Shown here one piece after another: positions 1 to 64,000 of a stretch of 64,000 nucleotides of DNA. The stretch lies in NCBI RefSeq assembly GCF_029961145.1, contig NZ_JASBRG010000007.1:972155-1036154 (forward strand), read 5' to 3'. Numbering within the stretch: position 1 is the stretch's first letter; each line of letters begins with the position of its first letter. The DNA comes from Pinibacter soli. Lineage in GTDB: Bacteria; Bacteroidota; Bacteroidia; Chitinophagales; Chitinophagaceae. The translations under genes were made by a program, and so were the position numbers. Below the pieces are notes generated by a model. The model made no database searches. It had not been told where the DNA came from and worked only from the letters and a program-made list of their open reading frames with translations.

Positions 1-845
1 GTACCTGCAATACAAGCCTGACCGCTATTCATGAACGCTGCCGCAATGGCTGTTGGTATTGCTTGTTGCAGATCGGCATCGTCTAAGATGATGTTAGGAG
101 ATTTCCCTCCGAGTTCAAGCGTAACTCTTTTCATGGTATCAACCGCACCACGCGCAATTGTTTTTCCCACTACTGTAGAACCGGTGAATGATACTTTGGC
201 AATATCAGGGTGACGTGTAATTTCAGCGCCCACAACATTACCCAAGCCATTCACAACATTGAATACTCCTGCTGGCAAACCCGCTTCGTGCAAGCATTCC
301 AGCAACACCTGTGTTTGCAAGGCACTCATTTCACTCGGCTTAATAACTGCAGTACAACCTGCCGCGATTGCAGTGGCAAGTTTGTTACAAATAAAACTAT
401 TGCTCGCGTTCCATGGAGTGATAATGCCAACAACACCAAGAGGCTCTAGTCTTACTTTTGATTTGCCGATGCTCCTTACAAATTCATAGTTTCTAAGTGT
501 TTCAATAACGCTCTGTATGCCATTCAGTGCATGTTGTGTACTGGCTGTTGAAAATTGCAACGTGCCACCGTATTCCTGCACCATGATCGCCGTTAACTCT
601 TCTTTTCTTTTCGCAACAGCGTAATACATTTTTTGCAGATAGGCAATACGTTCTTCTTTGGTTGTTTTGGAGAAACGTACAAACGCAGTTTTGGCACTGG
701 CGATTGCTTTCCTGGTATCTTCTTCATCACCTAATACCACTTTGCCGAGCGGTTCATTTGTGGTGGGATTTACAAGCTCAAAAAATTCAGTTCCGCAGGG
801 AGTTACAAAGGCTCCGTTGATGTAGATTTTATCTATCGTTTTCAT
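1..845 (-). CDS. Aldehyde dehydrogenase family protein, 3' end outside the window
   Basis: The reading frame opens with ATG at 845 and runs off the left edge without a stop, giving 281 codons of a protein normally near 475-500 residues. It is an NAD(P)-dependent aldehyde dehydrogenase. Visible motifs are TPWNA in the cofactor fold, FTGST, LELGGKSPNI with the general-base Glu, and NSGQACIAG with the catalytic Cys at codon 278, five residues from the edge. The substrate cannot be told because the C-terminal third is missing. The downstream context lies outside the window. Family assignment is firm. Confidence 0.93.
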   Translation of the reverse strand, partial: MKTIDKIYINGAFVTPCGTEFFELVNPTTNEPLGKVVLGDEEDTRKAIASAKTAFVRFSKTTKEERIAYLQKMYYAVAKRKEELTAIMVQEYGGTLQFSTASTQHALNGIQSVIETLRNYEFVRSIGKSKVRLEPLGVVGIITPWNASNSFICNKLATAIAAGCTAVIKPSEMSALQTQVLLECLHEAGLPAGVFNVVNGLGNVVGAEITRHPDIAKVSFTGSTVVGKTIARGAVDTMKRVTLELGGKSPNIILDDADLQQAIPTAIAAAFMNSGQACIAG

Positions 846-954
846 TTCCAAGTAATTTTGTGAACAATGATTTAAAATTGTTACACAAAGTTCCGTCAAC
901 AGATGTCCTCTATGGTTTGTTTAAAAGTTCAATCTGCTTTGTTAATACGTTCAC

Positions 955-1335
955 TTAGTTATCAAATGTCCAACCGGCGTCTTCTACTTCGCTTTTACGG
1001 ATACCAAACTCTATAATTTTACCATCCTTTAGCCTGAAGTAATGATCCCTCAACTGATCGGCCAGTAAAGTGCCATTTATATCATGCACCACCTGGTGAA
1101 CATGCACTTTGATCACGCCGCTTTCTACGTCAATTGTCAAGGGTTCAACTTTCGTTTGGATCACCTCAAACTGTTTTGTCCAGTATTCCCGAACACCATC
1201 GTGCCCATACACAAAGTTACCCTCCATACCATTCGCCCATTTCACGTCTTCATCCATGTGAACAATGATCTCTTCAATTTTTCTATCATTGAAAAGTTTA
1301 TATAGATTTTGTATAAAAACGGATACATCTTTCAT
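955..1335 (-). CDS. NTF2-like / SnoaL-like small protein
   Basis: About 126 residues starting MKDVSVFIQNLY. An in-frame upstream ATG at 1350 would add five residues, but the 1335 start gives a more typical N-terminus. The pattern of an N-terminal helix, then W..G..G...V..YW, then a run of beta strands ending in FRLKDGKIIEF matches the cone-shaped NTF2-like fold (SnoaL_2 type). Such proteins range from ketosteroid-isomerase-like enzymes to ligand-binding proteins, so no substrate is proposed. It is cytoplasmic, with no signal peptide. It stands alone, back to back with the YCII gene at 1515. Confidence 0.75.
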   Translation of the reverse strand: MKDVSVFIQNLYKLFNDRKIEEIIVHMDEDVKWANGMEGNFVYGHDGVREYWTKQFEVIQTKVEPLTIDVESGVIKVHVHQVVHDINGTLLADQLRDHYFRLKDGKIIEFGIRKSEVEDAGWTFDN

Positions 1336-1514
1336 AACTATAAAATACAAATCGTAATCAATATTGTTCTGCCTTTTTTTATGTCTTCATTATCAATATT
1401 ATTTAGAACTTTAAAGGCGAAATTGAATCCTAATTCCTAATTTCTGTGTCACAAATGTCCATTTCCCAAAACTCATTCGTGACAATACTATAATCACAAT
1501 TAAAAAATATTTTT

Positions 1515-1862
1515 ATGAAAGAGTTCCTTTTAATTTTCAGAAGAGATTTCGTTAATAAAGAAGAACAACCTTCTCCCGAACAAATTCAAAAGATGATGAA
1601 GCCATGGCAGGACTGGATGGGTAGTCTTGCTGCGCAAAACAAATTGGCAAGTTCGGGCAACAGACTAGCCTCAGACGGACGGGTTGTAAAATCCGATAAA
1701 ATAGTAACCGATGGACCTTACGTTGAAATTAAAGAAGCGGTTGGCGGTTATATAGTTGTTAAAGCAAATGACCTCGACGAAGCGGCTGAATTGGCGAAAG
1801 GATGTCCGGTATTGAATATTGGCGGCAATGTGGAAGTTCGGGGCCTTGTGGGTATGGACTAA
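1515..1862 (+). CDS. YCII-related (DGPF-type) protein
   Basis: 115 residues. The C-terminal half carries the DGPY..IKEAVGGYIVV signature of the YCII-related family, in which DGPF/DGPY is the hallmark, followed by the acidic DLDEAAELAKGCP stretch. The family has a ferredoxin-like fold and largely unknown chemistry. Proteins of this type are the conserved neighbours of ECF42-group sigma factors, and such a factor begins 127 bp downstream on the same strand. The pair therefore probably forms one regulatory unit. The start follows an AT-rich stretch with no clear Shine-Dalgarno site. Confidence 0.9.
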   Translation: MKEFLLIFRRDFVNKEEQPSPEQIQKMMKPWQDWMGSLAAQNKLASSGNRLASDGRVVKSDKIVTDGPYVEIKEAVGGYIVVKANDLDEAAELAKGCPVLNIGGNVEVRGLVGMD

Positions 1863-1874
1863 TAATAAATTAGA

Positions 1875-1962
1875 AGTAAAAAATCAAAATTCAAAAACAT
1901 TGACTGCAAGATTACATATCAAAGTCTTGGACCGGAAGGTTTTCGACTTTTGATTTTTTACT
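1875..1962. repeat. Inverted AT-rich arms between YCII and sigma factor genes
   Basis: A 15-nt arm at 1875-1889 (agtaaaaaatcaaaa) has its exact reverse complement at 1948-1962. The arms enclose about 58 nt of unrelated sequence containing no gene. The structure is one of the recurring paired-arm elements of this window. Confidence 0.7.
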
Positions 1963-1988
1963 TTTGACTTTTGATTTGGCTTTTCTTT

Positions 1989-3236
1989 ATGGAAAACAAC
2001 GAACTCATACCACACTTATTTCGAACCGAGTACAGCAAGATGGTTGCCGTACTGTGTAAAGCATTTGGCATCCAACACATCAGCATCGCTGAAGATGTAG
2101 TGAGCGATACATTCTTACTCGCCGTTGAAATGTGGGGACAAAAGGGTTTGCCAAAAAACCCTGTTGCATGGCTCTACACTGTTGCTAAAAATAAGAGCAG
2201 GGATATTTTGCGCCGGCAAAATATTTTCGATAAAAAAGTAAAGCCCGCATTACCAAAAGAAGAAGCCGACAACAACGAACTTCACATTGATCTTTCCGAG
2301 AAAAACATTACGGACAGCCAGTTGCAAATGATATTTGCCATTTGTCATCCTTCTATTTCCCCCGAGGCACAGATTGGACTTGCGTTGAATATCTTGTGCG
2401 GATTTGGTGCGGAAGAAATTGCAGATGCATTTTTGTCAAACAAAGAAACGATCTACAAACGTCTGGCAAGGGCAAAGGACAAATTGAAGGAGAACAACGT
2501 AGCGCTTGAACTGCCATCTCAAACGGAAATCGATAACAGACTTGATGTTGTCTTAAGAACGATGTATTTGCTTTTCAATGAAGGATATTATTCCGCTTCG
2601 CAAAATGTTACGCTGCGTAAGGACCTTTGCCTCGAAGCAATGCGGCTGACTTATTCGCTAATTGAAAACGAAAGCACCAACACGCCTTCGGTAAATGCTT
2701 TAATGTCAATCATGTGTTTCCATGCTTCACGTTTTGAAGCACGCATGGATAGCAACGGTGAAATTATTTTGTACGAAGATCAGGATGCCGAACTGTGGAG
2801 TACAGAATTGATACAGAAAGGGAAATATTATCTCGAACAATCTTCGCATTGCGATAAAAACAAAGTTAGTAAATATCACATCGAAGCGGCTATTGCTTTC
2901 TACCACACAAATCAGGCAGACACACTGGATAAATGGGAAAGCATTTTACAGTTGTACAATCGCCTGTTGCAAATTGAATACTCGCCTATCGCGGCACTCA
3001 ACAGAACCTATGCGCTTTCAAAAGCAAATGGTAAGGAAGAAGCAATCATCGAGGCGGAAAAATTACGGCTTGATGATAATCACTGGTATCATTTGCTGCT
3101 CGCCAATCTTTATAAAAACATCGACAACAACAAAACAGCAGCGCATCTTAAGAAGGCGCTACAGCTTTCAAAAACTGATGCAGAGAGAAATTTTATAGAG
3201 AAAAAATTAAAGGAAATAAATCTAATAAACGCATGA
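1989..3236 (+). CDS. ECF-type RNA polymerase sigma factor with C-terminal TPR/DUF6596 extension (ECF42 type)
   Basis: About 415 residues. The reading frame can be extended to a TTG at 1971, but the ATG at 1989 (MENNELIPHLFRTEYSKM) is the natural start. Region 2 is seen in AEDVVSDTFLLAVEMWGQKGLPKNPVAWLYTVAKNKSRD (key parts: DVVSDTF, PVAWL, NKSRD). Region 4 is seen in GFGAEEIADAFLSNKETIYKRLARAK. The remaining 220 or so residues are helical with TPR-like spacing (LYNRLLQIEYSPIAALNRTYAL), as in the DUF6596 extension of ECF42 factors. No anti-sigma gene is adjacent. In this group the extension is thought to control activity. The YCII neighbour upstream supports the class. Confidence 0.9.
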   Translation: MENNELIPHLFRTEYSKMVAVLCKAFGIQHISIAEDVVSDTFLLAVEMWGQKGLPKNPVAWLYTVAKNKSRDILRRQNIFDKKVKPALPKEEADNNELHIDLSEKNITDSQLQMIFAICHPSISPEAQIGLALNILCGFGAEEIADAFLSNKETIYKRLARAKDKLKENNVALELPSQTEIDNRLDVVLRTMYLLFNEGYYSASQNVTLRKDLCLEAMRLTYSLIENESTNTPSVNALMSIMCFHASRFEARMDSNGEIILYEDQDAELWSTELIQKGKYYLEQSSHCDKNKVSKYHIEAAIAFYHTNQADTLDKWESILQLYNRLLQIEYSPIAALNRTYALSKANGKEEAIIEAEKLRLDDNHWYHLLLANLYKNIDNNKTAAHLKKALQLSKTDAERNFIEKKLKEINLINA

Positions 3237-3239
3237 TCT

Positions 3240-3320
3240 GTAGAGACAAGGCACTGCACTGCCTTGTCTTCCTTAATCAATCATGCTGCCCGTGCAGACA
3301 AGGCAATGCCTTGTCTCTAC
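3240..3320. repeat. Nested double hairpin element
   Basis: Two hairpins lie side by side: AGACAAGGCA...TGCCTTGTCT at 3244-3269 and again at 3296-3316. The outer words GTAGAGACAAGGCA (3240-3253) and TGCCTTGTCTCTAC (3307-3320) are also complementary, so the whole element can fold as one long stem or as two short ones. It sits between convergent genes. It resembles dispersed REP/MITE-like palindromes. Confidence 0.8.
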
Positions 3321-3327
3321 CGCAACA

Positions 3328-4527
3328 TCAACCCGCCGCATATTCATTCAAGTATTCAAAATGTTTTGTCAGCTTTCCCTCTTCTACAATCGTTGCCCTT
3401 GTTATAATATCAGAACCATCTTTCAGCAGGTCATCCAACACATACTTGATCAGTTGCTCGCCAAAATATCTCGAAGCATCTTTTGGTAATTCGTTGGGCA
3501 AATTTCCAACTGCCATTACATCGACAGTATTGGACTGGTAAGCAGTAGTTTTTTGAAGCGTTGTTTTATCCACTCCATACACAGGATCTTCAATGGGTTG
3601 ATCGCCGAGGTTAATAGGCACCGAACCGTTTTGATCGTCTGTTATATCAGCAATAACTTTGATGGAAAAATCATTTGCCTGCACATCGCTTTTGCTGAAC
3701 AATCGCGGAATATGCTCTTCCCAGTAAATGCCATTTAACAATACGTCCGCTGTTTTGGTATAAGGCAAAAAGTTGCAAACGTACTCTTGCGGATAAGCAT
3801 GAAAATGATCACGGTTGTATAATCCAGTCTTATGATGTTTGTAAAGGTCCTGTCCTTTCAAATGCACGTAGACAGGATAAGAAAACCGCTTCTCCAAAAA
3901 TTCGTTCGGTTCAACCTCAATAATACCAAGCAAATTCATGACCTCCAACACGCCGCTGGACACACGTCCCGAGCCGGTTACAGCCACTTTTATGTTCGGT
4001 AGTTTTAAACCAAAATAAGTATGAATGAGTTCGCGAAGATTCGATTGTTTATAAACGCGTTGAAGTTTGAACAAACCAGTTTTATTTCCGTAGGCCATGA
4101 TACCATTGTGCGCACCGACCACGCCTGCAAAAAAACCAAAGCCGATAATGCGTTGTCCATCCTCATGTTCGAGACATTCATAATCAATCAGAGAGTTTTT
4201 TTTCTCAAGAATAGCGTGCAACAACTTCTGATTATGCGGCTGCTTTTTTCGCGTGTGGGAGAAGAAAAGATAGGTTTTGTTTTCAATTAAATCGTTTACC
4301 GGCACTTCCTTGATACCAAGGAGAATGTCGCATTTGCTCACGCTTTCAGCAACTTCAATGCCGGCTTTCCGGTATTCGTTGTCACTAAAGCAGCGCGTCT
4401 TGCTGCTTTGCACAATGATCTTTACATCTTTATGATTTTCCTGCACCCATTTGCATTGCTCCGGTGTCAGCGCCACCCTGTTGTCTTCAGGAATTTTCCC
4501 TTCTTTGATTAATCCAATGGCAATCAT
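3328..4527 (-). CDS. Saccharopine dehydrogenase-like / AlaDH-PNT N-terminal domain oxidoreductase
   Basis: 399 residues, cytoplasmic. The N-terminus IGLIKEGKIPEDNRVALTPEQ is the signature of the alanine dehydrogenase/PNT N-terminal domain. The centre (IDYECLEHEDGQRIIGFGFFAG.VGAHNG) resembles Lys1-type saccharopine dehydrogenases. A nucleotide-binding turn AVTGSGRVSSGV lies near residue 195, and ADITDDQNGSVP near residue 305 corresponds to the conserved substrate-domain loop of the same family. The reaction is probably NAD(P)-linked interconversion of an amino acid and a 2-oxo acid adduct. Whether the substrate is lysine is not shown by the sequence. The start ATG follows a low-complexity repeat arm. 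No operon partner is seen. Confidence 0.75.
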   Translation of the reverse strand: MIAIGLIKEGKIPEDNRVALTPEQCKWVQENHKDVKIIVQSSKTRCFSDNEYRKAGIEVAESVSKCDILLGIKEVPVNDLIENKTYLFFSHTRKKQPHNQKLLHAILEKKNSLIDYECLEHEDGQRIIGFGFFAGVVGAHNGIMAYGNKTGLFKLQRVYKQSNLRELIHTYFGLKLPNIKVAVTGSGRVSSGVLEVMNLLGIIEVEPNEFLEKRFSYPVYVHLKGQDLYKHHKTGLYNRDHFHAYPQEYVCNFLPYTKTADVLLNGIYWEEHIPRLFSKSDVQANDFSIKVIADITDDQNGSVPINLGDQPIEDPVYGVDKTTLQKTTAYQSNTVDVMAVGNLPNELPKDASRYFGEQLIKYVLDDLLKDGSDIITRATIVEEGKLTKHFEYLNEYAAG

Positions 4528-4535
4528 GCAGTTCC

Positions 4536-4658
4536 AATTAATAATTAAAAATTAATAATTAATAATTAATAGGGGTACACTTCGTTAAAAAACGCGGCTT
4601 GCTAAAACGACAGATGAATGTTCTACATCACAGAAAGCTCAACTATTAATTATTAATT
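4536..4658. repeat. Paired inverted arms (ATTAATA words)
   Basis: The left arm at 4536-4572 iterates taataatta-like words, and the right arm at 4643-4658 (ctattaattattaatt) is complementary to its end. The spacer of about 70 nt is unrelated to other spacers. The element lies between the folB stop and the start of the saccharopine-dehydrogenase-like gene. Confidence 0.65.
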
Positions 4659-4704
4659 GCTCTCTATAATACAATATAAGAATAGTTAACCCGCTATGAA
4701 ATGA

Positions 4705-5061
4705 TTAATCAAATTTCTTGGTAAGAGTAATGCCAACCTTACCGTGAATACCTTCAATAGGCGCATTCAATTTTAAAATGGTAATGGAAATTTTTTTGAT
4801 GTTTGCATACGAGTGCCTGATCTTGCGTATGATGCTTTCCGCAACTTCTTCAAGCAAAGGGGTTGGGACCGCCATTTTCTTTTTTACAATGTTATACAGA
4901 TCCTCGTAATTGATCACGTTTTGAAGATCGTTCAATTTGATATTCTCTTCATCGTAAGAGACACTCAAGCTTACCTGGAAACTATTGCCCACAGCAGATT
5001 CGCCGCTATAAACGCCATGATGTGCATGAAAGACCAAATCTTCAAGATGTACAGTCAACAT
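4705..5061 (-). CDS. folB: Dihydroneopterin aldolase
   Basis: 118 residues, the usual length for FolB. It cleaves 7,8-dihydroneopterin to 6-hydroxymethyl-dihydropterin and glycolaldehyde in folate synthesis. The N-terminus LEDLVFHAHHGVYSGE contains the conserved HGV....E motif with Glu21. INYEDLYNIV and LLEEVAESI are typical central motifs. The C-terminal TILKLNAPIEG carries the conserved catalytic Lys. The protein is cytoplasmic and usually octameric. No other folate gene is adjacent. About 400 bp upstream have no gene. Confidence 0.95.
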   Translation of the reverse strand: MLTVHLEDLVFHAHHGVYSGESAVGNSFQVSLSVSYDEENIKLNDLQNVINYEDLYNIVKKKMAVPTPLLEEVAESIIRKIRHSYANIKKISITILKLNAPIEGIHGKVGITLTKKFD

Positions 5062-5459
5062 AAATACTAATCAGTTCGTAATAGAATGGGCGCAAATTAG
5101 ACATTAATGTTCGAACTGTTTATTAATTTCTGGGAGGTAGATGGGAAGTTGTTTGTTGCGAGCATGACAGTATGCGAATGTCCTCCGAAGCTTCCAGCTT
5201 CAGAGAACTATTCTGTTTTCTCCGGCAACTGCAGGCGTTTGTTGCTAAATAGTAACGAAAGCACCGTTAATTGTGATGCAATAATTTTGAACCCGGCATT
5301 AGCATTCCTATCAACATCGTTGCGTCGCACACTTCAACGGTGGTATATATATTGAACATATTTGATGACTTAAACCCTGTCGATCGTAATTTGGGTGCAA
5401 CATCGAGCAATCCCGCGGCTTTCAATTCAACTAAACCACATACATAAAAAACAAAGCAA
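5062..5459. other. Gene-free stretch with repeat fragments
   Basis: No credible reading frame is seen; open frames on both strands lack family features. The stretch holds a small GAAGCT-TCC-AGCTTC hairpin near 5188-5203. It also holds a 24-nt block at 5315-5338 that recurs identically at 57596-57619 (see the separate repeat entry). It probably contains the promoters of the divergent folB and KTSC genes, but no clear TAnnTTTG box was identified. Confidence 0.5.
5315..5360 (+). repeat. Dispersed repeat, copy 1 (second copy near 57596)
   Basis: Positions 5315-5338 are identical to 57596-57619 (begins catcgttgcgtcgcacac). The following 20 nt are recognisably similar in both places (GT-GTATATATATTGAACA versus GT-GAATAAATATGAACA). 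Both copies lie in gene-free DNA in the same orientation. Confidence 0.75.
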
Positions 5460-5678
5460 ATGTTCATAAAACGCTCACCAGTAAAATCTTCAGCAATCTC
5501 CTCTATCGGCTATAATGCCGATAAAAAAATTCTGGAGATTGAATACATCTCAGGCGACGTGTATGATTATTTCAAGGTTCCTGAACACATCTTCAACGAA
5601 CTTATGCAAGCCGAATCCAAAGGAACATTTGCAAATACACGCATTAAGGAGCATTACGAGTCTGAGAAAAAGGGATGA
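5460..5678 (+). CDS. KTSC domain protein
   Basis: 72 residues making up a single KTSC domain. Visible are the SSAISSIGYNADKKILEIEY strands and VYDYFKVPEHIFNELMQAESKGTFAN, whose Y.Y..VP...F..L..A.S.G..F/Y/N pattern defines the family. KTSC domains are often found alone or fused to phage and nucleic-acid enzymes, and the biochemical role is unknown. It is cytoplasmic and apparently monocistronic, convergent with trxB. Confidence 0.9.
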   Translation: MFIKRSPVKSSAISSIGYNADKKILEIEYISGDVYDYFKVPEHIFNELMQAESKGTFANTRIKEHYESEKKG

Positions 5679-5744
5679 AATGCAAGTAGTGAGTTTTGAG
5701 TGGGCAGCGCTCCGAAGCTGGAGCTCCGGGGAGAGCTGCATATA

Positions 5745-5771
5745 AACAAAAAACCCGGCACTCGCCGGGTT
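5745..5771 (-). terminator. Rho-independent terminator of trxB
   Basis: A perfect 8-bp stem AACCCGGC / GCCGGGTT with loop ACTC lies at 5752-5771. On the minus strand it is followed by a run of six T residues, 79 nt after the trxB stop. On the plus strand the T run is poor, so it serves mainly trxB. Confidence 0.9.
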
Positions 5772-5849
5772 CAATATTCTAAAATATAAGAGGCTCTACC
5801 AACACACCATGCAACACCTCTTAATTCTTAATTATTAATTCTTAATTGT

Positions 5850-6788
5850 TTAAACATGTCCTTTCGCAGACAAATATCTCTCTGCATCCAGCGCCGCCAT
5901 GCAACCGCTACCTGCAGCAGTTACCGCCTGGCGGTAAATTTTATCCTGCACATCTCCTGCAGCGAAAACACCTTCAACGTTTGTTTTGGAAGTGCCTGGA
6001 ATCGTTTGAATGTAACCGGCTTCATCCATTGTCAGCCAACCTTTGAAGATATCTGAGTTTGGCTGGTGGCCGATCGCAACAAAGAACCCTTGCACGGGAA
6101 CTTCAGTTATCTCATTGGTTACTATGTTTTTAATGCGCATTGCCTCCACTTTATTTTCACCAACGATTTCTTCGGTAACCGAGTTCCAGTAAATCTTGAT
6201 ATTTGGCGTTGCTTTCACCCTGTCCTGCATTACTTTAGATGCCTTCATGCCACTCTCGTCCTTACGCACGATCATGTGAACCGTAGAACAAAGTTTTGAC
6301 AAATAAATCGCTTCTTCGCAAGCCGTATCACCCGCGCCTACAATTGCCACTTCTTTCGTTCTGAAGAAAAATCCGTCGCAAACAGCACAAGCACTCACGC
6401 CGAAACCGTTCAGTCGCTCTTCGCTTGGCAAACCGAGCCATTTTGCAGAAGCTCCGGTTGCAATGATGACTGAGTCAGCTTCAATCTCTTTTTCTTCGTC
6501 GATCCAAACTTTAAAAGGTTGTTTTGAAAAATCAACTTTAGTCGCCAAGCCGTAGCGGATATCAGCTCCCATTCTTGCTGCCTGTTTTTCAAAATCAACC
6601 ATCATTTCCGGCCCCTGAATACCTTCCGGATAACCAGGATAATTTTCCACTTCTGTAGTAATGGTCAATTGACCGCCCGGTTGAATTCCCTGATACAAAA
6701 CAGGTTTCAAATTCGCTCTCGATGCGTAAATAGCCGCAGTATAGCCTGCAGGGCCAGATCCTATAATTAAACAATGAACTTTTTCCAT
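5850..6788 (-). CDS. trxB: Thioredoxin-disulfide reductase
   Basis: 312 residues, the standard bacterial length. It is an FAD flavoenzyme passing electrons from NADPH to thioredoxin. The FAD-binding IIGSGPAGYTAAIYASRA is at residues 8-25. GGQLTITTEVENYPGYPEGIQGPEM follows. The redox-active CAVCDG has Cys134 and Cys137. The NADPH fold VAIVGAGDTACEEA and the C-terminal VEGVFAAGDVQDK..RQAVTAAGSGCMAA complete the family pattern. A promoter-like -33/-7 pair lies upstream and a strong terminator downstream, so it is probably monocistronic. Confidence 0.97.
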   Translation of the reverse strand: MEKVHCLIIGSGPAGYTAAIYASRANLKPVLYQGIQPGGQLTITTEVENYPGYPEGIQGPEMMVDFEKQAARMGADIRYGLATKVDFSKQPFKVWIDEEKEIEADSVIIATGASAKWLGLPSEERLNGFGVSACAVCDGFFFRTKEVAIVGAGDTACEEAIYLSKLCSTVHMIVRKDESGMKASKVMQDRVKATPNIKIYWNSVTEEIVGENKVEAMRIKNIVTNEITEVPVQGFFVAIGHQPNSDIFKGWLTMDEAGYIQTIPGTSKTNVEGVFAAGDVQDKIYRQAVTAAGSGCMAALDAERYLSAKGHV

Positions 6789-6906
6789 TAATCTTCGGGT
6801 TTTAAAAAAATAAAAATCAAAAGTAAAAATTCAAAAATCGATGAGATTTCTCAAGTCAGCCCCTTTTTGACCTCATAATTTTTACTTTTTACTTCAATTA
6901 GGCAGG

Positions 6907-6939
6907 CAAAGGTAAGAGTGAAAGATGAACTTGCGCAAA
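6907..6939 (-). promoter_or_regulatory. Probable trxB promoter (Bacteroidota type)
   Basis: On the minus strand TTTG (6936-6939) is separated by 21 nt from TACCTTTG (6907-6914). This matches the -33 TTTG / -7 TAnnTTTG pattern used by the Bacteroidota primary sigma factor. It lies about 120 nt before the trxB start codon. Confidence 0.6.
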
Positions 6940-6987
6940 TAGTTTGCAATCACGTGAATAGACTGTGCAAAACGCAATTTTCATTAT

Positions 6988-7015
6988 ACAAAAAACCCGG
7001 CAAGCTTGCCGGGTT
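6988..7015 (-). terminator. Rho-independent terminator of the sigma factor gene
   Basis: A perfect palindrome AACCCGGCAAGCTTGCCGGGTT lies at 6994-7015. On the minus strand it is followed by a T run, 21 nt after the sigma factor stop. The stem core AACCCGGC is the same as in the trxB terminator. Confidence 0.92.
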
Positions 7016-7035
7016 CGTTATTTTTAAAAGATTTC

Positions 7036-7893
7036 TTATCCCAGATAAGCTTTTAAAGCGTTGCTATAGCGTGCTTTTTGCAAGCGCTTGATAGCTCTTT
7101 CTTTAATCTGACGGATACGTTCTTTTGTAAGATCATATTTTTGACCAATTTGCTCGATAGTAACACCATTTTCGCCATCAAGACCAAAGTAAGCGTTTAC
7201 TATTTCAGCTTCGCGTGGGCTCAATGATTTCAGAATGCGACGGATTTCATTTCTCAAAGAATCCTGCATTACATCATCATCAGTGTCATCGCTACCTTCC
7301 AGTAAATCACCCATAGCTACATCTTCTGCTTCGTGAACCGGAGCGTCCAATGAAGTGTGACGGGTATTGCTTTGGAAAATGTTGTTGATCTCTGTTTCGC
7401 TCATTTCCAGGATTTCGGCAAGCTCTTCTGTAGAAGGCTCACGCTCATGCTCCTGTTCGAACGCCATATAAGCTTTGTTTGCTTTATTATATGTACCAAT
7501 TTTATTTTGCGGCAAACGAACCAAACGACCCTGTTCTGCCAAAGCCTGCAAAATAGATTGACGAATCCACCAAACTGCGTAAGAAATGAATTTGAAACCT
7601 TTTGTTTCATCAAAACGCTGAGCAGCCTTAATAAGACCCAGGTTACCTTCATTAATAAGATCACTTAGAGAAAGACCCTGGTGTTGATATTGTTTAGCCA
7701 CAGAAACTACGAAACGAAGGTTAGCTTGCACCAATTTGTCCAAAGCCCTCTGATCGCCCATTTTAATTCTCTGCGCCAGCACAGTTTCCTCTTCGGGAGT
7801 AATCATTGAAATCTTAGAAATTTCCTGGAGATATTTTTCGACCGCCTGAGAATCCCGGTTTGTAATCTGCGTAGCAATTTTAAGTTGCCTCAT
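7036..7893 (-). CDS. rpoD: Primary (housekeeping) RNA polymerase sigma factor
   Basis: 285 residues, the short form typical of Bacteroidota, which lacks region 1.1 and the non-conserved region. Region 1.2 is seen in VEKYLQEISKISMITPEEE. Region 2 follows: LVQANLRFVVSVAKQYQHQG, DLINEGNLGLIKAAQRFD, then KFISYAVWWIRQSILQALAEQ. Region 3 has RLVRLPQNK. Region 4.2 has GVTIEQIGQKYDLTKERIRQIKERAIKRL. It directs the polymerase to TTTG/TAnnTTTG promoters, which are visible in this window. A terminator follows, and a possible -7 box TACCTTTG lies at 8004-8011 on the minus strand. Confidence 0.97.
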   Translation of the reverse strand: MRQLKIATQITNRDSQAVEKYLQEISKISMITPEEETVLAQRIKMGDQRALDKLVQANLRFVVSVAKQYQHQGLSLSDLINEGNLGLIKAAQRFDETKGFKFISYAVWWIRQSILQALAEQGRLVRLPQNKIGTYNKANKAYMAFEQEHEREPSTEELAEILEMSETEINNIFQSNTRHTSLDAPVHEAEDVAMGDLLEGSDDTDDDVMQDSLRNEIRRILKSLSPREAEIVNAYFGLDGENGVTIEQIGQKYDLTKERIRQIKERAIKRLQKARYSNALKAYLG

Positions 7894-8003
7894 ATCTATC
7901 TATTGTATTATTATATTGTTATAACATATGTATGACAGCATATGTTTGCCAAAAGTTGCGTTAAGAAAGGTTAAAAATTAACTGTACAATCAGGCACTAT
8001 TTG

Positions 8004-8011
8004 CAAAGGTA
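8004..8011 (-). promoter_or_regulatory. Possible -7 box of the primary sigma factor gene
   Basis: TACCTTTG on the minus strand matches TAnnTTTG, about 110 nt before the start codon at 7893. No good TTG element is found at the expected distance upstream, so it is less sure than the trxB promoter. Confidence 0.4.
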
Positions 8012-8074
8012 CGATGCAAAATTTTATGATCCTAGAAAATAACGCTTTTAGATCATTTTTAAATCGCACAGATG

Positions 8075-9337
8075 TTAACATTCAGTGAATTTTAACAAAA
8101 CATTTCCAATTGAACAGCTCAGGCAGCGCCTGCTTTCGCAATATTGTGTTTTGAGTTCGATTAAGCTTTGACTATCAAATGCACAACTATTTTTAACACC
8201 ATGCTCTTCGAATTTTTCCATAATTGTATTGTTTTCAGCAGGTAATTGCTGCATCCATTTCAGCACTCTTTCTTTGTGTATTTCCAGCGAATGGAAACTA
8301 TCATACGCAAACAATAAAGGCGCTATTGTATTAATGATAATATTAATAATTGTGCCTTTGCCAAGATTTTTCGGTTGGTAAGCTGTGGGATCATCAAACT
8401 TGTAGTGATAGTGCCAATAATCATTTGCCGTTACATTAAATAACACTAAAAGGTCATCAATTGTTTCGGCATCAAGTAATTGGGAAAACAAATGATTGGA
8501 ACTTTGGATAAATGCAGCCAATTGAGCAAGTCGAACTGTAGGAAAAGAAGGCGGCCTCATACGCAGGAAGTGAATCTGAACCTGTGGCCGTTGCAAGGAG
8601 TATTTTTTACTTAAATGCCGGTATTCTTTCTGCAGCATTTGTGGATATGATTCTTCAAAATCATTTTCGAGGAAACCGGCCTGTCCCAACAATAATGCTT
8701 CCAGTTGTTGAATGCTGTTTTTATGCTTGGCTAAAATATTTATTGATACAGATCTGGCAACAATTTCAAATGCATCTGCATTTACTTTGATACCGAAGTT
8801 GCGGGCGACGAGCCACCAGCAGACTTCTTCCCAATGACTTTTCGATTGCTGCAACAAGCTATGAATGTGAAGCGTCTTGCGTTCCATTCTCTCAACAAAA
8901 AGCCTGTCTTTCCACGTAAGCCAAATGATTTCCCTTACTTGCTGCAAGCTGTTTCCGCAAGGAACAAACCCCTGCTGCTCCATCAAATGCTGATATCGAT
9001 TTAACAAAATAGAGGAAACACGATGCTGCAAAACCAAAACAGGCATACCTGCCAGTTGGAGATCATTTTCCCAAACCACATGAAGAATGATGTTCCGGTA
9101 ATTGGGATCGTTGTCATGGGCATGCTTGTTCCAGTCTGATGCTTTAATATGCAATTCTATATTGCCCGCCCAGAGCACATTCCCAATCTTAAGTTTCGCT
9201 TGCAAAAAATCTGCACCCTGATTTGTATTATAAATACCCGGAGCAATAACAGTGATGGATTCACCCTGTTCAGTTTGTAATTGACTTCTGTTAAAATACT
9301 GGAACTGCCAGATGAAGTGAAGTAATCTTTCCGTCAT
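8075..9337 (-). CDS. DUF2851 family protein
   Basis: About 420 residues from ATG at 9337 (MTERLLHFIWQFQYFN); the frame extends upstream but without family similarity. Features are LQTEQGESITVIAPGIYNTNQGADFLQAKLKIG, WAGNIELHIKASDWNKHAHDNDPNYRNIILHVVWEND and a Cys-rich end (ESRRCLSCSIG). This pattern defines DUF2851, a Bacteroidota-wide family of unknown function. The N-terminal part has been noted to resemble nuclease-like folds, but no activity can be claimed. It is cytoplasmic and single, with AT-rich paired arms at its 5' side. Confidence 0.88.
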   Translation of the reverse strand: MTERLLHFIWQFQYFNRSQLQTEQGESITVIAPGIYNTNQGADFLQAKLKIGNVLWAGNIELHIKASDWNKHAHDNDPNYRNIILHVVWENDLQLAGMPVLVLQHRVSSILLNRYQHLMEQQGFVPCGNSLQQVREIIWLTWKDRLFVERMERKTLHIHSLLQQSKSHWEEVCWWLVARNFGIKVNADAFEIVARSVSINILAKHKNSIQQLEALLLGQAGFLENDFEESYPQMLQKEYRHLSKKYSLQRPQVQIHFLRMRPPSFPTVRLAQLAAFIQSSNHLFSQLLDAETIDDLLVLFNVTANDYWHYHYKFDDPTAYQPKNLGKGTIINIIINTIAPLLFAYDSFHSLEIHKERVLKWMQQLPAENNTIMEKFEEHGVKNSCAFDSQSLIELKTQYCESRRCLSCSIGNVLLKFTEC

Positions 9338-9370
9338 AATTGTGGTTTTATGCGGAAGTACTTGGTAGGT

Positions 9371-9524
9371 CAAATTTGAAAATATGAAAATATGCTAATT
9401 TGAAAATTCTTTCAGTGCATCTTTCCTTGCTGCTTTGAAGCAGCCTTAAAGCAATGATAAATCAAAATAATGAATGAGGCACAGAATGAATTTTCAAATT
9501 TTCAAATCAGCACATTTTCAAATT
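9371..9524. repeat. Paired inverted arms (TTGAAAAT words)
   Basis: The left arm 9371-9409 repeats tttgaaaatatg-like words, and the right arm 9488-9524 is its complement (ttttcaaattttcaaat). The spacer of about 78 nt holds a small GCTGCTT-TG-AAGCAGC hairpin. The right arm overlaps the end of the Maf gene. Confidence 0.7.
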
Positions 9525-10081
9525 AACTTGTGCAATTCCTGCACAACCCTGCTCACCGGCAATCCCATTACGTTGTAAAAGTCGCCGTGTATTTCACCAA
9601 TTCCTACTACACCGATCCACTCCTGGATGGCGTAGGCGCCAGCTTTGTCGTATGGCTGATATTTGTCAATGTAGTATCTGATGTCGTCGTACGAAAGAGG
9701 ATTGAACGTTACCTCTGTTGTATTGGAGAAAACAATTTCTTTATCATTTTTCATAATAACCACACCTGTAATAACCTGGTGCGTTCTGCCTTCCAGGCGG
9801 GTAAGAATTTCAATGGCATCTTCCCTATCTTCTGGCTTACCAATTATTTCGTCATCCAGAACAACCACTGTGTCTGCTGCAAGAATAACACGATCATGAC
9901 TCAGTTCGCTTCTTACTGCCAATGCTTTGTTTCTGGCGATAAAAACGGGAATATCTTCTGTATGCAAACCATCGGGATAAGACTCATCGGTATCTTTCAC
10001 AATCACATCAAAAGGAATTTCTGCCCATTCGAGCAATTGCTTTCTGCGCGGAGATTGTGAGGCCAAAACAATTCTTTCCAT
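9518..10081 (-). CDS. maf: Maf-like nucleotide pyrophosphatase
   Basis: 187 residues, usual Maf length. Maf proteins hydrolyse non-canonical nucleoside triphosphates (m5UTP, pseudo-UTP, dTTP/UTP) to monophosphates. The N-terminal LASQSPRRKQLLEWA is the diagnostic SxSPRRxxLL motif. Further motifs are ILAADTVVVLDDEIIGKP, LEGRTHQVITGV and DKAGAYAIQEWIG. The ATG shares its A with the TAA stop of the upstream prenyltransferase (TAATG), so translation is probably coupled. The stop codon falls within the arm of an intergenic repeat. Confidence 0.95.
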   Translation of the reverse strand: MERIVLASQSPRRKQLLEWAEIPFDVIVKDTDESYPDGLHTEDIPVFIARNKALAVRSELSHDRVILAADTVVVLDDEIIGKPEDREDAIEILTRLEGRTHQVITGVVIMKNDKEIVFSNTTEVTFNPLSYDDIRYYIDKYQPYDKAGAYAIQEWIGVVGIGEIHGDFYNVMGLPVSRVVQELHKLI

Positions 10082-11043
10082 TACATATACAGTTTAAAAA
10101 ATAATATGGACAAAATACCGGTGAGCATTACCAACTTGATGTAGGTGCTCACTTTGTGGTAATCTTTTGCATTGACTGCCCGGTACAAATATTTGAACAG
10201 ATAAAGCAAAGGCAATACTATAAATATAAAACAATATACCGCGCCGAGCCACCAACCTTTCATCAACCCATATACCTGTACGATGCCTGTAGAAACAATT
10301 AAAACAATGAGCCACACCGCTACGAAAACTTTTGATGCAGGAATGCCCCAAACTATCGGCATGGTTTTGCAACCGTACTTTTCATCCCCCTCCATGTCTT
10401 CCATGTCTTTTACTACTTCTCTTATCAGTGAAATGATAAAAGCAAAGCCTGCATAAATGGTAGCGAACTTAAATAACCGGGTGATCTTTGTTTGATACAA
10501 AACTTTAAATTCCGGCGACCAGTTCCAGTACATCACCCTCACTTCTCCAAAATATAAAACAAGTACGACCCATGCCGTTAGCACCGAGATAATGACATTG
10601 CCAATGAGCAGCTTTTTTTTGAATGTGGTGGAATAAGTTAATAATAAAAGCACACAGGCAAGATTGGCAAAACCCAATAAAATATTGTTGATCTTAAATC
10701 CAACGTAAAAGGCAATGACTACACCGATGGCAGACAATAATAAATGCCATACAATGGCCCATCGTCTTTTTATAAGTTTTTGAATAACGATGGCGTCCGG
10801 CTTATTAACCTGGTCTATGTTAAGATCGAAGTAATCATTGATAATGTATCCCGCCGCAGCGATGGTAACGGATGATGCCACAATCAGCCAGAACAGGCAT
10901 GTTGAAATTTTATTGAGTCCAACATCGGCAGGATTTTCAAATACGGGCAAGACAATGCAATAATAAAACAACACTTGAGTAATAACGATAAAAACCAGGT
11001 TTGGCCAGCGAATGAGTCGAAAAAAGGCTCCTAATAACTTCAA
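10081..11043 (-). CDS. UbiA-family prenyltransferase, probably geranylgeranylglycerol-phosphate geranylgeranyltransferase-like
   Basis: 320 residues with about eight to nine membrane segments. The first Asp-rich motif is AAGYIINDYFDLNIDQVNKPD (NDYFD...D), and the second is KDMEDMEGDEKYG. Both bind the prenyl diphosphate through Mg2+. No in-frame ATG exists before the conserved RLIRWPN motif, so a TTG start at 11043 is the best choice. In Bacteroidota such proteins next to Maf and a KdsC-like phosphatase are commonly annotated as geranylgeranylglycerol-phosphate transferases; the acceptor is not provable here. The stop overlaps the maf start. Confidence 0.85.
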   Translation of the reverse strand: MKLLGAFFRLIRWPNLVFIVITQVLFYYCIVLPVFENPADVGLNKISTCLFWLIVASSVTIAAAGYIINDYFDLNIDQVNKPDAIVIQKLIKRRWAIVWHLLLSAIGVVIAFYVGFKINNILLGFANLACVLLLLTYSTTFKKKLLIGNVIISVLTAWVVLVLYFGEVRVMYWNWSPEFKVLYQTKITRLFKFATIYAGFAFIISLIREVVKDMEDMEGDEKYGCKTMPIVWGIPASKVFVAVWLIVLIVSTGIVQVYGLMKGWWLGAVYCFIFIVLPLLYLFKYLYRAVNAKDYHKVSTYIKLVMLTGILSILFFKLYM

Positions 11044-11103
11044 GGATAGTATTTGTTTAGGGTAAATTTAATTTCTTTTTTGGATTTTGCATATTTGTGA
11101 ATC

Positions 11104-11187
11104 GCAGGGGCGAATAGCAGTCGCTCCGGGTCGATAATTGGCGGCTCGCCTTTTTGCGGAACAAAGGCGAATGCGATTCGTCCCTAC
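11104..11187. repeat. REP-like element with GGCGAATGCGATTCG palindromes
   Basis: Inverted words (gaatcgcaggggcgaa ... ggcgaatgcgattcgtccc) flank about 45 nt. A related element lies at 13617-13664. Its right end overlaps the stop codon of the KdsC-like gene. Confidence 0.7.
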
Positions 11188-11705
11188 CTGCTTTGTAATG
11201 AAACATCAATGTGCCAATCGCCGCGCAGCTTCATCACTTTTTCTATCACGTCCCGAACGCAGCCACGTCCACCAGATAACGGTGATATATATGCGGCAAT
11301 ATGTTTTATCTCGCCAACAGCATCAGACGGTGCACATGCAATTCCGGAGGCTTTCATTACCTCGTAATCAGGTATATCGTCTCCCATGTATAAAATCTCT
11401 TCCTTTTTGATGCCGTTGCGATTCATGTAATCGTGCAAAATTTCAATTTTGTTTTCCACTTTAAGAAAAACATCTTTTATACCAAGCTTGGTTAAACGAA
11501 TGGTTACCGCTTCCGAGGCGCCGCCAGAAATGATCACAATTCTATATCCTTTTTTTATAGCAAGTTGCATGGCATAACCATCTTTCGTGTTCATACTTCT
11601 TGCCATTTGTCCGTCTTCGAGCAGCAAAATACTTCCATCCGTTAAAACGCCATCTACATCCAGCACGAATGTTGTGATCTTTGAAAACCTGTTTAATAAG
11701 CTCAT
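11184..11705 (-). CDS. KdsC-like HAD phosphatase (3-deoxy-D-manno-octulosonate 8-phosphate phosphatase)
   Basis: About 173 residues from ATG at 11705 (MSLLNRFSKITTF); the longer frame reads through repeat DNA. The HAD motif I FVLDVDGVLTDG has nucleophile Asp16 and acid Asp18. Motif II is IISGG, and motif IV is MGDDIPDYEVM. The short length and the GRGCVRDVIEKV tail with Arg-rich loop are typical of KdsC, a capless tetrameric HAD enzyme that releases Kdo for lipopolysaccharide. No other Kdo gene is adjacent. A related sugar-phosphate substrate cannot be excluded. Confidence 0.88.
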   Translation of the reverse strand: MSLLNRFSKITTFVLDVDGVLTDGSILLLEDGQMARSMNTKDGYAMQLAIKKGYRIVIISGGASEAVTIRLTKLGIKDVFLKVENKIEILHDYMNRNGIKKEEILYMGDDIPDYEVMKASGIACAPSDAVGEIKHIAAYISPLSGGRGCVRDVIEKVMKLRGDWHIDVSLQSR

Positions 11706-11837
11706 TTGTTCTATTTGAAAATTTGAAAATTTCCTGCCCGACCAATCATGCAGGCGGGGAAAATTTGAAAAGTCCTTAAGTAGAGTCATTTCGCATTTTC
11801 ATCCGTCGCTCGCAAATTCTCGCCGAGGCTGCAAAGT

Positions 11838-11932
11838 AATCTGAATAATTGAATTATTGAGTCATTGAATTATTGAATTACTGAGTAAATGACAAAAGTC
11901 AATTACGCACCATCAATTATTCTTATTCAATC
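11838..11932. repeat. Paired inverted arms (TTGAATTATTGA words)
   Basis: The left arm 11838-11884 iterates gaattattgagtcattg words, and the right arm near 11911-11932 reads caattattcttattcaatca. The spacer of about 27 nt is unrelated to other spacers. Confidence 0.6.
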
Positions 11933-12025
11933 ATTTCTCTTTGGCTATAGTTTAACAATTACCACTATCCTGTCTTTTAAACTTACAAACCAATGTGGAA
12001 TCTTATTTATAGAAAAATTACCGTT

Positions 12026-12634
12026 ATGAAAAAGATTCTACTTACAGCCATGTTATTAAGCACAGCCATCGTATTTAGAGCGAATGCACAGGTAGCGATA
12101 ACCGCAAATATCAACATCGGTAATCAGCCAATGTGGGGTCCTACAGGTTATGATCACGTAGATTATTATTACCTGCCAGATGTGGACATGTACTACTACG
12201 TACCAACGCAACAATTTGTTTATTTCCAAAACAATCAATGGGTGTACAACAGCTGTCTTCCTTATGCATACAGGGACTTTGACCTTTACCACTCTTACAA
12301 GGTGGTGGTAAATGAGCCAAGACCTTACTTAAACAATGCGTACTACCATACAAGATATGCGGGCTACAGAAACTGGAACCAACCTCAGCCGATGTGGCGC
12401 GACTATCCCGGCAGAGCAGATTACGGCAAATACAATAATCAATACCCTGTTCGCAGAGAAGTTTACGGAAATGCAGATTACAACAAAGGAGGCCGAGGTA
12501 ATGAAAATTTGCATGATAATGGTCAAAGAAATAATGGCAACTGGGCTCGCAACAACGACCAGGGCAATAATGGCAACTGGGGACATGACAATGGCAGAAG
12601 AGGCAACGACAAAGGTGATTATAGAAGATACTAG
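12026..12634 (+). CDS. Secreted Tyr/Asn-rich protein of unknown function
   Basis: About 202 residues. ATG at 12026 gives a clean signal peptide (MKKILLTAMLLSTAIVFRANAQ); the upstream ATG at 11993 would put 11 extra residues in front of it. The mature part has TANINIGNQPMWGPTGYDHVDYYYLPDVDMYYYV, a YYYLPDxxxYY motif seen in many unnamed Bacteroidota exported proteins. A tail of Asn-Gly-Arg-rich repeats (NNGNWARNND, NNGNWGHDNG) follows. It is probably a periplasmic or surface protein with a low-complexity C-terminus. A strong terminator follows. Confidence 0.8.
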   Translation: MKKILLTAMLLSTAIVFRANAQVAITANINIGNQPMWGPTGYDHVDYYYLPDVDMYYYVPTQQFVYFQNNQWVYNSCLPYAYRDFDLYHSYKVVVNEPRPYLNNAYYHTRYAGYRNWNQPQPMWRDYPGRADYGKYNNQYPVRREVYGNADYNKGGRGNENLHDNGQRNNGNWARNNDQGNNGNWGHDNGRRGNDKGDYRRY

Positions 12635-12735
12635 TACATTAAATGAGTGGTAACGAAGCCATCTCAAATATAAAACATTCAGACTTTGCCTCTTTATTTT
12701 GTTTGTTTGATTCATTAGCATTCTAAGTCCAGACG

Positions 12736-12763
12736 GACCCCGTTTAAAACGGGGTCTTTTTTT
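12736..12763 (+). terminator. Rho-independent terminator
   Basis: Perfect stem GACCCCGTTT / AAACGGGGTC followed by TTTTTTT, about 100 nt after the stop of the secreted Tyr/Asn-rich protein. Confidence 0.93.
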
Positions 12764-12905
12764 GGCTTCGACAAATGCGATCCCGATAGTGCTGTCAGTC
12801 TGAACTTGCAGATGCCTTCGCATTAAGAAACAAACGTAACAAGTCCCTTGAAAGTTGATTAAATTTGCAGAGATTTTTTTGATCAACTAACCCTTGTTTT
12901 GTGAT

Positions 12906-13592
12906 ATGGATTTGAAGAAACATTATGAAAACCTTTGGTATAAGGCGCTTAGTAAATTTAAACAGAATGCTTTCGAATATGATCACCTGATTGATTCTAA
13001 CAGCGATAAAAGATTCGGCATTTCGCTTATTGCGAGACCGTCGGAAGAAGTTAAACAAAAGGTGCAACATATGTTTGAAGAGTTGCGCAAACTCGAGCCT
13101 GATCAATATTTTTACCCCTCCTCTGAGATCCACATTACGGTTCTGTCGATCATTTCCGCATATGATGGTTTTTCATTGAAAAACATCAATACGGAAGATT
13201 ATATTAAAGTGGTTGAATCGGGCCTGCACAACAGAAAAGCTTTTGATGTTCATTTTCATGGCATCACAGCCTCACCATCTTGCATCATCTTACAGGGATT
13301 TCCTCAAAACGACGAACTTCATACGATCCGATGCCGCTTGCGCGAACTTTTTAATGACGCAGGTTTACAGGAATCAATCGACAAAAGGTATTCTATCATT
13401 ACGGCTCATTCGACAGTTGTTCGCTTTAGAAAAAAGATTGCAGATAACCATGCGCTTATTAACAAATTGAAAACTTTTAGAGGCATGGATTTCGGCAAAT
13501 GCCGTATCAGCGAACTGGAGCTGGTTTGCAACGATTGGTATCAACGAAAAGAAAAAAGCAAATTGCTACATACCTTCCACTTACCTGAATAA
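12906..13592 (+). CDS. 2H phosphoesterase superfamily protein (2'-5' RNA ligase-like)
   Basis: About 228 residues. The open frame starts at a TTG (12894), and the first ATG is 12906 (MDLKKHYENLW). Two HxT motifs are present: SEIHITVLS near residue 75 and AHSTVVRF near residue 170. These are the paired active-site motifs of the 2H family, which hydrolyses 2'-5' or cyclic phosphodiesters in RNA or nucleotides. The distance between the motifs and the strand pattern around them fit. The physiological substrate is unknown. It is cytoplasmic and single. Confidence 0.82.
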   Translation: MDLKKHYENLWYKALSKFKQNAFEYDHLIDSNSDKRFGISLIARPSEEVKQKVQHMFEELRKLEPDQYFYPSSEIHITVLSIISAYDGFSLKNINTEDYIKVVESGLHNRKAFDVHFHGITASPSCIILQGFPQNDELHTIRCRLRELFNDAGLQESIDKRYSIITAHSTVVRFRKKIADNHALINKLKTFRGMDFGKCRISELELVCNDWYQRKEKSKLLHTFHLPE

Positions 13593-13616
13593 ATTTTTAT
13601 CTTCGGGCCACGTACA

Positions 13617-13664
13617 TGAATGCAATTCGCTGTTTGTGGAAAAGAGCGAATGCGGTTCGCCCCA
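13617..13664. repeat. REP-like element related to 11104-11187
   Basis: gaatgcaattcgc and gcgaatgcggttcgcccc form an imperfect inverted pair. The word GCGAATGCG(A/G)TTCG is shared with the element at 11166-11187. Confidence 0.65.
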
Positions 13665-13741
13665 ACAATTGCCTGCCGTTTTTTTTAAACAACATTATTG
13701 ACGGTTATAGCCACGTGCTGTGACGGCCAAACAACCTTACT

Positions 13742-14302
13742 ATGTCAAATATTTTCACGCTTACTTATCTCATCTGGTTCATCTCGGAAATTGTATTGAA
13801 CAGGCTTAAACGATCGGCGCACGCCGACAAAAAGCACGAAGACAAAAATTCGCTCGCTACTATCTGGATTACAATTTTGATGGTTATTCCCCTGAGTGTT
13901 TTCATCGCGACATTTTTCCGGGCTCCGATTTTTCGAAAAGAGGGATATGAATATGTGGGATTGATCGTGATAGGAATTGGCATTCTCATCAGGTTTATCG
14001 CAGTGAATTCGCTGGGTAAATTCTTCACAGTAGATGTCACGATCCGGCAGGAGCACCACCTCAAGAAAGATGGTTTCTATAAAATTGTTCGCCATCCATC
14101 TTATTCGGGTTCTATTTTATCTTTTGTTGGTTTCGGTATTTCGCTAAACAACTGGATCAGCCTCTTTGTAGTGACGATCGCTGTTTTTACTGCTTTTATG
14201 AAACGTATACGTATAGAGGAACGTGTTCTTCAAAATCAATTCGGAGAGGAATATACAAAGTATGCGAAGGAGACGTATAGGTTGATACCGTGGGTGTATT
14301 GA
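13742..14302 (+). CDS. Isoprenylcysteine carboxyl methyltransferase family membrane protein
   Basis: 186 residues with four to five membrane segments. The C-terminal signature is complete: YKIVRHPSYSGSIL (RHPxY.G), then IRIEERVLQNQFGEEYTKYAKETYRLIPWVY (EE..L...FG.EY..Y). It defines the PEMT/ICMT family of SAM-dependent membrane methyltransferases. Bacterial members often act on unknown or lipid-like substrates, so only the family is claimed. It has no operon partner. A divergent REP-like element lies just upstream. Confidence 0.88.
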   Translation: MSNIFTLTYLIWFISEIVLNRLKRSAHADKKHEDKNSLATIWITILMVIPLSVFIATFFRAPIFRKEGYEYVGLIVIGIGILIRFIAVNSLGKFFTVDVTIRQEHHLKKDGFYKIVRHPSYSGSILSFVGFGISLNNWISLFVVTIAVFTAFMKRIRIEERVLQNQFGEEYTKYAKETYRLIPWVY

Positions 14303-14311
14303 ATGGAGCAA

Positions 14312-14452
14312 ATAATTGAAAGTTGAAAGTTGAAAATTGAAAATGAGGTTTGTGTTCAAGTTATCTTACTTTTCAATTAGCAAGCTGATTGATTGACTAT
14401 AAGAGTGTAGCACCCAGAGCATTTTCAACTTTCAACTTTCAATTTTCAATTA
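14312..14452. repeat. Paired inverted arms (GAAAGTTGAAAATTGAAAATG words)
   Basis: The left arm 14312-14347 and right arm 14421-14452 are near-perfect complements built from gaaagttgaaa and ttgaaaatg words. A spacer of about 75 nt lies between. The right arm overlaps the stop of the next gene. Confidence 0.75.
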
Positions 14453-15268
14453 CTTAAGCTGATACGCTGCAACGCTTTTCTTCATAAACGTTGGCACGTA
14501 TACAATGTGATTCTGGCTATCGTAGCCGATGTCAGCTGTATTGCTTTTTTCTTCTCTTGTGTCAAGCATCTGTTCGGCTTGCCCGTCTTTTATGTAATAG
14601 ATAACACCGGCCCAGCAGCTAACTATGAATTCATTGGGCGCCACCATTTCAATTCCATCGGTGCTTTTTTCCATGCCGCCCGCAATTTTTGTTCGCTGTT
14701 TTTTATTGTCAAACTTCCACAAATCGCCGGAAGCAAGCACATATACATCTGTGCCGACAGCCAGCAGGCCATTGGCGTTGGGCAAATCGTCAGCAAACAA
14801 AACCGGTTGATCTCTGATGATTTGATGCACGGTATTTTTCCTTGAATCAGAAACATACACAACGCCGTTTTTATCTATGGTGATATCATTTAAAAACACT
14901 GCCCCTTCTACCGGTATTTTTTTAACCACTTTATTTTCTGAAATCCTTACTACAACTACCTCTGAAATATCCGCAACATAAAGCAGATCCCCATATATGC
15001 CGATGCCTTTAGGAGCATTTAAACCAGTGACCCAGTCGGCATTGATAATTGTTCCGCCTGTTCCCAGTTTGGCAATGCCTCCTTTTCCGTCTTTTGCTGT
15101 ACCATCTCCATCAATAAGCGAAACATAAAGTATTTGAGAATTTGGATCAAACTTCACCGATTCTGGTATAGCCAGCACGGTATCTGTTTGCCATAATTTT
15201 GAAAGGGAATGTTGCGCATTTACAGAAAATACTGCAATGAGGGCAATGATCATCAGGATGTATTTCAT
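14450..15268 (-). CDS. Secreted SMP-30/gluconolactonase-like beta-propeller protein
   Basis: About 272 residues from ATG at 15268, which gives the signal peptide MKYILMIIALIAVFSVNAQ. The body consists of repeated beta-propeller blades: LAIPESVKFDPNSQILYVS, LNAPKGIGIYGDLLYVADI, FLNDITIDKNGVVYVSDSR, PNANGLLAVGTDVYVLASG. This spacing is seen in SMP-30/NHL-type propellers, where N/D residues at blade ends can bind a divalent metal. It is exported, with enzymatic role not shown. The DUF6702 gene upstream has the same orientation, with paired AT-rich arms between. Confidence 0.8.
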   Translation of the reverse strand: MKYILMIIALIAVFSVNAQHSLSKLWQTDTVLAIPESVKFDPNSQILYVSLIDGDGTAKDGKGGIAKLGTGGTIINADWVTGLNAPKGIGIYGDLLYVADISEVVVVRISENKVVKKIPVEGAVFLNDITIDKNGVVYVSDSRKNTVHQIIRDQPVLFADDLPNANGLLAVGTDVYVLASGDLWKFDNKKQRTKIAGGMEKSTDGIEMVAPNEFIVSCWAGVIYYIKDGQAEQMLDTREEKSNTADIGYDSQNHIVYVPTFMKKSVAAYQLK

Positions 15269-15409
15269 AAAAGGATTTTTGTGATGGTTAAACATAATCA
15301 ATAAACACTGAAAATACAATGCCAGAAAAAATAACTGAATAACCGAGTGTTTCATCTTCGATCTTGCATTACAACTATCAACCATTCAGTCCATTCAGTT
15401 ACTCAGCTA

Positions 15410-15982
15410 TTAAAACTCAAACTTTGCAACACTTTCGGGCTTATTCAATCTCGTACTTTTACGTGTACCATTTACGGTTACGTGCATAATGCTGATCTGT
15501 GAATCGAATTCTTCAAACAGCAGCGTATTCTTTATTTCCAGTTGCTTTACAGAAGGCACATTGTTTACCTGAACATAGCACCATGCAGCTTCGCTTTCTT
15601 TTTCAAAACCTACAAACTGTAGCACTACCGGCTTTCCATCTACTTTTAGTTGCAAGTGACTGTTTATATAATCGCTGATCAGTTTATTCACCTTCGTTTT
15701 ATCCTTAATATTATTGAGGTCAACTTCTGTTTTTGTTACATCGCGTAGTGTTTTTTCGAAATCGTCGAGGAACATTTTACAACTAATCTCAAGCGTTTTA
15801 TCTTTCGGGTTATGGTTGATTTCCGTTACACTTATGTAAAAAGGATGGTTTGCGATTGGCTTTTCGGGACTTACGGTAACTTTTTTGATCCTTTGACCGG
15901 CTGCCTGCAAATCATTGCCAGCAACCGAACAAATAACAAATAAACACAATAAGAACTGCCATTTATAAAATCTATTCGCCAT
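15410..15982 (-). CDS. DUF6702 family secreted protein
   Basis: 190 residues with an N-terminal signal segment (FYKWQFLLCLFVICSVAGNDLQAAG). The mature part begins with HPFYISVTEINHNPKDKTLEISCKMFLDDFEKTLRD, the typical DUF6702 N-terminus. It continues with alternating strands to the C-terminal KSTRLNKPESVAKFEF. Function is unknown. It is transcribed divergently from a HupE/UreJ-like gene and an M1 metallopeptidase 51 and 779 bp away. This neighbourhood recurs in the phylum to my knowledge, suggesting a shared envelope function. Confidence 0.85.
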   Translation of the reverse strand: MANRFYKWQFLLCLFVICSVAGNDLQAAGQRIKKVTVSPEKPIANHPFYISVTEINHNPKDKTLEISCKMFLDDFEKTLRDVTKTEVDLNNIKDKTKVNKLISDYINSHLQLKVDGKPVVLQFVGFEKESEAAWCYVQVNNVPSVKQLEIKNTLLFEEFDSQISIMHVTVNGTRKSTRLNKPESVAKFEF

Positions 15983-16032
15983 TTAAAAACTAATTTACGG
16001 GGTAACAAAAGTCTTGATTATTTTCAAATCTT

Positions 16033-16629
16033 ATGCTGGATTTTAATCTTTACTTTAAATTAGGCATTGACCACATTCTTACATGGGAGGCGATGGACCA
16101 CATATTGTTTGTTGCTGCTTTATGCCTCCGTTATACATGGAAAGACTGGCGCAAAGTAGCCGTTTTAGTTACAGCCTTTACCATCGGCCATTCCATCACT
16201 TTGGCATTGAGCACGTTAGGCATTCTCCACATGAATACAAAATGGATCGAATTTTTAATCCCCATAACCATCATTTGTACAGCCATTAATAACCTGCTGC
16301 AAAAACCGGGCGCAACCAAAAAGAAACTGCCGCTCATTTACTTTTTTGCGCTGTTCTTTGGCATGATACACGGCATGGCTTATGCCACCACTCTGCTTTC
16401 ATTAGAGGGCACAGAAGGCCTTGTCGCACATTTGTTTGCCTTTAATCTTGGAATAGAAGTTGCGCAATTGCTGGTAGTGGCCGTGGTTTTGGCTCTTTCT
16501 CATTTAGTAGTTAACATTATCAAGCTGCCCGCTCAAAGATGGTTACAGATAATTTCTATAATAATATTGATTTTTTCATGTAAAATGGCATTTGAACGGC
16601 TGCCTGAATTATATTTGAAAGCCGCATAA
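16033..16629 (+). CDS. HupE/UreJ family membrane protein
   Basis: 198 residues with about six membrane segments. The motifs GIDHILTWEAMDHILFVAALC, AFTIGHSITLALSTLGI and FFALFFGMIHGMAYAT belong to the HupE/UreJ family. In hydrogenase and urease operons its members act as nickel or cobalt permeases. Conserved His and Asp in the first segment and HGxxxA in the middle are the presumed metal ligands. There is no urease or hydrogenase nearby, so the cargo is open. The M1 peptidase follows 131 bp downstream on the same strand. Confidence 0.85.
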   Translation: MLDFNLYFKLGIDHILTWEAMDHILFVAALCLRYTWKDWRKVAVLVTAFTIGHSITLALSTLGILHMNTKWIEFLIPITIICTAINNLLQKPGATKKKLPLIYFFALFFGMIHGMAYATTLLSLEGTEGLVAHLFAFNLGIEVAQLLVVAVVLALSHLVVNIIKLPAQRWLQIISIIILIFSCKMAFERLPELYLKAA

Positions 16630-16760
16630 ATGTTTAACCTTTTTTTCAAACTGAAACTGAATAAACACATGATGAAATGAGCCATTATCACCTTGCATAT
16701 CCAAAGCAATGATTATTTGGCGAATTCCATTAGACCAAAAAAAACAATAAAAATTAACTG

Positions 16761-19130
16761 ATGAAAAAGTTCTTGATTCCTTTTGGTTTTCTGCTTTTTG
16801 TTGTAGGAAAATCGAACGCTCAAAACACTCAAAACAATCCGGGTTCCAACCACGGAAACAAGTTTGAGCAATTGGGTGGCATCCTGCCGACGCCAAATGA
16901 ATACCGCACTGCAAGCGGCGCTCCGGGCCCTAAGTACTGGCAGCAACGTGCAGATTATGACATAAAATGTAACCTTGACGAAAGCAAATTACAGCTAACC
17001 GGTAGTGAAACGATCACTTACTGGAACAACTCTCCCGACGCTTTAACCTATTTGTGGTTGCAACTTGATGAAAATGAGCACAGCTCAAAAAACAACGCAA
17101 ATTACCAGGATGGTAGTGGCATGCCGGATACAGCCAGCAGCCAACAGATAGGCCGTATGATGTCGCAAAACGAACCTAACAAAGGTGGCGTGAACATCAT
17201 CAAATTGACGGACGGACTGGGCGCAGCAATGAAATATACGATCAACAAAACAATGATGCGTGTAGAGTTGCCAACTCCACTAAAACCGGGCAAACAAATT
17301 GTTTTAAAAGTTGACTGGAACTATTATATCAGCAACCGTATTAAAGAAGGCGGCCGCGGTGGTTATGAATATTTCCCTGAAGATGGCAACTACCTTTTCA
17401 CCATTACACAATGGTATCCTCGCCTTTGCGTGTACAGCGATTTCCAGGGCTGGCAAAACCACCAGTTCACTGGTCGCGGAGAATTTGCGTTGACCTTCGG
17501 AAATTTCAAGGTACAAATGACAGTTCCTTCCGACCACGTAGTGGGCGGAACAGGAGAATGCCAAAACTATCAGCAGGTATTATCTCCGGCGCAATTTGCA
17601 CGCTGGCAAAAAGCGCAAACTACCAAAGAACCGATTGAAGTAGTTACGCTTGACGAAGCAAAAAAATCTGAGCAGGATAAAACCACAAAGACAAAAACAT
17701 GGATCTTCAAAGCAGACAACGTCCGTGACTTTGCATGGGGAAGCAGCCCTAAGTTTGTGTGGGACGCAATGCCTGCTTATGTTGAAGGCAAAAAAGTAAT
17801 GTGCATGAGCTACTATGGAAAAGAAGCGTATGGCCTTTACCGTAAGTTCTCTACAAAAGCTGTTGCTCATACCATTAAAACATATTCTAAGTTCACTATT
17901 CCTTACCCATATCCTGTTGCACAAAGCGTAGAAGCATCAAACGGTATGGAATACCCAATGATTTGCTTCAACTATGGCCGTACAGAAAAAGACGGCACTT
18001 ATAGCGAGGCGGCTAAATATGGTATGCTGGGTGTGATTATTCACGAAGTGGGTCACAACTTCTTCCCTATGATCGTTAACAGCGATGAGCGCCAGTGGAC
18101 ATGGATGGATGAAGGTTTGAACACTTTTGTTGAGTATCTGACAGAAGAGTTGTACGACAATAAATTCCCTTCCCGTCGCGGACCGGCATTCACTATCACT
18201 GATTACATGAAATTGCCGAAAGATCAGTTGGAGCCAATTATGACCAACTCTGAAAATATTGTACAGTTTGGACCAAACGCATATTCCAAACCGGCAACAG
18301 GTCTGAACATTTTGCGTGAAACCATTATGGGTCGCGAATTGTTTGACTATGCTTTTAAAGAATATGCAAGACGCTGGGCATTCAAGCACCCTACGCCTGC
18401 TGATTTCTTCCGCACAATGGAAGATGCCAGCGCTGAAGATCTTGACTGGTTCTGGAGAGGTTGGTTCTTTGGTACAGACGCTTGTGATATTGCATTGGAT
18501 AGCGTGAAAGGTTTCAAACCAGAGTTCATTACTAAATCAAACGGTACTGCAGTTGTTTATAAAAAATTGGCGGGCCCTCAGGTGAACGCATTTGAAGACA
18601 TTTCTAAAGTGCGCAACCGCGATGATAAAAACATCCAGTTCCTGACTGACGCAGATACAACGCTTCGTGATTTCTACTGGAAGTATGATCGCGGTATTGA
18701 GCCATACGACACAACAAACATAGCTGTGCCAAACAATACAACTGCAGCTACTTTGACAGACGATGAGAAAAAAGCAATCGCTGCTGAAAACTTCTACCAA
18801 TTGTTCTTCACCAACAAAGGCGGTCTCGTTATGCCAATCATCATAGAATGGACATACAAAGACGGCACTAAAGAAGTTGAAAGAATTCCGGCACAGGTTT
18901 GGCGCAAAAGCGAAACCAAGCTTTCTAAAATATTTGTGAAGCACAAAGAAGTGGCAAGCATTAAACTTGACCCAATGCGTGAAACAGCAGATATAGACGA
19001 AAGCAACAACAGCTGGCCGAATGTATCTGCTCCTAGCCGCTTCCAGGTGTTCAAAGCTGCTGAGCAGGCCCGCGGTCAGTCAACCGGCGGAAACCCAATG
19101 CAAGCTGCTGAGAAGAAGAAAGGATTTTAA
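16761..19130 (+). CDS. M1 family zinc metallopeptidase, exported
   Basis: 789 residues with signal peptide MKKFLIPFGFLLFVVGKSNAQ. The zinc site HEVGH is at residues 428-432, followed after 18 residues by the third ligand Glu451 in WMDEGLNTF, the exact HExxH-x18-E spacing of M1 enzymes. NGMEYPM near residue 393 corresponds to the GAMEN-type exopeptidase loop but reads GMEYP. The N-terminal saddle-like beta domain (LTGSETITYWNNSPDALTYLWLQLDEN) is also typical. It is probably periplasmic or surface-exposed. Downstream of HupE/UreJ; a terminator follows. Confidence 0.93.
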   Translation: MKKFLIPFGFLLFVVGKSNAQNTQNNPGSNHGNKFEQLGGILPTPNEYRTASGAPGPKYWQQRADYDIKCNLDESKLQLTGSETITYWNNSPDALTYLWLQLDENEHSSKNNANYQDGSGMPDTASSQQIGRMMSQNEPNKGGVNIIKLTDGLGAAMKYTINKTMMRVELPTPLKPGKQIVLKVDWNYYISNRIKEGGRGGYEYFPEDGNYLFTITQWYPRLCVYSDFQGWQNHQFTGRGEFALTFGNFKVQMTVPSDHVVGGTGECQNYQQVLSPAQFARWQKAQTTKEPIEVVTLDEAKKSEQDKTTKTKTWIFKADNVRDFAWGSSPKFVWDAMPAYVEGKKVMCMSYYGKEAYGLYRKFSTKAVAHTIKTYSKFTIPYPYPVAQSVEASNGMEYPMICFNYGRTEKDGTYSEAAKYGMLGVIIHEVGHNFFPMIVNSDERQWTWMDEGLNTFVEYLTEELYDNKFPSRRGPAFTITDYMKLPKDQLEPIMTNSENIVQFGPNAYSKPATGLNILRETIMGRELFDYAFKEYARRWAFKHPTPADFFRTMEDASAEDLDWFWRGWFFGTDACDIALDSVKGFKPEFITKSNGTAVVYKKLAGPQVNAFEDISKVRNRDDKNIQFLTDADTTLRDFYWKYDRGIEPYDTTNIAVPNNTTAATLTDDEKKAIAAENFYQLFFTNKGGLVMPIIIEWTYKDGTKEVERIPAQVWRKSETKLSKIFVKHKEVASIKLDPMRETADIDESNNSWPNVSAPSRFQVFKAAEQARGQSTGGNPMQAAEKKKGF

Positions 19131-19154
19131 GAAAGTCAAAAATAAACAGTCAAA

Positions 19155-19186
19155 AAGCGTCTCCGATTTTTCGGGACGCTTTTTTG
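19155..19186 (+). terminator. Rho-independent terminator of the M1 peptidase gene
   Basis: AAGCGTCtCCGA-tttt-TCGGgACGCTT stem with one mismatch, followed by TTTTTT, 25 nt after the stop codon. Confidence 0.9.
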
Positions 19187-19286
19187 TTGTGGCAGTGTTT
19201 GTAATTTATAGTCTCGAATACTTACCACTAAGCTAAGGGTTTTCCTAGTGGAGGTTTGGTGCGGGGTAACAGGAGTACCTTATTGT

Positions 19287-19835
19287 TTATTCTTTAAGTA
19301 CTTTCCCCGTATACTGTCCTTTAACAACAGATGTCTTTCCATCTTTTAAGAAATGTAACTCATACACAAAAGTATAGTTGTCTCCATTTTTTGATACAGT
19401 GACTGTACTTCCGTCCATTTTATAGAAATCTGTCGCATCGGGCCCTTCTGTGCCCATGAACAAAGTTCCATAGCTAAGACTTTGTTTTGAAAAATTCAAG
19501 CCAACCATTGCCTCATCAAAATTCTTCGTAGAATCAAAATCCGCTGTATCAAAATAATGAGCGGTAAATGTGCCACTAGTCGGAATTTCACTTTTGTAAA
19601 AGCCGAATTCAACTGCATTTGCCCCATTATCAGCCTGTAATGTAGTCGTAAGAAATACTTGCACATAACCACTGCCGATAAAATCATTGCTGTAATAGGC
19701 AGCCCCAGTCGGGTAGTTTTTGCCTTCGTAAGTAAAGTAGTTTTCGTTTTGAGTCTCGCTAATATTTTTCTGGCAGGAAGAAAAACCAGCAAATAAGGCT
19801 GTAAGACCAAGGAAGGTCCATTTTGTCATTTTCAT
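19287..19835 (-). CDS. Hypothetical lipoprotein
   Basis: About 182 residues from ATG at 19835 (MKMTKWTFLGLTALFAGFSSCQKN). The frame could open at a TTG two codons earlier. The lipobox FSSC predicts lipidation at the Cys. The mature part is rich in beta-strand residues with Tyr/Phe/Asp/Thr and ends GQYTGKVLKE. No domain is recognised. It is convergent with the M1 peptidase and probably monocistronic. Confidence 0.75.
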   Translation of the reverse strand: MKMTKWTFLGLTALFAGFSSCQKNISETQNENYFTYEGKNYPTGAAYYSNDFIGSGYVQVFLTTTLQADNGANAVEFGFYKSEIPTSGTFTAHYFDTADFDSTKNFDEAMVGLNFSKQSLSYGTLFMGTEGPDATDFYKMDGSTVTVSKNGDNYTFVYELHFLKDGKTSVVKGQYTGKVLKE

Positions 19836-19951
19836 TACCAATAGGTTTAGGATTGATTAAATTACCTTGACCGCTAAGGTAGCGCTCAAACGTTAAAAGG
19901 CAATCCCAAATTAATACTCTTCAATTTTTGAAATACTGTTGCATTTTTTAT

Positions 19952-19959
19952 TAGTTTTG
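19952..19959 (+). promoter_or_regulatory. Probable -7 box before the LKGPP-tailed protein
   Basis: TAGTTTTG matches TAnnTTTG. A TTTTTG word ends at 19930, 21 nt upstream, fitting the -33 element. The start codon lies only 7 nt after the box, so the leader would be very short or absent. Confidence 0.5.
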
Positions 19960-19966
19960 TTGCCAG

Positions 19967-20284
19967 ATGCGCAAATCCCTTATAAAAGTCATCACGGTTT
20001 TAATGCTTTTGGTGTTTACCCAAAAGATGGGATTGCGTTTGTGGCTACACAATTGGTATCATACTGAGCAGGCAAATGAAAAGAAGGACCCGCTTTCATC
20101 CGGCGAAGACAAATCCGTCAAGTGCGATTGTATTGACGACTTTTTAATGCCGCTTGATGAAACTCCTGTTTTTTCCCTGCATGTTCCTACACAGGAATTC
20201 AAAACAATCTTCTCTGTTTATAATTCACCTTTCTCATGCGCAGAAAAACTATTCTGCTCGCTGAAAGGTCCGCCAATGGCATAA
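19967..20284 (+). CDS. Small secreted protein with C-terminal LKGPP tail
   Basis: 105 residues. An N-terminal hydrophobic segment (MRKSLIKVITVLMLLVFTQ) is followed by LRLWLHNWYHTEQ, the CDCIDDFLMP motif with two Cys, and a C-terminus CSLKGPPMA. No named family is recalled. Similar small exported proteins ending in L(R/K)GPP occur beside outer-membrane transporters in Bacteroidota, and a second one heads the RND operon here (51424-51789). His and Cys residues suggest metal handling, which is inference. The TonB-dependent receptor starts 158 bp downstream on the same strand. Confidence 0.75.
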   Translation: MRKSLIKVITVLMLLVFTQKMGLRLWLHNWYHTEQANEKKDPLSSGEDKSVKCDCIDDFLMPLDETPVFSLHVPTQEFKTIFSVYNSPFSCAEKLFCSLKGPPMA

Positions 20285-20442
20285 CCCATCTTTCTCTGTA
20301 TTTGACAATTGATTGATTGATTGAGTTCGTCTCGGTCATTACTCATAATTCAATACGCATAACTCATTACTTTTTCCCTTGTGAAAACACCCATATGCTT
20401 CACATGCATTGGTGCATTTCATTAATCTCCATTTGATTTGGC

Positions 20443-22932
20443 ATGAAATCATTCTTTATACGACTTACTATACTGGTTGTTTCTATACATTCCTGCCAGT
20501 TAATTTCTGCGCAGAATAAGACCGGCAAAGCTCCGGGATCATTATCCGGCAATATATTTGAGAAGAAAACCAGCGCCCCTTTGCCCAAGGCAACGATCTA
20601 CATTCCTGATCTTCAAACGGGAACTGTGGCAGATGACAGTGGACACTATTCATTTAAGACACTTCCTCAAGGTACCTACCTCGTTGAGGTACGTTATATA
20701 GGATATAAGGCCCAAACAAGAAACATAACTGTAAATGGCGCCATACGCAAGCAGGACTTTGCCTTAACTGACGAAGTGGTGGAAGAAGGAACCGTGGTGA
20801 TCACGGGCACTTCGAAAGCTACGCAAATCAAGCGCAGCCCGGTTCCTATCGTTGCAGTAAGTCATACATACCTTACAACAAATCTGAGTTCAAATATCAT
20901 TGATGCTATCGCAAAAGTACCCGGTGTAAGTGCCCTTACTACGGGACCAAATGTTTCAAAACCTTTTATTCGCGGGTTGGGTTACAATAGAATTTTGACA
21001 TTGTTTGATGGTGTTCGACAGGAAGGTCAGCAGTGGGGCGATGAACATGGCATTGAAGTGGACCAATACGGCGTTGACAGGATTGAAGTGATCAAAGGCC
21101 CGGCCAGTTTAAGTTACGGCTCTGATGCATTGGCAGGTGTTGTAAACCTCATTCCTACTCCGCAGCCCCAAGACGGCAAAATAAAAGGCGAAGTACAGGC
21201 GGAGTATCAAACCAACAATGGGATGTTTGGAGGAACGGCAATGCTTTCCGGCAATAGAAACGGTTTCGAATGGATGGGGCGTGTTTCTCACAAAGAAGCC
21301 ACCAATTACAGAAACAAAATTGATGGCAGGGTTTTTAATACTGGGTTTAAAGAAACAGACGCAACCATTGCAATGGGCCTGCACGGCAAATGGGGCTACA
21401 CGCATTTGAACCTTTCTATGTTTGATGATCTGCAGGAAATTCCGGACGGCAGCCGCGATTCAGTAACAGGAAAGTTCACGAAACAAATTACCGAAGATGA
21501 TCTTTACCGGCCGATCGTTAGCGATGATGAATTAAAATCATATGCGATCACTCCATTGCACCAACATGTACAGCACTACAGAGGCTATTTGAACAACAAT
21601 TTCATTTTGGGCAATAATGGCAGACTTGGCGTTAACCTTGCCTTTCAGCGCAGCGTAAGAAGAGAGTTCAACCATCCCGAAGCTCCTTACCAGGACGTTG
21701 CGGGTTTGTACTTACAAATGAACACTTACTCATACGATGTAAAATATTACCTGCCCGAGATTGATGGTTGGAATTTTACTACAGGTGTGAATGGTATGTT
21801 TCAGCAAAATGACGTAACAAAAGGAACGGAGTTCATAATACCGTCTTATCATCAGTTTGATATAGGTCCGTTTGCCTTGATAAAGAAAACATTTAACAGG
21901 TTGGACATTGCAGGCGGTGTACGTTATGACAGCAGATCTTTTAACAATAGCGCATTGTATACTGGCACTGATCCTGTTTCCGGTTTTGAGAAGCCTGTAC
22001 ATGGCGCAGACACAGTTGGTGCGGACAATCCGTTTTACAATTACAAACATACGTTTACGGGCTTTTCAGGAAGCGTAGGCGCGACCTATAAAGTTTCAGA
22101 AAAATTTGCACTGAAAGGAAATATTTCAAGAGGTTACCGTGCACCAAACATTTCTGAAATTTCCGCCAACGGTGTGCATCCCGGAACGAATATTTACCAG
22201 GTGGGAAATAATCAGTTTAAACCAGAATTCTCTTTGCAGGAAGATCTTGGTCTTTCCTATACTTCAAAATATGTGATCATCAATTTCAGTGTATTTAACA
22301 ACACTATTTCTAATTACATTTTTAATCAGAAGCTTGCTGCAACCAATGGTGGAGACTCGCTTTTAAACGGCAATACTGTTTACAAATTTCAACAGGGAAA
22401 AGCCAATTTATATGGTGGAGAATTAAGTGTAGATTTCCATCCGATAAAACCTTTGCACTTCGAAAACAGTGTATCTGTTGTGTACGCCGATAACAAAAAC
22501 GTAAGCGGCGCTATGAAGACAGACAGCAACAGATACCTCCCGTTCGTTCCACCATTACATGGCATTTCTGAATTGCGCTATGATTTTGATGGGAAGGCTC
22601 ATCACATTGTTGATGGCTTTGCAAAAGTTCAATTAGCCTACTATGCGAAACAAAATCGTGTTTACCTTACCGACAATACAGAAAGCGCCACGCCAGGGTA
22701 TACACTGGTAAATGCCGGTGTTGGTGCGGGTTTCACTAATAAAAAAGGCAGAACACTGTTTAATGTGTATTTAATGGCAAACAACATTTTTGACGTTGCC
22801 TATTGGGATCATTTGAACAGGTTGAAATATTTTCTGTACTCCGATGCAGACACGAATCCAAATCATGGTATACATAACATGGGGAGGAATTTTTCATTTA
22901 AAGTTAATGTGCCGCTGGAGTGGAAGGACTGA
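20443..22932 (+). CDS. TonB-dependent outer-membrane receptor with carboxypeptidase-like N-terminal domain
   Basis: 829 residues. The signal peptide (MKSFFIRLTILVVSIHSCQLISAQ) precedes a CarboxypepD_reg-like domain (LSGNIFEKKTSAPLPKATIYIPDLQTGT...GHYSFKTLPQGTYLVEVRYIGY). The plug follows (ATQIKRSPVPIVAVSHTYLTTNLSSNIIDAIAKVPGVSALTTGPNVSKPFIRGLGYNRI is its core; key words VPGVS, RGLG, GPASLSYGSDALAGVVNLI). The beta-barrel ends in an aromatic-poor KVNVPLEWKD. It takes up a chelate or metal across the outer membrane using TonB energy. The cargo is not evident. The small LKGPP protein upstream is its likely operon partner. No SusD gene is present. Confidence 0.92.
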   Translation: MKSFFIRLTILVVSIHSCQLISAQNKTGKAPGSLSGNIFEKKTSAPLPKATIYIPDLQTGTVADDSGHYSFKTLPQGTYLVEVRYIGYKAQTRNITVNGAIRKQDFALTDEVVEEGTVVITGTSKATQIKRSPVPIVAVSHTYLTTNLSSNIIDAIAKVPGVSALTTGPNVSKPFIRGLGYNRILTLFDGVRQEGQQWGDEHGIEVDQYGVDRIEVIKGPASLSYGSDALAGVVNLIPTPQPQDGKIKGEVQAEYQTNNGMFGGTAMLSGNRNGFEWMGRVSHKEATNYRNKIDGRVFNTGFKETDATIAMGLHGKWGYTHLNLSMFDDLQEIPDGSRDSVTGKFTKQITEDDLYRPIVSDDELKSYAITPLHQHVQHYRGYLNNNFILGNNGRLGVNLAFQRSVRREFNHPEAPYQDVAGLYLQMNTYSYDVKYYLPEIDGWNFTTGVNGMFQQNDVTKGTEFIIPSYHQFDIGPFALIKKTFNRLDIAGGVRYDSRSFNNSALYTGTDPVSGFEKPVHGADTVGADNPFYNYKHTFTGFSGSVGATYKVSEKFALKGNISRGYRAPNISEISANGVHPGTNIYQVGNNQFKPEFSLQEDLGLSYTSKYVIINFSVFNNTISNYIFNQKLAATNGGDSLLNGNTVYKFQQGKANLYGGELSVDFHPIKPLHFENSVSVVYADNKNVSGAMKTDSNRYLPFVPPLHGISELRYDFDGKAHHIVDGFAKVQLAYYAKQNRVYLTDNTESATPGYTLVNAGVGAGFTNKKGRTLFNVYLMANNIFDVAYWDHLNRLKYFLYSDADTNPNHGIHNMGRNFSFKVNVPLEWKD

Positions 22933-23016
22933 TGACTGAATAACCGAGTAACTGAATAACTGAACTTGAAGGTCGGACGCTCTTCAATAATTCAACATTC
23001 AGTTAATCAGTTATTT
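22933..23016. repeat. Paired inverted arms (CTGAATAACCGAGTAACTGAATAA words)
   Basis: The left arm 22933-22964 iterates actgaataac and ccgagtaac words, and the right arm 22983-23016 complements it (attcagttaatcagttat). The spacer is under 20 nt, so it can fold as an imperfect hairpin just after the receptor stop. Confidence 0.7.
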
Positions 23017-23044
23017 TTTAAATTGTGTTATAATACCTTTTATA

Positions 23045-23659
23045 ATGAATCTTACACCTAGTACCTTATTCCTCGATATCGGCGGAGTGTTGCTTACCAA
23101 TGGCTGGGACCGCAATGCACGCAAACAGGCTTCTCAGCAATTCAATCTTGATCTGCCTGAGCTTGAGGAAAGGCATCACCTGACTTTTGATACATACGAG
23201 GAGGGAAAACTTTCACTGGAAGAATATCTTACAAGAATTGTTTTCTACGAACCAAGGTCTTTTACCAGGGAGGCTTTTATCAATTTCATACAATCGCAAT
23301 CGCAGCCTTACAATGAGATGATCGATATGATCTGTGCACTCAAAAAGAAATACAATTTAAAGATTGCGGTTGTAAATAACGAAGGCAAAGAGTTTAATGA
23401 ATTCAGGACAAGCAAATTCAAATTGAATTCGTTTGTTGATTTTTTTATTTCTTCATGCTATGTACACATGCGCAAACCGGATGCTGATATTTTTAAACTG
23501 GCACTGAACATTGCGCAGGTAGCGCCGGAAGAAGTGTTATATATTGAAGATAGACCAATGTTTATCTCCGTAGCTGAAAGTCTGGACATTAAGGGCATTG
23601 TGCATAAAGATTATGACTCAACAAAAGTAGCATTGAAAGAATTCGGATTAAGTGTTTGA
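23045..23659 (+). CDS. HAD-superfamily (IA) hydrolase
   Basis: 204 residues. Motif I is LFLDIGGVLLTN with the nucleophile Asp; the second acid position is Gly, as in many DIGGVL-type HAD-IA proteins. Motif II is AVVNNE, with N in place of the usual T/S. The motif III Lys is in MRKPDADIF, and motif IV is LYIEDRPMFISVA. A helical cap lies between motif I and II. This composition resembles phosphatases and epoxide-hydrolase-N-like HAD proteins; the substrate is unknown. It is cytoplasmic and single, convergent with ligD. Confidence 0.85.
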   Translation: MNLTPSTLFLDIGGVLLTNGWDRNARKQASQQFNLDLPELEERHHLTFDTYEEGKLSLEEYLTRIVFYEPRSFTREAFINFIQSQSQPYNEMIDMICALKKKYNLKIAVVNNEGKEFNEFRTSKFKLNSFVDFFISSCYVHMRKPDADIFKLALNIAQVAPEEVLYIEDRPMFISVAESLDIKGIVHKDYDSTKVALKEFGLSV

Positions 23660-23663
23660 GTTT

Positions 23664-23823
23664 TTAACCGCAAAGGGCGCGAAGGTTGCGCAAAGGAAGC
23701 AAAGAATACAAATTACAAGTCTCAAAAACACATAGACCTCGAAGAAACACAAGGGAGACGTCAGTTCTCAACAGTTCAAAACCTTCGTTTCCTTTGCGCA
23801 ACCTTCGCGCCCTTTGCGGTTAA
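23664..23823. repeat. Perfect 35-bp inverted repeat between convergent genes
   Basis: Positions 23664-23698 and 23789-23823 are exact reverse complements over 35 nt (arm begins TTAACCGCAAAGGGCGCGAA), separated by 90 nt. The right arm supplies the stop codon of ligD. The arm is itself made of iterated CGCAAAGG-like words. Confidence 0.95.
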
Positions 23824-25535
23824 ACTTCGGTCTCTCTTTTCTTTCTTTTCTTCGGTGCAGACACTACCTTTTCATTCTTTTCTGTAGCTGCTTTCTTGTC
23901 TTCTCTTAGTCCAAGAAAAATAGGATGTCGCAGAACAGCATCCTGTGTCCATTCGGTGTAAGTCACTTCACACACGAGTTGTGGCTTTACCCATGTTACA
24001 GGCATGTTTGTTTTTGGAACGCTATCGAATGGAGGCTTCTTAACAACAAGCGGCTGCAATTTTTGATAAACTTCTTTCAACGTTTTTTCAGTAAAGCCAG
24101 AGCCACTATGGCCGATATATTCCAGTTTATTGCCATCATATTTTCCCAAGATAATTGCGCCAAAATATTTTCGGCTCTTACGCGGCTCTGTAAAGCCGCA
24201 AATGATCGCTTCGAGTTTTTGTGTATTCTTTATCTTCAGCCAGCTTTTGCTTCTGTGATCAATGTAGTACTCGCTTTGCATATCTTTTGCCATCACGCCT
24301 TCCAAACCCTTCTTTAAAGCCAGTTTGAAAAACGCTATCCCTTCTCCAACAATATGATCACTGAAAATAATCACGCCACTTTTAGGAACAAGATTTTGCA
24401 GAATTGTTTTGCGTTCGATAAGCGGTAAGCCTGTAAGATTTTTTCCACTATACCACAGAATATCAAAGACATAGAATGCAAGTTTTGCTCTTCTGCCATT
24501 CTTTACAAAATTTTGCAAGTTTTGAAAGTCTGGATATCCTTCATCATTCAACGCAACTATTTCACCATCAACAATTGCATCGCCTTTCCATTCTTCTCGC
24601 AGAGCATCAGTAATTGCAGCAAATTTTTGCGTAAATGAAAGATTGTTGCGTGATCGCAATTCTACTTTTCCTTTATTCAGGTAAGCCAATGCTCGATAAC
24701 CATCCCACTTGATTTCATACAACCAATCTTTGTTATCAAACGCTTCTTCTACTCTAGTTGCCAGCATGGGTTTAAGATCATGAGGAAACGCTTGCTTCTT
24801 CCCTTTCTCGAGCAACTCATTTACTGATGCATCGCCAATCACTTCAACATCTTCCTCAACTTTTTTTTTGGCTGTTTTTGTTGTGGTTGTTTTAGCAGCG
24901 GACTTTTTCACCGCCGATTTTTTTGACGCGGTTTTATTAGAATGCCAAACATTTTCGCTCGTAGCAGCAATCTTTTCTATTGTTTTTTTGGAGATAACAG
25001 ATTTGTCGTTTTCAGTAATATCGTCCGTAGAGGCATATTTGTCTTTGTGTTTTATCAACAACCAAGTATTCTCCCCTTTGCCATGCATTTTTACCAATGC
25101 ATAACTTCCTTTTAGTTTTTTTCCTTTTAAAGTAAACTTAATCGTACCGGCATGAAGTTGTTTCAGTAAGCTTTTCTCCTGGGATCTTTTATCGGTGGGG
25201 ACATCTTCATCTGATAAATACGTTCCTTCATCCCAAACGATCACTGTTCCTGCTCCATAATTTCCTTCGGGAATAATGCCTTCGAAATTGCGGTAATCAT
25301 ATGGATGGTCCTCCACCATCATTGCCAGGCGCTTCACTTCCGGATCGGTTGATGGGCCCTTCGGTACGGCCCAGCTTTTCAATACACCGTCCATTTCCAA
25401 CCTGAAATCGTAATGCAGATGCGACGCGTCATGCTTTTGTATCACAAAACGCAATTCACCCCTTTTCGCCTTTCCTCCTTCCGGCTCCGGCGTTTGTTTG
25501 AACGATCGCTTTTGTTTGTATTTGGCCAGACTCAT
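23820..25535 (-). CDS. ligD: ATP-dependent DNA ligase D without the polymerase domain
   Basis: 571 residues. Residues 28-165 form the 3'-phosphoesterase domain (FVIQKHDASHLHYDFRLEMDGVL... key words HLHYDFR, WAVPKGP, GIIPEGNYGAG). A Lys/Ala/Thr linker of about 40 residues follows (KKSAAKTTTTKTAKKK). The ligase domain has EIKWDGYRA with adenylated Lys276, VDGEIVALNDEG, YVFDILW and EGVMAKD, then an OB fold. The primase-polymerase domain of full LigD is absent. LigD seals breaks in Ku-dependent end joining; no ku gene is visible here. The stop lies in a repeat arm. Confidence 0.93.
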   Translation of the reverse strand: MSLAKYKQKRSFKQTPEPEGGKAKRGELRFVIQKHDASHLHYDFRLEMDGVLKSWAVPKGPSTDPEVKRLAMMVEDHPYDYRNFEGIIPEGNYGAGTVIVWDEGTYLSDEDVPTDKRSQEKSLLKQLHAGTIKFTLKGKKLKGSYALVKMHGKGENTWLLIKHKDKYASTDDITENDKSVISKKTIEKIAATSENVWHSNKTASKKSAVKKSAAKTTTTKTAKKKVEEDVEVIGDASVNELLEKGKKQAFPHDLKPMLATRVEEAFDNKDWLYEIKWDGYRALAYLNKGKVELRSRNNLSFTQKFAAITDALREEWKGDAIVDGEIVALNDEGYPDFQNLQNFVKNGRRAKLAFYVFDILWYSGKNLTGLPLIERKTILQNLVPKSGVIIFSDHIVGEGIAFFKLALKKGLEGVMAKDMQSEYYIDHRSKSWLKIKNTQKLEAIICGFTEPRKSRKYFGAIILGKYDGNKLEYIGHSGSGFTEKTLKEVYQKLQPLVVKKPPFDSVPKTNMPVTWVKPQLVCEVTYTEWTQDAVLRHPIFLGLREDKKAATEKNEKVVSAPKKRKKRETEV

Positions 25536-25540
25536 TTTAA

Positions 25541-25809
25541 TTAAAAATTGAAAGTTGAAAATGAGCTTGTAGACAATCTCTACGAGTTATAACAAACACG
25601 GTCTTGTGATAAATCACCAAGTAGCACGTAACGCATTTTCGACCTCCAATTTTCAATCAAAAAATTGTGCCAGTCAATAATTGAAAGTTGAAAATTGAAA
25701 ATGCTTCTTGTGTTGCTGCGCTCATGTCGCGCTAGCCGATGCTTGTGAAATAATGGTCGTTCTTCGCATAAAACCTCATTTTCAACTTTCCATTTTCAAC
25801 TCTCAATTA
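25541..25809. repeat. Two successive paired-arm elements (TTGAAAGTTGAAAATG words)
   Basis: Arms at 25541-25564 / 25636-25660 and at 25680-25702 / 25776-25809 are complementary pairs of the same words, each with a spacer near 72 nt. The two spacers are different sequences. The last arm overlaps the end of the cvfB gene. Confidence 0.75.
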
Positions 25810-26629
25810 ACTTAATTCCCGTCTTTGTAAACTCAATCTTCTTCTGTTTATAAAGATTTCCCGTTGTCATTTTGAAAGTCTTTTTGCTCATGCCGAAAAA
25901 GCTGTAAATCTCTTCGGGATCGGATTTGTCGTGGTACGGCAGGTAGCCGTTATTTTCCACGAGTAAGCGAAGTATTTTATCTCCTTCGTCTTCTACCCTT
26001 TTATAACCGGAGGTTCCGGCGGCAACGTCTATTTTGTTGTCCTCGCGGATCGCTTTGACAAAACCCTTAAAAGTATCGCCCACACGAATATTGCGGTATA
26101 TTTCGTTGAAATGCAGTACTCCTGTGTGTTTGTTATTGATAATCACCACATAGCCAATGTCGGTACGACGATAAACGATGAGCTGAACGGCCTCTTTTTC
26201 TTTTACCGTAAGGTCATCATTATTTAAGAAATACTCAATTTTCTCAGTAGCAGCTACCCGTCCGGTTTGCTCGTCGACGTATATTTTCACCAGGTATTCG
26301 CCACCGGTGCGCATACCAGAAAGTTGTTTTGAAGTGGGCACGAAAATATCTTTCATCAGACCCCAGTCAAGAAAAGCTCCCTGGCGGGTTACCGTAACGG
26401 CTTTCAAGAGCACAATATCGCCCACCACGCCTTTCGGGTGCTGCGTTGTAGCGATTACACGGTTTTCAGAATCGTGATAAACAAAAACCTTTAACTCATC
26501 ACCGATTTTTGTGTTTTCCGGAACGAATCGTTTCGGTAATAAAATGCCTTCATCACCATCATCCAGGTAAACGCCAAAATCTACCATTCTGATAACGTTC
26601 AATGTGTTGTATTCGCCAATTTTAACCAT
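25796..26629 (-). CDS. cvfB: CvfB-like S1 RNA-binding protein
   Basis: About 277 residues from ATG at 26629 (MVKIGEYNTLNVIRMVDFGVYLDD). It holds tandem S1-like OB domains: GVYLDDGDEGILLPKRFVPE, GAFLDWGLMKDIFVPTSKQL and GYVVIINNKHTGVLHFNEIY. It ends in a winged-helix domain (EEIYSFFGMSKKTFKMTTGNLYKQKKI). This order is that of CvfB, an RNA-binding regulator studied in firmicutes. The longer upstream frame is repeat DNA. A TACTTTTG box ends 4 nt before the ATG, suggesting a leaderless message. Confidence 0.92.
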   Translation of the reverse strand: MVKIGEYNTLNVIRMVDFGVYLDDGDEGILLPKRFVPENTKIGDELKVFVYHDSENRVIATTQHPKGVVGDIVLLKAVTVTRQGAFLDWGLMKDIFVPTSKQLSGMRTGGEYLVKIYVDEQTGRVAATEKIEYFLNNDDLTVKEKEAVQLIVYRRTDIGYVVIINNKHTGVLHFNEIYRNIRVGDTFKGFVKAIREDNKIDVAAGTSGYKRVEDEGDKILRLLVENNGYLPYHDKSDPEEIYSFFGMSKKTFKMTTGNLYKQKKIEFTKTGIKLIES

Positions 26630-26633
26630 GGGG

Positions 26634-26641
26634 CAAAAGTA
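26634..26641 (-). promoter_or_regulatory. -7 box abutting the cvfB start codon
   Basis: TACTTTTG on the minus strand matches TAnnTTTG and is followed by CCCC and then ATG. The same 4-nt spacing is seen at ispH and the LRGPP protein. Confidence 0.5.
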
Positions 26642-26656
26642 GACAAAGACTGCGTT

Positions 26657-26783
26657 AATTTGAAAATTTGAAAATATGAGAATTTGAAAATTCTTTCTGC
26701 GCAACTTCTCCTTATCAAACCACCTCCAATTTGGAAAGCAAATAATAAGTAAAAAAGATGCACCTAAAGCATTTTCAAATTAC
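26657..26783. repeat. Paired inverted arms (TTTGAAAATATGA words)
   Basis: The left arm 26657-26693 iterates tttgaaaat words; the right arm at 26770-26783 (attttcaaatta) is shorter. A spacer of about 76 nt ends in the recurrent word AAGCATTTTC. Confidence 0.6.
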
Positions 26784-26873
26784 CAAAAATCCAGAGAGCC
26801 TATTTTTTTAAAAAAAGTCCCTCATCCATGTTACCATACATTTTTTTCCCGCGACTAATTTTCCGGCCTGTCT

Positions 26874-27093
26874 TATACCATTGACCGTTAACCTTATTTC
26901 GTGAAAAAACAATCAAGTGTCATTAAGTACTAAACCCTATTGCTCAAGCACCATTGATCGTTAAACCTAATCTTATTGTACCAAATGACCATAAACCTGT
27001 CCTTTTGAGCTTCTTCCACCCCTTAACCCTTGTTGGGTACGCTGACGTTAAACCTTGAGGGATATACCATTAACCATTAAACCTTATTCTTTT
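26874..27093 (+). repeat. Degenerate tandem array of about 30-bp units
   Basis: At least six copies of a unit close to RTACCATTGACCRTTAAACC + TTATTCTTTTG start near 26875, 26918, 26948, 26978, 27037 and 27063, with a weaker copy near 27008. Most steps are 27-31 nt or a multiple; the first is 43 nt. The constant core is TTAAACC(T). No open frame spans it. It ends about 30 nt before the -7 box of the cyclophilin gene. Confidence 0.65.
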
Positions 27094-27121
27094 GATGGTT
27101 ATCCCTCTTTGTCCTTTCTTT

Positions 27122-27129
27122 TATATTTG
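27122..27129 (+). promoter_or_regulatory. Probable -7 box of the cyclophilin lipoprotein gene
   Basis: TATATTTG matches TAnnTTTG and lies 21 nt before the ATG at 27151. No ideal -33 TTG is at the standard distance. Confidence 0.5.
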
Positions 27130-27150
27130 CATAATCACATACCAGTCATT

Positions 27151-27729
27151 ATGCGTTACTTCTATTTGCTTTTTATCTCCTTTTTTATTTTTTCCTGCAC
27201 ACACAAATACAAAAATCCTCACGTGGAAATTGAAACGGAACTGGGTGACATTGAGGTTGAGTTATATCCCGAACAAGCACCCAAAACAGTGGCTGCCTTT
27301 TTATCGCATATTGATTCAGGCTATTATAAAAGATGTTCTTTTTACCGCGTATTGAATACGGATAATCAGTCTTCCGATGCACCCAAGGCCGAACTTATCC
27401 AGGGAGGCATTTACAAAATGCCTTCGGCAAAATTCCATCCGGCCTTTATTCCCCATGAAACCACTCAGCAAACACATATTCTGCATAAAAATGGCACCAT
27501 ATCAATGGCCAGAAATGAACCCGGAACTGCAACCTCAGAGTTCTTTATTTGCATCGGCGATCAGCCGGGATTTGATTATGGTGGAGAAAACAATGCAGAC
27601 GGGCAAGGGTATGCCGCTTTTGGAAAAGTGGTTAAAGGAATGGATGTGGTGAGAAAAGTTTACAACAGCAAAGAAGATAACACTTCGTTTGAACCGCCGG
27701 TGATGATTATGAATATCGTGAGGCTGTAG
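27151..27729 (+). CDS. Cyclophilin-type peptidyl-prolyl isomerase lipoprotein
   Basis: About 192 residues from ATG at 27151. The lipoprotein signal is MRYFYLLFISFFIFSCTHK, with lipobox Cys16. The cyclophilin fold follows: VEIETELGDIEVELYPEQAPKTVAAFLSHIDSGYY, then FYRVL, ELIQGG, GTISMARNEPGTATSEFFICIGDQPGFD and YAAFGKVVKGMDVVRK. It catalyses cis-trans isomerisation of prolyl bonds in the periplasm. The usual catalytic Arg is present in the FYRV segment. It is separated from cvfB by an unusual tandem array and followed by a REP-like element. Confidence 0.93.
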   Translation: MRYFYLLFISFFIFSCTHKYKNPHVEIETELGDIEVELYPEQAPKTVAAFLSHIDSGYYKRCSFYRVLNTDNQSSDAPKAELIQGGIYKMPSAKFHPAFIPHETTQQTHILHKNGTISMARNEPGTATSEFFICIGDQPGFDYGGENNADGQGYAAFGKVVKGMDVVRKVYNSKEDNTSFEPPVMIMNIVRL

Positions 27730-27747
27730 AATAAAGGCCTCTTGCAC

Positions 27748-27931
27748 CCGTCATTGCGAGACCTGCCGAGGAGGATGATCGAACTATAAAAACAAAATCA
27801 AGAAACAGCGGGCGGTCGAAGCAATCTTAATCGAAGTGCCGGGGATTGCTTCGCCACACATGCACTATGCGCAAGATTTCTTCATTTAATCTGATAGTGA
27901 TTTTTTGCCGTGGCATCGCAATGACGATGCG
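27748..27931. repeat. REP-like element CGTCATTGCGAG ... CGCAATGACG
   Basis: The outer words cccgtcattgcgag (27748-27760) and catcgcaatgacgatgcg (27914-27931) are inverted. Inside, GAAGCAATC and GATTGCTTC form a second inverted pair around 27815-27856. This is a widespread dispersed bacterial repeat type. Confidence 0.85.
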
Positions 27932-27958
27932 AACTTGCCTACAAATCCGCACTTCCTA

Positions 27959-28993
27959 TCATTTCAACATCTCCAACACCTCACCCTTCACGGCAACTCC
28001 TAATCCGGGATTTTCATTGTACAAAATTCTTCCATAGTCAAAAGCCACTCCCGTTGCGGCATCAGCTTCCAGCAACAATGGCCCGTCCATGTCTATGTAA
28101 TCCGCCAGTGGAGCAAGATGCGCAATGGCTGCACTTCCAATACTTGTTTCATTCATGCTGCCGATCATAACTTTCATATCCAGCTTGCGGGCATTCTCGA
28201 TCATGCGCAGTGCCGGCGTAATGCCAGAGCATTTTGTAAGTTTTATGTTGATGCCGTGAAAATGTCCGGCGCATTTTTGCACATCATGTTCTGTTACGCA
28301 GCTTTCGTCAGCAATCAAAGGCAGCGCCGATTTTTCATACAACCATTTCATTCCTTCCCAATCGTCTTTTGCCAGCGGCTGCTCAACAAATTCCACATTC
28401 AAATCTTTGAAGACATCTATTTTTCCCAGCGCATCTTCTTTTGTCCAGCCGGCATTTGCATCTATGCGAAAAACAGCATCTGTATGTTTTCTCAACGCTT
28501 CAATAATCGCTATGTCATTGTCTGTTCCCAATTTTATTTTGTACACAGGCCATGGCTTGTCGTTCATCTTCTGTACCATTTTATCAATATCGTCAATGCC
28601 GATGGTGTAGTCTGTTACAGGCGATTTTGCAATATCGCCGTTCCACATTTTATACAGCGGCTCACCTCTCCATTTTCCATAAATATCCCAAGCGGCTATA
28701 TCCAATGCACACACGAGAAAATTATTTTGCGGCAGCAAATGATGGAGGTAATGCCAGTATCTTCCCGGCTCAGTGAAAGAAAACTTCTCTACGAACATTT
28801 TCTTCAACTCCAGGTCAGCGGACATTTTTTCAACGGGAATATTGTAATACGCAATTGCAGGCGCTTCACCGTAACCTTTAATACCATTGAAGTTCAGCTC
28901 AACAACAAGCGAAGGTTGATGCGTTTTTGTTCCTTTGGAAATGGTAAATGGATAAACGAATTTGCTGTTAAGCTGTGTGGATCGAACTTTCAT
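27959..28993 (-). CDS. Dipeptide epimerase (enolase superfamily, L-Ala-D/L-Glu epimerase-like)
   Basis: 344 residues. The muconate-lactonising-enzyme-type barrel motifs are all present: YKIKLG (Lys152 and Lys154), RIDANAGW with metal ligand Asp178, VEQPL with Glu204, IADESC with Asp229, and KLTKCSGIT with Lys254. The C-terminal DMDGP is the substrate-binding DxD of dipeptide epimerases. It probably interconverts L-Ala-D-Glu and L-Ala-L-Glu during murein peptide recycling; dipeptide specificity varies in the family. It is cytoplasmic and stands alone. Confidence 0.92.
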   Translation of the reverse strand: MKVRSTQLNSKFVYPFTISKGTKTHQPSLVVELNFNGIKGYGEAPAIAYYNIPVEKMSADLELKKMFVEKFSFTEPGRYWHYLHHLLPQNNFLVCALDIAAWDIYGKWRGEPLYKMWNGDIAKSPVTDYTIGIDDIDKMVQKMNDKPWPVYKIKLGTDNDIAIIEALRKHTDAVFRIDANAGWTKEDALGKIDVFKDLNVEFVEQPLAKDDWEGMKWLYEKSALPLIADESCVTEHDVQKCAGHFHGINIKLTKCSGITPALRMIENARKLDMKVMIGSMNETSIGSAAIAHLAPLADYIDMDGPLLLEADAATGVAFDYGRILYNENPGLGVAVKGEVLEMLK

Positions 28994-29008
28994 AAGACTA
29001 AAATTTGG

Positions 29009-29117
29009 TGAAACGTGAATCGTGAATAAGCTGTTGAACGTGTTTCATTTTTACCATTATAAATACTTTTTGACTCGTCTGCCATTCCATTCACGATTCG
29101 CCTTTCACGATTCACGC
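29009..29117. repeat. Paired inverted arms (GTGAATCGTGAA words)
   Basis: The left arm 29009-29028 (gtgaaacgtgaatcgtgaat) and right arm 29090-29117 (attcacgattcgcctttcac...) are complementary, with a spacer near 60 nt. The arm words differ from the AT-rich family elsewhere but the architecture is the same. Confidence 0.75.
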
Positions 29118-29887
29118 TTTACATCATATGCGATGAAAAAGTAATTATACGCTTTATTGTACTGACCAATAAATTCGTTTCTATCAAATGGCGCTCTGCC
29201 TTTCAGGAAATGGTCAAGCGTGGAAACAGATAATCCACACTCATCAAAAAGATCAAACATCATTTCTGGAGTAGTGTTGTACAGATCTGCAGAGCCCAAT
29301 CCAAACTCAAAAAGAATGTATGGCTTGCAGCGTTTGATCGTGTTGATGCCGCCTTTCAAAACACCAAGCTCGGCACCTTCTACGTCAATCTTTATCAGGT
29401 CGATGCGAAGATCGGAAGGAATAATATCATCCAGCATTTCAATTGTTACCTTGATCTGCTTTGTATGGTAATCCTCGCCCTGAACAGTGCGCTCTTTCAA
29501 GCCGCTTATCGCGGGTCTGTCCACAACGTACGAAAACTCCGCTTCGCCTTTTGCATCCGACAAAGCAAGGTTGTACATCACGACTTTTTTACCATATTGC
29601 TTTTTGATTTTTTCGAACAATGGCGGGATCGGCTCGAAAGCATAACCTTTTCCATCAGGTGCTGCTTTGATCAATTCACGAAGAATGTGTCCCTTGTGCG
29701 CTCCGATATCAATATAATTGGAATTGCGGTTCAATACCTTGTTAATGACTTTGGTTGTTTGAAAATCGTACACATCAAAAGGACCGGTAAAAAACTTATC
29801 GGTAAAATTGTAAAGCCTGTATGCGCCTTTTTTTGCAGCTAATACTAATGCATCCGGAACGATTTTTCTTAACCTGATTTTCGCCAT
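29105..29887 (-). CDS. FkbM family SAM-dependent methyltransferase
   Basis: About 260 residues from ATG at 29887 (MAKIRLRKIVPDALV). The Rossmann motif I is NYIDIGAHKGHIL, with AFEPIPPLFEKI and VVMYNLALSDAKGEAEF after it. The diagnostic FkbM segment is IDLIKIDVEGAELGVLKGG. The family O-methylates sugars or natural products, and in Bacteroidota it is often tied to glycan or lipopolysaccharide decoration. No glycosyltransferase is adjacent to support a pathway. The stop falls in the right arm of the preceding repeat. Confidence 0.92.
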   Translation of the reverse strand: MAKIRLRKIVPDALVLAAKKGAYRLYNFTDKFFTGPFDVYDFQTTKVINKVLNRNSNYIDIGAHKGHILRELIKAAPDGKGYAFEPIPPLFEKIKKQYGKKVVMYNLALSDAKGEAEFSYVVDRPAISGLKERTVQGEDYHTKQIKVTIEMLDDIIPSDLRIDLIKIDVEGAELGVLKGGINTIKRCKPYILFEFGLGSADLYNTTPEMMFDLFDECGLSVSTLDHFLKGRAPFDRNEFIGQYNKAYNYFFIAYDVKRES

Positions 29888-29928
29888 AATGGGTGGTGTA
29901 GCCTTTTGGAATGCCCGAAGATAAGGCA

Positions 29929-30093
29929 ATTTGAAAATTTGAAAATATGTAAATATGGGAATTTGAAAATTGGGGTTGCCGCAACTTTAAGCATTCTAAT
30001 AATTTCATACAATTATTTTATTCTTAAACATTCAAGATGCTCTTTATAAACAAAATACCTCTACAGAGAACGCATTTTCAAATTTTCAAATTA
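29929..30093. repeat. Paired inverted arms (TTTGAAAATATG words)
   Basis: Left arm 29929-29970, right arm 30073-30093 (cattttcaaattttcaaatta). The spacer is about 100 nt, the longest of the set, and ends in the word CGCATTTTC seen in other elements. Confidence 0.7.
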
Positions 30094-31365
30094 TGCCAGT
30101 TTCTCAAGCACCGCAAATCCCCAACTATCGATTGTGATGGACTTAGTTTGGTAGAAGTCGTATGTTGTATTGGTAAAAACGTCTTTAAAACTGCCGCGTA
30201 TGTAAGGATGTGACGTGGAGATATTTACCGGATGTTCTGAAAGATTCAGAAATACCAGCACTTCTTCATCGCCGTTTTTGCGGAGATAAGAGAATACATA
30301 ATCAGCGGCATTTGTCTGGATCATGAAAGTGGAGGAATCTACCGCACGCAAAGCCTCGTTTCGTTTTTTCAGTTCCAGTAAGGTTTTGTAAAAATCATTC
30401 AACTCGAATTTATCCGTCCATTCGATGGGATCGCGTTCAAAGAACTCTATTGCTTTTCGATTGGGCAGTTCCTGTCCGGAATAAATGAATGGAATGCCGT
30501 TCCAGGTAAAACAAAGAACAGCAAAGGCTTTCGCAGCCTCCCCCATGCGTTCGTATTCGCTTCCGCTGTGAGAATTTTCATCGTGGTTACTGGTAAAATA
30601 TGCCCTGAATGCGTGCGAAGGAAATGTTTCGTTGTAGGTTTTAAGAATGGCCTGCAGCCCGTTTATGTCAATTGATTTTCGCCAGAAAGCTTCCATGGAG
30701 TGAAGAAATTTCCATGTATAGGTGGCGTCAAAGACTTCGTGATAAACTATGTCCTCGCATTCTGCGAACCAAAACAGTTTTTTCACATTGTCGCAGCCTG
30801 TTCTAGCCTCTTTCCAGAAATCAACGGGCACGAGCATAGCCATATCGCAGCGAAACGCATCTATATTGCACTCTTTGATCCAGAAAAGCATCATATCAAT
30901 CATGGCTTTGCGCAGATCAGGATTGTCGTAGTTGAGGTCAACCACATCATCCCATCCATGTGCGTCGAAGAATTCACCGTCCAGATTTTTGCGATAGTAT
31001 TCAGGATGCTCGCGGATCCAGCGATGATCCCAGCCTGTGTGATTGGCCACGATATCGATCATCACTTTCATACCCAGCTGCTGCACTTCCTTAACGAGCG
31101 CCTTAAAGTCTTCCATCGTTCCAAACTCCGGATTAATGGAAGTATAATCGCTGCAAGCATAATAACTGCCCAGCGATCCTTTTCTTTTGGCGAAGCTTAT
31201 GGGCGTAACCGGCATAAAGTACAAAATCTCCACCCCCATGTTCTTTAATCGTGGTAAATGCGCCTTAAAAGCATTAAAAGTTCCTTCCAGAGTATATTGC
31301 CTGAAGTTTACCTCGTAAATATTCGTCGAATGTATCCATGAAACGGGCTGAAAGAGTGTATCCAT
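30091..31365 (-). CDS. GH13 alpha-amylase family enzyme, cytoplasmic
   Basis: About 424 residues from ATG at 31365 (MDTLFQPVSWIHSTNIYEVN). The four conserved regions are DIVANH (about 104-109), DAFRCDMA with nucleophile Asp174, FAECED with acid/base Glu202 (or Glu204), and TSNHDENS with Asp262. The C-terminal beta domain ends IDSWGFAVLEKLA. It has no signal peptide, so it acts on intracellular alpha-glucan or maltodextrin. The exact activity is unresolved. A TATTTTTA box lies 4 nt before the ATG. Confidence 0.93.
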   Translation of the reverse strand: MDTLFQPVSWIHSTNIYEVNFRQYTLEGTFNAFKAHLPRLKNMGVEILYFMPVTPISFAKRKGSLGSYYACSDYTSINPEFGTMEDFKALVKEVQQLGMKVMIDIVANHTGWDHRWIREHPEYYRKNLDGEFFDAHGWDDVVDLNYDNPDLRKAMIDMMLFWIKECNIDAFRCDMAMLVPVDFWKEARTGCDNVKKLFWFAECEDIVYHEVFDATYTWKFLHSMEAFWRKSIDINGLQAILKTYNETFPSHAFRAYFTSNHDENSHSGSEYERMGEAAKAFAVLCFTWNGIPFIYSGQELPNRKAIEFFERDPIEWTDKFELNDFYKTLLELKKRNEALRAVDSSTFMIQTNAADYVFSYLRKNGDEEVLVFLNLSEHPVNISTSHPYIRGSFKDVFTNTTYDFYQTKSITIDSWGFAVLEKLA

Positions 31366-31369
31366 GGAA

Positions 31370-31377
31370 TAAAAATA
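31370..31377 (-). promoter_or_regulatory. -7-like box abutting the GH13 start codon
   Basis: TATTTTTA on the minus strand differs from TAnnTTTG at one base and is followed by TTCC and ATG. The spacing equals that at cvfB and ispH. Confidence 0.35.
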
Positions 31378-31390
31378 GGGATTTTGACAG

Positions 31391-31543
31391 TGGAAAATTG
31401 AAAGTTGAAAACGGGGGACGCAGATTATCACGGTTATCAAGATTTGAAATGATTAATAAAAATCATGAGGATCATCACAGTCTTGACGATCTGCGTTCCA
31501 ATCTCTCCCATTTTCAACTTTCAATTTTCAATTTTCAATTTCC
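31391..31543. repeat. Paired inverted arms with a nested inverted repeat
   Basis: The outer arms 31391-31412 and 31509-31543 use ttgaaaattgaaagttg words. Within the spacer, ggacgcagat (31416-31425) pairs with atctgcgttcc (31489-31499), giving a stem within a stem between the divergent GH13 and ispH genes. Confidence 0.75.
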
Positions 31544-31546
31544 ACG

Positions 31547-31554
31547 TATTTTTG
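31547..31554 (+). promoter_or_regulatory. -7 box abutting the ispH start codon
   Basis: TATTTTTG matches TAnnTTTG. It is followed by CCCT and then ATG at 31559, so transcription would begin at or within a few nt of the start codon. Confidence 0.5.
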
Positions 31555-31558
31555 CCCT

Positions 31559-32779
31559 ATGAAGCAGTTCAACGTTCCAAACATATACCGTAGCCCGCTC
31601 ATTACCGCCATTAAAAACAAGCGCAAGCAGGATGATAAATTGAAAAAAGATTTCACTCCTACACAGCTGGATCTGGGTACTTTACACATTTATCTTGCGC
31701 GACACTTCGGCTTTTGTTATGGTGTGGAAAATGCCATTGAAATTGCTTTCACAACTGTTGATGAAAATCCCGGGAAAAGAATTTTTCTTTTAAGTGAAAT
31801 GATCCACAATCCGCAGGTAAATGCTGATCTGCAGGAACGTGGAATTCAGTTTTTGCAGGATACCTACGGCAAACAGATCATTCCATTTGAAGACTTGACA
31901 GCAGATGATATCGTTTTGATCCCTGCATTTGGAACAACGCTGGACATTGAAGAGAGACTGAACAAGATCGGCATTCATACCGAAAAATATAATACCACCT
32001 GTCCTTTCGTAGAAAAGGTTTGGAACCGCAGTGAACAGATCGCCCAAAAAAGCTACTCAATTGTTGTGCATGGCAAACCAAAACATGAGGAAACAAGAGC
32101 TACTTTTTCCCATGCAGCTTCACACACGCCAACCGTTATTGTGAATGATATGCAGGAAACAATTGATCTTGCGAAATACATTACCGGAGAAAAACCTGCA
32201 GACGAATTTTACCAGGCTTTTAAAGGCAGATACAGCGAAGGATTCGATATTACAAAAGACCTGCAAAGAATTGGGGTTGTTAACCAGACAACGCAACTGG
32301 CAACCGATACACAAGCCATTGCCGAATATTTGAAAAAGGTAATGCAGGAACATCACAAACTAAATGACTCAAACATCGGCGAACGTTTTGCAGATACAAG
32401 AGATACGCTTTGCTACGCTACCAATGACAACCAAACGGCTGTTACAGGAATGCTTTCCACTCCGGCGGATATTGCCGTTGTGGTAGGCGGATACAATTCT
32501 TCCAACACAACGCACCTTGTTGAGTTATGTGAAGAAAAACTGCCAACTTATTTTGTAAACAGCGACGAAAAAATACTTTCACCAACAGAGATATTGCACT
32601 ACAATTTCCACACGAAACAAGAGCTTCTTTCGCACGATTATTTGCCCGCAAAAGAACCATTGAAGGTTTTAATTACCAGCGGTGCATCATGTCCCGATGC
32701 CCTGGTAGAAAGAGTAATCAGAAAGCTGGCGGGGTTTTATGGCGTGGGGAATAAAGTGGATGAACTAGCGAATAATTGA
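31559..32779 (+). CDS. ispH: 4-hydroxy-3-methylbut-2-enyl diphosphate reductase
   Basis: 406 residues, longer than the roughly 310 of the E. coli enzyme and like the long form of cyanobacteria and plastids. It performs the last step of the methylerythritol phosphate pathway, making IPP and DMAPP with a 4Fe-4S cluster. The cluster ligands are Cys53 (FGFCYGVENAI), Cys148 (YNTTCPFV) and Cys285 (DTLCYAT). VNQTT and the ITSGASCPD segment are conserved. The extra length is an N-terminal extension of about 40 residues and an insert around 200-235. Confidence 0.96.
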   Translation: MKQFNVPNIYRSPLITAIKNKRKQDDKLKKDFTPTQLDLGTLHIYLARHFGFCYGVENAIEIAFTTVDENPGKRIFLLSEMIHNPQVNADLQERGIQFLQDTYGKQIIPFEDLTADDIVLIPAFGTTLDIEERLNKIGIHTEKYNTTCPFVEKVWNRSEQIAQKSYSIVVHGKPKHEETRATFSHAASHTPTVIVNDMQETIDLAKYITGEKPADEFYQAFKGRYSEGFDITKDLQRIGVVNQTTQLATDTQAIAEYLKKVMQEHHKLNDSNIGERFADTRDTLCYATNDNQTAVTGMLSTPADIAVVVGGYNSSNTTHLVELCEEKLPTYFVNSDEKILSPTEILHYNFHTKQELLSHDYLPAKEPLKVLITSGASCPDALVERVIRKLAGFYGVGNKVDELANN

Positions 32780-32859
32780 AAATTGAAAATTGAGAGTTGA
32801 AAATTAGAAAGTCAAAAACTGCGTTCCATTTTCAACTCTCAACTTTCAATTTTCAATTC
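32775..32859. repeat. Paired inverted arms (TTGAAAATTGAGAGTTGAAAA words)
   Basis: Left arm 32775-32806 and right arm 32827-32859 are near-perfect complements separated by only about 20 nt. They could form a long hairpin between convergent ispH and the thioredoxin-like gene. Confidence 0.8.
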
Positions 32860-32860
32860 C

Positions 32861-33340
32861 CTAAAGGTTTTCCTTCAAGTACTTCTCCAGCTGTTTGTCA
32901 TCCGGGTTCATTTCAATTAAAACGCCTTCTTTGTTCATCAAAAAGGACGTGGGTATTCTTTGGATATACCAGGCGTTTGCAACTTTGCCATCCTTACTGT
33001 TGCTTTCGTTTACCTGTATCCAGTTTATTTTGTCGTATTTGATGGCTCTCTTCCATGCGTCTTTACTGTCATCCACACTAATACCGTAAATCTCGAAACC
33101 TTTGTCTTTGTATTTTTCATACAGCTTTACCAAATGCTTGTTCGACTGTCTACAGGGACCGCACCAGGATGCCCAAAAGTCGATCAGTACTATTTTCCCT
33201 TTTAATGACGACAAGGAAACGTTTTTTCCATTTACATCCGGCAAAGAGATTTCCCCAGCCGGCTGCCCTTGCCGTGGCTGTGCATAAGCAACCGCTCCGG
33301 CAAACATCAGTATAACAACAAATAGAAATTTCCTTTTCAT
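32861..33340 (-). CDS. TlpA/ResA-like thioredoxin-fold protein, exported
   Basis: About 159 residues from ATG at 33340, with signal peptide MKRKFLFVVILMFAGAVAYAQ. The AhpC/TSA-type thioredoxin fold carries LIDFWASWCGPCRQSNKHL with the CxxC active site, and RIPTSFLMNKEG with the conserved cis-Pro. It probably reduces or isomerises disulfides in the periplasm, as ResA/TlpA do in cytochrome c maturation. No cytochrome genes are nearby. It precedes metal-related genes in the same orientation. Confidence 0.92.
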   Translation of the reverse strand: MKRKFLFVVILMFAGAVAYAQPRQGQPAGEISLPDVNGKNVSLSSLKGKIVLIDFWASWCGPCRQSNKHLVKLYEKYKDKGFEIYGISVDDSKDAWKRAIKYDKINWIQVNESNSKDGKVANAWYIQRIPTSFLMNKEGVLIEMNPDDKQLEKYLKENL

Positions 33341-33450
33341 AGTATTGATTCGAGCGCCGCAGCGCAAAGAAATTTAACGAAAAAAGCGGGAAACTATTGC
33401 CGCATTTTTCATGTCGCAAGAGCCTCCCGCCTGTTTATTGATAAAATAAA

Positions 33451-33537
33451 TTAGTGTTTGCAGCAAGTTGTACTGTCTGTACAACCTTTAGCGCAGTCTT
33501 TTCCTTTGCAGCAGTCTTTATCTGTGCAATCTTTCAT
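33451..33537 (-). CDS. Cys-rich 28-residue reading frame overlapping the HMA gene end
   Basis: ATG at 33537 to TAA at 33451 encodes MKDCTDKDCCKGKDCAKGC and nine further residues ending TTCCKH: eight Cys in 28 codons, alternating with Lys/Asp like a metallothionein-type metal binder. It overlaps the last 20 nt of the HMA-domain gene in another frame. It may be a translationally coupled metal-binding peptide. Alternatively it is the original C-terminal tail of the HMA protein, detached by a one-base frameshift. Codon use and Cys density are far from random, so it is unlikely to be a chance frame. Confidence 0.5.
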   Translation of the reverse strand: MKDCTDKDCCKGKDCAKGCTDSTTCCKH

Positions 33538-33919
33538 AATTCGCATCACTGCAGCATTTAGCGGCATTTTCACTAGTTGTTGTCATGCTTGCCTTTCTTT
33601 CGTACTGGCAGCAAGTGTGTAATTTTTTGTAAGCTTCATCGCTTGCCGTAAAATTCTTTGTATCATAACCAGCCGCAGCGATTGATTTTTCAATGCCTTT
33701 GAGATCGGCTTGTTTTGCGTCGTAAGAAACTGTCAAAATCTTTGAATCCACATTCCAATCTGCGGAAGCAGCGCCTGCTTGTTTAGCTGCCTTTTCGATT
33801 GTTTTTTTACACATTCCACATTCACCCCACACTTTTACGGTTTGCTTTTGTGTTTGCGCAAATGAAGTAACTGAAATAAATAAGAAGGCTATAAATGAAA
33901 ATAATTGAAGCGTTTTCAT
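33518..33919 (-). CDS. Heavy-metal-associated (HMA) domain protein, exported
   Basis: 133 residues from ATG at 33919, with signal peptide MKTLQLFSFIAFLFISVTSFAQ. The HMA fold follows: VKVWGECGMCKKTIEKAAKQAG with the metal-binding Cys34 and Cys37, then a ferredoxin-like DSKILTVSYDAKQADLKGIEKSIAAAGYDT. The C-terminal third is Cys-containing (LHTCCQYER, AAKCCSD). It probably binds copper or a similar soft metal in the periplasm. The end NYERLHR looks abrupt, and a Cys-rich frame continues one base out of phase. The HYC_CC_PP gene upstream supports a metal role. Confidence 0.9.
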   Translation of the reverse strand: MKTLQLFSFIAFLFISVTSFAQTQKQTVKVWGECGMCKKTIEKAAKQAGAASADWNVDSKILTVSYDAKQADLKGIEKSIAAAGYDTKNFTASDEAYKKLHTCCQYERKASMTTTSENAAKCCSDANYERLHR

Positions 33920-34081
33920 GATAATATTTTTTGTACCGCTATGCGGCATTGTTGATTTTTTGATAGCTATGTTCCGGCTTAAATATTGGCCGTAACATCT
34001 TTTATTCACACTAAAATAACGATTAAATTGAAACAACGGCATAAGTGCCATCAGGTTACGAAACGTAACGTTGAGAAGGTA

Positions 34082-34480
34082 TTAAATTCTGAAAACGCTG
34101 TTGAGCACACATTTAGAGACGCCACAAATCGGAGGTGGCGCATGTGAGTTGTAAGTATAATTTTTGTCGCTGATCACCGGTGCATAATGATCTAACTGCC
34201 ATGTGTGGTACGGTAAAATTGCAACCGGAACGTTTATTTCATAATCAAGAGAAACGAGTTTGTGGGCATCCTGAAGCTTTATCACTTTCACCTCGTCCTT
34301 GCAACATTTGTTCTTGCCATTCTCCATGCCGCATTTGCTGCAGGTTTTGGAATGCTCATGTTTGGCAAGAGTAAGTTCAGAACAAGCCAGTTTACCCATG
34401 CAATAATGCATTTCCAGCACCAGGCCACTCGTAATAGCCAGGTAAAGAACCGCCAACGCTATGGTAAATAATTTCTTCAT
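34082..34480 (-). CDS. HYC_CC_PP family exported protein
   Basis: 132 residues. The signal segment MKKLFTIALAVLYLAITSGLVLEMHYCMGKL contains the HYC motif at the junction. KTCSKCGMENGKNKCCKDE supplies the CC motif, and YNSHAPPPICG gives the PP motif. These three landmarks name the family, which is confined to Bacteroidota and found near metal-handling genes. Extra Cys pairs suggest metal binding. A TATTTTTG box at 34491-34498 lies 10 nt before the ATG. It is followed 162 bp downstream by the HMA gene. Confidence 0.88.
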   Translation of the reverse strand: MKKLFTIALAVLYLAITSGLVLEMHYCMGKLACSELTLAKHEHSKTCSKCGMENGKNKCCKDEVKVIKLQDAHKLVSLDYEINVPVAILPYHTWQLDHYAPVISDKNYTYNSHAPPPICGVSKCVLNSVFRI

Positions 34481-34490
34481 GAGTGAGTTA

Positions 34491-34498
34491 CAAAAATA
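34491..34498 (-). promoter_or_regulatory. Probable -7 box of the HYC_CC_PP gene
   Basis: TATTTTTG on the minus strand matches TAnnTTTG and ends 10 nt before the ATG. No clear -33 TTG is found. Confidence 0.45.
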
Positions 34499-34565
34499 GG
34501 CGACAAGAGCCTACTTAAAGACGATTTTGGATGAAAGGGCAAAAAATTAACAAAATCAGAGATTG

Positions 34566-34722
34566 GCACGCAGATGACGCTGATTGGACTGATTTTCACT
34601 GATTTGTTTTAAGGGAATAACTGACTCGCGACACAATCCGGTGTCAGGATTAATGAGTTTTTTTCATAATTGGAGAAAAAATCCGTGTAAATCAGTCCAA
34701 TCAGCATCATCTGCGTGCTCTC
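34566..34722. repeat. Inverted repeat CACGCAGATGACGCTGATTGG
   Basis: The arms 34566-34597 and about 34687-34718 are complementary with few mismatches (left arm cacgcagatgacgctgat, right arm ends atcatctgcgtgc). The spacer of about 90 nt carries aattgactcgcgac and similar unique sequence. The arms are built of GCAGATxxxGCTGATT words known from many bacterial genomes. Confidence 0.85.
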
Positions 34723-34733
34723 TTAATGCTCTC

Positions 34734-36758
34734 TTAGTTTACGAAAGTCCAGTAAATTCCCACCCTCAGTTGCACACCGGGATATGGATAATTTGCTGTT
34801 GCAAGGTTGTTATTGGTGAAAGAGAAACCGTTTTTGAAACTGATTGTGTTAAGATTTTCGAGGCGTACATAAGAAACGAAAGAGCGAATGCGGAAGTGCA
34901 AATAGCCATCAATTTCCGGAGCTTTCAAATTAACCACACGGTCGTCCTGAAAATAGAACTGGCCAAACAACGGAGAATAACCATCGGCCTTGTACGGAGA
35001 ATTATATTTTATTTCCAAACCGGTGTTCAGCACCAGGTTTTTAAAGCCAAGATTTCCTTCGTACCCGATCCTGTTTCTCGTGTAGAACAAAGGAACATTT
35101 ACAGGGCCGTCACCAATTCTTTGTTGCAATGCAACTTGTGCATGCCAGATCAGATGCCTTGTAAGTTTGAAATCTTTGTCCGCATTTACCTGCAACAGGT
35201 TAAACGGCGAGCTCGCCTGGTCAGGATGATAGTAACCGTTAAAATAAGTGAAATTAGTCGCAAGAAAATATGCTCCTGACAGTTTCATTTTCAGGTACGG
35301 CACATCAACTGTTCCGAAGAACTTAATGATATTTTCTTTATTGAATGTCTGTTTGGTAAATCCGAAACTTCCTTCGCCGCTGAAAATGTATGATGGCGTT
35401 CTGTTAGTTATTTGGGTTCCCACCTGAAGCGTACCAAATCTTCTTCCAAGATATCTCTGAAGATGCCCGTAAATGCTGAAGTCTCCCGCATTATATCCTG
35501 TAGGATACAAATTACCGGCAGCTTCAAAATCCCATTTTTTGTTCCGTGTTTTATTACGGTACTCTCCGTGCAGGATTGTATTGTACAGCGTTCTTCCGTT
35601 GGAAGTAAAAGTTCCTTTGAGATTCTCGATCGAAGCGCCCAATTTTAAATATTGCTGCGGGTTGTGAGAATCAGGGAATGTATAAAATGAAAAGTCGTTC
35701 ACCAGCTGCGTCCACTTTTCTTCTACAACGAAATTTGTTGGAGGCGGCGCAAAGAAATCGTATTTGTCTACGTAGTAAGAATCAGGCGACTGATCCACAA
35801 ATGCATAGTCGAACTTATTGTATTGAACAGTGTATTCAACACGCAGGCGCGGATAAAATAAATGGGTAACCGTAGAGTCGGTTACAGTAGAATCTTTTTG
35901 CCCGAAATCGTACTGCTGCCTTAACAAGATAGCAGAATTCTTGTCCTTTGTTCCGGTTGATATTTTACTATTGAATACTGCAAACCCCGGTGCTATGTAG
36001 TTTCCCAATTGCACTGGAATGGTTACCCTGTCTTTGTATGTAACTGTGTTCTGCAGATCCGCTTCGTTTTGTATACCGCCATTTTCAGACCCCTGTAGTT
36101 TGTTAGACAATGCAATAAACTGAAGGTGATATCTTTTATTTTTTGACTGGTAAGCAGTGTTGAAACGAATATTACTGTGGTTGGTATTTTGATTTTTGAA
36201 CCATCCCGGCGAGTTAATCAACCTGAACTGGAACCCTGCGTTCCAATTGGGCGTCATGTTTTGTGTATGCGTAAAACCGATTATCTGCTCTTTTTTACTT
36301 CCGAGCAAATAGCCGAGTTCAGAATATGGTTTTGTGGTAGTATAAAAACGTGTGTCTTCAATTGTAAACTTGTATACATCGTATGCATGAAAACCCGGAT
36401 CCCAGCCGTCTTTCATATTTGGCGCAAACAGTAATGATTTGGCAGCAGCACCATTATTGCCCAGTGTCATGTAATGCGCAGGAATAGGAAAACGTTTAGT
36501 AAAATCACTGATGGAGGAATCCATTTTACTTTGACGCGTGGTATCAAGAAAGCGATAGGAAATGGTCAGAGAATCTTCCAAACCCGTTCTATGGCGTAGA
36601 CTGTCATTACCGCCGCCGGTACTTCCGCCGCCCATTCCTTTGAAGCGGTTTCCCACGTTTTGAATAGGATTCTGCGCAGAAGCTTGCATTGCAATTACAA
36701 TAATTGCAATGACGGTCATACTATATCTGAAATACTTCAAGAGTTTTTGCTGCGCCAA
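34734..36758 (-). CDS. Putative outer-membrane porin (Porin_10 family)
   Basis: 674 residues if the TTG at 36758 is used. The first in-frame ATG is at 36719, but the TTG start restores a positively charged stretch (QQKLLKYFRYS) ahead of the hydrophobic signal TVIAIIVIAMQASAQ. The mature part begins with Gly-rich sequence and DSLRHRTGLEDSLTISYRFLD. A long beta-barrel follows with aromatic strand ends and the final VQLRVGIYWTFVN. The layout fits the Bacteroidota Porin_10 family. The cargo is unknown. The purine nucleoside phosphorylase gene lies 31 bp upstream on the same strand. Confidence 0.85.
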   Translation of the reverse strand: MAQQKLLKYFRYSMTVIAIIVIAMQASAQNPIQNVGNRFKGMGGGSTGGGNDSLRHRTGLEDSLTISYRFLDTTRQSKMDSSISDFTKRFPIPAHYMTLGNNGAAAKSLLFAPNMKDGWDPGFHAYDVYKFTIEDTRFYTTTKPYSELGYLLGSKKEQIIGFTHTQNMTPNWNAGFQFRLINSPGWFKNQNTNHSNIRFNTAYQSKNKRYHLQFIALSNKLQGSENGGIQNEADLQNTVTYKDRVTIPVQLGNYIAPGFAVFNSKISTGTKDKNSAILLRQQYDFGQKDSTVTDSTVTHLFYPRLRVEYTVQYNKFDYAFVDQSPDSYYVDKYDFFAPPPTNFVVEEKWTQLVNDFSFYTFPDSHNPQQYLKLGASIENLKGTFTSNGRTLYNTILHGEYRNKTRNKKWDFEAAGNLYPTGYNAGDFSIYGHLQRYLGRRFGTLQVGTQITNRTPSYIFSGEGSFGFTKQTFNKENIIKFFGTVDVPYLKMKLSGAYFLATNFTYFNGYYHPDQASSPFNLLQVNADKDFKLTRHLIWHAQVALQQRIGDGPVNVPLFYTRNRIGYEGNLGFKNLVLNTGLEIKYNSPYKADGYSPLFGQFYFQDDRVVNLKAPEIDGYLHFRIRSFVSYVRLENLNTISFKNGFSFTNNNLATANYPYPGVQLRVGIYWTFVN

Positions 36759-36789
36759 AACTGGAAATGTAATTTAATATGTAAAGATG

Positions 36790-37611
36790 TTACAGGCCGG
36801 CAATCAATCCTTTAAAAATGGTTGTCAATTTCGGCTCAGCCGCATGTGCAGCTTCCAGCACTTCTTCATGCGTGATTACATTTTCTTCTTCACGAATACC
36901 AAGATCTGTAATTACGCTGATCGCAAATACCGGTAGATTCATGTGTTGCGCCACGATCACCTCCTGCACAGTGCTCATCCCTACTGCATCGGCACCTATA
37001 ATATGCAGCATTTTGTATTCTGCCCTTGTTTCAAAGGTTGGACCGGTAACGCCAACGTACACACCGCTTTTTATATCGATGCCGGCACCTGCAGCGATCG
37101 ATTTTGCGGAAGCGATCATTTGTTTGCTGTAAGGCTCGCTCATGTCCGGAAAGCGTGTTCCCAAAGAATCTTCGTTTTTACCGATGAGTGGATTTACCTG
37201 GAACATGCTGATGTGATCAGTTATGATCATCAAATCGCCCACTTTAAAATCGAGGTTCATACCACCCGCTGCATTGCTTAGGAAAAGCGTTTCAATACCC
37301 AGCAATCTCATTACACGAATGGGAAATGTTACGTCCAACGCAGAATAGCCTTCGTAAAAGTGAAAACGTCCGGCCATTGCCACAATCGGTTTTCCGGCAA
37401 GCTGGCCGAAGATCAGTTTTCCCTGGTGTCCAATAACAGTAGACACAGGAAAGTGTGGAATTTTATCGTAAGGGATTTCTTTTTCAACGACGATTTCTTT
37501 TACAAGGTTACCAAGGCCGCTACCTAACACTATACCAGCCAATGGTTTAGCTGAATATTGGCTTTGAATGTAGGCAACTGTTTCTTTCAATTTGTCGAGT
37601 AGTGCTGACAT
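36790..37611 (-). CDS. Purine nucleoside phosphorylase (trimeric type)
   Basis: About 273 residues from ATG at 37611 (MSALLDKLKETVAYIQ). It phosphorolyses purine nucleosides to base and ribose 1-phosphate. The motifs are GIVLGSGLGNL, FPVSTVIGHQGKLIFG, MAGRFHFYEGY, LFLSNAAGGMN, VYVGVTGPTFETRAEY and GADAVGMSTVQEVIVA, all of the PNP/MTAP family. Near the C-terminus TDLG replaces the vertebrate TNKV, as in many bacterial guanosine/inosine-type enzymes. A TATATTTG box lies at 37686-37693 on the minus strand. It may be cotranscribed with the porin downstream. Confidence 0.95.
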   Translation of the reverse strand: MSALLDKLKETVAYIQSQYSAKPLAGIVLGSGLGNLVKEIVVEKEIPYDKIPHFPVSTVIGHQGKLIFGQLAGKPIVAMAGRFHFYEGYSALDVTFPIRVMRLLGIETLFLSNAAGGMNLDFKVGDLMIITDHISMFQVNPLIGKNEDSLGTRFPDMSEPYSKQMIASAKSIAAGAGIDIKSGVYVGVTGPTFETRAEYKMLHIIGADAVGMSTVQEVIVAQHMNLPVFAISVITDLGIREEENVITHEEVLEAAHAAEPKLTTIFKGLIAGL

Positions 37612-37685
37612 AAATTTTGCTTTTAAAATTCCTTGTAACCTGTTGCTTTGCAATTATTTTAATGAACCCTTGCCATAAGCGGGAG

Positions 37686-37693
37686 CAAATATA
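37686..37693 (-). promoter_or_regulatory. Probable -7 box of the purine nucleoside phosphorylase gene
   Basis: TATATTTG on the minus strand matches TAnnTTTG, 74 nt before the ATG at 37611. It lies just downstream of an inverted-arm element. Confidence 0.45.
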
Positions 37694-37711
37694 AGAAAGC
37701 AGGGATAATAA

Positions 37712-37873
37712 AGAATTAGAAATTAGGAATTAGGGTTTAGGAATTAGGAATACTTTGGCTGTAAACATGTATTTAAGCAGCTTGTTTACTAAATAGTACG
37801 GCTCATTAAATCAAGAAGTAATGGGATACAGAAATCACTCCTAATTCCTAAACCCTAATTCCTAATTCCTAAA
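37712..37873. repeat. Paired inverted arms (AATTAGGAATTAGGGTTTAGG words)
   Basis: The left arm 37712-37751 and right arm 37839-37873 are almost perfect complements of iterated aattagga words. The spacer of about 87 nt contains a GTAAAC...GTTTAC stem. The right arm overlaps the stop of the surface lipoprotein gene. Confidence 0.85.
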
Positions 37874-39011
37874 GGCCCAGATCTCTTGCTCCACTGATCT
37901 CCGTCGATATCTCTCCTAGCAGCATATTACCCTTATCATTTTGTCCGGTGTAGACTTTAACGAAATCAATTGATGGTATTTTTATTGACTGTCCGTTAGC
38001 GTCGACTGCCCAATCTATATTGAAAGAATTGAAATGATTTTTTGCATAATCATCGCCGGAAGAATAGTTATCGGCGTAACCAAAAGAAAATCCGGTATTG
38101 ATGTAAATAAAACCGTTATCCATTAAACCAAAGGTATTTTTTAACAGAGCTCCCGTAAATGAGATTGAATCCTGGTTTGCTGCGAATGATGGATAATAGC
38201 AGTGATCGTGAAAAGGATTGATCTCAACTGCACCCATGTTTCCCAAATTATCTTTCCACTGAACATCGGCAGTTGATTTAGGATTGTAATAAGTGATGGT
38301 GTATTTCTTTTTGGTTGTTCCGGCGTTGTATTCGCTTCCGGCCAGCTCGTACCATTCATCATCGGGTAAACCATTGCCGTTTTTATCCTGGCTCACCATT
38401 ACTATGCCCGGCTCTGACCACTCCATTGGCGGCGGCAAAGGATTTCCGTAAATGGCCAGATCAAATCCCGGCTTGTTGAGAATCGAGTGGTCAAATCCAA
38501 AAACAACATATCCGCCGTAAGCACCTAAATGCAACAACGCATCTGTCCCGCCGACAATTCCCTTCGGAGCATTTTTATCTCCTAGTCCTTCTTCGTTCAC
38601 AAACTGGCCGGGAGCTGGCAAATAATCAAACACGACGCTGATATATTTGTTGCTGGCAGTGGTTATGGGTCTTATAGGTGCAGCAACCCGGAGTAAAATA
38701 TTTTTTGTAAAATGCCCTTCCGCATTGCCGCCCGCATACATAAGTTTGTAATCGCCGGCCACGGTTGGCTTGTATTTAAACTCCGCAGTTTTTGAAAACA
38801 AAGAATCGTTCAGTTTCCATGAGTGCTCCACTTGTATGTTGTTATTAACGGTTGCCTTAATAATCACGCTATCGCCAAATGCAACCGAAAGTGTGTCCGT
38901 TGTAACAGACAATGAGATCACCGGCACAGGAGATGCGTCATCTTTCTTACAGGAGTATACAGATAAAATAATAATGGTTAAGGCCAAAAGCCAATTGAGT
39001 TTCTGATTCAT
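37869..39011 (-). CDS. Surface lipoprotein of the cobalamin operon, unclassified
   Basis: 380 residues. The lipoprotein signal is MNQKLNWLLALTIIILSVYSCKKDD with lipobox Cys21. An N-terminal PKD/Ig-like module (DTLSVAFGDSVIIKATV...EFKYKPTVAGDYKLMYAGGN) precedes a larger domain with YVVFGFDHSILNKPGFDLAIYGNP, QDKNGNGLPDDEWYELAGSEY and INPFHDHCYYPSF. The GNGLPDDEWYEL segment looks like a calcium-binding Asp loop. Similar cell-surface proteins accompany btuB in Bacteroidota. BtuH-like cobalamin capture is possible but not shown. It is the last gene of the riboswitch-headed operon. Confidence 0.78.
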   Translation of the reverse strand: MNQKLNWLLALTIIILSVYSCKKDDASPVPVISLSVTTDTLSVAFGDSVIIKATVNNNIQVEHSWKLNDSLFSKTAEFKYKPTVAGDYKLMYAGGNAEGHFTKNILLRVAAPIRPITTASNKYISVVFDYLPAPGQFVNEEGLGDKNAPKGIVGGTDALLHLGAYGGYVVFGFDHSILNKPGFDLAIYGNPLPPPMEWSEPGIVMVSQDKNGNGLPDDEWYELAGSEYNAGTTKKKYTITYYNPKSTADVQWKDNLGNMGAVEINPFHDHCYYPSFAANQDSISFTGALLKNTFGLMDNGFIYINTGFSFGYADNYSSGDDYAKNHFNSFNIDWAVDANGQSIKIPSIDFVKVYTGQNDKGNMLLGEISTEISGARDLGL

Positions 39012-39040
39012 CAGAATGTGTGTCTTAAGGTTTAAAAATG

Positions 39041-40186
39041 TTATGGTAAAAACGCGAAGTGTGCGGGAATATCACCCGCTGTTACGCTCCATCTTCTACG
39101 TCCCGCCCGGTCGAAACAATGGACAGCTCCCGGCGTGACGTAATCCTTTGCATCGGTTACATATATGTCGCCGTTGGTTTCGTTAACAGCGAGACCGTAA
39201 GGAATTTTGATTTGTTTTTGTATGCTGTCTGCAATGAAATTTTTAGAAATAATTTGCTTTTCCGGCACGTTAATCAACGCGTAACTCGTGACATTTTTAT
39301 TGGTAATATAGCTCCACTCAACGCTGTACACATATGCGGAATCGCCTTGTATACAAATGTTTTCAGCGGCTATATTAAACGAGTCCGTAACCTGATCTGT
39401 TTTGGTATCGATAACAAACAGATTTGAATGTATGTCATAGTAATCGCCACGTGAAGTCACAAACAAATTGCCGTAGTTATCTTTTTTGACGTGATGCAAG
39501 TTGATCGCAACGTCTATGCGTTTTATTTCTTTGAACGTAGAAAGATCTACCACAGAAATGGTTCGCTCGTAATTGGGTGGACTATATCCGCCGGAGTTGG
39601 CAACATACAACTTGTTGTTTACGATGGCCATTTCTTCCGGCTGTCTACCCACCGTTACCCTGCGTAGTATTTGCAACGATGCGGTGTCTATTTCCGCGAC
39701 AAAACCTTCTGGGGCATTAGGATCACCTACTATTCCCGCATACGAACTAACGTATACTTTGCCGTTGGCAAATGTTACATAGCGGCAATTGGGAATGTTG
39801 ATCTGTCCGATTCTTTTCGCGGTATGTGCCTGCAAAACCTCTACTTTGTCAGACATATTAATCACTGCATAAAGTTTCGCTCCATAAATCTGTATATCAT
39901 TTCCCACATCGCCTAACTCCTTTGTAGCAGTAGGATTGATCTCGTTGTAGATATTCCGTTTGTAAACACCTGTTCTAAAATCATAAAAATCCAGCGAGGC
40001 CTTATTCATGCCCATATTGCCTTCATTCAACAAGTAAAAGCCGCTGCCCAGCATCGAATCCGGCTGTACCTCTACCTCTTCATGACGTACAATCGATGGG
40101 TCTTTACGGCAGCTTGCTAAACCAGTTACCAACAGCAATAACAACCATACTGTCCTTATTTTATTTCTCATAAATTGCATTTTCAT
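39041..40186 (-). CDS. BtuG-like beta-propeller lipoprotein (cobalamin capture)
   Basis: About 381 residues. The frame extends to a GTG at 40237, but ATGs at 40186, 40180 and 40171 precede the signal MRNKIRTVWLLLLLVTGLASC; the 40171 start is equally likely. A seven-bladed YncE-like propeller follows: FYLLNEGNMGMNKASLDFYDF, GNDIQIYGAKLYAVINMSDKVEV, VTFANGKVYVSSYAG, EEMAIVNNKLYVANSG, and later blades. The LLNEGNMGxNKASLDFYD opening resembles BtuG, the surface protein that caps BtuB and binds B12 very tightly in Bacteroides. Its place beside a BtuB-like receptor under a B12 riboswitch agrees. Confidence 0.85.
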   Translation of the reverse strand: MKMQFMRNKIRTVWLLLLLVTGLASCRKDPSIVRHEEVEVQPDSMLGSGFYLLNEGNMGMNKASLDFYDFRTGVYKRNIYNEINPTATKELGDVGNDIQIYGAKLYAVINMSDKVEVLQAHTAKRIGQINIPNCRYVTFANGKVYVSSYAGIVGDPNAPEGFVAEIDTASLQILRRVTVGRQPEEMAIVNNKLYVANSGGYSPPNYERTISVVDLSTFKEIKRIDVAINLHHVKKDNYGNLFVTSRGDYYDIHSNLFVIDTKTDQVTDSFNIAAENICIQGDSAYVYSVEWSYITNKNVTSYALINVPEKQIISKNFIADSIQKQIKIPYGLAVNETNGDIYVTDAKDYVTPGAVHCFDRAGRRRWSVTAGDIPAHFAFLP

Positions 40187-40189
40187 TCT

Positions 40190-40280
40190 ACTACTACTAA
40201 CATGTCGCCCCTCTGGGCTGGTATTTAATGATGACACGTTTATTTTCTCTTCTACTAACGTGTCGCCCCTCTGGGGCTTT
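40190..40280. repeat. Direct repeat with GTCGCCCCTCTGGG words
   Basis: ctactaacatgtcgcccctc and ctactaacgtgtcgcccctc occur near 40195 and 40254, each followed by tggg. Two copies of about 28 nt in the same orientation are about 60 nt apart, between the BtuB-like and BtuG-like genes. Confidence 0.8.
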
Positions 40281-40309
40281 GGTTACTCTCAACTTTCAAT
40301 TTTCAACTT

Positions 40310-42361
40310 TCAATTCCTCTCAATTCCTATCTCCGCTCCCACCCGATAGTATCTTCCCGGCATTGGAAAATTCAGCACCACATCATAGTATTGATTGAAC
40401 ACATTGTTTACTTCAAGCAATAACTTGGCGTTGATATGTTTGCAGGAAAACTTTTTCGATAATGAGAGATCGTGTGTATACCACGGCTGTACATAGTTGA
40501 CAGGAATATTCATTTTCTGGCTGTATCGCTCACCGGAATAGATGAAGCTGTAGTTGAAGCACCATGTTTTCCACAGCATGTTTACAATTGCAGAACCACT
40601 GTTTAAAGGCACGTACGGAATTTGCTGATTGTAATTGTCCGCTCCTTGTGTAATATCAACTGCATGCTGGTAAGTGTATTTCACCGTAGTGCTAATAACC
40701 AATTGCTGAAAACATTTCCACGATGTTTCAAGACTTGCATCAATGCCATGCACTTCCACTTTGCCAAGATTCAGCATCATCCAGCGATAGAGATTGGTAG
40801 TGGGCACGGCTACAATTTTATCTGTAACCGTGTTGTAATAGCCGTCTACCTGCAGCTGTATAAAACCAGGATTTGTGTTTGTAGCCTTCGCCCAGGTGAA
40901 ACCCAGGTCATACTGCTTTGTATACTCCGGTCGCAATGATGTGTTACCAATAAAAGTGTAGTACAGATCATTGAAGGTGGGAAGCCTGAATATACTTTTG
41001 TAAAATCCGCGAACACGCAAATTGCTTTTTGTAAAAGGCTTCCACGATGCTGATAAAAATGGTGTTAGCTTTTGTTTGTTACCTGCCGACTCATACTCTC
41101 TTACCTTATCCCAAACCATCGTCTGCAAAGCCCCGCCCTGCACAATAACATTATTAAAATGCAAGTCACTCGTCAGAGAAACCAAGCCCTGGTACCTTGT
41201 CGGATATGCGAAACGATATAGGTTAGCATCTAGTTTGTTCCACTGAAAATCGCCGGATATCGCTACGCTCCACCACTTCGTAATCCTGTACTGATTAGCG
41301 GAGGAAAAATAAATTTCCTGTTGCTTGTATCGATTATCGAGATAGCCAGCTGTTGTTACAAAATCCGGATCGAGATAGCGCATGTAATCATTGGCATACT
41401 TAACATTGAACAGGTAGTTGAATCGCTTGCTTATACTGTTGCCATAAGATGCCTGTAGAAAAACATTGCGATCCCATTGCCTTTGGTCACGCGAAAATTT
41501 ATTCGCAACCACCGCTCCGGGCAAGCCACGTGCTGCATCATAGAAATAAGCTTTGACGCGCCACTTACTGCTATCTTTAAGCATTCCGTAGAAACCAGCC
41601 TCTGCTCTCCACGCATTGATATCGGCATTTTCGCGATTCGCAGTAGTGTCATACGTACCGTTTGTGTAGCGGAATTTATATTTGCCGTCTGCATTGATCC
41701 ATTCTCCGCTAAAAGAAGAAGAAACATTCTTGCTGATCTTTTGCTCCCACAAAACCGATGGATCTAAGAGCCCGAACGAGCCTGTTTTGATCGCTGCTCT
41801 TACATGATAATTTGCTTTACCAAATTCAGGCGTGCGTGATTGCAGATAAATGGAAGCAGCTGATGCAAAAGCCTTGGCCGGTTGGAATATCTCACTCTTT
41901 TGCGCATTGTACAAGGAAATCTCTTCCATATTATCCAAAGAAAATTTACCAAGATCAACCTGTCCGTTTTGCGCATTCCCCAACTGCACGCCATCATAAA
42001 AAACGCCGGTATGGTTGCTTCCCATGCTACGCGTATCAACAGTTTTTAATCCTCCAATGCCGCCATAGTCTTTCAACTGTACACCGGAAAAATAACGGAT
42101 GGCGTCTGCTACCGACAAACTATTCATGTTCTGCAAAGCTTCTCCTTTCAATGACTGCACAGGTGTTACAGATTTGTTTTGCGATAGCATTTTGGACCTA
42201 ACCGTTACTTCTTCCAGTACACGAACCTTTACCGAATCTTGCGAATGTCGCGTGGTTTCATTTTGCTTCTGCGCAAATGCGCTGCGCTGACTTGCTGCGA
42301 ACAACAATATCATTGACAACACATTTGCCACAAAAGCCTTATGGTTTTTCATCAAGAACAT
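40310..42361 (-). CDS. BtuB-like TonB-dependent receptor
   Basis: 683 residues; an alternative ATG at 42352 gives MKNHKAFVANVLSM. The signal peptide ends near SAFAQ. A TonB-box-like EEVTVRS is followed by the plug (SLSVADAIRYFSGVQLKDYGGIGGLKTVDTR core: VADAIRYFSG, GGIGGLKT, GVFYDGVQL). A 22-strand barrel ends RYYRVGAEIGIERN. There is no carboxypeptidase-like domain, as expected for BtuB types. The cobalamin riboswitch upstream and the adjacent propeller lipoproteins make vitamin B12 the likely cargo. It starts 5 nt after the stop of the preceding gene. Confidence 0.9.
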   Translation of the reverse strand: MFLMKNHKAFVANVLSMILLFAASQRSAFAQKQNETTRHSQDSVKVRVLEEVTVRSKMLSQNKSVTPVQSLKGEALQNMNSLSVADAIRYFSGVQLKDYGGIGGLKTVDTRSMGSNHTGVFYDGVQLGNAQNGQVDLGKFSLDNMEEISLYNAQKSEIFQPAKAFASAASIYLQSRTPEFGKANYHVRAAIKTGSFGLLDPSVLWEQKISKNVSSSFSGEWINADGKYKFRYTNGTYDTTANRENADINAWRAEAGFYGMLKDSSKWRVKAYFYDAARGLPGAVVANKFSRDQRQWDRNVFLQASYGNSISKRFNYLFNVKYANDYMRYLDPDFVTTAGYLDNRYKQQEIYFSSANQYRITKWWSVAISGDFQWNKLDANLYRFAYPTRYQGLVSLTSDLHFNNVIVQGGALQTMVWDKVREYESAGNKQKLTPFLSASWKPFTKSNLRVRGFYKSIFRLPTFNDLYYTFIGNTSLRPEYTKQYDLGFTWAKATNTNPGFIQLQVDGYYNTVTDKIVAVPTTNLYRWMMLNLGKVEVHGIDASLETSWKCFQQLVISTTVKYTYQHAVDITQGADNYNQQIPYVPLNSGSAIVNMLWKTWCFNYSFIYSGERYSQKMNIPVNYVQPWYTHDLSLSKKFSCKHINAKLLLEVNNVFNQYYDVVLNFPMPGRYYRVGAEIGIERN

Positions 42362-42366
42362 TACTA

Positions 42367-43701
42367 TTAGTTGAATAGCATTAAACCAGGAAAATAGAAA
42401 TATTCATAAGAGACTGTCTTATCTAAATTTCCTGTTGACGCATTGTAGAAGTAAAGGCTGTTGTATTTGTAATTTTGCCCATAGCCGGATTGTACTGAGG
42501 TAACCACAACCTGGTTGGTCAGCGGATTGTAGCGTGTTGCGCATCCATACAACTCTTTGCCGGTTGGCAGGGTAGCAAATGGATTTTGCAGAGAGGCTGT
42601 GTTGCCAATAACATATTTGTAAAAGCTTGTACCGCTAGAACCCCATGACTTTTCTTTTGCTATAAAAATTGCATTCTCCGTTGCCGAGAAACTCAGCGAG
42701 CCCGATGTCCACGCACCCCACGTGTTGGCAGCAGAAAAAGGCAATGTAACTTTTGTAGTATCAAGTGTTGAAGGATTGATTTTCACTAAAGATGTTCCTC
42801 CGGCAACCCACACGCTGCCATCACTGCTGGTGGTAAAGCCTTCCGTTAATCCACTGATTTTTTTAGCAATGCTGTAATCGCTTTTGTTAAGAACTACAGC
42901 GCCATCTGTTTGCGTCAGTGCAAAAATGTAATTGCCCTGCATGATAATGTTACCCACCTGTCCGCTAACACTTGACAGCTTTGTACCAATAGCCAATGTT
43001 TGCAGATTCAAAGGATAGATGCCGCTTTGTGTAGTGATCAAACCGTTCGCGCTGTCGATGCCAAGAAATGCACGGCCATTAGCCGGCAATGATTCTATGC
43101 GCCCCATTTCTACCAACGACTTTGAGTCTGTAACCACCAATGGACCTTGCTTTGAAACCAGGTATAAACGACCATTGAAAACAGCACCAAATTCTGTTGT
43201 TGTACCTAGTTGCTTACCAGGATTTTCTTTTGCGTAAACATTCTGCTCGATCGTGTCACTACCATGACGATAAAAATTAACGCTGCCGTTTTCATGACCC
43301 AACCAACCTTCATTTACGATCAGAATGCCGTTTTCATATTTACCCAATACATAAATCTGATAATTAGCGGAGGCTTGTCCTGTGGAATTGCTTGCTGTAA
43401 AATTGATGAGATATTTACCTGCAGCATCAGGTTTGAAAGATAATGTAGAATCAGTGCCTGCCTGTGTTCCATTTACTGTCCATGAATAACTTGTAGTTGT
43501 TCTGTCGAGTAGTTTTGGATATAACAAAAGGCTACTACCGATAGTAATGGTGTCTTTGCCATCTTTGATGTTGTTGTCGACGATCTTCGGCAAAGGCTGT
43601 TTGTAATCGTTCTTATTACAAGCAACGATTGAAAACATAATCACTGACAAAGGCAATACAATACGCTTGCCCAATGACCTTAAAGTGTACATAGTGTGCA
43701 T
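42367..43701 (-). CDS. DUF5074-type beta-propeller lipoprotein, first gene of the cobalamin operon
   Basis: About 444 residues from ATG at 43701 or 43692 (MYTLRSLGKRIVLPLSVIMFSIVACNKND), with lipobox IVAC. A PKD/Ig-like module (LLYPKLLDRTTTSYSWTVNG...AAGKYLINFTASNSTGQA) precedes a propeller with blades such as GILIVNEGWLGHENGSVNFYRHG, FGAVFNGRLYLVSKQGPLVV and IIMQGNYIFALTQTDGAVVL. The NEG..G.(E)NGS..F opening parallels BtuG and DUF5074 proteins. It is probably a surface-exposed cobalamin-binding partner of the receptor. The earlier ATG at 43800 would remove the signal-peptide position and is rejected. Confidence 0.83.
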   Translation of the reverse strand: MHTMYTLRSLGKRIVLPLSVIMFSIVACNKNDYKQPLPKIVDNNIKDGKDTITIGSSLLLYPKLLDRTTTSYSWTVNGTQAGTDSTLSFKPDAAGKYLINFTASNSTGQASANYQIYVLGKYENGILIVNEGWLGHENGSVNFYRHGSDTIEQNVYAKENPGKQLGTTTEFGAVFNGRLYLVSKQGPLVVTDSKSLVEMGRIESLPANGRAFLGIDSANGLITTQSGIYPLNLQTLAIGTKLSSVSGQVGNIIMQGNYIFALTQTDGAVVLNKSDYSIAKKISGLTEGFTTSSDGSVWVAGGTSLVKINPSTLDTTKVTLPFSAANTWGAWTSGSLSFSATENAIFIAKEKSWGSSGTSFYKYVIGNTASLQNPFATLPTGKELYGCATRYNPLTNQVVVTSVQSGYGQNYKYNSLYFYNASTGNLDKTVSYEYFYFPGLMLFN

Positions 43702-43919
43702 TTTATTTGTTTCAAATTTTAATTGATACAAGATGGCACACTGATTTACATCTGTACTGTTACATATCCTGCGAAACATTTTTCGCAAAACACATAGCAA
43801 TACACTTAACTAACCCAATGGTTAATTACAGATGTAGCTGCAAGGAAAACTTAATGAATAAGCATTTTTGTTTGCTAATCATTCACGCTTCTATCCCCGA
43901 AAGCAATGAATCAGTATGA
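43702..43919 (-). other. Leader between cobalamin riboswitch and first gene
   Basis: About 220 nt without a gene. It contains a TGCGAAA-CATT-TTTCGCA hairpin at 43770-43787 and a small TTACATCTGTA / TTACAGATGTA inverted pair. The hairpin has no T run, so it is not an obvious terminator. How the riboswitch controls expression is not visible. Confidence 0.5.
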
Positions 43920-44085
43920 TGCTAAAGGCAGGTCTTCTGGCTCGTTCCCTTTTGTCGGTCTTCCCGTTACAACCATTGGTAACAGTGACTTTGAAGTGAC
44001 ATCAGTAACAGAACTTACAGCTGCGGGACAGCTCCGGATTTACACCGGATTCCCTTTTAATCCTTCATTCTTTGTTATGAATAAA
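43920..44085 (-). ncRNA. Cobalamin (adenosylcobalamin-type) riboswitch
   Basis: On the minus strand the conserved core reads GGGAATCCGGTGTAAATCCGG, then GAGCTGTCCCGCAGCTGTAA, then a TGTCACTTC / AAGTCACTG segment, GGGAAGACCGAC, and finally the B12 box GAGCCAGAAGACCTGCC (43927-43943). The order and spacing match known cobalamin riboswitches. Binding of the coenzyme should lower expression of the downstream operon of four surface and outer-membrane genes. Confidence 0.97.
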
Positions 44086-44115
44086 AGAACCAAATAGCGA
44101 TGCGAAGATAGGATG

Positions 44116-44210
44116 TGAAATTGAAAGTTGAAAATTGAAAATTAAAAATGATGTATCCCACCAGCGTTTTCAAAACGTAACATATCCATTTTCAATTTTC
44201 AATTAATTAA
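44116..44210. repeat. Paired inverted arms (TTGAAAGTTGAAAATTGAAAA words)
   Basis: The left arm 44116-44150 and right arm 44187-44210 are complementary. The short spacer holds a GCGTTTT-CAAAACG palindrome. It lies just upstream of the riboswitch promoter region. Confidence 0.7.
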
Positions 44211-44730
44211 GTTCCATCGGCGGCCTTTGCTTTGGTATTACAATTTGCGGACTTAAGTTGGGAACTATCTTTTTGATCGTTTCGATCGTTTTGTTGTTGG
44301 CATCAAGAAATGTCCAGTTCAAGCCATTGTCAGAAGAAAATGCAATGAGAGAAGAAGTCGACATGATTTTTTTTGACTGAACAGTCATGTACAAGTGTTG
44401 CAGCGCAGTACATTGCAACTCTTTACCGTTCCGGAAAATATGAGAGGGTGAATCTACTTTTACATCATCTATTTTAAATCCTTGTTTTTTCATTCCCGAA
44501 ATTTCCTTTTCAATCAGTGTCGCCATTTCGTTGTAACCACCGGAAATCTGAACAAGTTTTGGATAGGTAAATTTTGTGAATGTCCTGTAATCTTCTTTCA
44601 GTAATGCCTGCGCCATTTTCATCGCTTGCTGTTGCATCGTGACCAGCAGACTGTCTTCGTCCTTAACCTGGCTGTAAGCACAGGTAACGAAAGCGTTCAA
44701 AAGGACTATACAGACTACAAGTTTTCTCAT
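44203..44730 (-). CDS. Hypothetical secreted protein
   Basis: About 175 residues from ATG at 44730, with signal peptide MRKLVVCIVLLNAFVTCAYSQ. The mature part has a long amphipathic start (DEDSLLVTMQQQAMKMAQALLKEDYRTFTKFTYPKLVQISGG). Alternating strands follow and end IVIPKQRPPMELN. The length and pattern suggest an NTF2-like fold but no signature is clear. It is exported and has no operon partner. Its stop lies in a repeat arm. Confidence 0.72.
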   Translation of the reverse strand: MRKLVVCIVLLNAFVTCAYSQVKDEDSLLVTMQQQAMKMAQALLKEDYRTFTKFTYPKLVQISGGYNEMATLIEKEISGMKKQGFKIDDVKVDSPSHIFRNGKELQCTALQHLYMTVQSKKIMSTSSLIAFSSDNGLNWTFLDANNKTIETIKKIVPNLSPQIVIPKQRPPMELN

Positions 44731-44807
44731 GAAATATAAGTTAGGAGTTACGCCAATCAGGATGTAAAAAAAGCAACTTTTTCGGTATTTCAAAATAATA
44801 ACTGAAT

Positions 44808-44902
44808 GACTGAGTAACCGAATGACTGAATAACTGAGTGCTTGATTTTTGATTTTGCTCTGCGACGTTCGAACTCTCAGTTATTCAATTATTCAGTTAT
44901 TC
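44808..44902. repeat. Paired inverted arms (CTGAATGACTGAGTAACCGAA words)
   Basis: Left arm 44808-44839 and right arm 44875-44902 are imperfect complements with a spacer near 35 nt. The arm words are the same as at 22933 and 54936. Confidence 0.7.
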
Positions 44903-44953
44903 TGCTACTAAAAAAGCACCATCTGGTGCTTCAATATTTTCCCGAACGGACAA

Positions 44954-45403
44954 CTACTCTTCCCCGCGTAGTACAAACTGCGAAAGAGGCGGATAATACA
45001 GCATTTTTTTCCAGTCAACGGCAAATATTCTTTCGAGTGTCGCCTTCACCTCTTTAAGGGAGGACGGTTTCAATGCATATAAATTACTACCTGCGCGGTA
45101 ACAAAATTCGATCGTCTCCATGTCTTTCAGTGAAGAATACACGATGATCGGCAGGGAGTCGAATTTCGAATCGGCCCTTATTTCTCTAATGCATTGACGT
45201 CCGTCTCTGCAAGGCATTAAAATGTCGAGAAACAAAAGATCAGGATGATTCTCATTCAGCATCTTCATCAGAATATCACCATTTTCAGCCCTGCTTAAAA
45301 CAACCTGAACAGACAACTCTTCTACTGCTAAGGAAAAAATCAGATAATCATCGTCATCATCTTCAGCTATTAAAACATTGGTTGCGGAGTTTGCATTTAT
45401 CAT
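44954..45403 (-). CDS. Single-domain response regulator
   Basis: 149 residues, a receiver domain with no output domain. The acidic cluster is AEDDDDDYLIF, the phospho-acceptor is Asp60 in LLFLDILMP, the switch Ser is in IIVYSSL and the Lys is in YALKPSS. It is related to the Rcp1/CheY-like group often paired with phytochrome or hybrid kinases, but no kinase is adjacent. The C-terminal tail AVDWKKMLYYPPLSQFVLRGEE is longer than in CheY. It is cytoplasmic. Regulation is not visible. Confidence 0.92.
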   Translation of the reverse strand: MINANSATNVLIAEDDDDDYLIFSLAVEELSVQVVLSRAENGDILMKMLNENHPDLLFLDILMPCRDGRQCIREIRADSKFDSLPIIVYSSLKDMETIEFCYRAGSNLYALKPSSLKEVKATLERIFAVDWKKMLYYPPLSQFVLRGEE

Positions 45404-45610
45404 GGACTTGTCTCGTTTTACTTAACTATAAATCATCTATCAATATAATTTTCGAAAACTAAAATAACTGTTATCTTTTATAACGGTCAGAATATTTGCG
45501 CCAAATATAATGCCAGTAATAAGGCGCAAACGGAAGTAACAGTTAAACGAGTAAATTAAGGCGTCAGCAGTTTTTTAATTGAGGAAATAAATGACCATAA
45601 ACTAGTAAAA

Positions 45611-45690
45611 TGCTAAACGCTTAACGCAAAACGCCTAACGCTTAGGTGCAGCACACTATTACGTTAGGCGTTAGGCTTTAAGCGTTGAGC
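45611..45690. repeat. Paired inverted arms (CGCTTAACGCAAAACGC words)
   Basis: The left arm 45611-45647 iterates acgcttaacgc words, and the right arm 45660-45690 is complementary (gcgttaggctttaagcgtt). The spacer is about 15 nt, so this is effectively a hairpin just downstream of the RND adaptor gene, and may act as its terminator. Confidence 0.75.
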
Positions 45691-45691
45691 C

Positions 45692-46771
45692 CTATTTTCC
45701 TGCTACTTCGCCCTCCGGTATTTCATCGCTTGCGTTGGTGATAACAACATCTCCTTTTTGCAGGTTTCCAAATACTTCTTCGCTGTCGGCAGATTGATTT
45801 CCTGTGGTAACATCCACTTTGGAAATGACGTTATTTTTCAACACCAGTACGTATTTGCGCTCTGTAGAAATAACCACAGCGCTCTTCGGTACTTTGAAAG
45901 CCTGCAGGCTACCATTGGCACGCAGCAACACATCCGCATACATCCCAGGCGCTAAAACACCATCTTTATTCACCACATCGATCTCTACTTTTTCTGTTCT
46001 ATATTGCGTATTCACATCGCTTGCTCTTCTCACAATTTTTCCCGTTAGCTTTTTGCCATTTAAGGCATTTACATAAAATGAGATCGTGTCGTTGATCTTC
46101 ATTTGGGTAGAAAATAATTCAGGCACACTCACCTGCAACCTTAAATGCTCAACCTGCTTTAACTCCAGCATAGCGGTATTTTTTTCAGCGGCACTTACCA
46201 ATGCACCCGGATGCACATTGCGCTCGGTGATCACACCGGTAAAAGGTGCTGTAACGTTCAGATAGGCCAGCATTTGTTCCTGCCTCTGCCAATTCGCTTT
46301 TTCGGCGTTGCAAAGTGAACTGTCCGCCTCCATCTTCGCCCTGGCGGTAGAGAGATCGAGCGGAGAAATGGCACCTGCAGTACGCGATGCCTCCAGCAAG
46401 CGCATGTAATTTTCTTTATCAATTGCAAAACCAGACTTGCTTTTTGCGTAGTTTTCTTTTGCTTGTAAAGATGCATCGATCAATTCCGGCGCTTCGAGTG
46501 TCATTAGCAATTGGCCCTGCTTCACCTTGCTGCCAATATCTACCAGCACGTTTTTCACGTATCCGTTTACTTTTGGAAAAATGCTCACTTCCTGGTAAGC
46601 TGCCAGCTGCGCGGGCAATTTTACCGTAGATGAAATGCCACCCTGCTCAACGGTTGCGGTTGCGTACACAGGCGTACTTTCCTTTCTCTCGTTTTTCTTT
46701 TCCTGGTTTTGCGCAGTGGAGCAAGCTGTAAAAACTATGACAGGAAATATATAGATGATTACTCTTTTCAT
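45692..46771 (-). CDS. RND efflux periplasmic adaptor (membrane fusion protein)
   Basis: About 359 residues from ATG at 46771, with lipoprotein signal MKRVIIYIFPVIVFTACSTAQ. Domains in order: beta-barrel and lipoyl halves (QLAAYQEVSIFPKVNGYVKNVLVDIGSKVKQGQLLMTLE), a helical hairpin (ELIDASLQAKENYAKSKSGF ... QRQEQMLAYLNV), then VTAPFTGVITERNVHPGALVS and LAPGMYADVLLRAN. It links the inner-membrane pump to the TolC-like channel. Its ATG overlaps the pump stop by four bases (ATGA), so translation is coupled. Gene order is channel, pump, adaptor, unlike the common adaptor-first order. Confidence 0.92.
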   Translation of the reverse strand: MKRVIIYIFPVIVFTACSTAQNQEKKNERKESTPVYATATVEQGGISSTVKLPAQLAAYQEVSIFPKVNGYVKNVLVDIGSKVKQGQLLMTLEAPELIDASLQAKENYAKSKSGFAIDKENYMRLLEASRTAGAISPLDLSTARAKMEADSSLCNAEKANWQRQEQMLAYLNVTAPFTGVITERNVHPGALVSAAEKNTAMLELKQVEHLRLQVSVPELFSTQMKINDTISFYVNALNGKKLTGKIVRRASDVNTQYRTEKVEIDVVNKDGVLAPGMYADVLLRANGSLQAFKVPKSAVVISTERKYVLVLKNNVISKVDVTTGNQSADSEEVFGNLQKGDVVITNASDEIPEGEVAGK

Positions 46772-49700
46772 TTGTTTGAATTTTCTGGTAATAATGAAGG
46801 GGATTCGAATGTTTTTTTCTGTTGTATCCAACCGTACACAAGAGGCACGATCAGTAATGCAGCAAATGTTGACGCGATCAATCCGCCGATCACTGCACGC
46901 CCAAGTGGCGCTGACTGATCACCTGCTTCACCGAGACCACTGGCCATTGGAATCATACCGGCGATCATGGCGAGGCTCGTCATTAAGATGGGACGCAAAC
47001 GTATGCTAGCCGCAACAGACGCTGCTTTGAATGCATCCTTGTACTCAAGTCGCAAGGATTCTGCATTGGTTACGATCAGGATCGCATTTGCAACGGACAC
47101 GCCTGTTGACATGATGATGCCCATGTAAGATTGCAGATTGAGTGTTGCACCAGTGGCGAGCAACAACAACATAGAACCTAACAATACAGCTGGCACCGTT
47201 GACAATACAGCAACAGACAATCCAAATGATTGATAGTTGGCTGCAAGCAACAGCAGGATAACGATAATCGCAGCAATCAACCCGCTTTGCAATGAACCAA
47301 GCGTTTCAACGAGCAATGAAGACATCCCTTTTATTTCTGTCACCAAACCAACGGGCGGTTTGCCTGCCTCGTCAATTGCTTTTTGCACTGCCGCAGTTGC
47401 GGTACCAAGATCTTTATTAAAAATATTGGCGCTGATGGTAACAAATCTTCGAGGCCCGCTCCTGTCGTATTCGCCTGGCACCTTCGTGTTGTTAAGCATT
47501 GCAACATCTGACAGCACAGGTCTTGGTTGGCCCTTGACCAATGGAATGGCCTGCATTTGTTCCATCGAGTTCATCATGTATTCGGGAACCTGCACTTGTG
47601 TTTGGTAGGTGTATGAACTGTTCTCATCCAACCATAAATTCTTGTTGGTGAAGCGACTTGAAGATGTTGCGTCGGTGATGCTTCTTGTAACGTTGTCGAT
47701 AGTCAGTCCCATTTGCGCCAGCTTTAAACGATCCACCGTTATATTGACAGAAGGAAAATCAAGTGGTTGCTGAATTTGCACATCACGCAGATAACTAATC
47801 GATTTCAGGTTGCTCACAATCATATCGGCATAAGATCTGATGTCTTTCATATTTTTCCCTGCAACCCTTACTTCTATTGGCGTTGAAGCTCCTTGCGCCA
47901 TAATCTTTTCTGTTAGCTCAATTGGTTCGAAGGAAATGCGCAGCTGCGGATACTTCGCGGCGATTTCTTTGCGTAGCGTTTCTTTCAACTGATCCATTTT
48001 TACCTTGTAATCTTCATCAAGATTTATTTGTATCACGGCCTCATGCGTTCCGGCATTAAACACATACAGGTTACTCGTACCAAAACTACTCGGTACCAAA
48101 CCAACGAATGCAGAAGAAATGTCCACGTGATTATCCACTGTTTTATTAATAATGTTCAGTACATCTTTTGTCGTTCGTTCCGTTACTTCCAATCTTGTAC
48201 CATCTGGTTGTTTAATACGCAATTGCAACTGGCCGGAATTTGTTTTAGGCAAAAGATCTTTACCAATAACAAAATAACAAACACCAGCGGCACCCAACAC
48301 CAGCAAGACATACAGCGACACGATCAGCTTTCTGCTTTTCATCCACTCATCAAGTTTGGCTTGCAGCAACATTTTCAATCGTTGAAAAAATCCATTTTCA
48401 TGACCATGTTTTGCATCCTGCAAATTGTGTTCATTCACTTCATTTACTTCTGCAGCATTCAAAGCCAGACCGGCATGTGCATGATTAGTTGAATGATGAT
48501 ATTGAAACATCTCGGCTTTCAACAACCAGTTACTAATCACAGGAACTAATGTTTGCGCAGCTATGAAGGAAACGATCATTGCAAATGCAATGGATAATGA
48601 AAGCGGCAAAAACATTGCTTTTGGCACGCCAGACATCACAAATGCCGGTGCGAACACCGCGAGAATACACAACAAAATAAGCATCAGCGGAAGCGTAATT
48701 TCGGTGCACGCGTCATAGATTGCCTGCCGTTTTGATTTGCCCATTTCCAGGTGTTGGTGAATGTTTTCAATCGTCACCGTCGCTTGGTCTACGAGAATAC
48801 CAATTGCAAGTGACAGACCACTCAGCGTCATGATATTTATGGTTTGTCCGGATAATTTCAAAAAGAAAACGGCACTTAATATTGCCACTGGAATGGTAAC
48901 GATCACTACGAAACTGCTTCGCCAATCGCGCAGGAACAGCAGCACCATCAAACCCGTTAGAATGGCGCCCAGTATACCTTCCGTCATGAGGCTTTTAGCT
49001 GAGCTCATTACAAACACCGATTGATCAAATGCATAAGTGATCTTCACATCGTCCGGCAAAAGGCTTTGCATTTCCGGAATTTTCTTCTTCAATGTTTGTA
49101 CGACATCCCAGGTGGATGCATCTGCAGTTTTTACAACAGGAATATACACGGAGCGTTTGCCATTCACCAACGCATACGAAACAGTAACATCGGCGGCGTC
49201 TGCAACGGACGCCACATCTCTTACAAACAGTGTGGATGCTCCATTGCTTTTAAGCGGGATGTCTTCAAATGCCTGCACTTTGTTTTCCAATGAATTCACG
49301 GACGTGACAAACATGGTGCTGTCAATGCGGATATTTCCCGAAGGGCTGATTGCATTATTCTTCGCGATGGCTTCCACCACTTCGTCCGGCGACATATTTG
49401 CTGTGCGCAACTTTTTCGGATCAACATTGATCACAACTGTTCTTGCATTGGACCCAAAAGGCGGAGCGGATGACATACCCGGAACCGTAGCAAACATTGG
49501 TCTTACACGTGTCAACGCAAGATCAAATATTTCTTTCAGTGATCTTGTTTTGCTGCTGAACACCAACTCTCCTACCGGTAACGAAGATGCATCGAAGCGA
49601 CTCACCTGCGGAGGCAACGCTCCAGGTGGAAAGAATGCCTGTGTCCTGCTCACCTGCAAAGCCACTTGCGCAGAGGCTTCGGCCATATCCGTTCCTTCAT

Positions 49701-49980
49701 AAAAACTCAGCTTAATCAATGAAAGTCCTTGAATGCTTTTGCTTTCAATATTTTTTACACCATTGATATACAGAAACTGATCTTGCATACGTGTGGCAAA
49801 AAATCCTTCCATTTGTTTTGCCGACATACCACCATATTGCTCAATTACATAAATGGTAGGTGAATTGAGTTTTGGAAAAATATCAATGGGAATTGTGCGA
49901 ACGGCTAGTACAGAAAATAATAAAAGCCCAATAAACAAAACCAATATGGTAATTGGTTTTTTCAAAGCCATTTTTACCAT
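46768..49980 (-). CDS. RND family efflux permease with His-rich loop
   Basis: 1070 residues, full RND length. TM1 is followed by VRTIPIDIFPKLNSPTIYV. The proton-relay segment reads LAIGILVDQATVTIENIH: Asp398 is present, but the second Asp of AcrB (DD) is Gln399. Two large periplasmic domains and the second TM half (NYQSFGLSVAVLSTVPAVLLGS) follow. Residues about 494-528 form a cytoplasmic insert with nine His (HHSTNHAHAG ... HGHENG), which could bind metal. Substrate is not settled: metal or organic. The channel gene ends 6 nt upstream. Confidence 0.93.
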   Translation of the reverse strand: MVKMALKKPITILVLFIGLLLFSVLAVRTIPIDIFPKLNSPTIYVIEQYGGMSAKQMEGFFATRMQDQFLYINGVKNIESKSIQGLSLIKLSFYEGTDMAEASAQVALQVSRTQAFFPPGALPPQVSRFDASSLPVGELVFSSKTRSLKEIFDLALTRVRPMFATVPGMSSAPPFGSNARTVVINVDPKKLRTANMSPDEVVEAIAKNNAISPSGNIRIDSTMFVTSVNSLENKVQAFEDIPLKSNGASTLFVRDVASVADAADVTVSYALVNGKRSVYIPVVKTADASTWDVVQTLKKKIPEMQSLLPDDVKITYAFDQSVFVMSSAKSLMTEGILGAILTGLMVLLFLRDWRSSFVVIVTIPVAILSAVFFLKLSGQTINIMTLSGLSLAIGILVDQATVTIENIHQHLEMGKSKRQAIYDACTEITLPLMLILLCILAVFAPAFVMSGVPKAMFLPLSLSIAFAMIVSFIAAQTLVPVISNWLLKAEMFQYHHSTNHAHAGLALNAAEVNEVNEHNLQDAKHGHENGFFQRLKMLLQAKLDEWMKSRKLIVSLYVLLVLGAAGVCYFVIGKDLLPKTNSGQLQLRIKQPDGTRLEVTERTTKDVLNIINKTVDNHVDISSAFVGLVPSSFGTSNLYVFNAGTHEAVIQINLDEDYKVKMDQLKETLRKEIAAKYPQLRISFEPIELTEKIMAQGASTPIEVRVAGKNMKDIRSYADMIVSNLKSISYLRDVQIQQPLDFPSVNITVDRLKLAQMGLTIDNVTRSITDATSSSRFTNKNLWLDENSSYTYQTQVQVPEYMMNSMEQMQAIPLVKGQPRPVLSDVAMLNNTKVPGEYDRSGPRRFVTISANIFNKDLGTATAAVQKAIDEAGKPPVGLVTEIKGMSSLLVETLGSLQSGLIAAIIVILLLLAANYQSFGLSVAVLSTVPAVLLGSMLLLLATGATLNLQSYMGIIMSTGVSVANAILIVTNAESLRLEYKDAFKAASVAASIRLRPILMTSLAMIAGMIPMASGLGEAGDQSAPLGRAVIGGLIASTFAALLIVPLVYGWIQQKKTFESPSLLPENSNK

Positions 49981-49986
49981 GGTTAA

Positions 49987-51384
49987 TTATTTTATAGATT
50001 GAATAAATTGATCAAGATTGCCTGTGGCTGCGGCTTTGTCGAGGTTTGCCAGCATCCAGTCGTTTAGCGTACGCACATAATCTGTCTGCGATCTGTACAA
50101 TACATACGATGCATTGGTGAGATCGATCAGATTGATGATGCCTGCCTTATACTGCGCTCTTTTTTGATTGTAAGTATCTCCTGATGACTTGATCTGGACA
50201 GGAATTTCCTGCAAATTTTTATTGGCTGTATTGATGGCGTCGTTTGCCTGTGCATTTGCATTTTGCAGTGCCAAACGTTGCTGCTGCAAAGCATAGTCGA
50301 TTGCCTGTGCGTTGTATTTGCTTACAGCTAGTTCATCTCTCTTGTGCACACCATTAAAAAGATCGTACGATAAAGTAAGACCGGCCATGTAATTGACACG
50401 CTGGTAACCCAAACCATAAGAGGGATCTGTTTTAAAATTACCGCTATAGTCAATGCCTGAGCCTCTTGCCCATGTGCTCGCAGACAGCAACACTTTCGGC
50501 ATGTAACTTTTTTTCACCAATACTTCTGTTGCATCGTAAACCTTCTTTTGCTTCTCGTAGTAGTCTGTGAGTGGATTTTGCGCACTGTCCGACTGCAGCA
50601 ATATAGCCTGCACCGATTGATTGTAATCGCTCTTTGCAGTCGTATCCACGCTCAGATTATATTGAGGTATACCGGTGAGATAAGATAACTGTTGCTGCAA
50701 TTGAAAAACCTGCCCGAGTGTTTGATTGTAGTTAATACGCGTTTTGGAAAGCTCAGCCAGCGCCATGGAAGAATCGGCGCCAGCTTTGATCCCGCTTCGG
50801 GTAACGGCCTGTATCACTTTATAAATTTCCTCGTTGCGCTTCACATTCTGCGCATCTACTTCAAGCTGAAACGTATTTTTTTTCAGGTCAAAATACAATT
50901 TTGCAATTTGCCATTTCAGGAGATAAATTTCTTTTTCAAGATCTGCATTGTTAACATCGGCATACATTTTTGCTTGCTCGACTTTTGCATTCTTCAATCC
51001 GAAATTGATCAGATTGTATTGACCATATAAAATGGCAATATTACCAAAAGCCGGCTGGTAATCATTGCTGCTTCTTATCCCGGAAGAGGTGGAAGGAATG
51101 ATACCAAAGGACCAGTATGAGCCTGGCACTCCGTTATCGGTGCCCAGAGTCAGCTCATCGGCAACAACCGCCGACGGTAAAAAATTATGGCGAACATTAT
51201 CCACCTGCGCATCTGCACTTTTAACAAGTGCCCTTTTTTGATCAAGTACAGGCAAATGATGCGTTGCAGAATCAATTAAACTTTGCAGGGACACAGATTG
51301 CATCTGCGCCAAAGACAACAAAGGACTTATGCACACAAGAATGTACGCAGTCATCTTTGCCGCTTTACTTCGTAAAACAAGCAT
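49987..51384 (-). CDS. TolC family outer-membrane efflux channel
   Basis: 465 residues, with a signal segment around MTAYILVCISPLLSLAQ. The two homologous halves of the TolC fold are visible as long helices (SLQSLIDSATHHLPVLDQKRALVKSADAQVDNVRHNFLP and LALQNANAQANDAINTANKNLQEIPVQIKSSG, each described here only in part). Proline/strand segments such as LLSASTWARGSGIDYSGNF lie between them. It forms the exit duct for the RND pump encoded directly downstream, with a 6-nt gap. It lies 39 bp after the small LRGPP-tailed protein. Confidence 0.9.
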   Translation of the reverse strand: MLVLRSKAAKMTAYILVCISPLLSLAQMQSVSLQSLIDSATHHLPVLDQKRALVKSADAQVDNVRHNFLPSAVVADELTLGTDNGVPGSYWSFGIIPSTSSGIRSSNDYQPAFGNIAILYGQYNLINFGLKNAKVEQAKMYADVNNADLEKEIYLLKWQIAKLYFDLKKNTFQLEVDAQNVKRNEEIYKVIQAVTRSGIKAGADSSMALAELSKTRINYNQTLGQVFQLQQQLSYLTGIPQYNLSVDTTAKSDYNQSVQAILLQSDSAQNPLTDYYEKQKKVYDATEVLVKKSYMPKVLLSASTWARGSGIDYSGNFKTDPSYGLGYQRVNYMAGLTLSYDLFNGVHKRDELAVSKYNAQAIDYALQQQRLALQNANAQANDAINTANKNLQEIPVQIKSSGDTYNQKRAQYKAGIINLIDLTNASYVLYRSQTDYVRTLNDWMLANLDKAAATGNLDQFIQSIK

Positions 51385-51423
51385 AAAACATTTTCTTTTG
51401 ATTAATAAAATAGAGAACCGGGA

Positions 51424-51789
51424 TTAATCAAAAGCGGGTGGGCCCCGTAACGATAAACAATAAGGATAATTGACGGGAAGATCAAAGAAGAATTGCTGCC
51501 AATCTTTTTCAATTAAGCAAAATGGCTTTTCAACTTCAACTGTTAAAGGAAGAATGGCAATTAAATCACCTGCCTGGTATCGCTTGTTAAGCTTTGTCAG
51601 CGCCTTTTTTTCTTTTCCTTTTTTAGAAATATTAAAACTGTGTGATTGTTTTGCGGATGATAATGTTGGATAATCATTATATGCACAAGCGATAAAACTT
51701 GCCTGTGCCTGTACAAAATAGAATATGCTGAAAACGAGCAGTAACAGCACTTTGAATGGAGTCCTATGGGTAAATATTCTATTTAGCAC
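51424..51789 (-). CDS. Small secreted protein with C-terminal LRGPP tail, first gene of the RND operon
   Basis: 121 residues from a GTG at 51789. The N-terminus FKVLLLLVFSIFYFVQAQA is a signal peptide. The mature part is Lys-rich in the middle (SKKGKEKKALTKLNKRYQAGD) and ends YPYCLSLRGPPAFD. The final motif matches the LKGPP tail of the protein at 19967-20284. A TAATTTTG box lies exactly 4 nt before the GTG, which supports this start and a leaderless message. The role is unknown. The position at the head of an efflux operon suggests a sensor or accessory of transport. Confidence 0.75.
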   Translation of the reverse strand: MLNRIFTHRTPFKVLLLLVFSIFYFVQAQASFIACAYNDYPTLSSAKQSHSFNISKKGKEKKALTKLNKRYQAGDLIAILPLTVEVEKPFCLIEKDWQQFFFDLPVNYPYCLSLRGPPAFD

Positions 51790-51793
51790 GGGC

Positions 51794-51801
51794 CAAAATT
51801 A
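51794..51801 (-). promoter_or_regulatory. -7 box abutting the start of the RND operon
   Basis: TAATTTTG on the minus strand matches TAnnTTTG and is followed by GCCC and then the GTG start. The spacing is the same as at ispH and cvfB. Confidence 0.5.
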
Positions 51802-51935
51802 GTGGATTCGTTCAAACTTCGTTCCAGGGCAGAAATAAAAAAAAGGCAACGCTTCAATAAATAACATGTAGTTAACGTGGTGATGCAAAAAATTGCAATC
51901 TCGTGAAGCCATTGCGCCTGCGGCCCTATTTTTCT

Positions 51936-52032
51936 TCACCACTAAGACACTCAGGGCACTAAGTTTCACTAAGAAAAACACAATCTTTAGACAATCCTTA
52001 GTGAAGCTTTGTGTCCTTAATGCCTTATGGTA
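51936..52032. repeat. Imperfect inverted repeat (ACCACTAAGACAC words)
   Basis: caccactaagacactcaggg through tttcactaag (51936-51975) pairs imperfectly with cttagtgaagctttgtgtcc through ccttatggt (51997-52032). It lies between the RND operon and the DUF486 gene. The arm words are of a type dispersed in many genomes. Confidence 0.75.
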
Positions 52033-52047
52033 GATATCTCGCAGCAA

Positions 52048-52422
52048 CTATTTCTTAAAAATAAAATACACTGCGACCACTAAAAAACAAAATCCTATTA
52101 AATGATTAACGGTGAACTGAATGTTCTTGAAAAACAGCGCCGAGAATATCATGAACACAATCAATGTAATCACTTCCTGAATCACTTTTAACTGCACCAA
52201 GGTAAAGGGGCCACCAAAATCTGAAGAACCAATTCTGTTTGCTGGCACCTGGAAACAATATTCGAAAAAAGCCAGTCCCCAACTTATTAATATAATTGTC
52301 CACAAGGGAGTTGACGAATGATTGGAATCTTTCGCAAAAAATTTCAAGTGTCCGTACCACGCAAGTGTCATGAAAGAATTGGATAGTAAAAGAAGACCAA
52401 CGGTTGAGATAACTTTTGACAT
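52048..52422 (-). CDS. DMT-like membrane protein (DUF486 family)
   Basis: 124 residues with four membrane segments, a minimal small multidrug resistance-like topology. LWTIILISWGLAFFEYCFQVPANRIGSSDFGGPFTLVQLKVIQEVITL contains the DUF486 hallmark (FEY.FQVPANR.G). VNHLIGFCFLVVAVYFIF closes the protein. It belongs to the drug/metabolite transporter clan, but no substrate is known. It is probably a single gene. It is separated from the GapN-like gene by a paired-arm element. Confidence 0.9.
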   Translation of the reverse strand: MSKVISTVGLLLLSNSFMTLAWYGHLKFFAKDSNHSSTPLWTIILISWGLAFFEYCFQVPANRIGSSDFGGPFTLVQLKVIQEVITLIVFMIFSALFFKNIQFTVNHLIGFCFLVVAVYFIFKK

Positions 52423-52432
52423 GGCGTGAAGG

Positions 52433-52573
52433 TAATTAAGAATTAAGAATTAATAGGGCGAGATGCATGTTTATTCACAGCCTTCGCAAAAAATCAGGTA
52501 TTCATAAAAAAATAGAGCCACATTCTTTTACGAATGCGACTCTATTCATTATTAATTATTAATTATTAATTAA
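52433..52573. repeat. Paired inverted arms (TAATTAAGAATTAAGAATTAATA words)
   Basis: Left arm 52433-52456 and right arm 52548-52573 are complementary. The spacer of about 90 nt includes a second stem (ATAGAG..CATTC / GAATGCGACTCTAT), so the element may fold into two nested hairpins. Confidence 0.75.
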
Positions 52574-54213
52574 AATAAAAACTTCGTGCTCAAAAAGTTC
52601 GAGTGATCACTGTTCACAATATCATTAAGCAATTGCTTATTAGAATCAGTCAGTTTTGTAGCTACCAGTGAACGGATAGAGAATGAACGCAATGCGTCAA
52701 ACACTGACAACGTTCCTTCGGCACTATCTTTTCTTCCGGTAAATGGAAATACATCCGGACCTCGCTGACACTGACAGTTGATATTTACGCGGCTCACCTG
52801 ATTCACCAGCGGATCAATTAATGAAGCCACTTCTTCGGGATCGTTGCTGAACACACTGACCTGCTGGCCGTGTGTTGATTCGATCAGATACTGCACCGGC
52901 TCTTCAAGGCTATAGTAAGGAACAATCGGCACCACAGGACCAAATTGCTCTTCACGATACACTTTCATTTTCTCATTCACAGGGTACAATACGGCAGGAT
53001 ATACGAATGACTCAACAGTTTCGCCACCGTTTTCATTCATTACCCTTGCACCATGTGATTTTGCATCTTCGATCAATCCTGCGAGATAAGCAGGTTTACC
53101 GGGCTCTGGCAGCGGTGTAATGCTCACACCACTTTCCCAGGGCATACCGAATTTTAGTTTAGCGATAGCCGCATTTAATTGCTCGATAAATCTGTCAGCC
53201 AGGCTATGATGAATGAAGATTATTTTCAAGGCTGTACATCTTTGTCCGTTGAAAGACAAAGAACCCAGAATTGTTTCCTGTACCGCCAAAGCAAGATCTG
53301 CTTTTGGTGTAATGATCGCTGCGTTCTTCGCATCAAGGCCAAGGATCGCACGTAGCCTGTTTACTTTGGGATGCAGCTTTTTTAATTGATCCGCAACACG
53401 GCTTGAACCGATCAAAGTAAGCACATCTATTTTACCGGATTGCATTAATGCAGGAACAATAGAATGTCCGCGACCATAAATCGTATTTACTACGCCTTTA
53501 GGAAAACATTCTTTGAAAGCCTGCAACAGCGGATAGTGCAATAACGTACCGTGTTTTGGAGGTTTGAAAAGAAGCGTGTTACCCATGATCAGCGCTGGGA
53601 TCAACGTAGTGAACGTTTCATTCAACGGATAATTGAATGGCCCCATGCACAACACTACACCAAGCGGTGAGCGGCGCACCTGGGCCACAATGCCCTGCTC
53701 TATTTCAAAGCGTGAAGAATGTCTGTCAAGATCTTTCAGGGCATCGATTGTTGCATAAATATATTCAACCGTTCTGTCAAATTCTTTTATGGAGTCAGCA
53801 TACGATTTTCCAATTTCCCACATGATGAGCTTTACCACGATATCTTTTTGCTCAAGCATTTTCTTGGTAAACTTTTCCACGCACTCTATCCTCTTTGCCA
53901 CACTCATCGTGGGCCATTCGCCGCGTCCGTGATTATAGGCAGCGACCGCAGCGTTCAATGCTTCCATTGCTTCTGCTTCTGTACAAACAGGATATGAACC
54001 GATGAGTTTTCTTTCTAAAATATCTCCTCTCTTTATACATACCGGTGAATAAACGGGCTCTGTTTTACCGTTCCATTCTTTCATCTCACCGTTGCACAAA
54101 TACTTTTTTTGATGCAGTTGTTCAGACAAAGCAAACTCCGCCGGAATCGCATCTTCCGGGACAAATTTTTCGAGAATTACTTCCTTAAAATTAATTAGCG
54201 TTGTGTTTTTCAT
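52570..54213 (-). CDS. NADP-dependent glyceraldehyde-3-phosphate dehydrogenase-like aldehyde dehydrogenase
   Basis: 547 residues, longer than usual aldehyde dehydrogenases (about 480-500) through an N-terminal extension of about 50 residues. MGPFNYPLNETFTTLIPALIMGNTLLFKPP is the cofactor region of non-phosphorylating GAPDH (GapN) types. Cys326 in SFNGQRCTALK is catalytic. Where most relatives have LELGGK, this protein reads LGLDAKN at 291-297, so the usual base Glu is not at its normal place. It would oxidise glyceraldehyde 3-phosphate directly to 3-phosphoglycerate with NADPH formation, if assigned correctly. Confidence 0.82.
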   Translation of the reverse strand: MKNTTLINFKEVILEKFVPEDAIPAEFALSEQLHQKKYLCNGEMKEWNGKTEPVYSPVCIKRGDILERKLIGSYPVCTEAEAMEALNAAVAAYNHGRGEWPTMSVAKRIECVEKFTKKMLEQKDIVVKLIMWEIGKSYADSIKEFDRTVEYIYATIDALKDLDRHSSRFEIEQGIVAQVRRSPLGVVLCMGPFNYPLNETFTTLIPALIMGNTLLFKPPKHGTLLHYPLLQAFKECFPKGVVNTIYGRGHSIVPALMQSGKIDVLTLIGSSRVADQLKKLHPKVNRLRAILGLDAKNAAIITPKADLALAVQETILGSLSFNGQRCTALKIIFIHHSLADRFIEQLNAAIAKLKFGMPWESGVSITPLPEPGKPAYLAGLIEDAKSHGARVMNENGGETVESFVYPAVLYPVNEKMKVYREEQFGPVVPIVPYYSLEEPVQYLIESTHGQQVSVFSNDPEEVASLIDPLVNQVSRVNINCQCQRGPDVFPFTGRKDSAEGTLSVFDALRSFSIRSLVATKLTDSNKQLLNDIVNSDHSNFLSTKFLF

Positions 54214-54605
54214 ACCGCTAAAGGTAAGGAACGAACCATTTCAAAAAACTTTTTTTTGTCGTCCATAACCACGAGTTATGACACATAAACTCTGGTTATA
54301 ACTGACCATAGCGTTTTACTCTGCTGTTTTTGTAGATTATTCTATTTACGCAATTGTTTGCGAAGCAACAAGAGATGCTTCGCATCTTAAAGATTGCCAC
54401 AGATGCACAGACGTATTGAGTTTATTAAGAGACTTCTTCTTCAGTGTCCTTTATCACTCTGTGGCAAAACTTCCGTAGTAAAAAAACGAAACCTCTCTTA
54501 AGAAGGCTGCGCTTTATTGTTATTACATCTCATAGTTAAATGCTAACTTCACTTTGCGTAGCTCACAACTAATTTCTAATTTTTTATTCCTAATTCCTAA
54601 TCACC
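54214..54605. other. Gene-free stretch with small inverted repeats
   Basis: No credible gene is seen. A GCGAAGCA / TGCTTCGC hairpin is at 54360-54383, and a TTGCCACAGA / TCTGTGGCAA pair at 54394-54403 and 54458-54467. A lone aattcctaattcctaa arm precedes the next gene. A weak TACCTTTA box lies 7 nt or so before the GapN-like start on the minus strand. Confidence 0.5.
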
Positions 54606-54935
54606 ATGAACGCCTACGAAACAGTAACCGAAGCTGTAAACGACCTTAGTAAAAAAGGATATACCGCATCCTTCAATAAACAGGAAGAAAACGATAACTA
54701 CAGCACTATCAACTCCTCTCCTGAACATTTTACCATCGACGACGTTTTCAGGTTTGAAGGAGAAACGGACCCTGCTGATGAAGCCATCGTAATTGCCGTT
54801 TCTTCTACAAAACATGATCTTAGAGGCATTCTCGTAAACGGCTACGGAATTTATGATGACGCTGCAACTTCGGAGATTATTAAGAAACTGGTTCTGAGTG
54901 AACAGAATATTGCTTACCGGCACCAATTTGAATAG
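54606..54935 (+). CDS. Small cytoplasmic protein of unknown function
   Basis: 109 residues, no signal peptide. Sequence features are AYETVTEAVNDLSKKGYTASFN, FTIDDVFRFEGETDPADEAIVIAVSS and LRGILVNGYGIYDDAATSEIIKKL. Similar short proteins are frequent in Bacteroidota, where they are sometimes labelled phosphoribosylpyrophosphate synthetase, but none of the PRPP-binding motifs are present here. It is acidic and likely soluble. A paired-arm element follows. Confidence 0.75.
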   Translation: MNAYETVTEAVNDLSKKGYTASFNKQEENDNYSTINSSPEHFTIDDVFRFEGETDPADEAIVIAVSSTKHDLRGILVNGYGIYDDAATSEIIKKLVLSEQNIAYRHQFE

Positions 54936-55030
54936 CAGAATAACTGAGTAACCGAATAACTGATTGGTTGAACGTCATATAGCGTGATTATACCCAAACG
55001 CCGATTATTCAATTACTCAGTTATTCAGTC
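54936..55030. repeat. Paired inverted arms (GAATAACTGAGTAACCGAATAAC words)
   Basis: Left arm 54936-54963 and right arm 55003-55030 are near-perfect complements with a spacer near 40 nt. The words are the same as at 22933 and 44808. Confidence 0.8.
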
Positions 55031-55117
55031 CTGAACATTTCAGTGGGTAAAAATGTTATGTCTTCTGGCTGGGCACATACCAGTGTCATGACCCTAAAAC
55101 ATAAACATTTTTCCCTT

Positions 55118-57463
55118 ATGAACAGACTTTTCAGGAAAACGGTCTTACCTGTCATCTTAGCCCTGCCACTTTTCTTTTGCGCGGGCAAAACAGCCTCGGC
55201 ACAACAAGGAGATTCTATTTCTTCGAAGGATCTTGGCTGGCCGCGCCAGATCACCCAGGACGGCTCAAAACTCGTCTACTATCAACCACAAATCGATTCC
55301 TGGAAAGACTACAAACGGGTGTACACACGTATGGCGTTTGCCCTTACACCAAAAGGTGGTAAACAAACATTAGGCGTAGCAAATCTCTCGGCCAAAACAG
55401 ACGTTAATAAAGATAACCGTACCGTATATTTCCACTCTATTTCCATCGACGATGTTCGTTTTCCTGCACTCAGCGAAGATTCGGCAAAAATCATGGAGAA
55501 GCTTTTAAAGAAATTAATACCTTCTAAAAGTGCACAGCCCATTTCTCTTGACCGTGTGCTTGCAGACATGGAAAAAGATTCTGTTATCGTAAGCGGTGTT
55601 GAATTAAGGAACGATCCCCCTAAAATTTTCTACAGTGCCACTCCGGCAATTTTGTTAATGATTTACGGTGATCCCGTTTTTGCACCTATCGAAAAGACTT
55701 CGATAAAATTTGTAATCAATACCAACTGGGATATTTTCATCGACACGACTACCAATCAGTATTATTTGCTGGACAATACCACATGGATGACGTCTAACAA
55801 ACTGGAATCCGGCTGGAAGATTACGACCAAACTGCCAAAGGACATGGCCAAACTTCCGGCGGGCCAAAACTTCGACGACGTGAAGCAACAGGTTCCCCCG
55901 CCTGCTTCTACATTGGATCCAACAGTCTTTTACAGCAATCAACCGGCCGAACTTATTTTGTCCGACGGCCAGCCGATCTATTCAAAGATCGACAACACAA
56001 ATTTGATGTATGTGACGAATTCCGACAATGATCTTTTCCTCGACAATACTTCGGAGAAATTTTTTGTGTTGATCTCGGGCCGCTGGTTCAGCGCGCCGAA
56101 CCTGCCGGGCCCATGGACGTACGCCGGAAACACCCTTCCGGAAGACTTCAAAAAAATCCCGGCCGCCTCTCCTAAAAGCTATATACTTTCATGCGTTCCC
56201 GGCACGCAGGAAGCTTCGGATGCAGTGATGTTGGCGCAAATTCCTACCACCGCCGTTGTCAAGAAAAAAGATGTTGAAGCAAAAGTGAAAGTAGCGTATG
56301 ATGGCAATACGCCTCAATTCAAACCGATTGACAGTACGTCGATGGAATACGCTTACAACACACAGGAAAAAGTGATCAAGGTAGGTGACCTTTATTATTT
56401 GTGTTTCCAGGGTGTATGGTTCATATCTGCTGCCGCCACAGGACCATGGAAAGTAGCCGATTCTGTAGATTCAAAAATTTATACCATTCCGCCGAGCTCA
56501 CCGGTTTATAATGTAACATACGTTACGCAAACAAATGCTACAGAAGAAACCGTTGAAAGCAGCACCACCGCTGGTTATTTCGGCATGTTCGTGATAGGCA
56601 TGACAATGGGCGCATGCATGGCGTATGGCACCGGCTGGTATTATCCTCCATATATGTATTACCCACCTTACGGCTATCCTGTCTATCGGCCATACCCGTA
56701 CTCGTATGGGTGCGGGGTCGCTTATAACCCGTGGTCGGGCGGGTATGTCGCGCATCGTTCAGTCTACGGACCTTACGGTGCTGCCGGCGGCTCAGCATGG
56801 TACAATCCAGCCACCGGCAGATACGGTCGCTCAGCAAGTGTAGCCACTCCATATGGAGGCAGAACGGTGGCATCTTCCTACAACCCTTACACGGGCGCCT
56901 ACGGTAGAACTTCTCAGGGGCATAACGCTTACGGAAGTTGGGGACAGTCTGCCGCTGTTCGCGGTGACCAATGGGCCCGCACCGCGCATGTCAGCAATGC
57001 AAATGGAACCACTGCCGGATATCGAACTTCCGGTGGCAACCAAGGCATCATTCACCACGGTGATAACGGAACCGTTGCACGTACCAACAATGGAACATAC
57101 GCCGGAAAGGATGGTAATGTGTACAGAAAAAATACCGATGGCTCGTGGAGCCAATATAATAAAGACGGAGGCTGGAGTTCAGTAAACAAACCGGGCCAGG
57201 GAAACGTAAACGGGGGAACGCGTAACCAAACACCAACTGCCGGAACCCGCGATCAAAACTTAGGTGGCGCTACACGCAATCAACCTTCCGCACAAAACCG
57301 CCCAAGTGTAAACGACCGCACTATGGGTGAACTCAATAACTCTGCACAATCCCGCTACCGCGGACAAATGCAAACCCAACGCTACAACAACTATCAACGC
57401 AGCGGAGGTAGTGCTGGTGGCGGCTTCAGAGGCGGTGGTGGTGGAGGAGTTAGAAGAAGATAG
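55118..57463 (+). CDS. Large secreted protein with repeated beta modules and Gly/Asn-rich tail
   Basis: About 781 residues from ATG at 55118 (MNRLFRKTVLPVILALPLFFCAGKTASA, a signal peptide). Two clear modules and a third partial one of about 80 residues share FYS..PA.L(I/L)..G.P...I..T...(F/Y)V.N...D.F.D, then a W and ending KIP/KLP (about 55620-55860, 55915-56165, 56310-56500). A membrane-like segment AGYFGMFVIGMTMGACMAYG follows, then a Tyr/Pro-rich stretch and repeats such as YNPATGRYGRSASV. The ending is Gly/Arg-rich. Proteins with this tail are elsewhere called carbohydrate-binding family V/XII; no activity is proven. Confidence 0.8.
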   Translation: MNRLFRKTVLPVILALPLFFCAGKTASAQQGDSISSKDLGWPRQITQDGSKLVYYQPQIDSWKDYKRVYTRMAFALTPKGGKQTLGVANLSAKTDVNKDNRTVYFHSISIDDVRFPALSEDSAKIMEKLLKKLIPSKSAQPISLDRVLADMEKDSVIVSGVELRNDPPKIFYSATPAILLMIYGDPVFAPIEKTSIKFVINTNWDIFIDTTTNQYYLLDNTTWMTSNKLESGWKITTKLPKDMAKLPAGQNFDDVKQQVPPPASTLDPTVFYSNQPAELILSDGQPIYSKIDNTNLMYVTNSDNDLFLDNTSEKFFVLISGRWFSAPNLPGPWTYAGNTLPEDFKKIPAASPKSYILSCVPGTQEASDAVMLAQIPTTAVVKKKDVEAKVKVAYDGNTPQFKPIDSTSMEYAYNTQEKVIKVGDLYYLCFQGVWFISAAATGPWKVADSVDSKIYTIPPSSPVYNVTYVTQTNATEETVESSTTAGYFGMFVIGMTMGACMAYGTGWYYPPYMYYPPYGYPVYRPYPYSYGCGVAYNPWSGGYVAHRSVYGPYGAAGGSAWYNPATGRYGRSASVATPYGGRTVASSYNPYTGAYGRTSQGHNAYGSWGQSAAVRGDQWARTAHVSNANGTTAGYRTSGGNQGIIHHGDNGTVARTNNGTYAGKDGNVYRKNTDGSWSQYNKDGGWSSVNKPGQGNVNGGTRNQTPTAGTRDQNLGGATRNQPSAQNRPSVNDRTMGELNNSAQSRYRGQMQTQRYNNYQRSGGSAGGGFRGGGGGGVRRR

Positions 57464-57595
57464 AAATTAGGTGAGCCTGAACATTCATTGAATAAGCGGC
57501 CTGCAATTTTTTTTAAGATAAAAACCAAACCAAAGTCTAATCTACGTTTAGATTGGACTTTTCTTTATGTACCAGGCGAAAGAATATCTATTAAG

Positions 57596-57640
57596 CATCG
57601 TTGCGTCGCACACTTCAACAGTAGAATAAATATGAACAAG
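57596..57640 (+). repeat. Dispersed repeat, copy 2
   Basis: Positions 57596-57619 are identical to 5315-5338, and the next 20 nt are similar. An ATG with AACAAGACAAAAAG follows directly in this copy, so the repeat might be a mobile 5' leader fragment. Confidence 0.75.
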
Positions 57641-57715
57641 ACAAAAAGTTCAATTGATGAGCTCTTCAAAGAATTAGAAAAATGTTGGTTGTCATCCAGA
57701 CGAAGGAGTAGGCTC

Positions 57716-57833
57716 TGCGAGGCTTGTAGCCTCGCAGGACCATTCTGTTGCCTTTGGCAACTAAAGGCGAAGACATTTTATCTGTTTTGGCAGAATATGG
57801 GTGCTAAGGGAGACGCGGCAGTGCCGGCGTCTC
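57716..57833. repeat. Three consecutive hairpins
   Basis: TGCGAGGCT-TGT-AGCCTCGCA (57716-57736), GTTGCC-TTT-GGCAAC (57747-57761) and GAGACGC-GGCA-G-TGCC-G-GCGTCTC (57810-57833). The third has the same GAGAC..GGCA...TGCC..GTCTC framework as the hairpins at 3240-3320 with altered, still paired, bases. None has a T run. Confidence 0.8.
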
Positions 57834-58022
57834 TATGGGTCGCTCATTTTCTTATCATTAATTCCTAATTTCTAACTGCCTCTTTCACCGACTCTCTTCC
57901 ATCGCTCACCGGCAAAAATCACCAATCCACCTAAGCAGAATATTATCCTCACTTCTCGAATATTAATTTCACGCAGCATAACCGCGCTGTTAATTCTTAA
58001 TTATTAATTATTAATTTTCGAC

Positions 58023-58799
58023 ATGAACAACCATGAACAAATTCTAAAAGTAGAAGGCCTGAATGTTTACTATGGCACCACCCATGCTGTACAGAATGTT
58101 TCTTTCGATGTAAGACGCGGAGAAATTTTCGGATTGCTCGGACCTAACGGTGCCGGCAAAACGAGTACGCTGAGCGCTATTGAAGGATTATTGAATTACC
58201 ATTCAGGATCGATTAGTGTTGCAGGCAACAACAATAAAGAAAAACCGCTGCATGCCAAAGCCGCACTGGGCGTGCAGCTACAATCAACCAGTTTTCAACC
58301 GGAACTTACCATTCTGGAAATTCTTCAACTGTATGCAGGTATTTACGGGTTGTCGCTCAGTAAGGAACAATTGATGAACAAATTGCAGGACATCAAACTT
58401 GCCGATGCAGCCAACAAGAAGTTCGGGCAGTTATCCGGCGGCCAGCAACAACGCGTTTCCCTTGTTATCGCCACTATTCACAATCCACAACTCGTGTTGC
58501 TTGATGAACCTACAACCGGTCTTGATCCGCAATCACGCAGGCAATTGTGGGAACGCATTGAAAACATACGCGAAAAAGGTCATGGCGTATTGCTCACCAC
58601 CCACTCAATGGAAGAAGCACAATCTGTTTGCGATCGCATCGGCATCATTGATCACGGCAGGGTGATAGAAGTGAACACTCCCGAAGCGTTGATCGAAAAA
58701 CACAGGGACGAACCTGAGGTGATAAGAGTTTCGCGCAAAGGAAGGATCACTTTGGAAGACGTATTTATTGCTTTAACAGGAACGGATATCCGCTCTTAA
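58023..58799 (+). CDS. ABC-2 type exporter ATP-binding protein
   Basis: 258 residues. Walker A is GLLGPNGAGKTST (residues 38-50), the signature is LSGGQQQRVSLV, Walker B is LVLLDEPTTGLD, and the switch His is in LLTTHSMEEA. The C-terminal part is short, as in CcmA/DrrA-type ATPases that power drug, polysaccharide or lipid export. The permease gene begins 4 bp after its stop codon, so the two form an operon. The substrate is not predictable. Confidence 0.95.
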   Translation: MNNHEQILKVEGLNVYYGTTHAVQNVSFDVRRGEIFGLLGPNGAGKTSTLSAIEGLLNYHSGSISVAGNNNKEKPLHAKAALGVQLQSTSFQPELTILEILQLYAGIYGLSLSKEQLMNKLQDIKLADAANKKFGQLSGGQQQRVSLVIATIHNPQLVLLDEPTTGLDPQSRRQLWERIENIREKGHGVLLTTHSMEEAQSVCDRIGIIDHGRVIEVNTPEALIEKHRDEPEVIRVSRKGRITLEDVFIALTGTDIRS

Positions 58800-58803
58800 A
58801 AAA

Positions 58804-59562
58804 ATGCTCAAAATGGAAATTAACATACCTAAAACATCTACTGTATTTTCATCACTGCTTCGTGCCGATTTTACCACACAATGGCGCAATCGCCGCTCTG
58901 CGGTATTGGCTTTGCTTGTGCCGGTCATTATTCTTATTTCATGGAAAGGAGTTATCAAAATGTTTGGAGGCGCCTTTGTACTATCAAGCGCCATTGCACT
59001 CGGCCTGGTAGCAATTGGTTTGATGGGCTATAGCAATTCAATTGCACGGGACAGAGACAAAGGCATTTTCCAGCGACTGCGTGTAGCGCCAATTCCAGAT
59101 TGGGCAATAATGATCAGCAGGTTAACGGTTCAACTTGTAATGATCCTGCTCGTCACTCTTTGCGTTTTTATCACGGGATATTATGTCGATGGCATTCATC
59201 TGTCTGCCGTTGGTTATTTGCTAACTGTAATGAGCGCTTTGGTTGGCGGAGCCGTGTACTTAAGTCTCGGACAAATGATCGTTGGTCTCATTAAAAACCC
59301 GGAAACAGTCAACTCTACCAGCAGATTGGTATACTTTGCTTTTATCATAACCGGAATGCTGGGCGGATTGGGCGTGTTGGGCAAAGAGGCAAAAGAAATT
59401 GCACACTGGTCACCTTACGGCGCTGTACAAACGATATTGGCCGGCAGCCTGCAACCGGATTTATGGAAGAGTGAAACCACAACAGCATTGCTGGTTACGC
59501 TGGGTTACACGCTGATCTTCGCTTTCATGGGCATCAGGAAATTCAAATGGAACACAAAGTAA
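58804..59562 (+). CDS. ABC-2 type exporter permease
   Basis: 252 residues with six membrane segments in the ABC-2 pattern: RADFTTQWRNRRSAVLALLVPVIIL, a conserved GYSNSIARDRDKGIFQRLRVAPIPDWAIMISRL (coupling loop, key words RDKGIFQRLRVAP), then VGGAVYLSLGQMIVGLI and a C-terminal segment before GIRKFKWNTK. An alternative start at 58813 (MEINIP) is possible. It pairs with the ATP-binding protein encoded directly upstream. Confidence 0.92.
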   Translation: MLKMEINIPKTSTVFSSLLRADFTTQWRNRRSAVLALLVPVIILISWKGVIKMFGGAFVLSSAIALGLVAIGLMGYSNSIARDRDKGIFQRLRVAPIPDWAIMISRLTVQLVMILLVTLCVFITGYYVDGIHLSAVGYLLTVMSALVGGAVYLSLGQMIVGLIKNPETVNSTSRLVYFAFIITGMLGGLGVLGKEAKEIAHWSPYGAVQTILAGSLQPDLWKSETTTALLVTLGYTLIFAFMGIRKFKWNTK

Positions 59563-59688
59563 GTGTCGCTCTTTCTACAAATGTCATTGGGAATAACTTG
59601 TGATTAATTTTAGCAACCAGTTTGCTAATCAGCGCTTGCATTTAAAAAACAAAAGCAGTAATTTTTCCGCAACCAATTAAAACATAAT

Positions 59689-59946
59689 ATGGCTAAAACA
59701 GCACCCAAAAAAGCAGCCAAGAAAGCCGCCCCTAAAAAGGTAGCGAAGAAAGTTGCAAAAAAAGCTGCACCCAAAAAAGCAGCTGCGAAGAAAGCGGCTC
59801 CTAAAAAAGCAGCGCCTAAGAAAGCGGCGGTGAAAAAAGTGGCTAAAAAAGCAGCAGCCAAAGCGAAAGTTGGCTCCACTAAACCTGTAATGAGAGGCGA
59901 TGGCGATACTACTACAAAACCGCCTCCCCCACCAGATGCACCTTAA
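59689..59946 (+). CDS. Histone H1-like Lys/Ala-rich protein
   Basis: 85 residues, about 34% Lys and 39% Ala by eye. It is made of repeats of KKAAPKKAAxKK, with a C-terminal change to TKPVMRGDGDTTTKPPPPPDAP. This is the composition of bacterial histone H1-like proteins and of PAKKA tails, which bind DNA non-specifically and compact it. No folded domain is present. The acidic, Pro-rich end is unusual for the group. It is followed by its own terminator, so it is a monocistronic gene. Confidence 0.85.
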   Translation: MAKTAPKKAAKKAAPKKVAKKVAKKAAPKKAAAKKAAPKKAAPKKAAVKKVAKKAAAKAKVGSTKPVMRGDGDTTTKPPPPPDAP

Positions 59947-59957
59947 ATAAAGCTATT

Positions 59958-59996
59958 AAAGGATGATGTTGAAGTTTCGATGTCATCCTTTTTTTA
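59958..59996 (+). terminator. Rho-independent terminator of the histone H1-like gene
   Basis: AAAGGATGA at 59958-59966 pairs with TCATCCTTT starting at 59983, a 9-bp stem with a 16-nt loop, followed by further T residues, 12 nt after the stop codon. Confidence 0.85.
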
Positions 59997-60224
59997 TGAG
60001 ATACGGAACGCAGATTTTCATGATTGTCATGATTAGTTATTTTTAATTTGAGATTTGAAATAAGGCTTATGCAGCAAGTCGATATTGAGAATTAGGAGTT
60101 CTTTTACCTCTTACTTTTTACTTTTTACTTTTTTTTAAAAAAACTTTCTCCAAACTGTCCATTTTTTCCTCTCCCATTCATTATGTAGATGTAACACGAA
60201 CATTCAACATCTAAATTTTAAAAA

Positions 60225-60698
60225 ATGGAACAACGATTAAACCTTCTCGAAAAGGGACACAAAGCGCTAAAAGCCATGTTTGGCCTGGGAAATTACCTTG
60301 CGAAATGCTCTATTGAAAAAACTCTTCAGGACCTGATTTATTTCAGGGTTTCACAAATAAACGGTTGTGCGTTCTGCCTGGACATGCACTCAAAGGATCT
60401 TCGTGCAATGGGAGAAACAGAACAACGTCTATATCTTTTGGCCGCTTGGAGAGATGCCCCTCTCTATACAGACAGGGAACGCGCCGCACTTGCATGGGCC
60501 GAGGCTGTCACAAAAATTAATGGTGGCGATGTGCCTGATGAAATCTACGAACAGGCCAGCGCTGAATTCTCCGAAGAAGAATTGATCGATTTAACCCTTG
60601 CAGTAATTACTATCAACAGTTACAACCGTCTTAATATTTCATTCCGCACTTTGGCAGGAGGCTATCAGGTGGGGCAGTTTGAAGCGGCCGCTAATTAA
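60225..60698 (+). CDS. Carboxymuconolactone decarboxylase / AhpD-like protein
   Basis: 157 residues. The motif QINGCAFCLDMHSKDLRAMGETEQRLYLLAAWRDAPLYTDRERAALAWAEAVT is diagnostic (key parts: CAFC with the redox-active CxxC, and the HSKDLR His). The family includes AhpD-type peroxidase reductants; this protein belongs to the DUF-like group seen in many genomes near sigma-J regulators. It is cytoplasmic, all-helical, and probably oligomeric. There is no operon partner. It is followed by a nearly perfect paired-arm element. Confidence 0.93.
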   Translation: MEQRLNLLEKGHKALKAMFGLGNYLAKCSIEKTLQDLIYFRVSQINGCAFCLDMHSKDLRAMGETEQRLYLLAAWRDAPLYTDRERAALAWAEAVTKINGGDVPDEIYEQASAEFSEEELIDLTLAVITINSYNRLNISFRTLAGGYQVGQFEAAAN

Positions 60699-60843
60699 TT
60701 AAGAATTAACAATTAAGAATTAAGAATTCTTTGGGTTAGCATTACACTACTGAATGATATCTCCTTACTATGCAAAGAGCATATTCTTCGTTAGCATCTT
60801 ACACAGAATGAATTCTTAATTCTTAATTGTTAATTCTTAATTC
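60692..60843. repeat. Paired inverted arms (AATTAAGAATTAACAATTAAGAATTC words)
   Basis: Left arm 60692-60730 and right arm 60809-60843 are nearly perfect complements, each a tandem of 7- to 8-nt aattaag words. The spacer of about 80 nt is unrelated to other spacers. The left arm overlaps the stop of the AhpD-like gene. Confidence 0.85.
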
Positions 60844-60920
60844 CTATTTGTTAATTCTGCTATTTCCTCTTCAGTTTCTGTTCAGAATTTCAAGGTAAGT
60901 TGAGCGTTAAATAAAATTTG

Positions 60921-61760
60921 ATGCGGCATTACTTTGTAGCGGCAGCCTTGATTTTGAATGGATTAAGAATTTTTGCCCAGCAACCTGTACCACAAACTGT
61001 AAACGTTTCGTCATTTAACTATGACAGTAGCATTGTTCACCAACGAAATAATGGCTTTCCTCCACTCACCTCAAAGGACAGCGCTCACTATAAACGTGCT
61101 AAAGTGTTAAAAAGCTTTATCGTTCCTGCGGCACTTATAGGCATAGGTTTTTGGGCCAACTACGATGGCGACGGAGGCAAAGGTGATCTGTTTAACAAAT
61201 ACGAGGTAAGAGAAGAACGAATGGAGCACTTCGGAACATTTCACACCAGCGTTGATAATTACCTGCTGTACGTTCCGATAGCTGCAATGTACACAATGGA
61301 TGCGATGGGTTTCAAGGGTACACATGACGCCTGGAACCAAACCGCTCTTTTGGTAAAATCAGAAATACTGATGAACGTGATGGTGTTCTCTCTGAAAAAC
61401 ATCACCCATGAGCAACGACCAGACGGCAGCGCCTACAATTCGTTTCCTTCCGGACATACCGCACAAGCCTTCTTATCTGCTGAATTATTAAGACGGGAAT
61501 TTGGCAAAAATTATCCCGGAGTTGCAATCGGCGGCTATGTTGTAGCCACAGCGGTTGGCGCCATGCGTATACTGAACAACAGACACTGGGTCTCTGATGT
61601 CGTTGCCGGAGCAGGATTTGGTATTCTTTCGGTAAACATTGCCTATCTCACCCACCAAAACAAATGGCCGATATGGAAAAAGAAGCCGGAGAATTTATCG
61701 CTCATACCTTACTATAATGGCAGTTCTGGAGGCCTGAGCGCAGCATGGAACTTTAAATAA
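60921..61760 (+). CDS. PAP2 superfamily phosphatase, membrane or periplasmic
   Basis: About 279 residues from ATG at 60921; the codon before it is TTG. The signal peptide MRHYFVAAALILNGLRIFAQ precedes a body with several membrane-like stretches. The phosphatase triad is complete: KNITHEQRPDG (motif 1, K......RP), NSFPSGHTAQAF (motif 2, PSGH) and RILNNRHWVSDVVAG (motif 3, R.....H...D). Members dephosphorylate lipid pyrophosphates or act as acid phosphatases. The substrate is not defined. It is flanked by paired-arm elements. Confidence 0.92.
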   Translation: MRHYFVAAALILNGLRIFAQQPVPQTVNVSSFNYDSSIVHQRNNGFPPLTSKDSAHYKRAKVLKSFIVPAALIGIGFWANYDGDGGKGDLFNKYEVREERMEHFGTFHTSVDNYLLYVPIAAMYTMDAMGFKGTHDAWNQTALLVKSEILMNVMVFSLKNITHEQRPDGSAYNSFPSGHTAQAFLSAELLRREFGKNYPGVAIGGYVVATAVGAMRILNNRHWVSDVVAGAGFGILSVNIAYLTHQNKWPIWKKKPENLSLIPYYNGSSGGLSAAWNFK

Positions 61761-61810
61761 TTGAACCATTGAATAATTGATTATTGATTTTGCCCTTTAA
61801 CTTTCAACCA

Positions 61811-61852
61811 CTCAGTTTATTCAGTTATTCAGTCATTCAGTTACTCAGTTAT
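61811..61852. repeat. Right arm of a CTGAATAACTGA-type element
   Basis: Iterated tcagttattcagtcattcagttactcag words lie upstream of the stop of the pentapeptide protein gene. The left partner (61758-61785, ttgaaccattgaataattg) is only weakly complementary, so this copy looks degenerate. Confidence 0.5.
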
Positions 61853-62424
61853 TTCTCTATCACAATATCATACTTATCCAACAACCCGATCAAACCGGGG
61901 TAAGCAAATTTCGCTTTCTTAATCTTATTGTTTTCAAGGTCGATGGAATAGTTTACCGAAGTTCTGAAATCAGCTTTTTCAATATTTGTATTTTCAAACT
62001 TGGCGTCGACTAAGTTACAATAGTCAAGGACCGCAGATGTAAGATCGCAGTCCGTAAAATCAACTTCCTGCAATTGCGAATCTTTAAATTTTGTGCTCTT
62101 GATTTTTGTTCCGAAAAAAGAAGAGTGATTCAGTGTGCAATTATCAAAACTGAATGCCAATACAAAATCATCACAATCGTAAAAATGAAGCCCAAGCATT
62201 TTACAATCTTTGAACACTACGTCGCGAAAGGCTGTGCCCCCAAGCTTTACAAGACTTAGGTTGCAACCGTTGAATTTGCACTCAACAAATTTTATGAAAG
62301 AAAGATTAGTGTTGGAGAAGTCACAATTATTAAACTCACAATATTCGTACTCGCCGCGCTCAAGATTTTTCTGTGTAAAATCCACTTTGTCAAACTTCTT
62401 ATCTTCTACATATACGTCAGGCAT
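61849..62424 (-). CDS. Pentapeptide repeat protein
   Basis: 191 residues. From about residue 10 to 170 the sequence is a run of pentapeptide units A(D/N)LXX-like: CEFNNCDFSNTNLSFIKFVECKFNGCNLS, DFTDCDLTSAVLDYCNLVDAKFENTNIEKADF (each quoted in part). This forms a right-handed quadrilateral beta-helix. The length and a short non-repeat C-terminus (YPGLIGLLDKYDIVIEK) are like Qnr proteins, which mimic DNA and protect gyrase. Protection has not been shown here. It is cytoplasmic and transcribed alone. Confidence 0.92.
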   Translation of the reverse strand: MPDVYVEDKKFDKVDFTQKNLERGEYEYCEFNNCDFSNTNLSFIKFVECKFNGCNLSLVKLGGTAFRDVVFKDCKMLGLHFYDCDDFVLAFSFDNCTLNHSSFFGTKIKSTKFKDSQLQEVDFTDCDLTSAVLDYCNLVDAKFENTNIEKADFRTSVNYSIDLENNKIKKAKFAYPGLIGLLDKYDIVIEK

Positions 62425-62562
62425 TGCTATTTGTTTTTTCTGAAAAACAGCCTCAAATGTAACACCTTAAAAGCATTGAATTATGGAATCGTTGAATAAT
62501 CAATATTGCCGAACGTTAAACCACTTAGTTTATTCAGTTATTCAATTTATTAGCTTGCTGCT

Positions 62563-63309
62563 TCACAATGACATTCCGCCATCAGCTAAAATCTCTGCGC
62601 CTACAATAAATGGAGCATCGTCAGACGCAAAGAACAGTACGGCCTTCGCAATTTCGGACGGATCACCCATACGACCAATGGGGATAATCGTTTTAAAATT
62701 TTCGTGATCCTGCACTTGTTGGTCCGGAGTTAAACCTTTCTTGTGATGAAGTGGTGTATCAACAGGGCCGGCACTCACAGCGTTCACTCGTATTTTGCGC
62801 GGCATCAGTTCAGCGGAAAGGTTTTTCGCCAGCGTGAGTAAAGCGCCTTTGGTCGCGCCATAAATGGAAGCAGTCGGCCTGCCTATATGTGCATTGAGTG
62901 ATGCATTTAAAATAATGGAGCCGCTACCTTTAAACAGCGGCAGCAATTGTTGTATAGTAAAATATGCGCCTTTGAAATTCGTATTAAATTGGTTATCGAA
63001 CCATTCCTCTGTCACGTCTTCAATGGCTGCAAACTTTGCTATGCCGGCATTAACAAAAAGTATATCAAGCGAGGGAAATATCTTTTCTATTTTTCCACGC
63101 ATTGCTTTAATAGCATCGACCTTTGAAACGTCTGCCTCCACTGCATAGGCGCCTTCACCCAACTCGCCGACAGCATTATCAAGCTCATCTTTATTTCGTC
63201 CAATAATGATCACTTTTGCACCTTCTGCCAGAAATTGCCTGGCCGTTTCAAAGCCTATTCCACTGCTTCCTCCGGTAATAACCGCGGTTTTATTTTGTAG
63301 TCTGTTCAT
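62563..63309 (-). CDS. Short-chain dehydrogenase/reductase
   Basis: 248 residues, the classical SDR length. The cofactor motif TGGSSGIG starts near residue 12, and IIGRNKDEL indicates an NADP preference through Arg. NAG lies near residue 88. The catalytic Ser is in NASLN, and YGATK gives Tyr and Lys. The C-terminal IVGAEILADGGMSL is typical. The substrate is unknown. It is cytoplasmic, probably tetrameric, and alone in its transcript. Confidence 0.95.
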   Translation of the reverse strand: MNRLQNKTAVITGGSSGIGFETARQFLAEGAKVIIIGRNKDELDNAVGELGEGAYAVEADVSKVDAIKAMRGKIEKIFPSLDILFVNAGIAKFAAIEDVTEEWFDNQFNTNFKGAYFTIQQLLPLFKGSGSIILNASLNAHIGRPTASIYGATKGALLTLAKNLSAELMPRKIRVNAVSAGPVDTPLHHKKGLTPDQQVQDHENFKTIIPIGRMGDPSEIAKAVLFFASDDAPFIVGAEILADGGMSL

Positions 63310-63513
63310 GAATTCAATTAAAAATTAGGAATTAAGAATTGGGAGCACAGCACGCCCCAAAGAATGGCAAGAGCTTAATATCTGAAAAAAAATGGAAAGT
63401 TGCAAATATCACTTAACCCGGCCCTGTTAATTTACTTATACCATTTCCGAAGTCCATCTTCAAAAATGCAACTTACTTTGAGGCATTCTTAATTCTTAGT
63501 TCAATTCCTGACT

Positions 63514-64000
63514 TCACTTCTTCCTCACCGACAAATACCAATGCCACAACAGCATTGTTCCAATTGTTCTATAGGGTTGCCATCTAGAGACTATTGCCGA
63601 AAGTTCCTCCGGGGAAATATCCCCGGGCAGTCGCTTGATTTGTTTTAACGCATTCACTGCCGCCAGATCACCCATAGGAAACACGTCGCAACGGTGCAGA
63701 ACGAAGATGAGATAGATATCAACTGCCCAGTTGCCGACTCCGTTTAATTTGGTAAGCCGTTCACGCTCCTCTTCGTTTGATAGTTTTTCTAACGCCAACA
63801 ACTCGATCCTGCGGTTTTGAATAGCTTCGGCCAAATGCCTTACATAAATTGTTTTTTGACGGCTGAAATAACTTGCTTTCAACTCTTCGTCTGTCAGCAA
63901 CAAAACGCCCTCAGGAGTGATGTTCATTATTTTTTCTTTTAATTTATTCAACGCTGCAAGTGCTGAAGCGAGCGAAACCTGTTGTTCAAGGATAATATGC
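63514..64000 (-). CDS. HhH-GPD DNA glycosylase (AlkA/Mag type), 5' end outside the window
   Basis: The frame stays open to the right edge: before the TTG at 63951 it reads HIILEQQVSLASALAA, matching the conserved QQVS helix of the family. The true start is therefore beyond the window. Downstream are ASYFSRQKTIYVRHLAEAI and the helix-hairpin-helix LTKLNGVGNWAVDIYLIF. The catalytic Asp lies in VFPMGDLA. It excises alkylated bases such as 3-methyladenine in base-excision repair. About 162 codons are visible. Confidence 0.9.
   Translation of the reverse strand, partial: HIILEQQVSLASALAALNKLKEKIMNITPEGVLLLTDEELKASYFSRQKTIYVRHLAEAIQNRRIELLALEKLSNEEERERLTKLNGVGNWAVDIYLIFVLHRCDVFPMGDLAAVNALKQIKRLPGDISPEELSAIVSRWQPYRTIGTMLLWHWYLSVRKK

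Follow-up and report, generated by a model that had tools for sequence, protein, structure and literature searches.

The window, a 64,000-nucleotide stretch of the Pinibacter soli genome, contains two small genes, uORF-A and uORF-B, whose products P0001 and P0002 are likely to be translation-arrest peptides of the RAPP/RGPP class, which would act as on-ribosome sensors switching the transporter operons behind them. The genes themselves, their common tail and its spacing, their neighbours, the operator and the selection acting on them are all observed, and it is these that we describe here, together with the families to which the two uORFs belong.

Two small genes and their relatives

uORF-A (19967..20284, plus strand) encodes the 105-residue P0001, which has an N-terminal hydrophobic export signal, two putative metal ligands, H28 and H32 (HNWYH, codons at 20048..20062, plus strand), a putative metal-sensing motif, C53-x-C55 (20123..20131, plus strand), and, 44 residues after the latter, the arrest-type motif K100-G-P-P103 (20264..20275, plus strand) within the C-terminus SLKGPPMA; both the histidines and the cysteines are invariant in alignment A1. 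A spacer of 158 nt (20285..20442, plus strand), where control would be exerted, separates it from the gene of a TonB-dependent receptor (TBDT; 20443..22932, plus strand; Pfam CarboxypepD_reg_2, plug and barrel). uORF-B (51424..51789, minus strand) starts with GTG and encodes the 121-residue P0002, with an N-terminal hydrophobic export signal, a conserved L67-N-K-R70 motif at the sensor position (51580..51591, minus strand; alignment A2) and, 44 residues later, the arrest motif R115-G-P-P118 (51436..51447, minus strand) within the C-terminus SLRGPPAFD. It is followed on the minus strand, after a gap of 39 nt, by genes for a TolC-type outer membrane efflux protein (49987..51384; Pfam OEP), an RND permease of the AcrB/AcrD/AcrF family (46768..49980; Pfam ACR_tran) and an RND periplasmic adaptor or membrane-fusion protein (45692..46831; Pfam HlyD_D23, and TIGR01730 above its cut-off). 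The first-pass annotation had pointed out these two tails, one before a TonB-dependent receptor and one at the head of an RND efflux operon, and its description holds for both, as does its remark that the two proteins otherwise differ; a profile-profile comparison aligns only the last ~25 columns and nothing else, and common ancestry of the two is rejected because the tail alone aligns.

No Pfam or NCBIfam family was found for either P0001 or P0002. Purifying selection acts on both uORFs, with dN/dS values among three Pinibacter genomes of 0.15–0.19 for P0001 and 0.07–0.15 for P0002, and P0001 is 88–89% identical in Pinibacter aurantiacus MAH-26 and Chitinophagaceae bacterium 26-R-25. By a scan confined to L/F-x-(G/A)-P-P DNA patterns, which misses tails with another residue before the Arg, the whole 5.9 Mb genome has 20 matches to (L/F)-x-G-P-P, and only those in P0001 and P0002 lie in frames of at least 60 aa that end no more than 10 codons past the motif. 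The corresponding APP pattern has 45 matches genome-wide, two of which are near the end of frames of at least 60 codons; these two are weak candidates and show no visible export segment.

Protein and profile searches yielded 44 loci for the family of P0001 (family A) and 27 for that of P0002 (family B). All but one of the 71 are within Chitinophagaceae, and outside the genus most members are 25–45% identical to the window copy. The residues that are invariant in the alignments are H28, H32, C53, C55, P62 and both tail prolines in family A, and F23, V26-Q27, L67-(N)-K69-R70 and LRGPP in family B. An export-type hydrophobic segment, taken as a mean KD of at least 1.8 over 15 aa, is present in 43 of 43 A loci and 26 of 27 B loci (69/70 overall). 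We note that one locus in another family of the same phylum (L146, in G635) matches family A weakly (E 0.004); its uORF is rich in His and without CxC, ends SLRAPP and is followed by a lipoprotein-like gene and a TBDT gene, and it is likely to be an analogous uORF outside Chitinophagaceae. At a further locus (L111, G145:C46) a second arrest-type uORF of 116 aa, ending GLRGPPAHSALM, stands in tandem before the family A uORF, 784-436 nt before the end of the latter, and this operon may have two sensors in series.

Neighbouring genes were not used in collecting the loci. All 44 family A uORFs are directly upstream, on the same strand, of a TBDT gene (42 loci) or of genes for an outer-membrane protein and ZnuA, joined by ZnuB if the contig is long enough (L121 and L132), with other small envelope genes coming first or the TBDT start being ambiguous in a few of the 42. 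In family B the uORF lies directly upstream on the same strand at 25 of 27 loci, where it heads an OEP-RND-adaptor operon. The constant link to outer-membrane transport operons, proposed earlier from the window, is thus borne out in both families. The window has two other regions to mention. Upstream of uORF-A, at 15410-16629, genes for a DUF6702 protein and a divergent HupE/UreJ-like protein lie beside an M1-type peptidase gene, and are possibly another metal-related cluster; at 40310-43800 on the minus strand there is another TBDT gene, preceded by one for a DUF5074/PKD-domain protein, and this is a different kind of TBDT operon, at which no RGPP uORF was noted.

The tail motif and its distance from the sensor

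A tetrapeptide of the form [RK][GA]PP is found 2-8 residues from the stop codon at 70 of the 71 loci, and the stricter R[GA]PP at 65 of them, although these counts are not fully independent, as the first homologue retrieval included the tail. Other members continue to detect 43 of 44 A uORFs and 24 of 27 B uORFs as homologues when the tail is removed, and the tail is therefore not only a search artefact. The family A tails comprise 27 with RGPP, 11 with RAPP, four with KGPP, one with KAPP and one with QGPP; those of family B are RGPP in 26 and RAPP in one. Both RAPP and RGPP are reported to arrest bacterial ribosomes when the two prolines occupy the P and A sites, and changing the Ala of RAPP to Gly keeps or strengthens the arrest, RGPP being the strongest (PMC12992588). 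The same source lists RGPP among the most avoided tetrapeptides of bacterial proteomes and describes short signal-bearing uORFs of TBDTs as a RAPP/RGPP class in Gram-negatives (PMC12992588). The interchange of Gly and Ala in the A and B tails is as this published arrest work predicts.

Variation at the first position of the motif is a different matter. Arg is described as irreplaceable in ApcA, ApdA, ApdP and SecM, and in ApcA, ApdA and ApdP reporter output rose with each substitution of the Arg (PMC12992588). Lys nonetheless occupies this position at five of the 44 A loci, in three genera and with Arg relatives alongside in two of them, and Gln does so at one locus; in the Lys-bearing uORFs the rest of the protein is intact. 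In P0001 and its genus the Arg is replaced by Lys, with LKGPP, CxC and HxxxH kept across three Pinibacter genomes, and P0002 has kept the Arg. If the arrest class is defined by a short ORF with R-[AG]-P-P close to its C-terminus, then P0002 belongs to it strictly and P0001 as a Lys variant. Because its KGPP departs from the Arg of the class, P0001 is arrest-like and not a proven member, and our confidence in the arrest reading is accordingly higher for P0002 than for P0001. For the Lys variants in general, either the ribosomes accept Lys, or the arrest is weaker, or it is lost.

The distance between the tail and the conserved motif upstream of it is much more constant than the sequence between them. 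From CxC to the arrest motif there are 44, 45 and 46 residues in 29, nine and two of 40 A loci respectively, and from LNKR to the motif there are 44 in 16 of 22 B loci, with a range of 42-45. The linker itself is poorly conserved and variable in sequence in both families, and upstream of the sensor the spacer ranges from 16 to 24 residues in family A, and is mostly 37 to 47, with two much shorter, in family B. Family B has no Cys motif and no obvious metal ligands, and we regard LNKR as its putative sensor by position only. The ribosomal exit tunnel is some forty-odd residues deep, so that with a spacing of ~44 residues the sensor would sit just outside the tunnel at arrest. No internal evidence speaks more strongly for a nascent-chain mechanism than the occurrence of this same distance with two unrelated sensors. 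A close precedent is CruR, in which the 45 residues from CXXC to RAPP are conserved to within one or two residues in over 2000 proteins, and in which adding five residues impairs copper control (PMC9426467).

Operator, promoter and the zinc link of family A

The promoter of uORF-A contains a palindrome of the Fur-family type, TTTGAAATACTGTTGCATT (19927..19945, unstranded), which is a probable Zur box. In family A as a whole the promoter palindrome has the consensus TTTGCAACA-N-TGTTGCAAA and is near the same position relative to the start in most loci; a score of at least 15/19 is reached by 30 of 44 A promoters but by only one of 27 B promoters. Only one Fur-family gene exists in the genome; it follows an SCO1 gene in an operon whose promoter has the palindrome CTTGCAACTCTGTTGCAAG. 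In most relatives examined the box is likewise found before the SCO1-Fur operon, with scores that are hardly or never reached in the background B loci. The operator common to the family A promoters and this operon is a putative Fur/Zur box. We also note that a MerC gene is divergent from the SCO1-Fur operon (L215/L232; C6 of the P. soli genome, around 110378-111478), with the shared palindrome between them; this is probably the autoregulated Zur locus of Chitinophagaceae.

Several features connect family A to zinc. The best solved relatives of the Fur protein are zinc regulators (FurB/Zur), and the closest solved structure to the window TBDT is ZnuD (E 1.2e-18). We infer from the solved Zur/FurB relatives that the single Fur-type regulator is Zur-like, and regard the TBDT as probably ZnuD-like and a zinc receptor, both assignments resting on similarity that is below curated cut-offs. 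Genes for ZnuA and ZnuB are present in the A operons of L132 and L137, one for ZnuA at L121, where the contig ends early, and genes for a ZigA-like GTPase and a Fur protein in the A operons of L109 and L136. Because of the shared operator, the Zur-like regulator, the ZnuA, ZnuB and ZigA-like genes and the ZnuD-like TBDT, zinc is the likely ligand of family A, as judged from genomic context.

Promoter elements lie unusually close to both uORFs, and the earlier observation of -7 boxes 4-7 nt before the start codons is confirmed for each and proves to be conserved across loci. The box TAGTTTTG (19952..19959, plus strand) is 7 nt before the ATG of uORF-A, and TAATTTTG (51794..51801, minus strand) is 4 nt before the GTG of uORF-B. 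A TAnnTTTG box ending 3-9 nt before the start is present at 17 of 43 A loci (shuffle mean 0.4) and nine of 27 B loci (shuffle mean 0.24). Since the box is so near the start codon, the uORF mRNAs of both families are probably leaderless or nearly so.

The step between the uORF and its transporter genes is less well marked. Folding of the RNA gave no consistent signal (median z about 0) for a structure that hides the downstream start unless the uORF end is covered by a stalled ribosome, and a switch in which the uORF end sequesters that start is rejected for want of a consistent effect in this test. Intrinsic terminators number three across 58 spacers, close to what shuffling yields, and attenuation by such terminators is likewise rejected, there being no excess over shuffle. 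C exceeds G in both uORFs and spacers, as would suit Rho, but the third codon positions of the uORFs show no such bias, which in the coding part therefore follows amino-acid composition. Rho-dependent attenuation as in CruR would be our guess, and our own tests speak neither for nor against it.

From the analogy with CruR and with ApdA/ApdP we infer stalling, sensing and a direction of control, and the following sequence of events may be proposed. The promoter would begin the mRNA at or beside the uORF start codon, and the N-terminal signal of the nascent uORF protein would engage the export machinery. The C-terminal R/K-G-P-P would then halt the ribosome a few codons short of the stop, with the sensor ~44 residues upstream, just outside the tunnel, deciding whether the stall persists; this sensor would be CxC, with HxxxH further out, in family A, and LNKR[FY] in family B. 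The stall or its release would set expression of the downstream transporter genes. In family A, zinc sensing would add a post-initiation layer to Zur-type repression of the ZnuD-like TBDT operon, and in family B the output would be the TolC-RND-MFP efflux pump.

Alternative readings and known systems

The first-pass annotation took the tail to be a short functional or sorting signal, and of these the functional part stands whereas the sorting part gives way to the arrest motif, which fits better. If the exported proteins were periplasmic accessory factors and their L(R/K)GPP a signal for sorting or interaction that an envelope partner recognises, this would agree with the export signals, the constant transporter link and the Lys allowed in some members, and the conserved metal-type H28, H32 and CxC could make a zinc carrier. 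We nevertheless consider this very unlikely and reject a sorting tag as the main reading. The same tail is present in two otherwise unrelated proteins that serve different machines, and its distance to the C-terminus ranges from 2 to 8 residues, so that it does not depend on a free C-terminus; it varies just as an arrest motif permits, with G and A interchanging and Arg and PP nearly fixed; the ~44-residue distance to the sensor, held over a variable linker in both families, would be unexpected of a sorting tag; and the tail matches the published arrest motif of signal-bearing TBDT uORFs (PMC9426467, PMC12992588). It could also be argued, since there are just two such proteins in the genome, that two unrelated short proteins share a C-terminal tetrapeptide by chance, but in many genera each uORF is kept together with its tail and its neighbours, which leaves this a negligible prospect, and it is rejected.

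There is more to be said for arrest peptides that monitor Sec/translocon function or envelope biogenesis in the manner of SecM, and not a metal or drug, the transporters being mere output. An export signal together with an arrest motif is the architecture of SecM and ApdP (PMC10987492), and family B is without obvious metal ligands; however, the invariant CxC and HxxxH of family A and its zinc-type operon genes under a Fur-type box, and the fact that the genes adjoining the uORFs are those of transporters and not sec genes, make this explanation unlikely. The Lys variant of Pinibacter might alternatively have lost arrest, leaving P0001 as a translation-coupling or mRNA-protecting leader or a small exported metal-binding protein, and all Arg substitutions did abolish or weaken arrest in the published reporters (PMC12992588). 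Against this, three Pinibacter genomes retain LKGPP, CxC and HxxxH at dN/dS values of 0.15–0.19, and Lys is also found in two further genera that have Arg relatives alongside; we therefore see loss of arrest as rather unlikely.

Translational arrest by the uORF products, which is the reading we prefer, has several published parallels. CruR (Bp2923; DUF2946, PF11162) is the copper-responsive uORF of the TBDT gene bfrG in Bordetella pertussis, where RAPP mutants lose downstream expression and a CXXC mutant loses copper control (PMC9426467), and its arrest has been shown in vitro (PMC12992588). Family A resembles it in being a short export-signal protein that heads a TBDT operon, in having a Cys motif at a similar distance before the C-terminal motif (~45 residues to RAPP in CruR, 44-46 for CxC), and in its spacer, which is 162 nt in CruR and 158 nt at P0001. 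It differs in that no member of A1 (24 sequences), or of A2 (11), matches DUF2946 (PF11162) at E up to 1, in having CxC and HxxxH and not CXXC, in its zinc/Zur context as opposed to copper, in its Bacteroidota host and in the dominance of RGPP; moreover, Rho attenuation has been demonstrated for CruR and would be a guess for the Pinibacter uORFs. The RAPP/RGPP uORFs of Fujiwara et al. 2025 (PMC12992588) share the C-terminal RGPP/RAPP and the small exported product, and TBDT genes are among the downstream classes listed for Gram-negatives. ApdA/ApdP and SecM (PMC10951233, PMC10987492) also combine a signal sequence with an R-A/G-P-P or RAGP core near the C-terminus, but they are upstream of sec/yidC genes, whereas the target of family A is a transporter and its proteins have metal-type ligands held at a constant spacing. 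CutF of Rhodobacter capsulatus is similar in that a nascent exported protein controls a downstream metal gene by translation, and is set apart from families A and B by its described poly-proline end and copper oxidase target (PMC9973294). CC2720 (DUF2946), a small predicted periplasmic or membrane protein, is, like P0002, first in an RND operon, the Zur-activated czrCBA/zntA operon of Caulobacter (PMC4176598); unlike this metal-type system with its Zur activation, family B has no DUF2946, Zur box or Cys motif.

The RAPP/RGPP uORF class is thus known, and such uORFs before TBDTs have already been reported in bulk. The main text of PMC12992588 makes no mention of RND/TolC operons, KGPP/KAPP variants or a zinc/Zur link, and neither a zinc-linked case nor an RGPP family linked to RND genes turned up in the literature searched; as far as that literature shows, the zinc-linked and RND-linked families, the 44-residue ruler that they share and the Lys variants are undescribed. 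We tentatively suggest, as a fuller account that is possible but well short of assured, that zinc bound at CxC/HxxxH alters the R/K-G-P-P arrest and so sets a Zur-repressed zinc-uptake operon, that Bacteroidota ribosomes accept Lys in the motif, that family B combines the 44-residue ruler with a non-metal LNKR sensor to act on an RND pump, and that the class as a whole is a modular ruler with an exchangeable sensor. Both families predict a common geometry, with the sensor 44 residues before the arrest motif. They also predict three rules, namely that zinc would be sensed on the ribosome, that an exported nascent chain would control an efflux pump, and that the motif would tolerate Lys at a position for which Arg had been taken to be indispensable.
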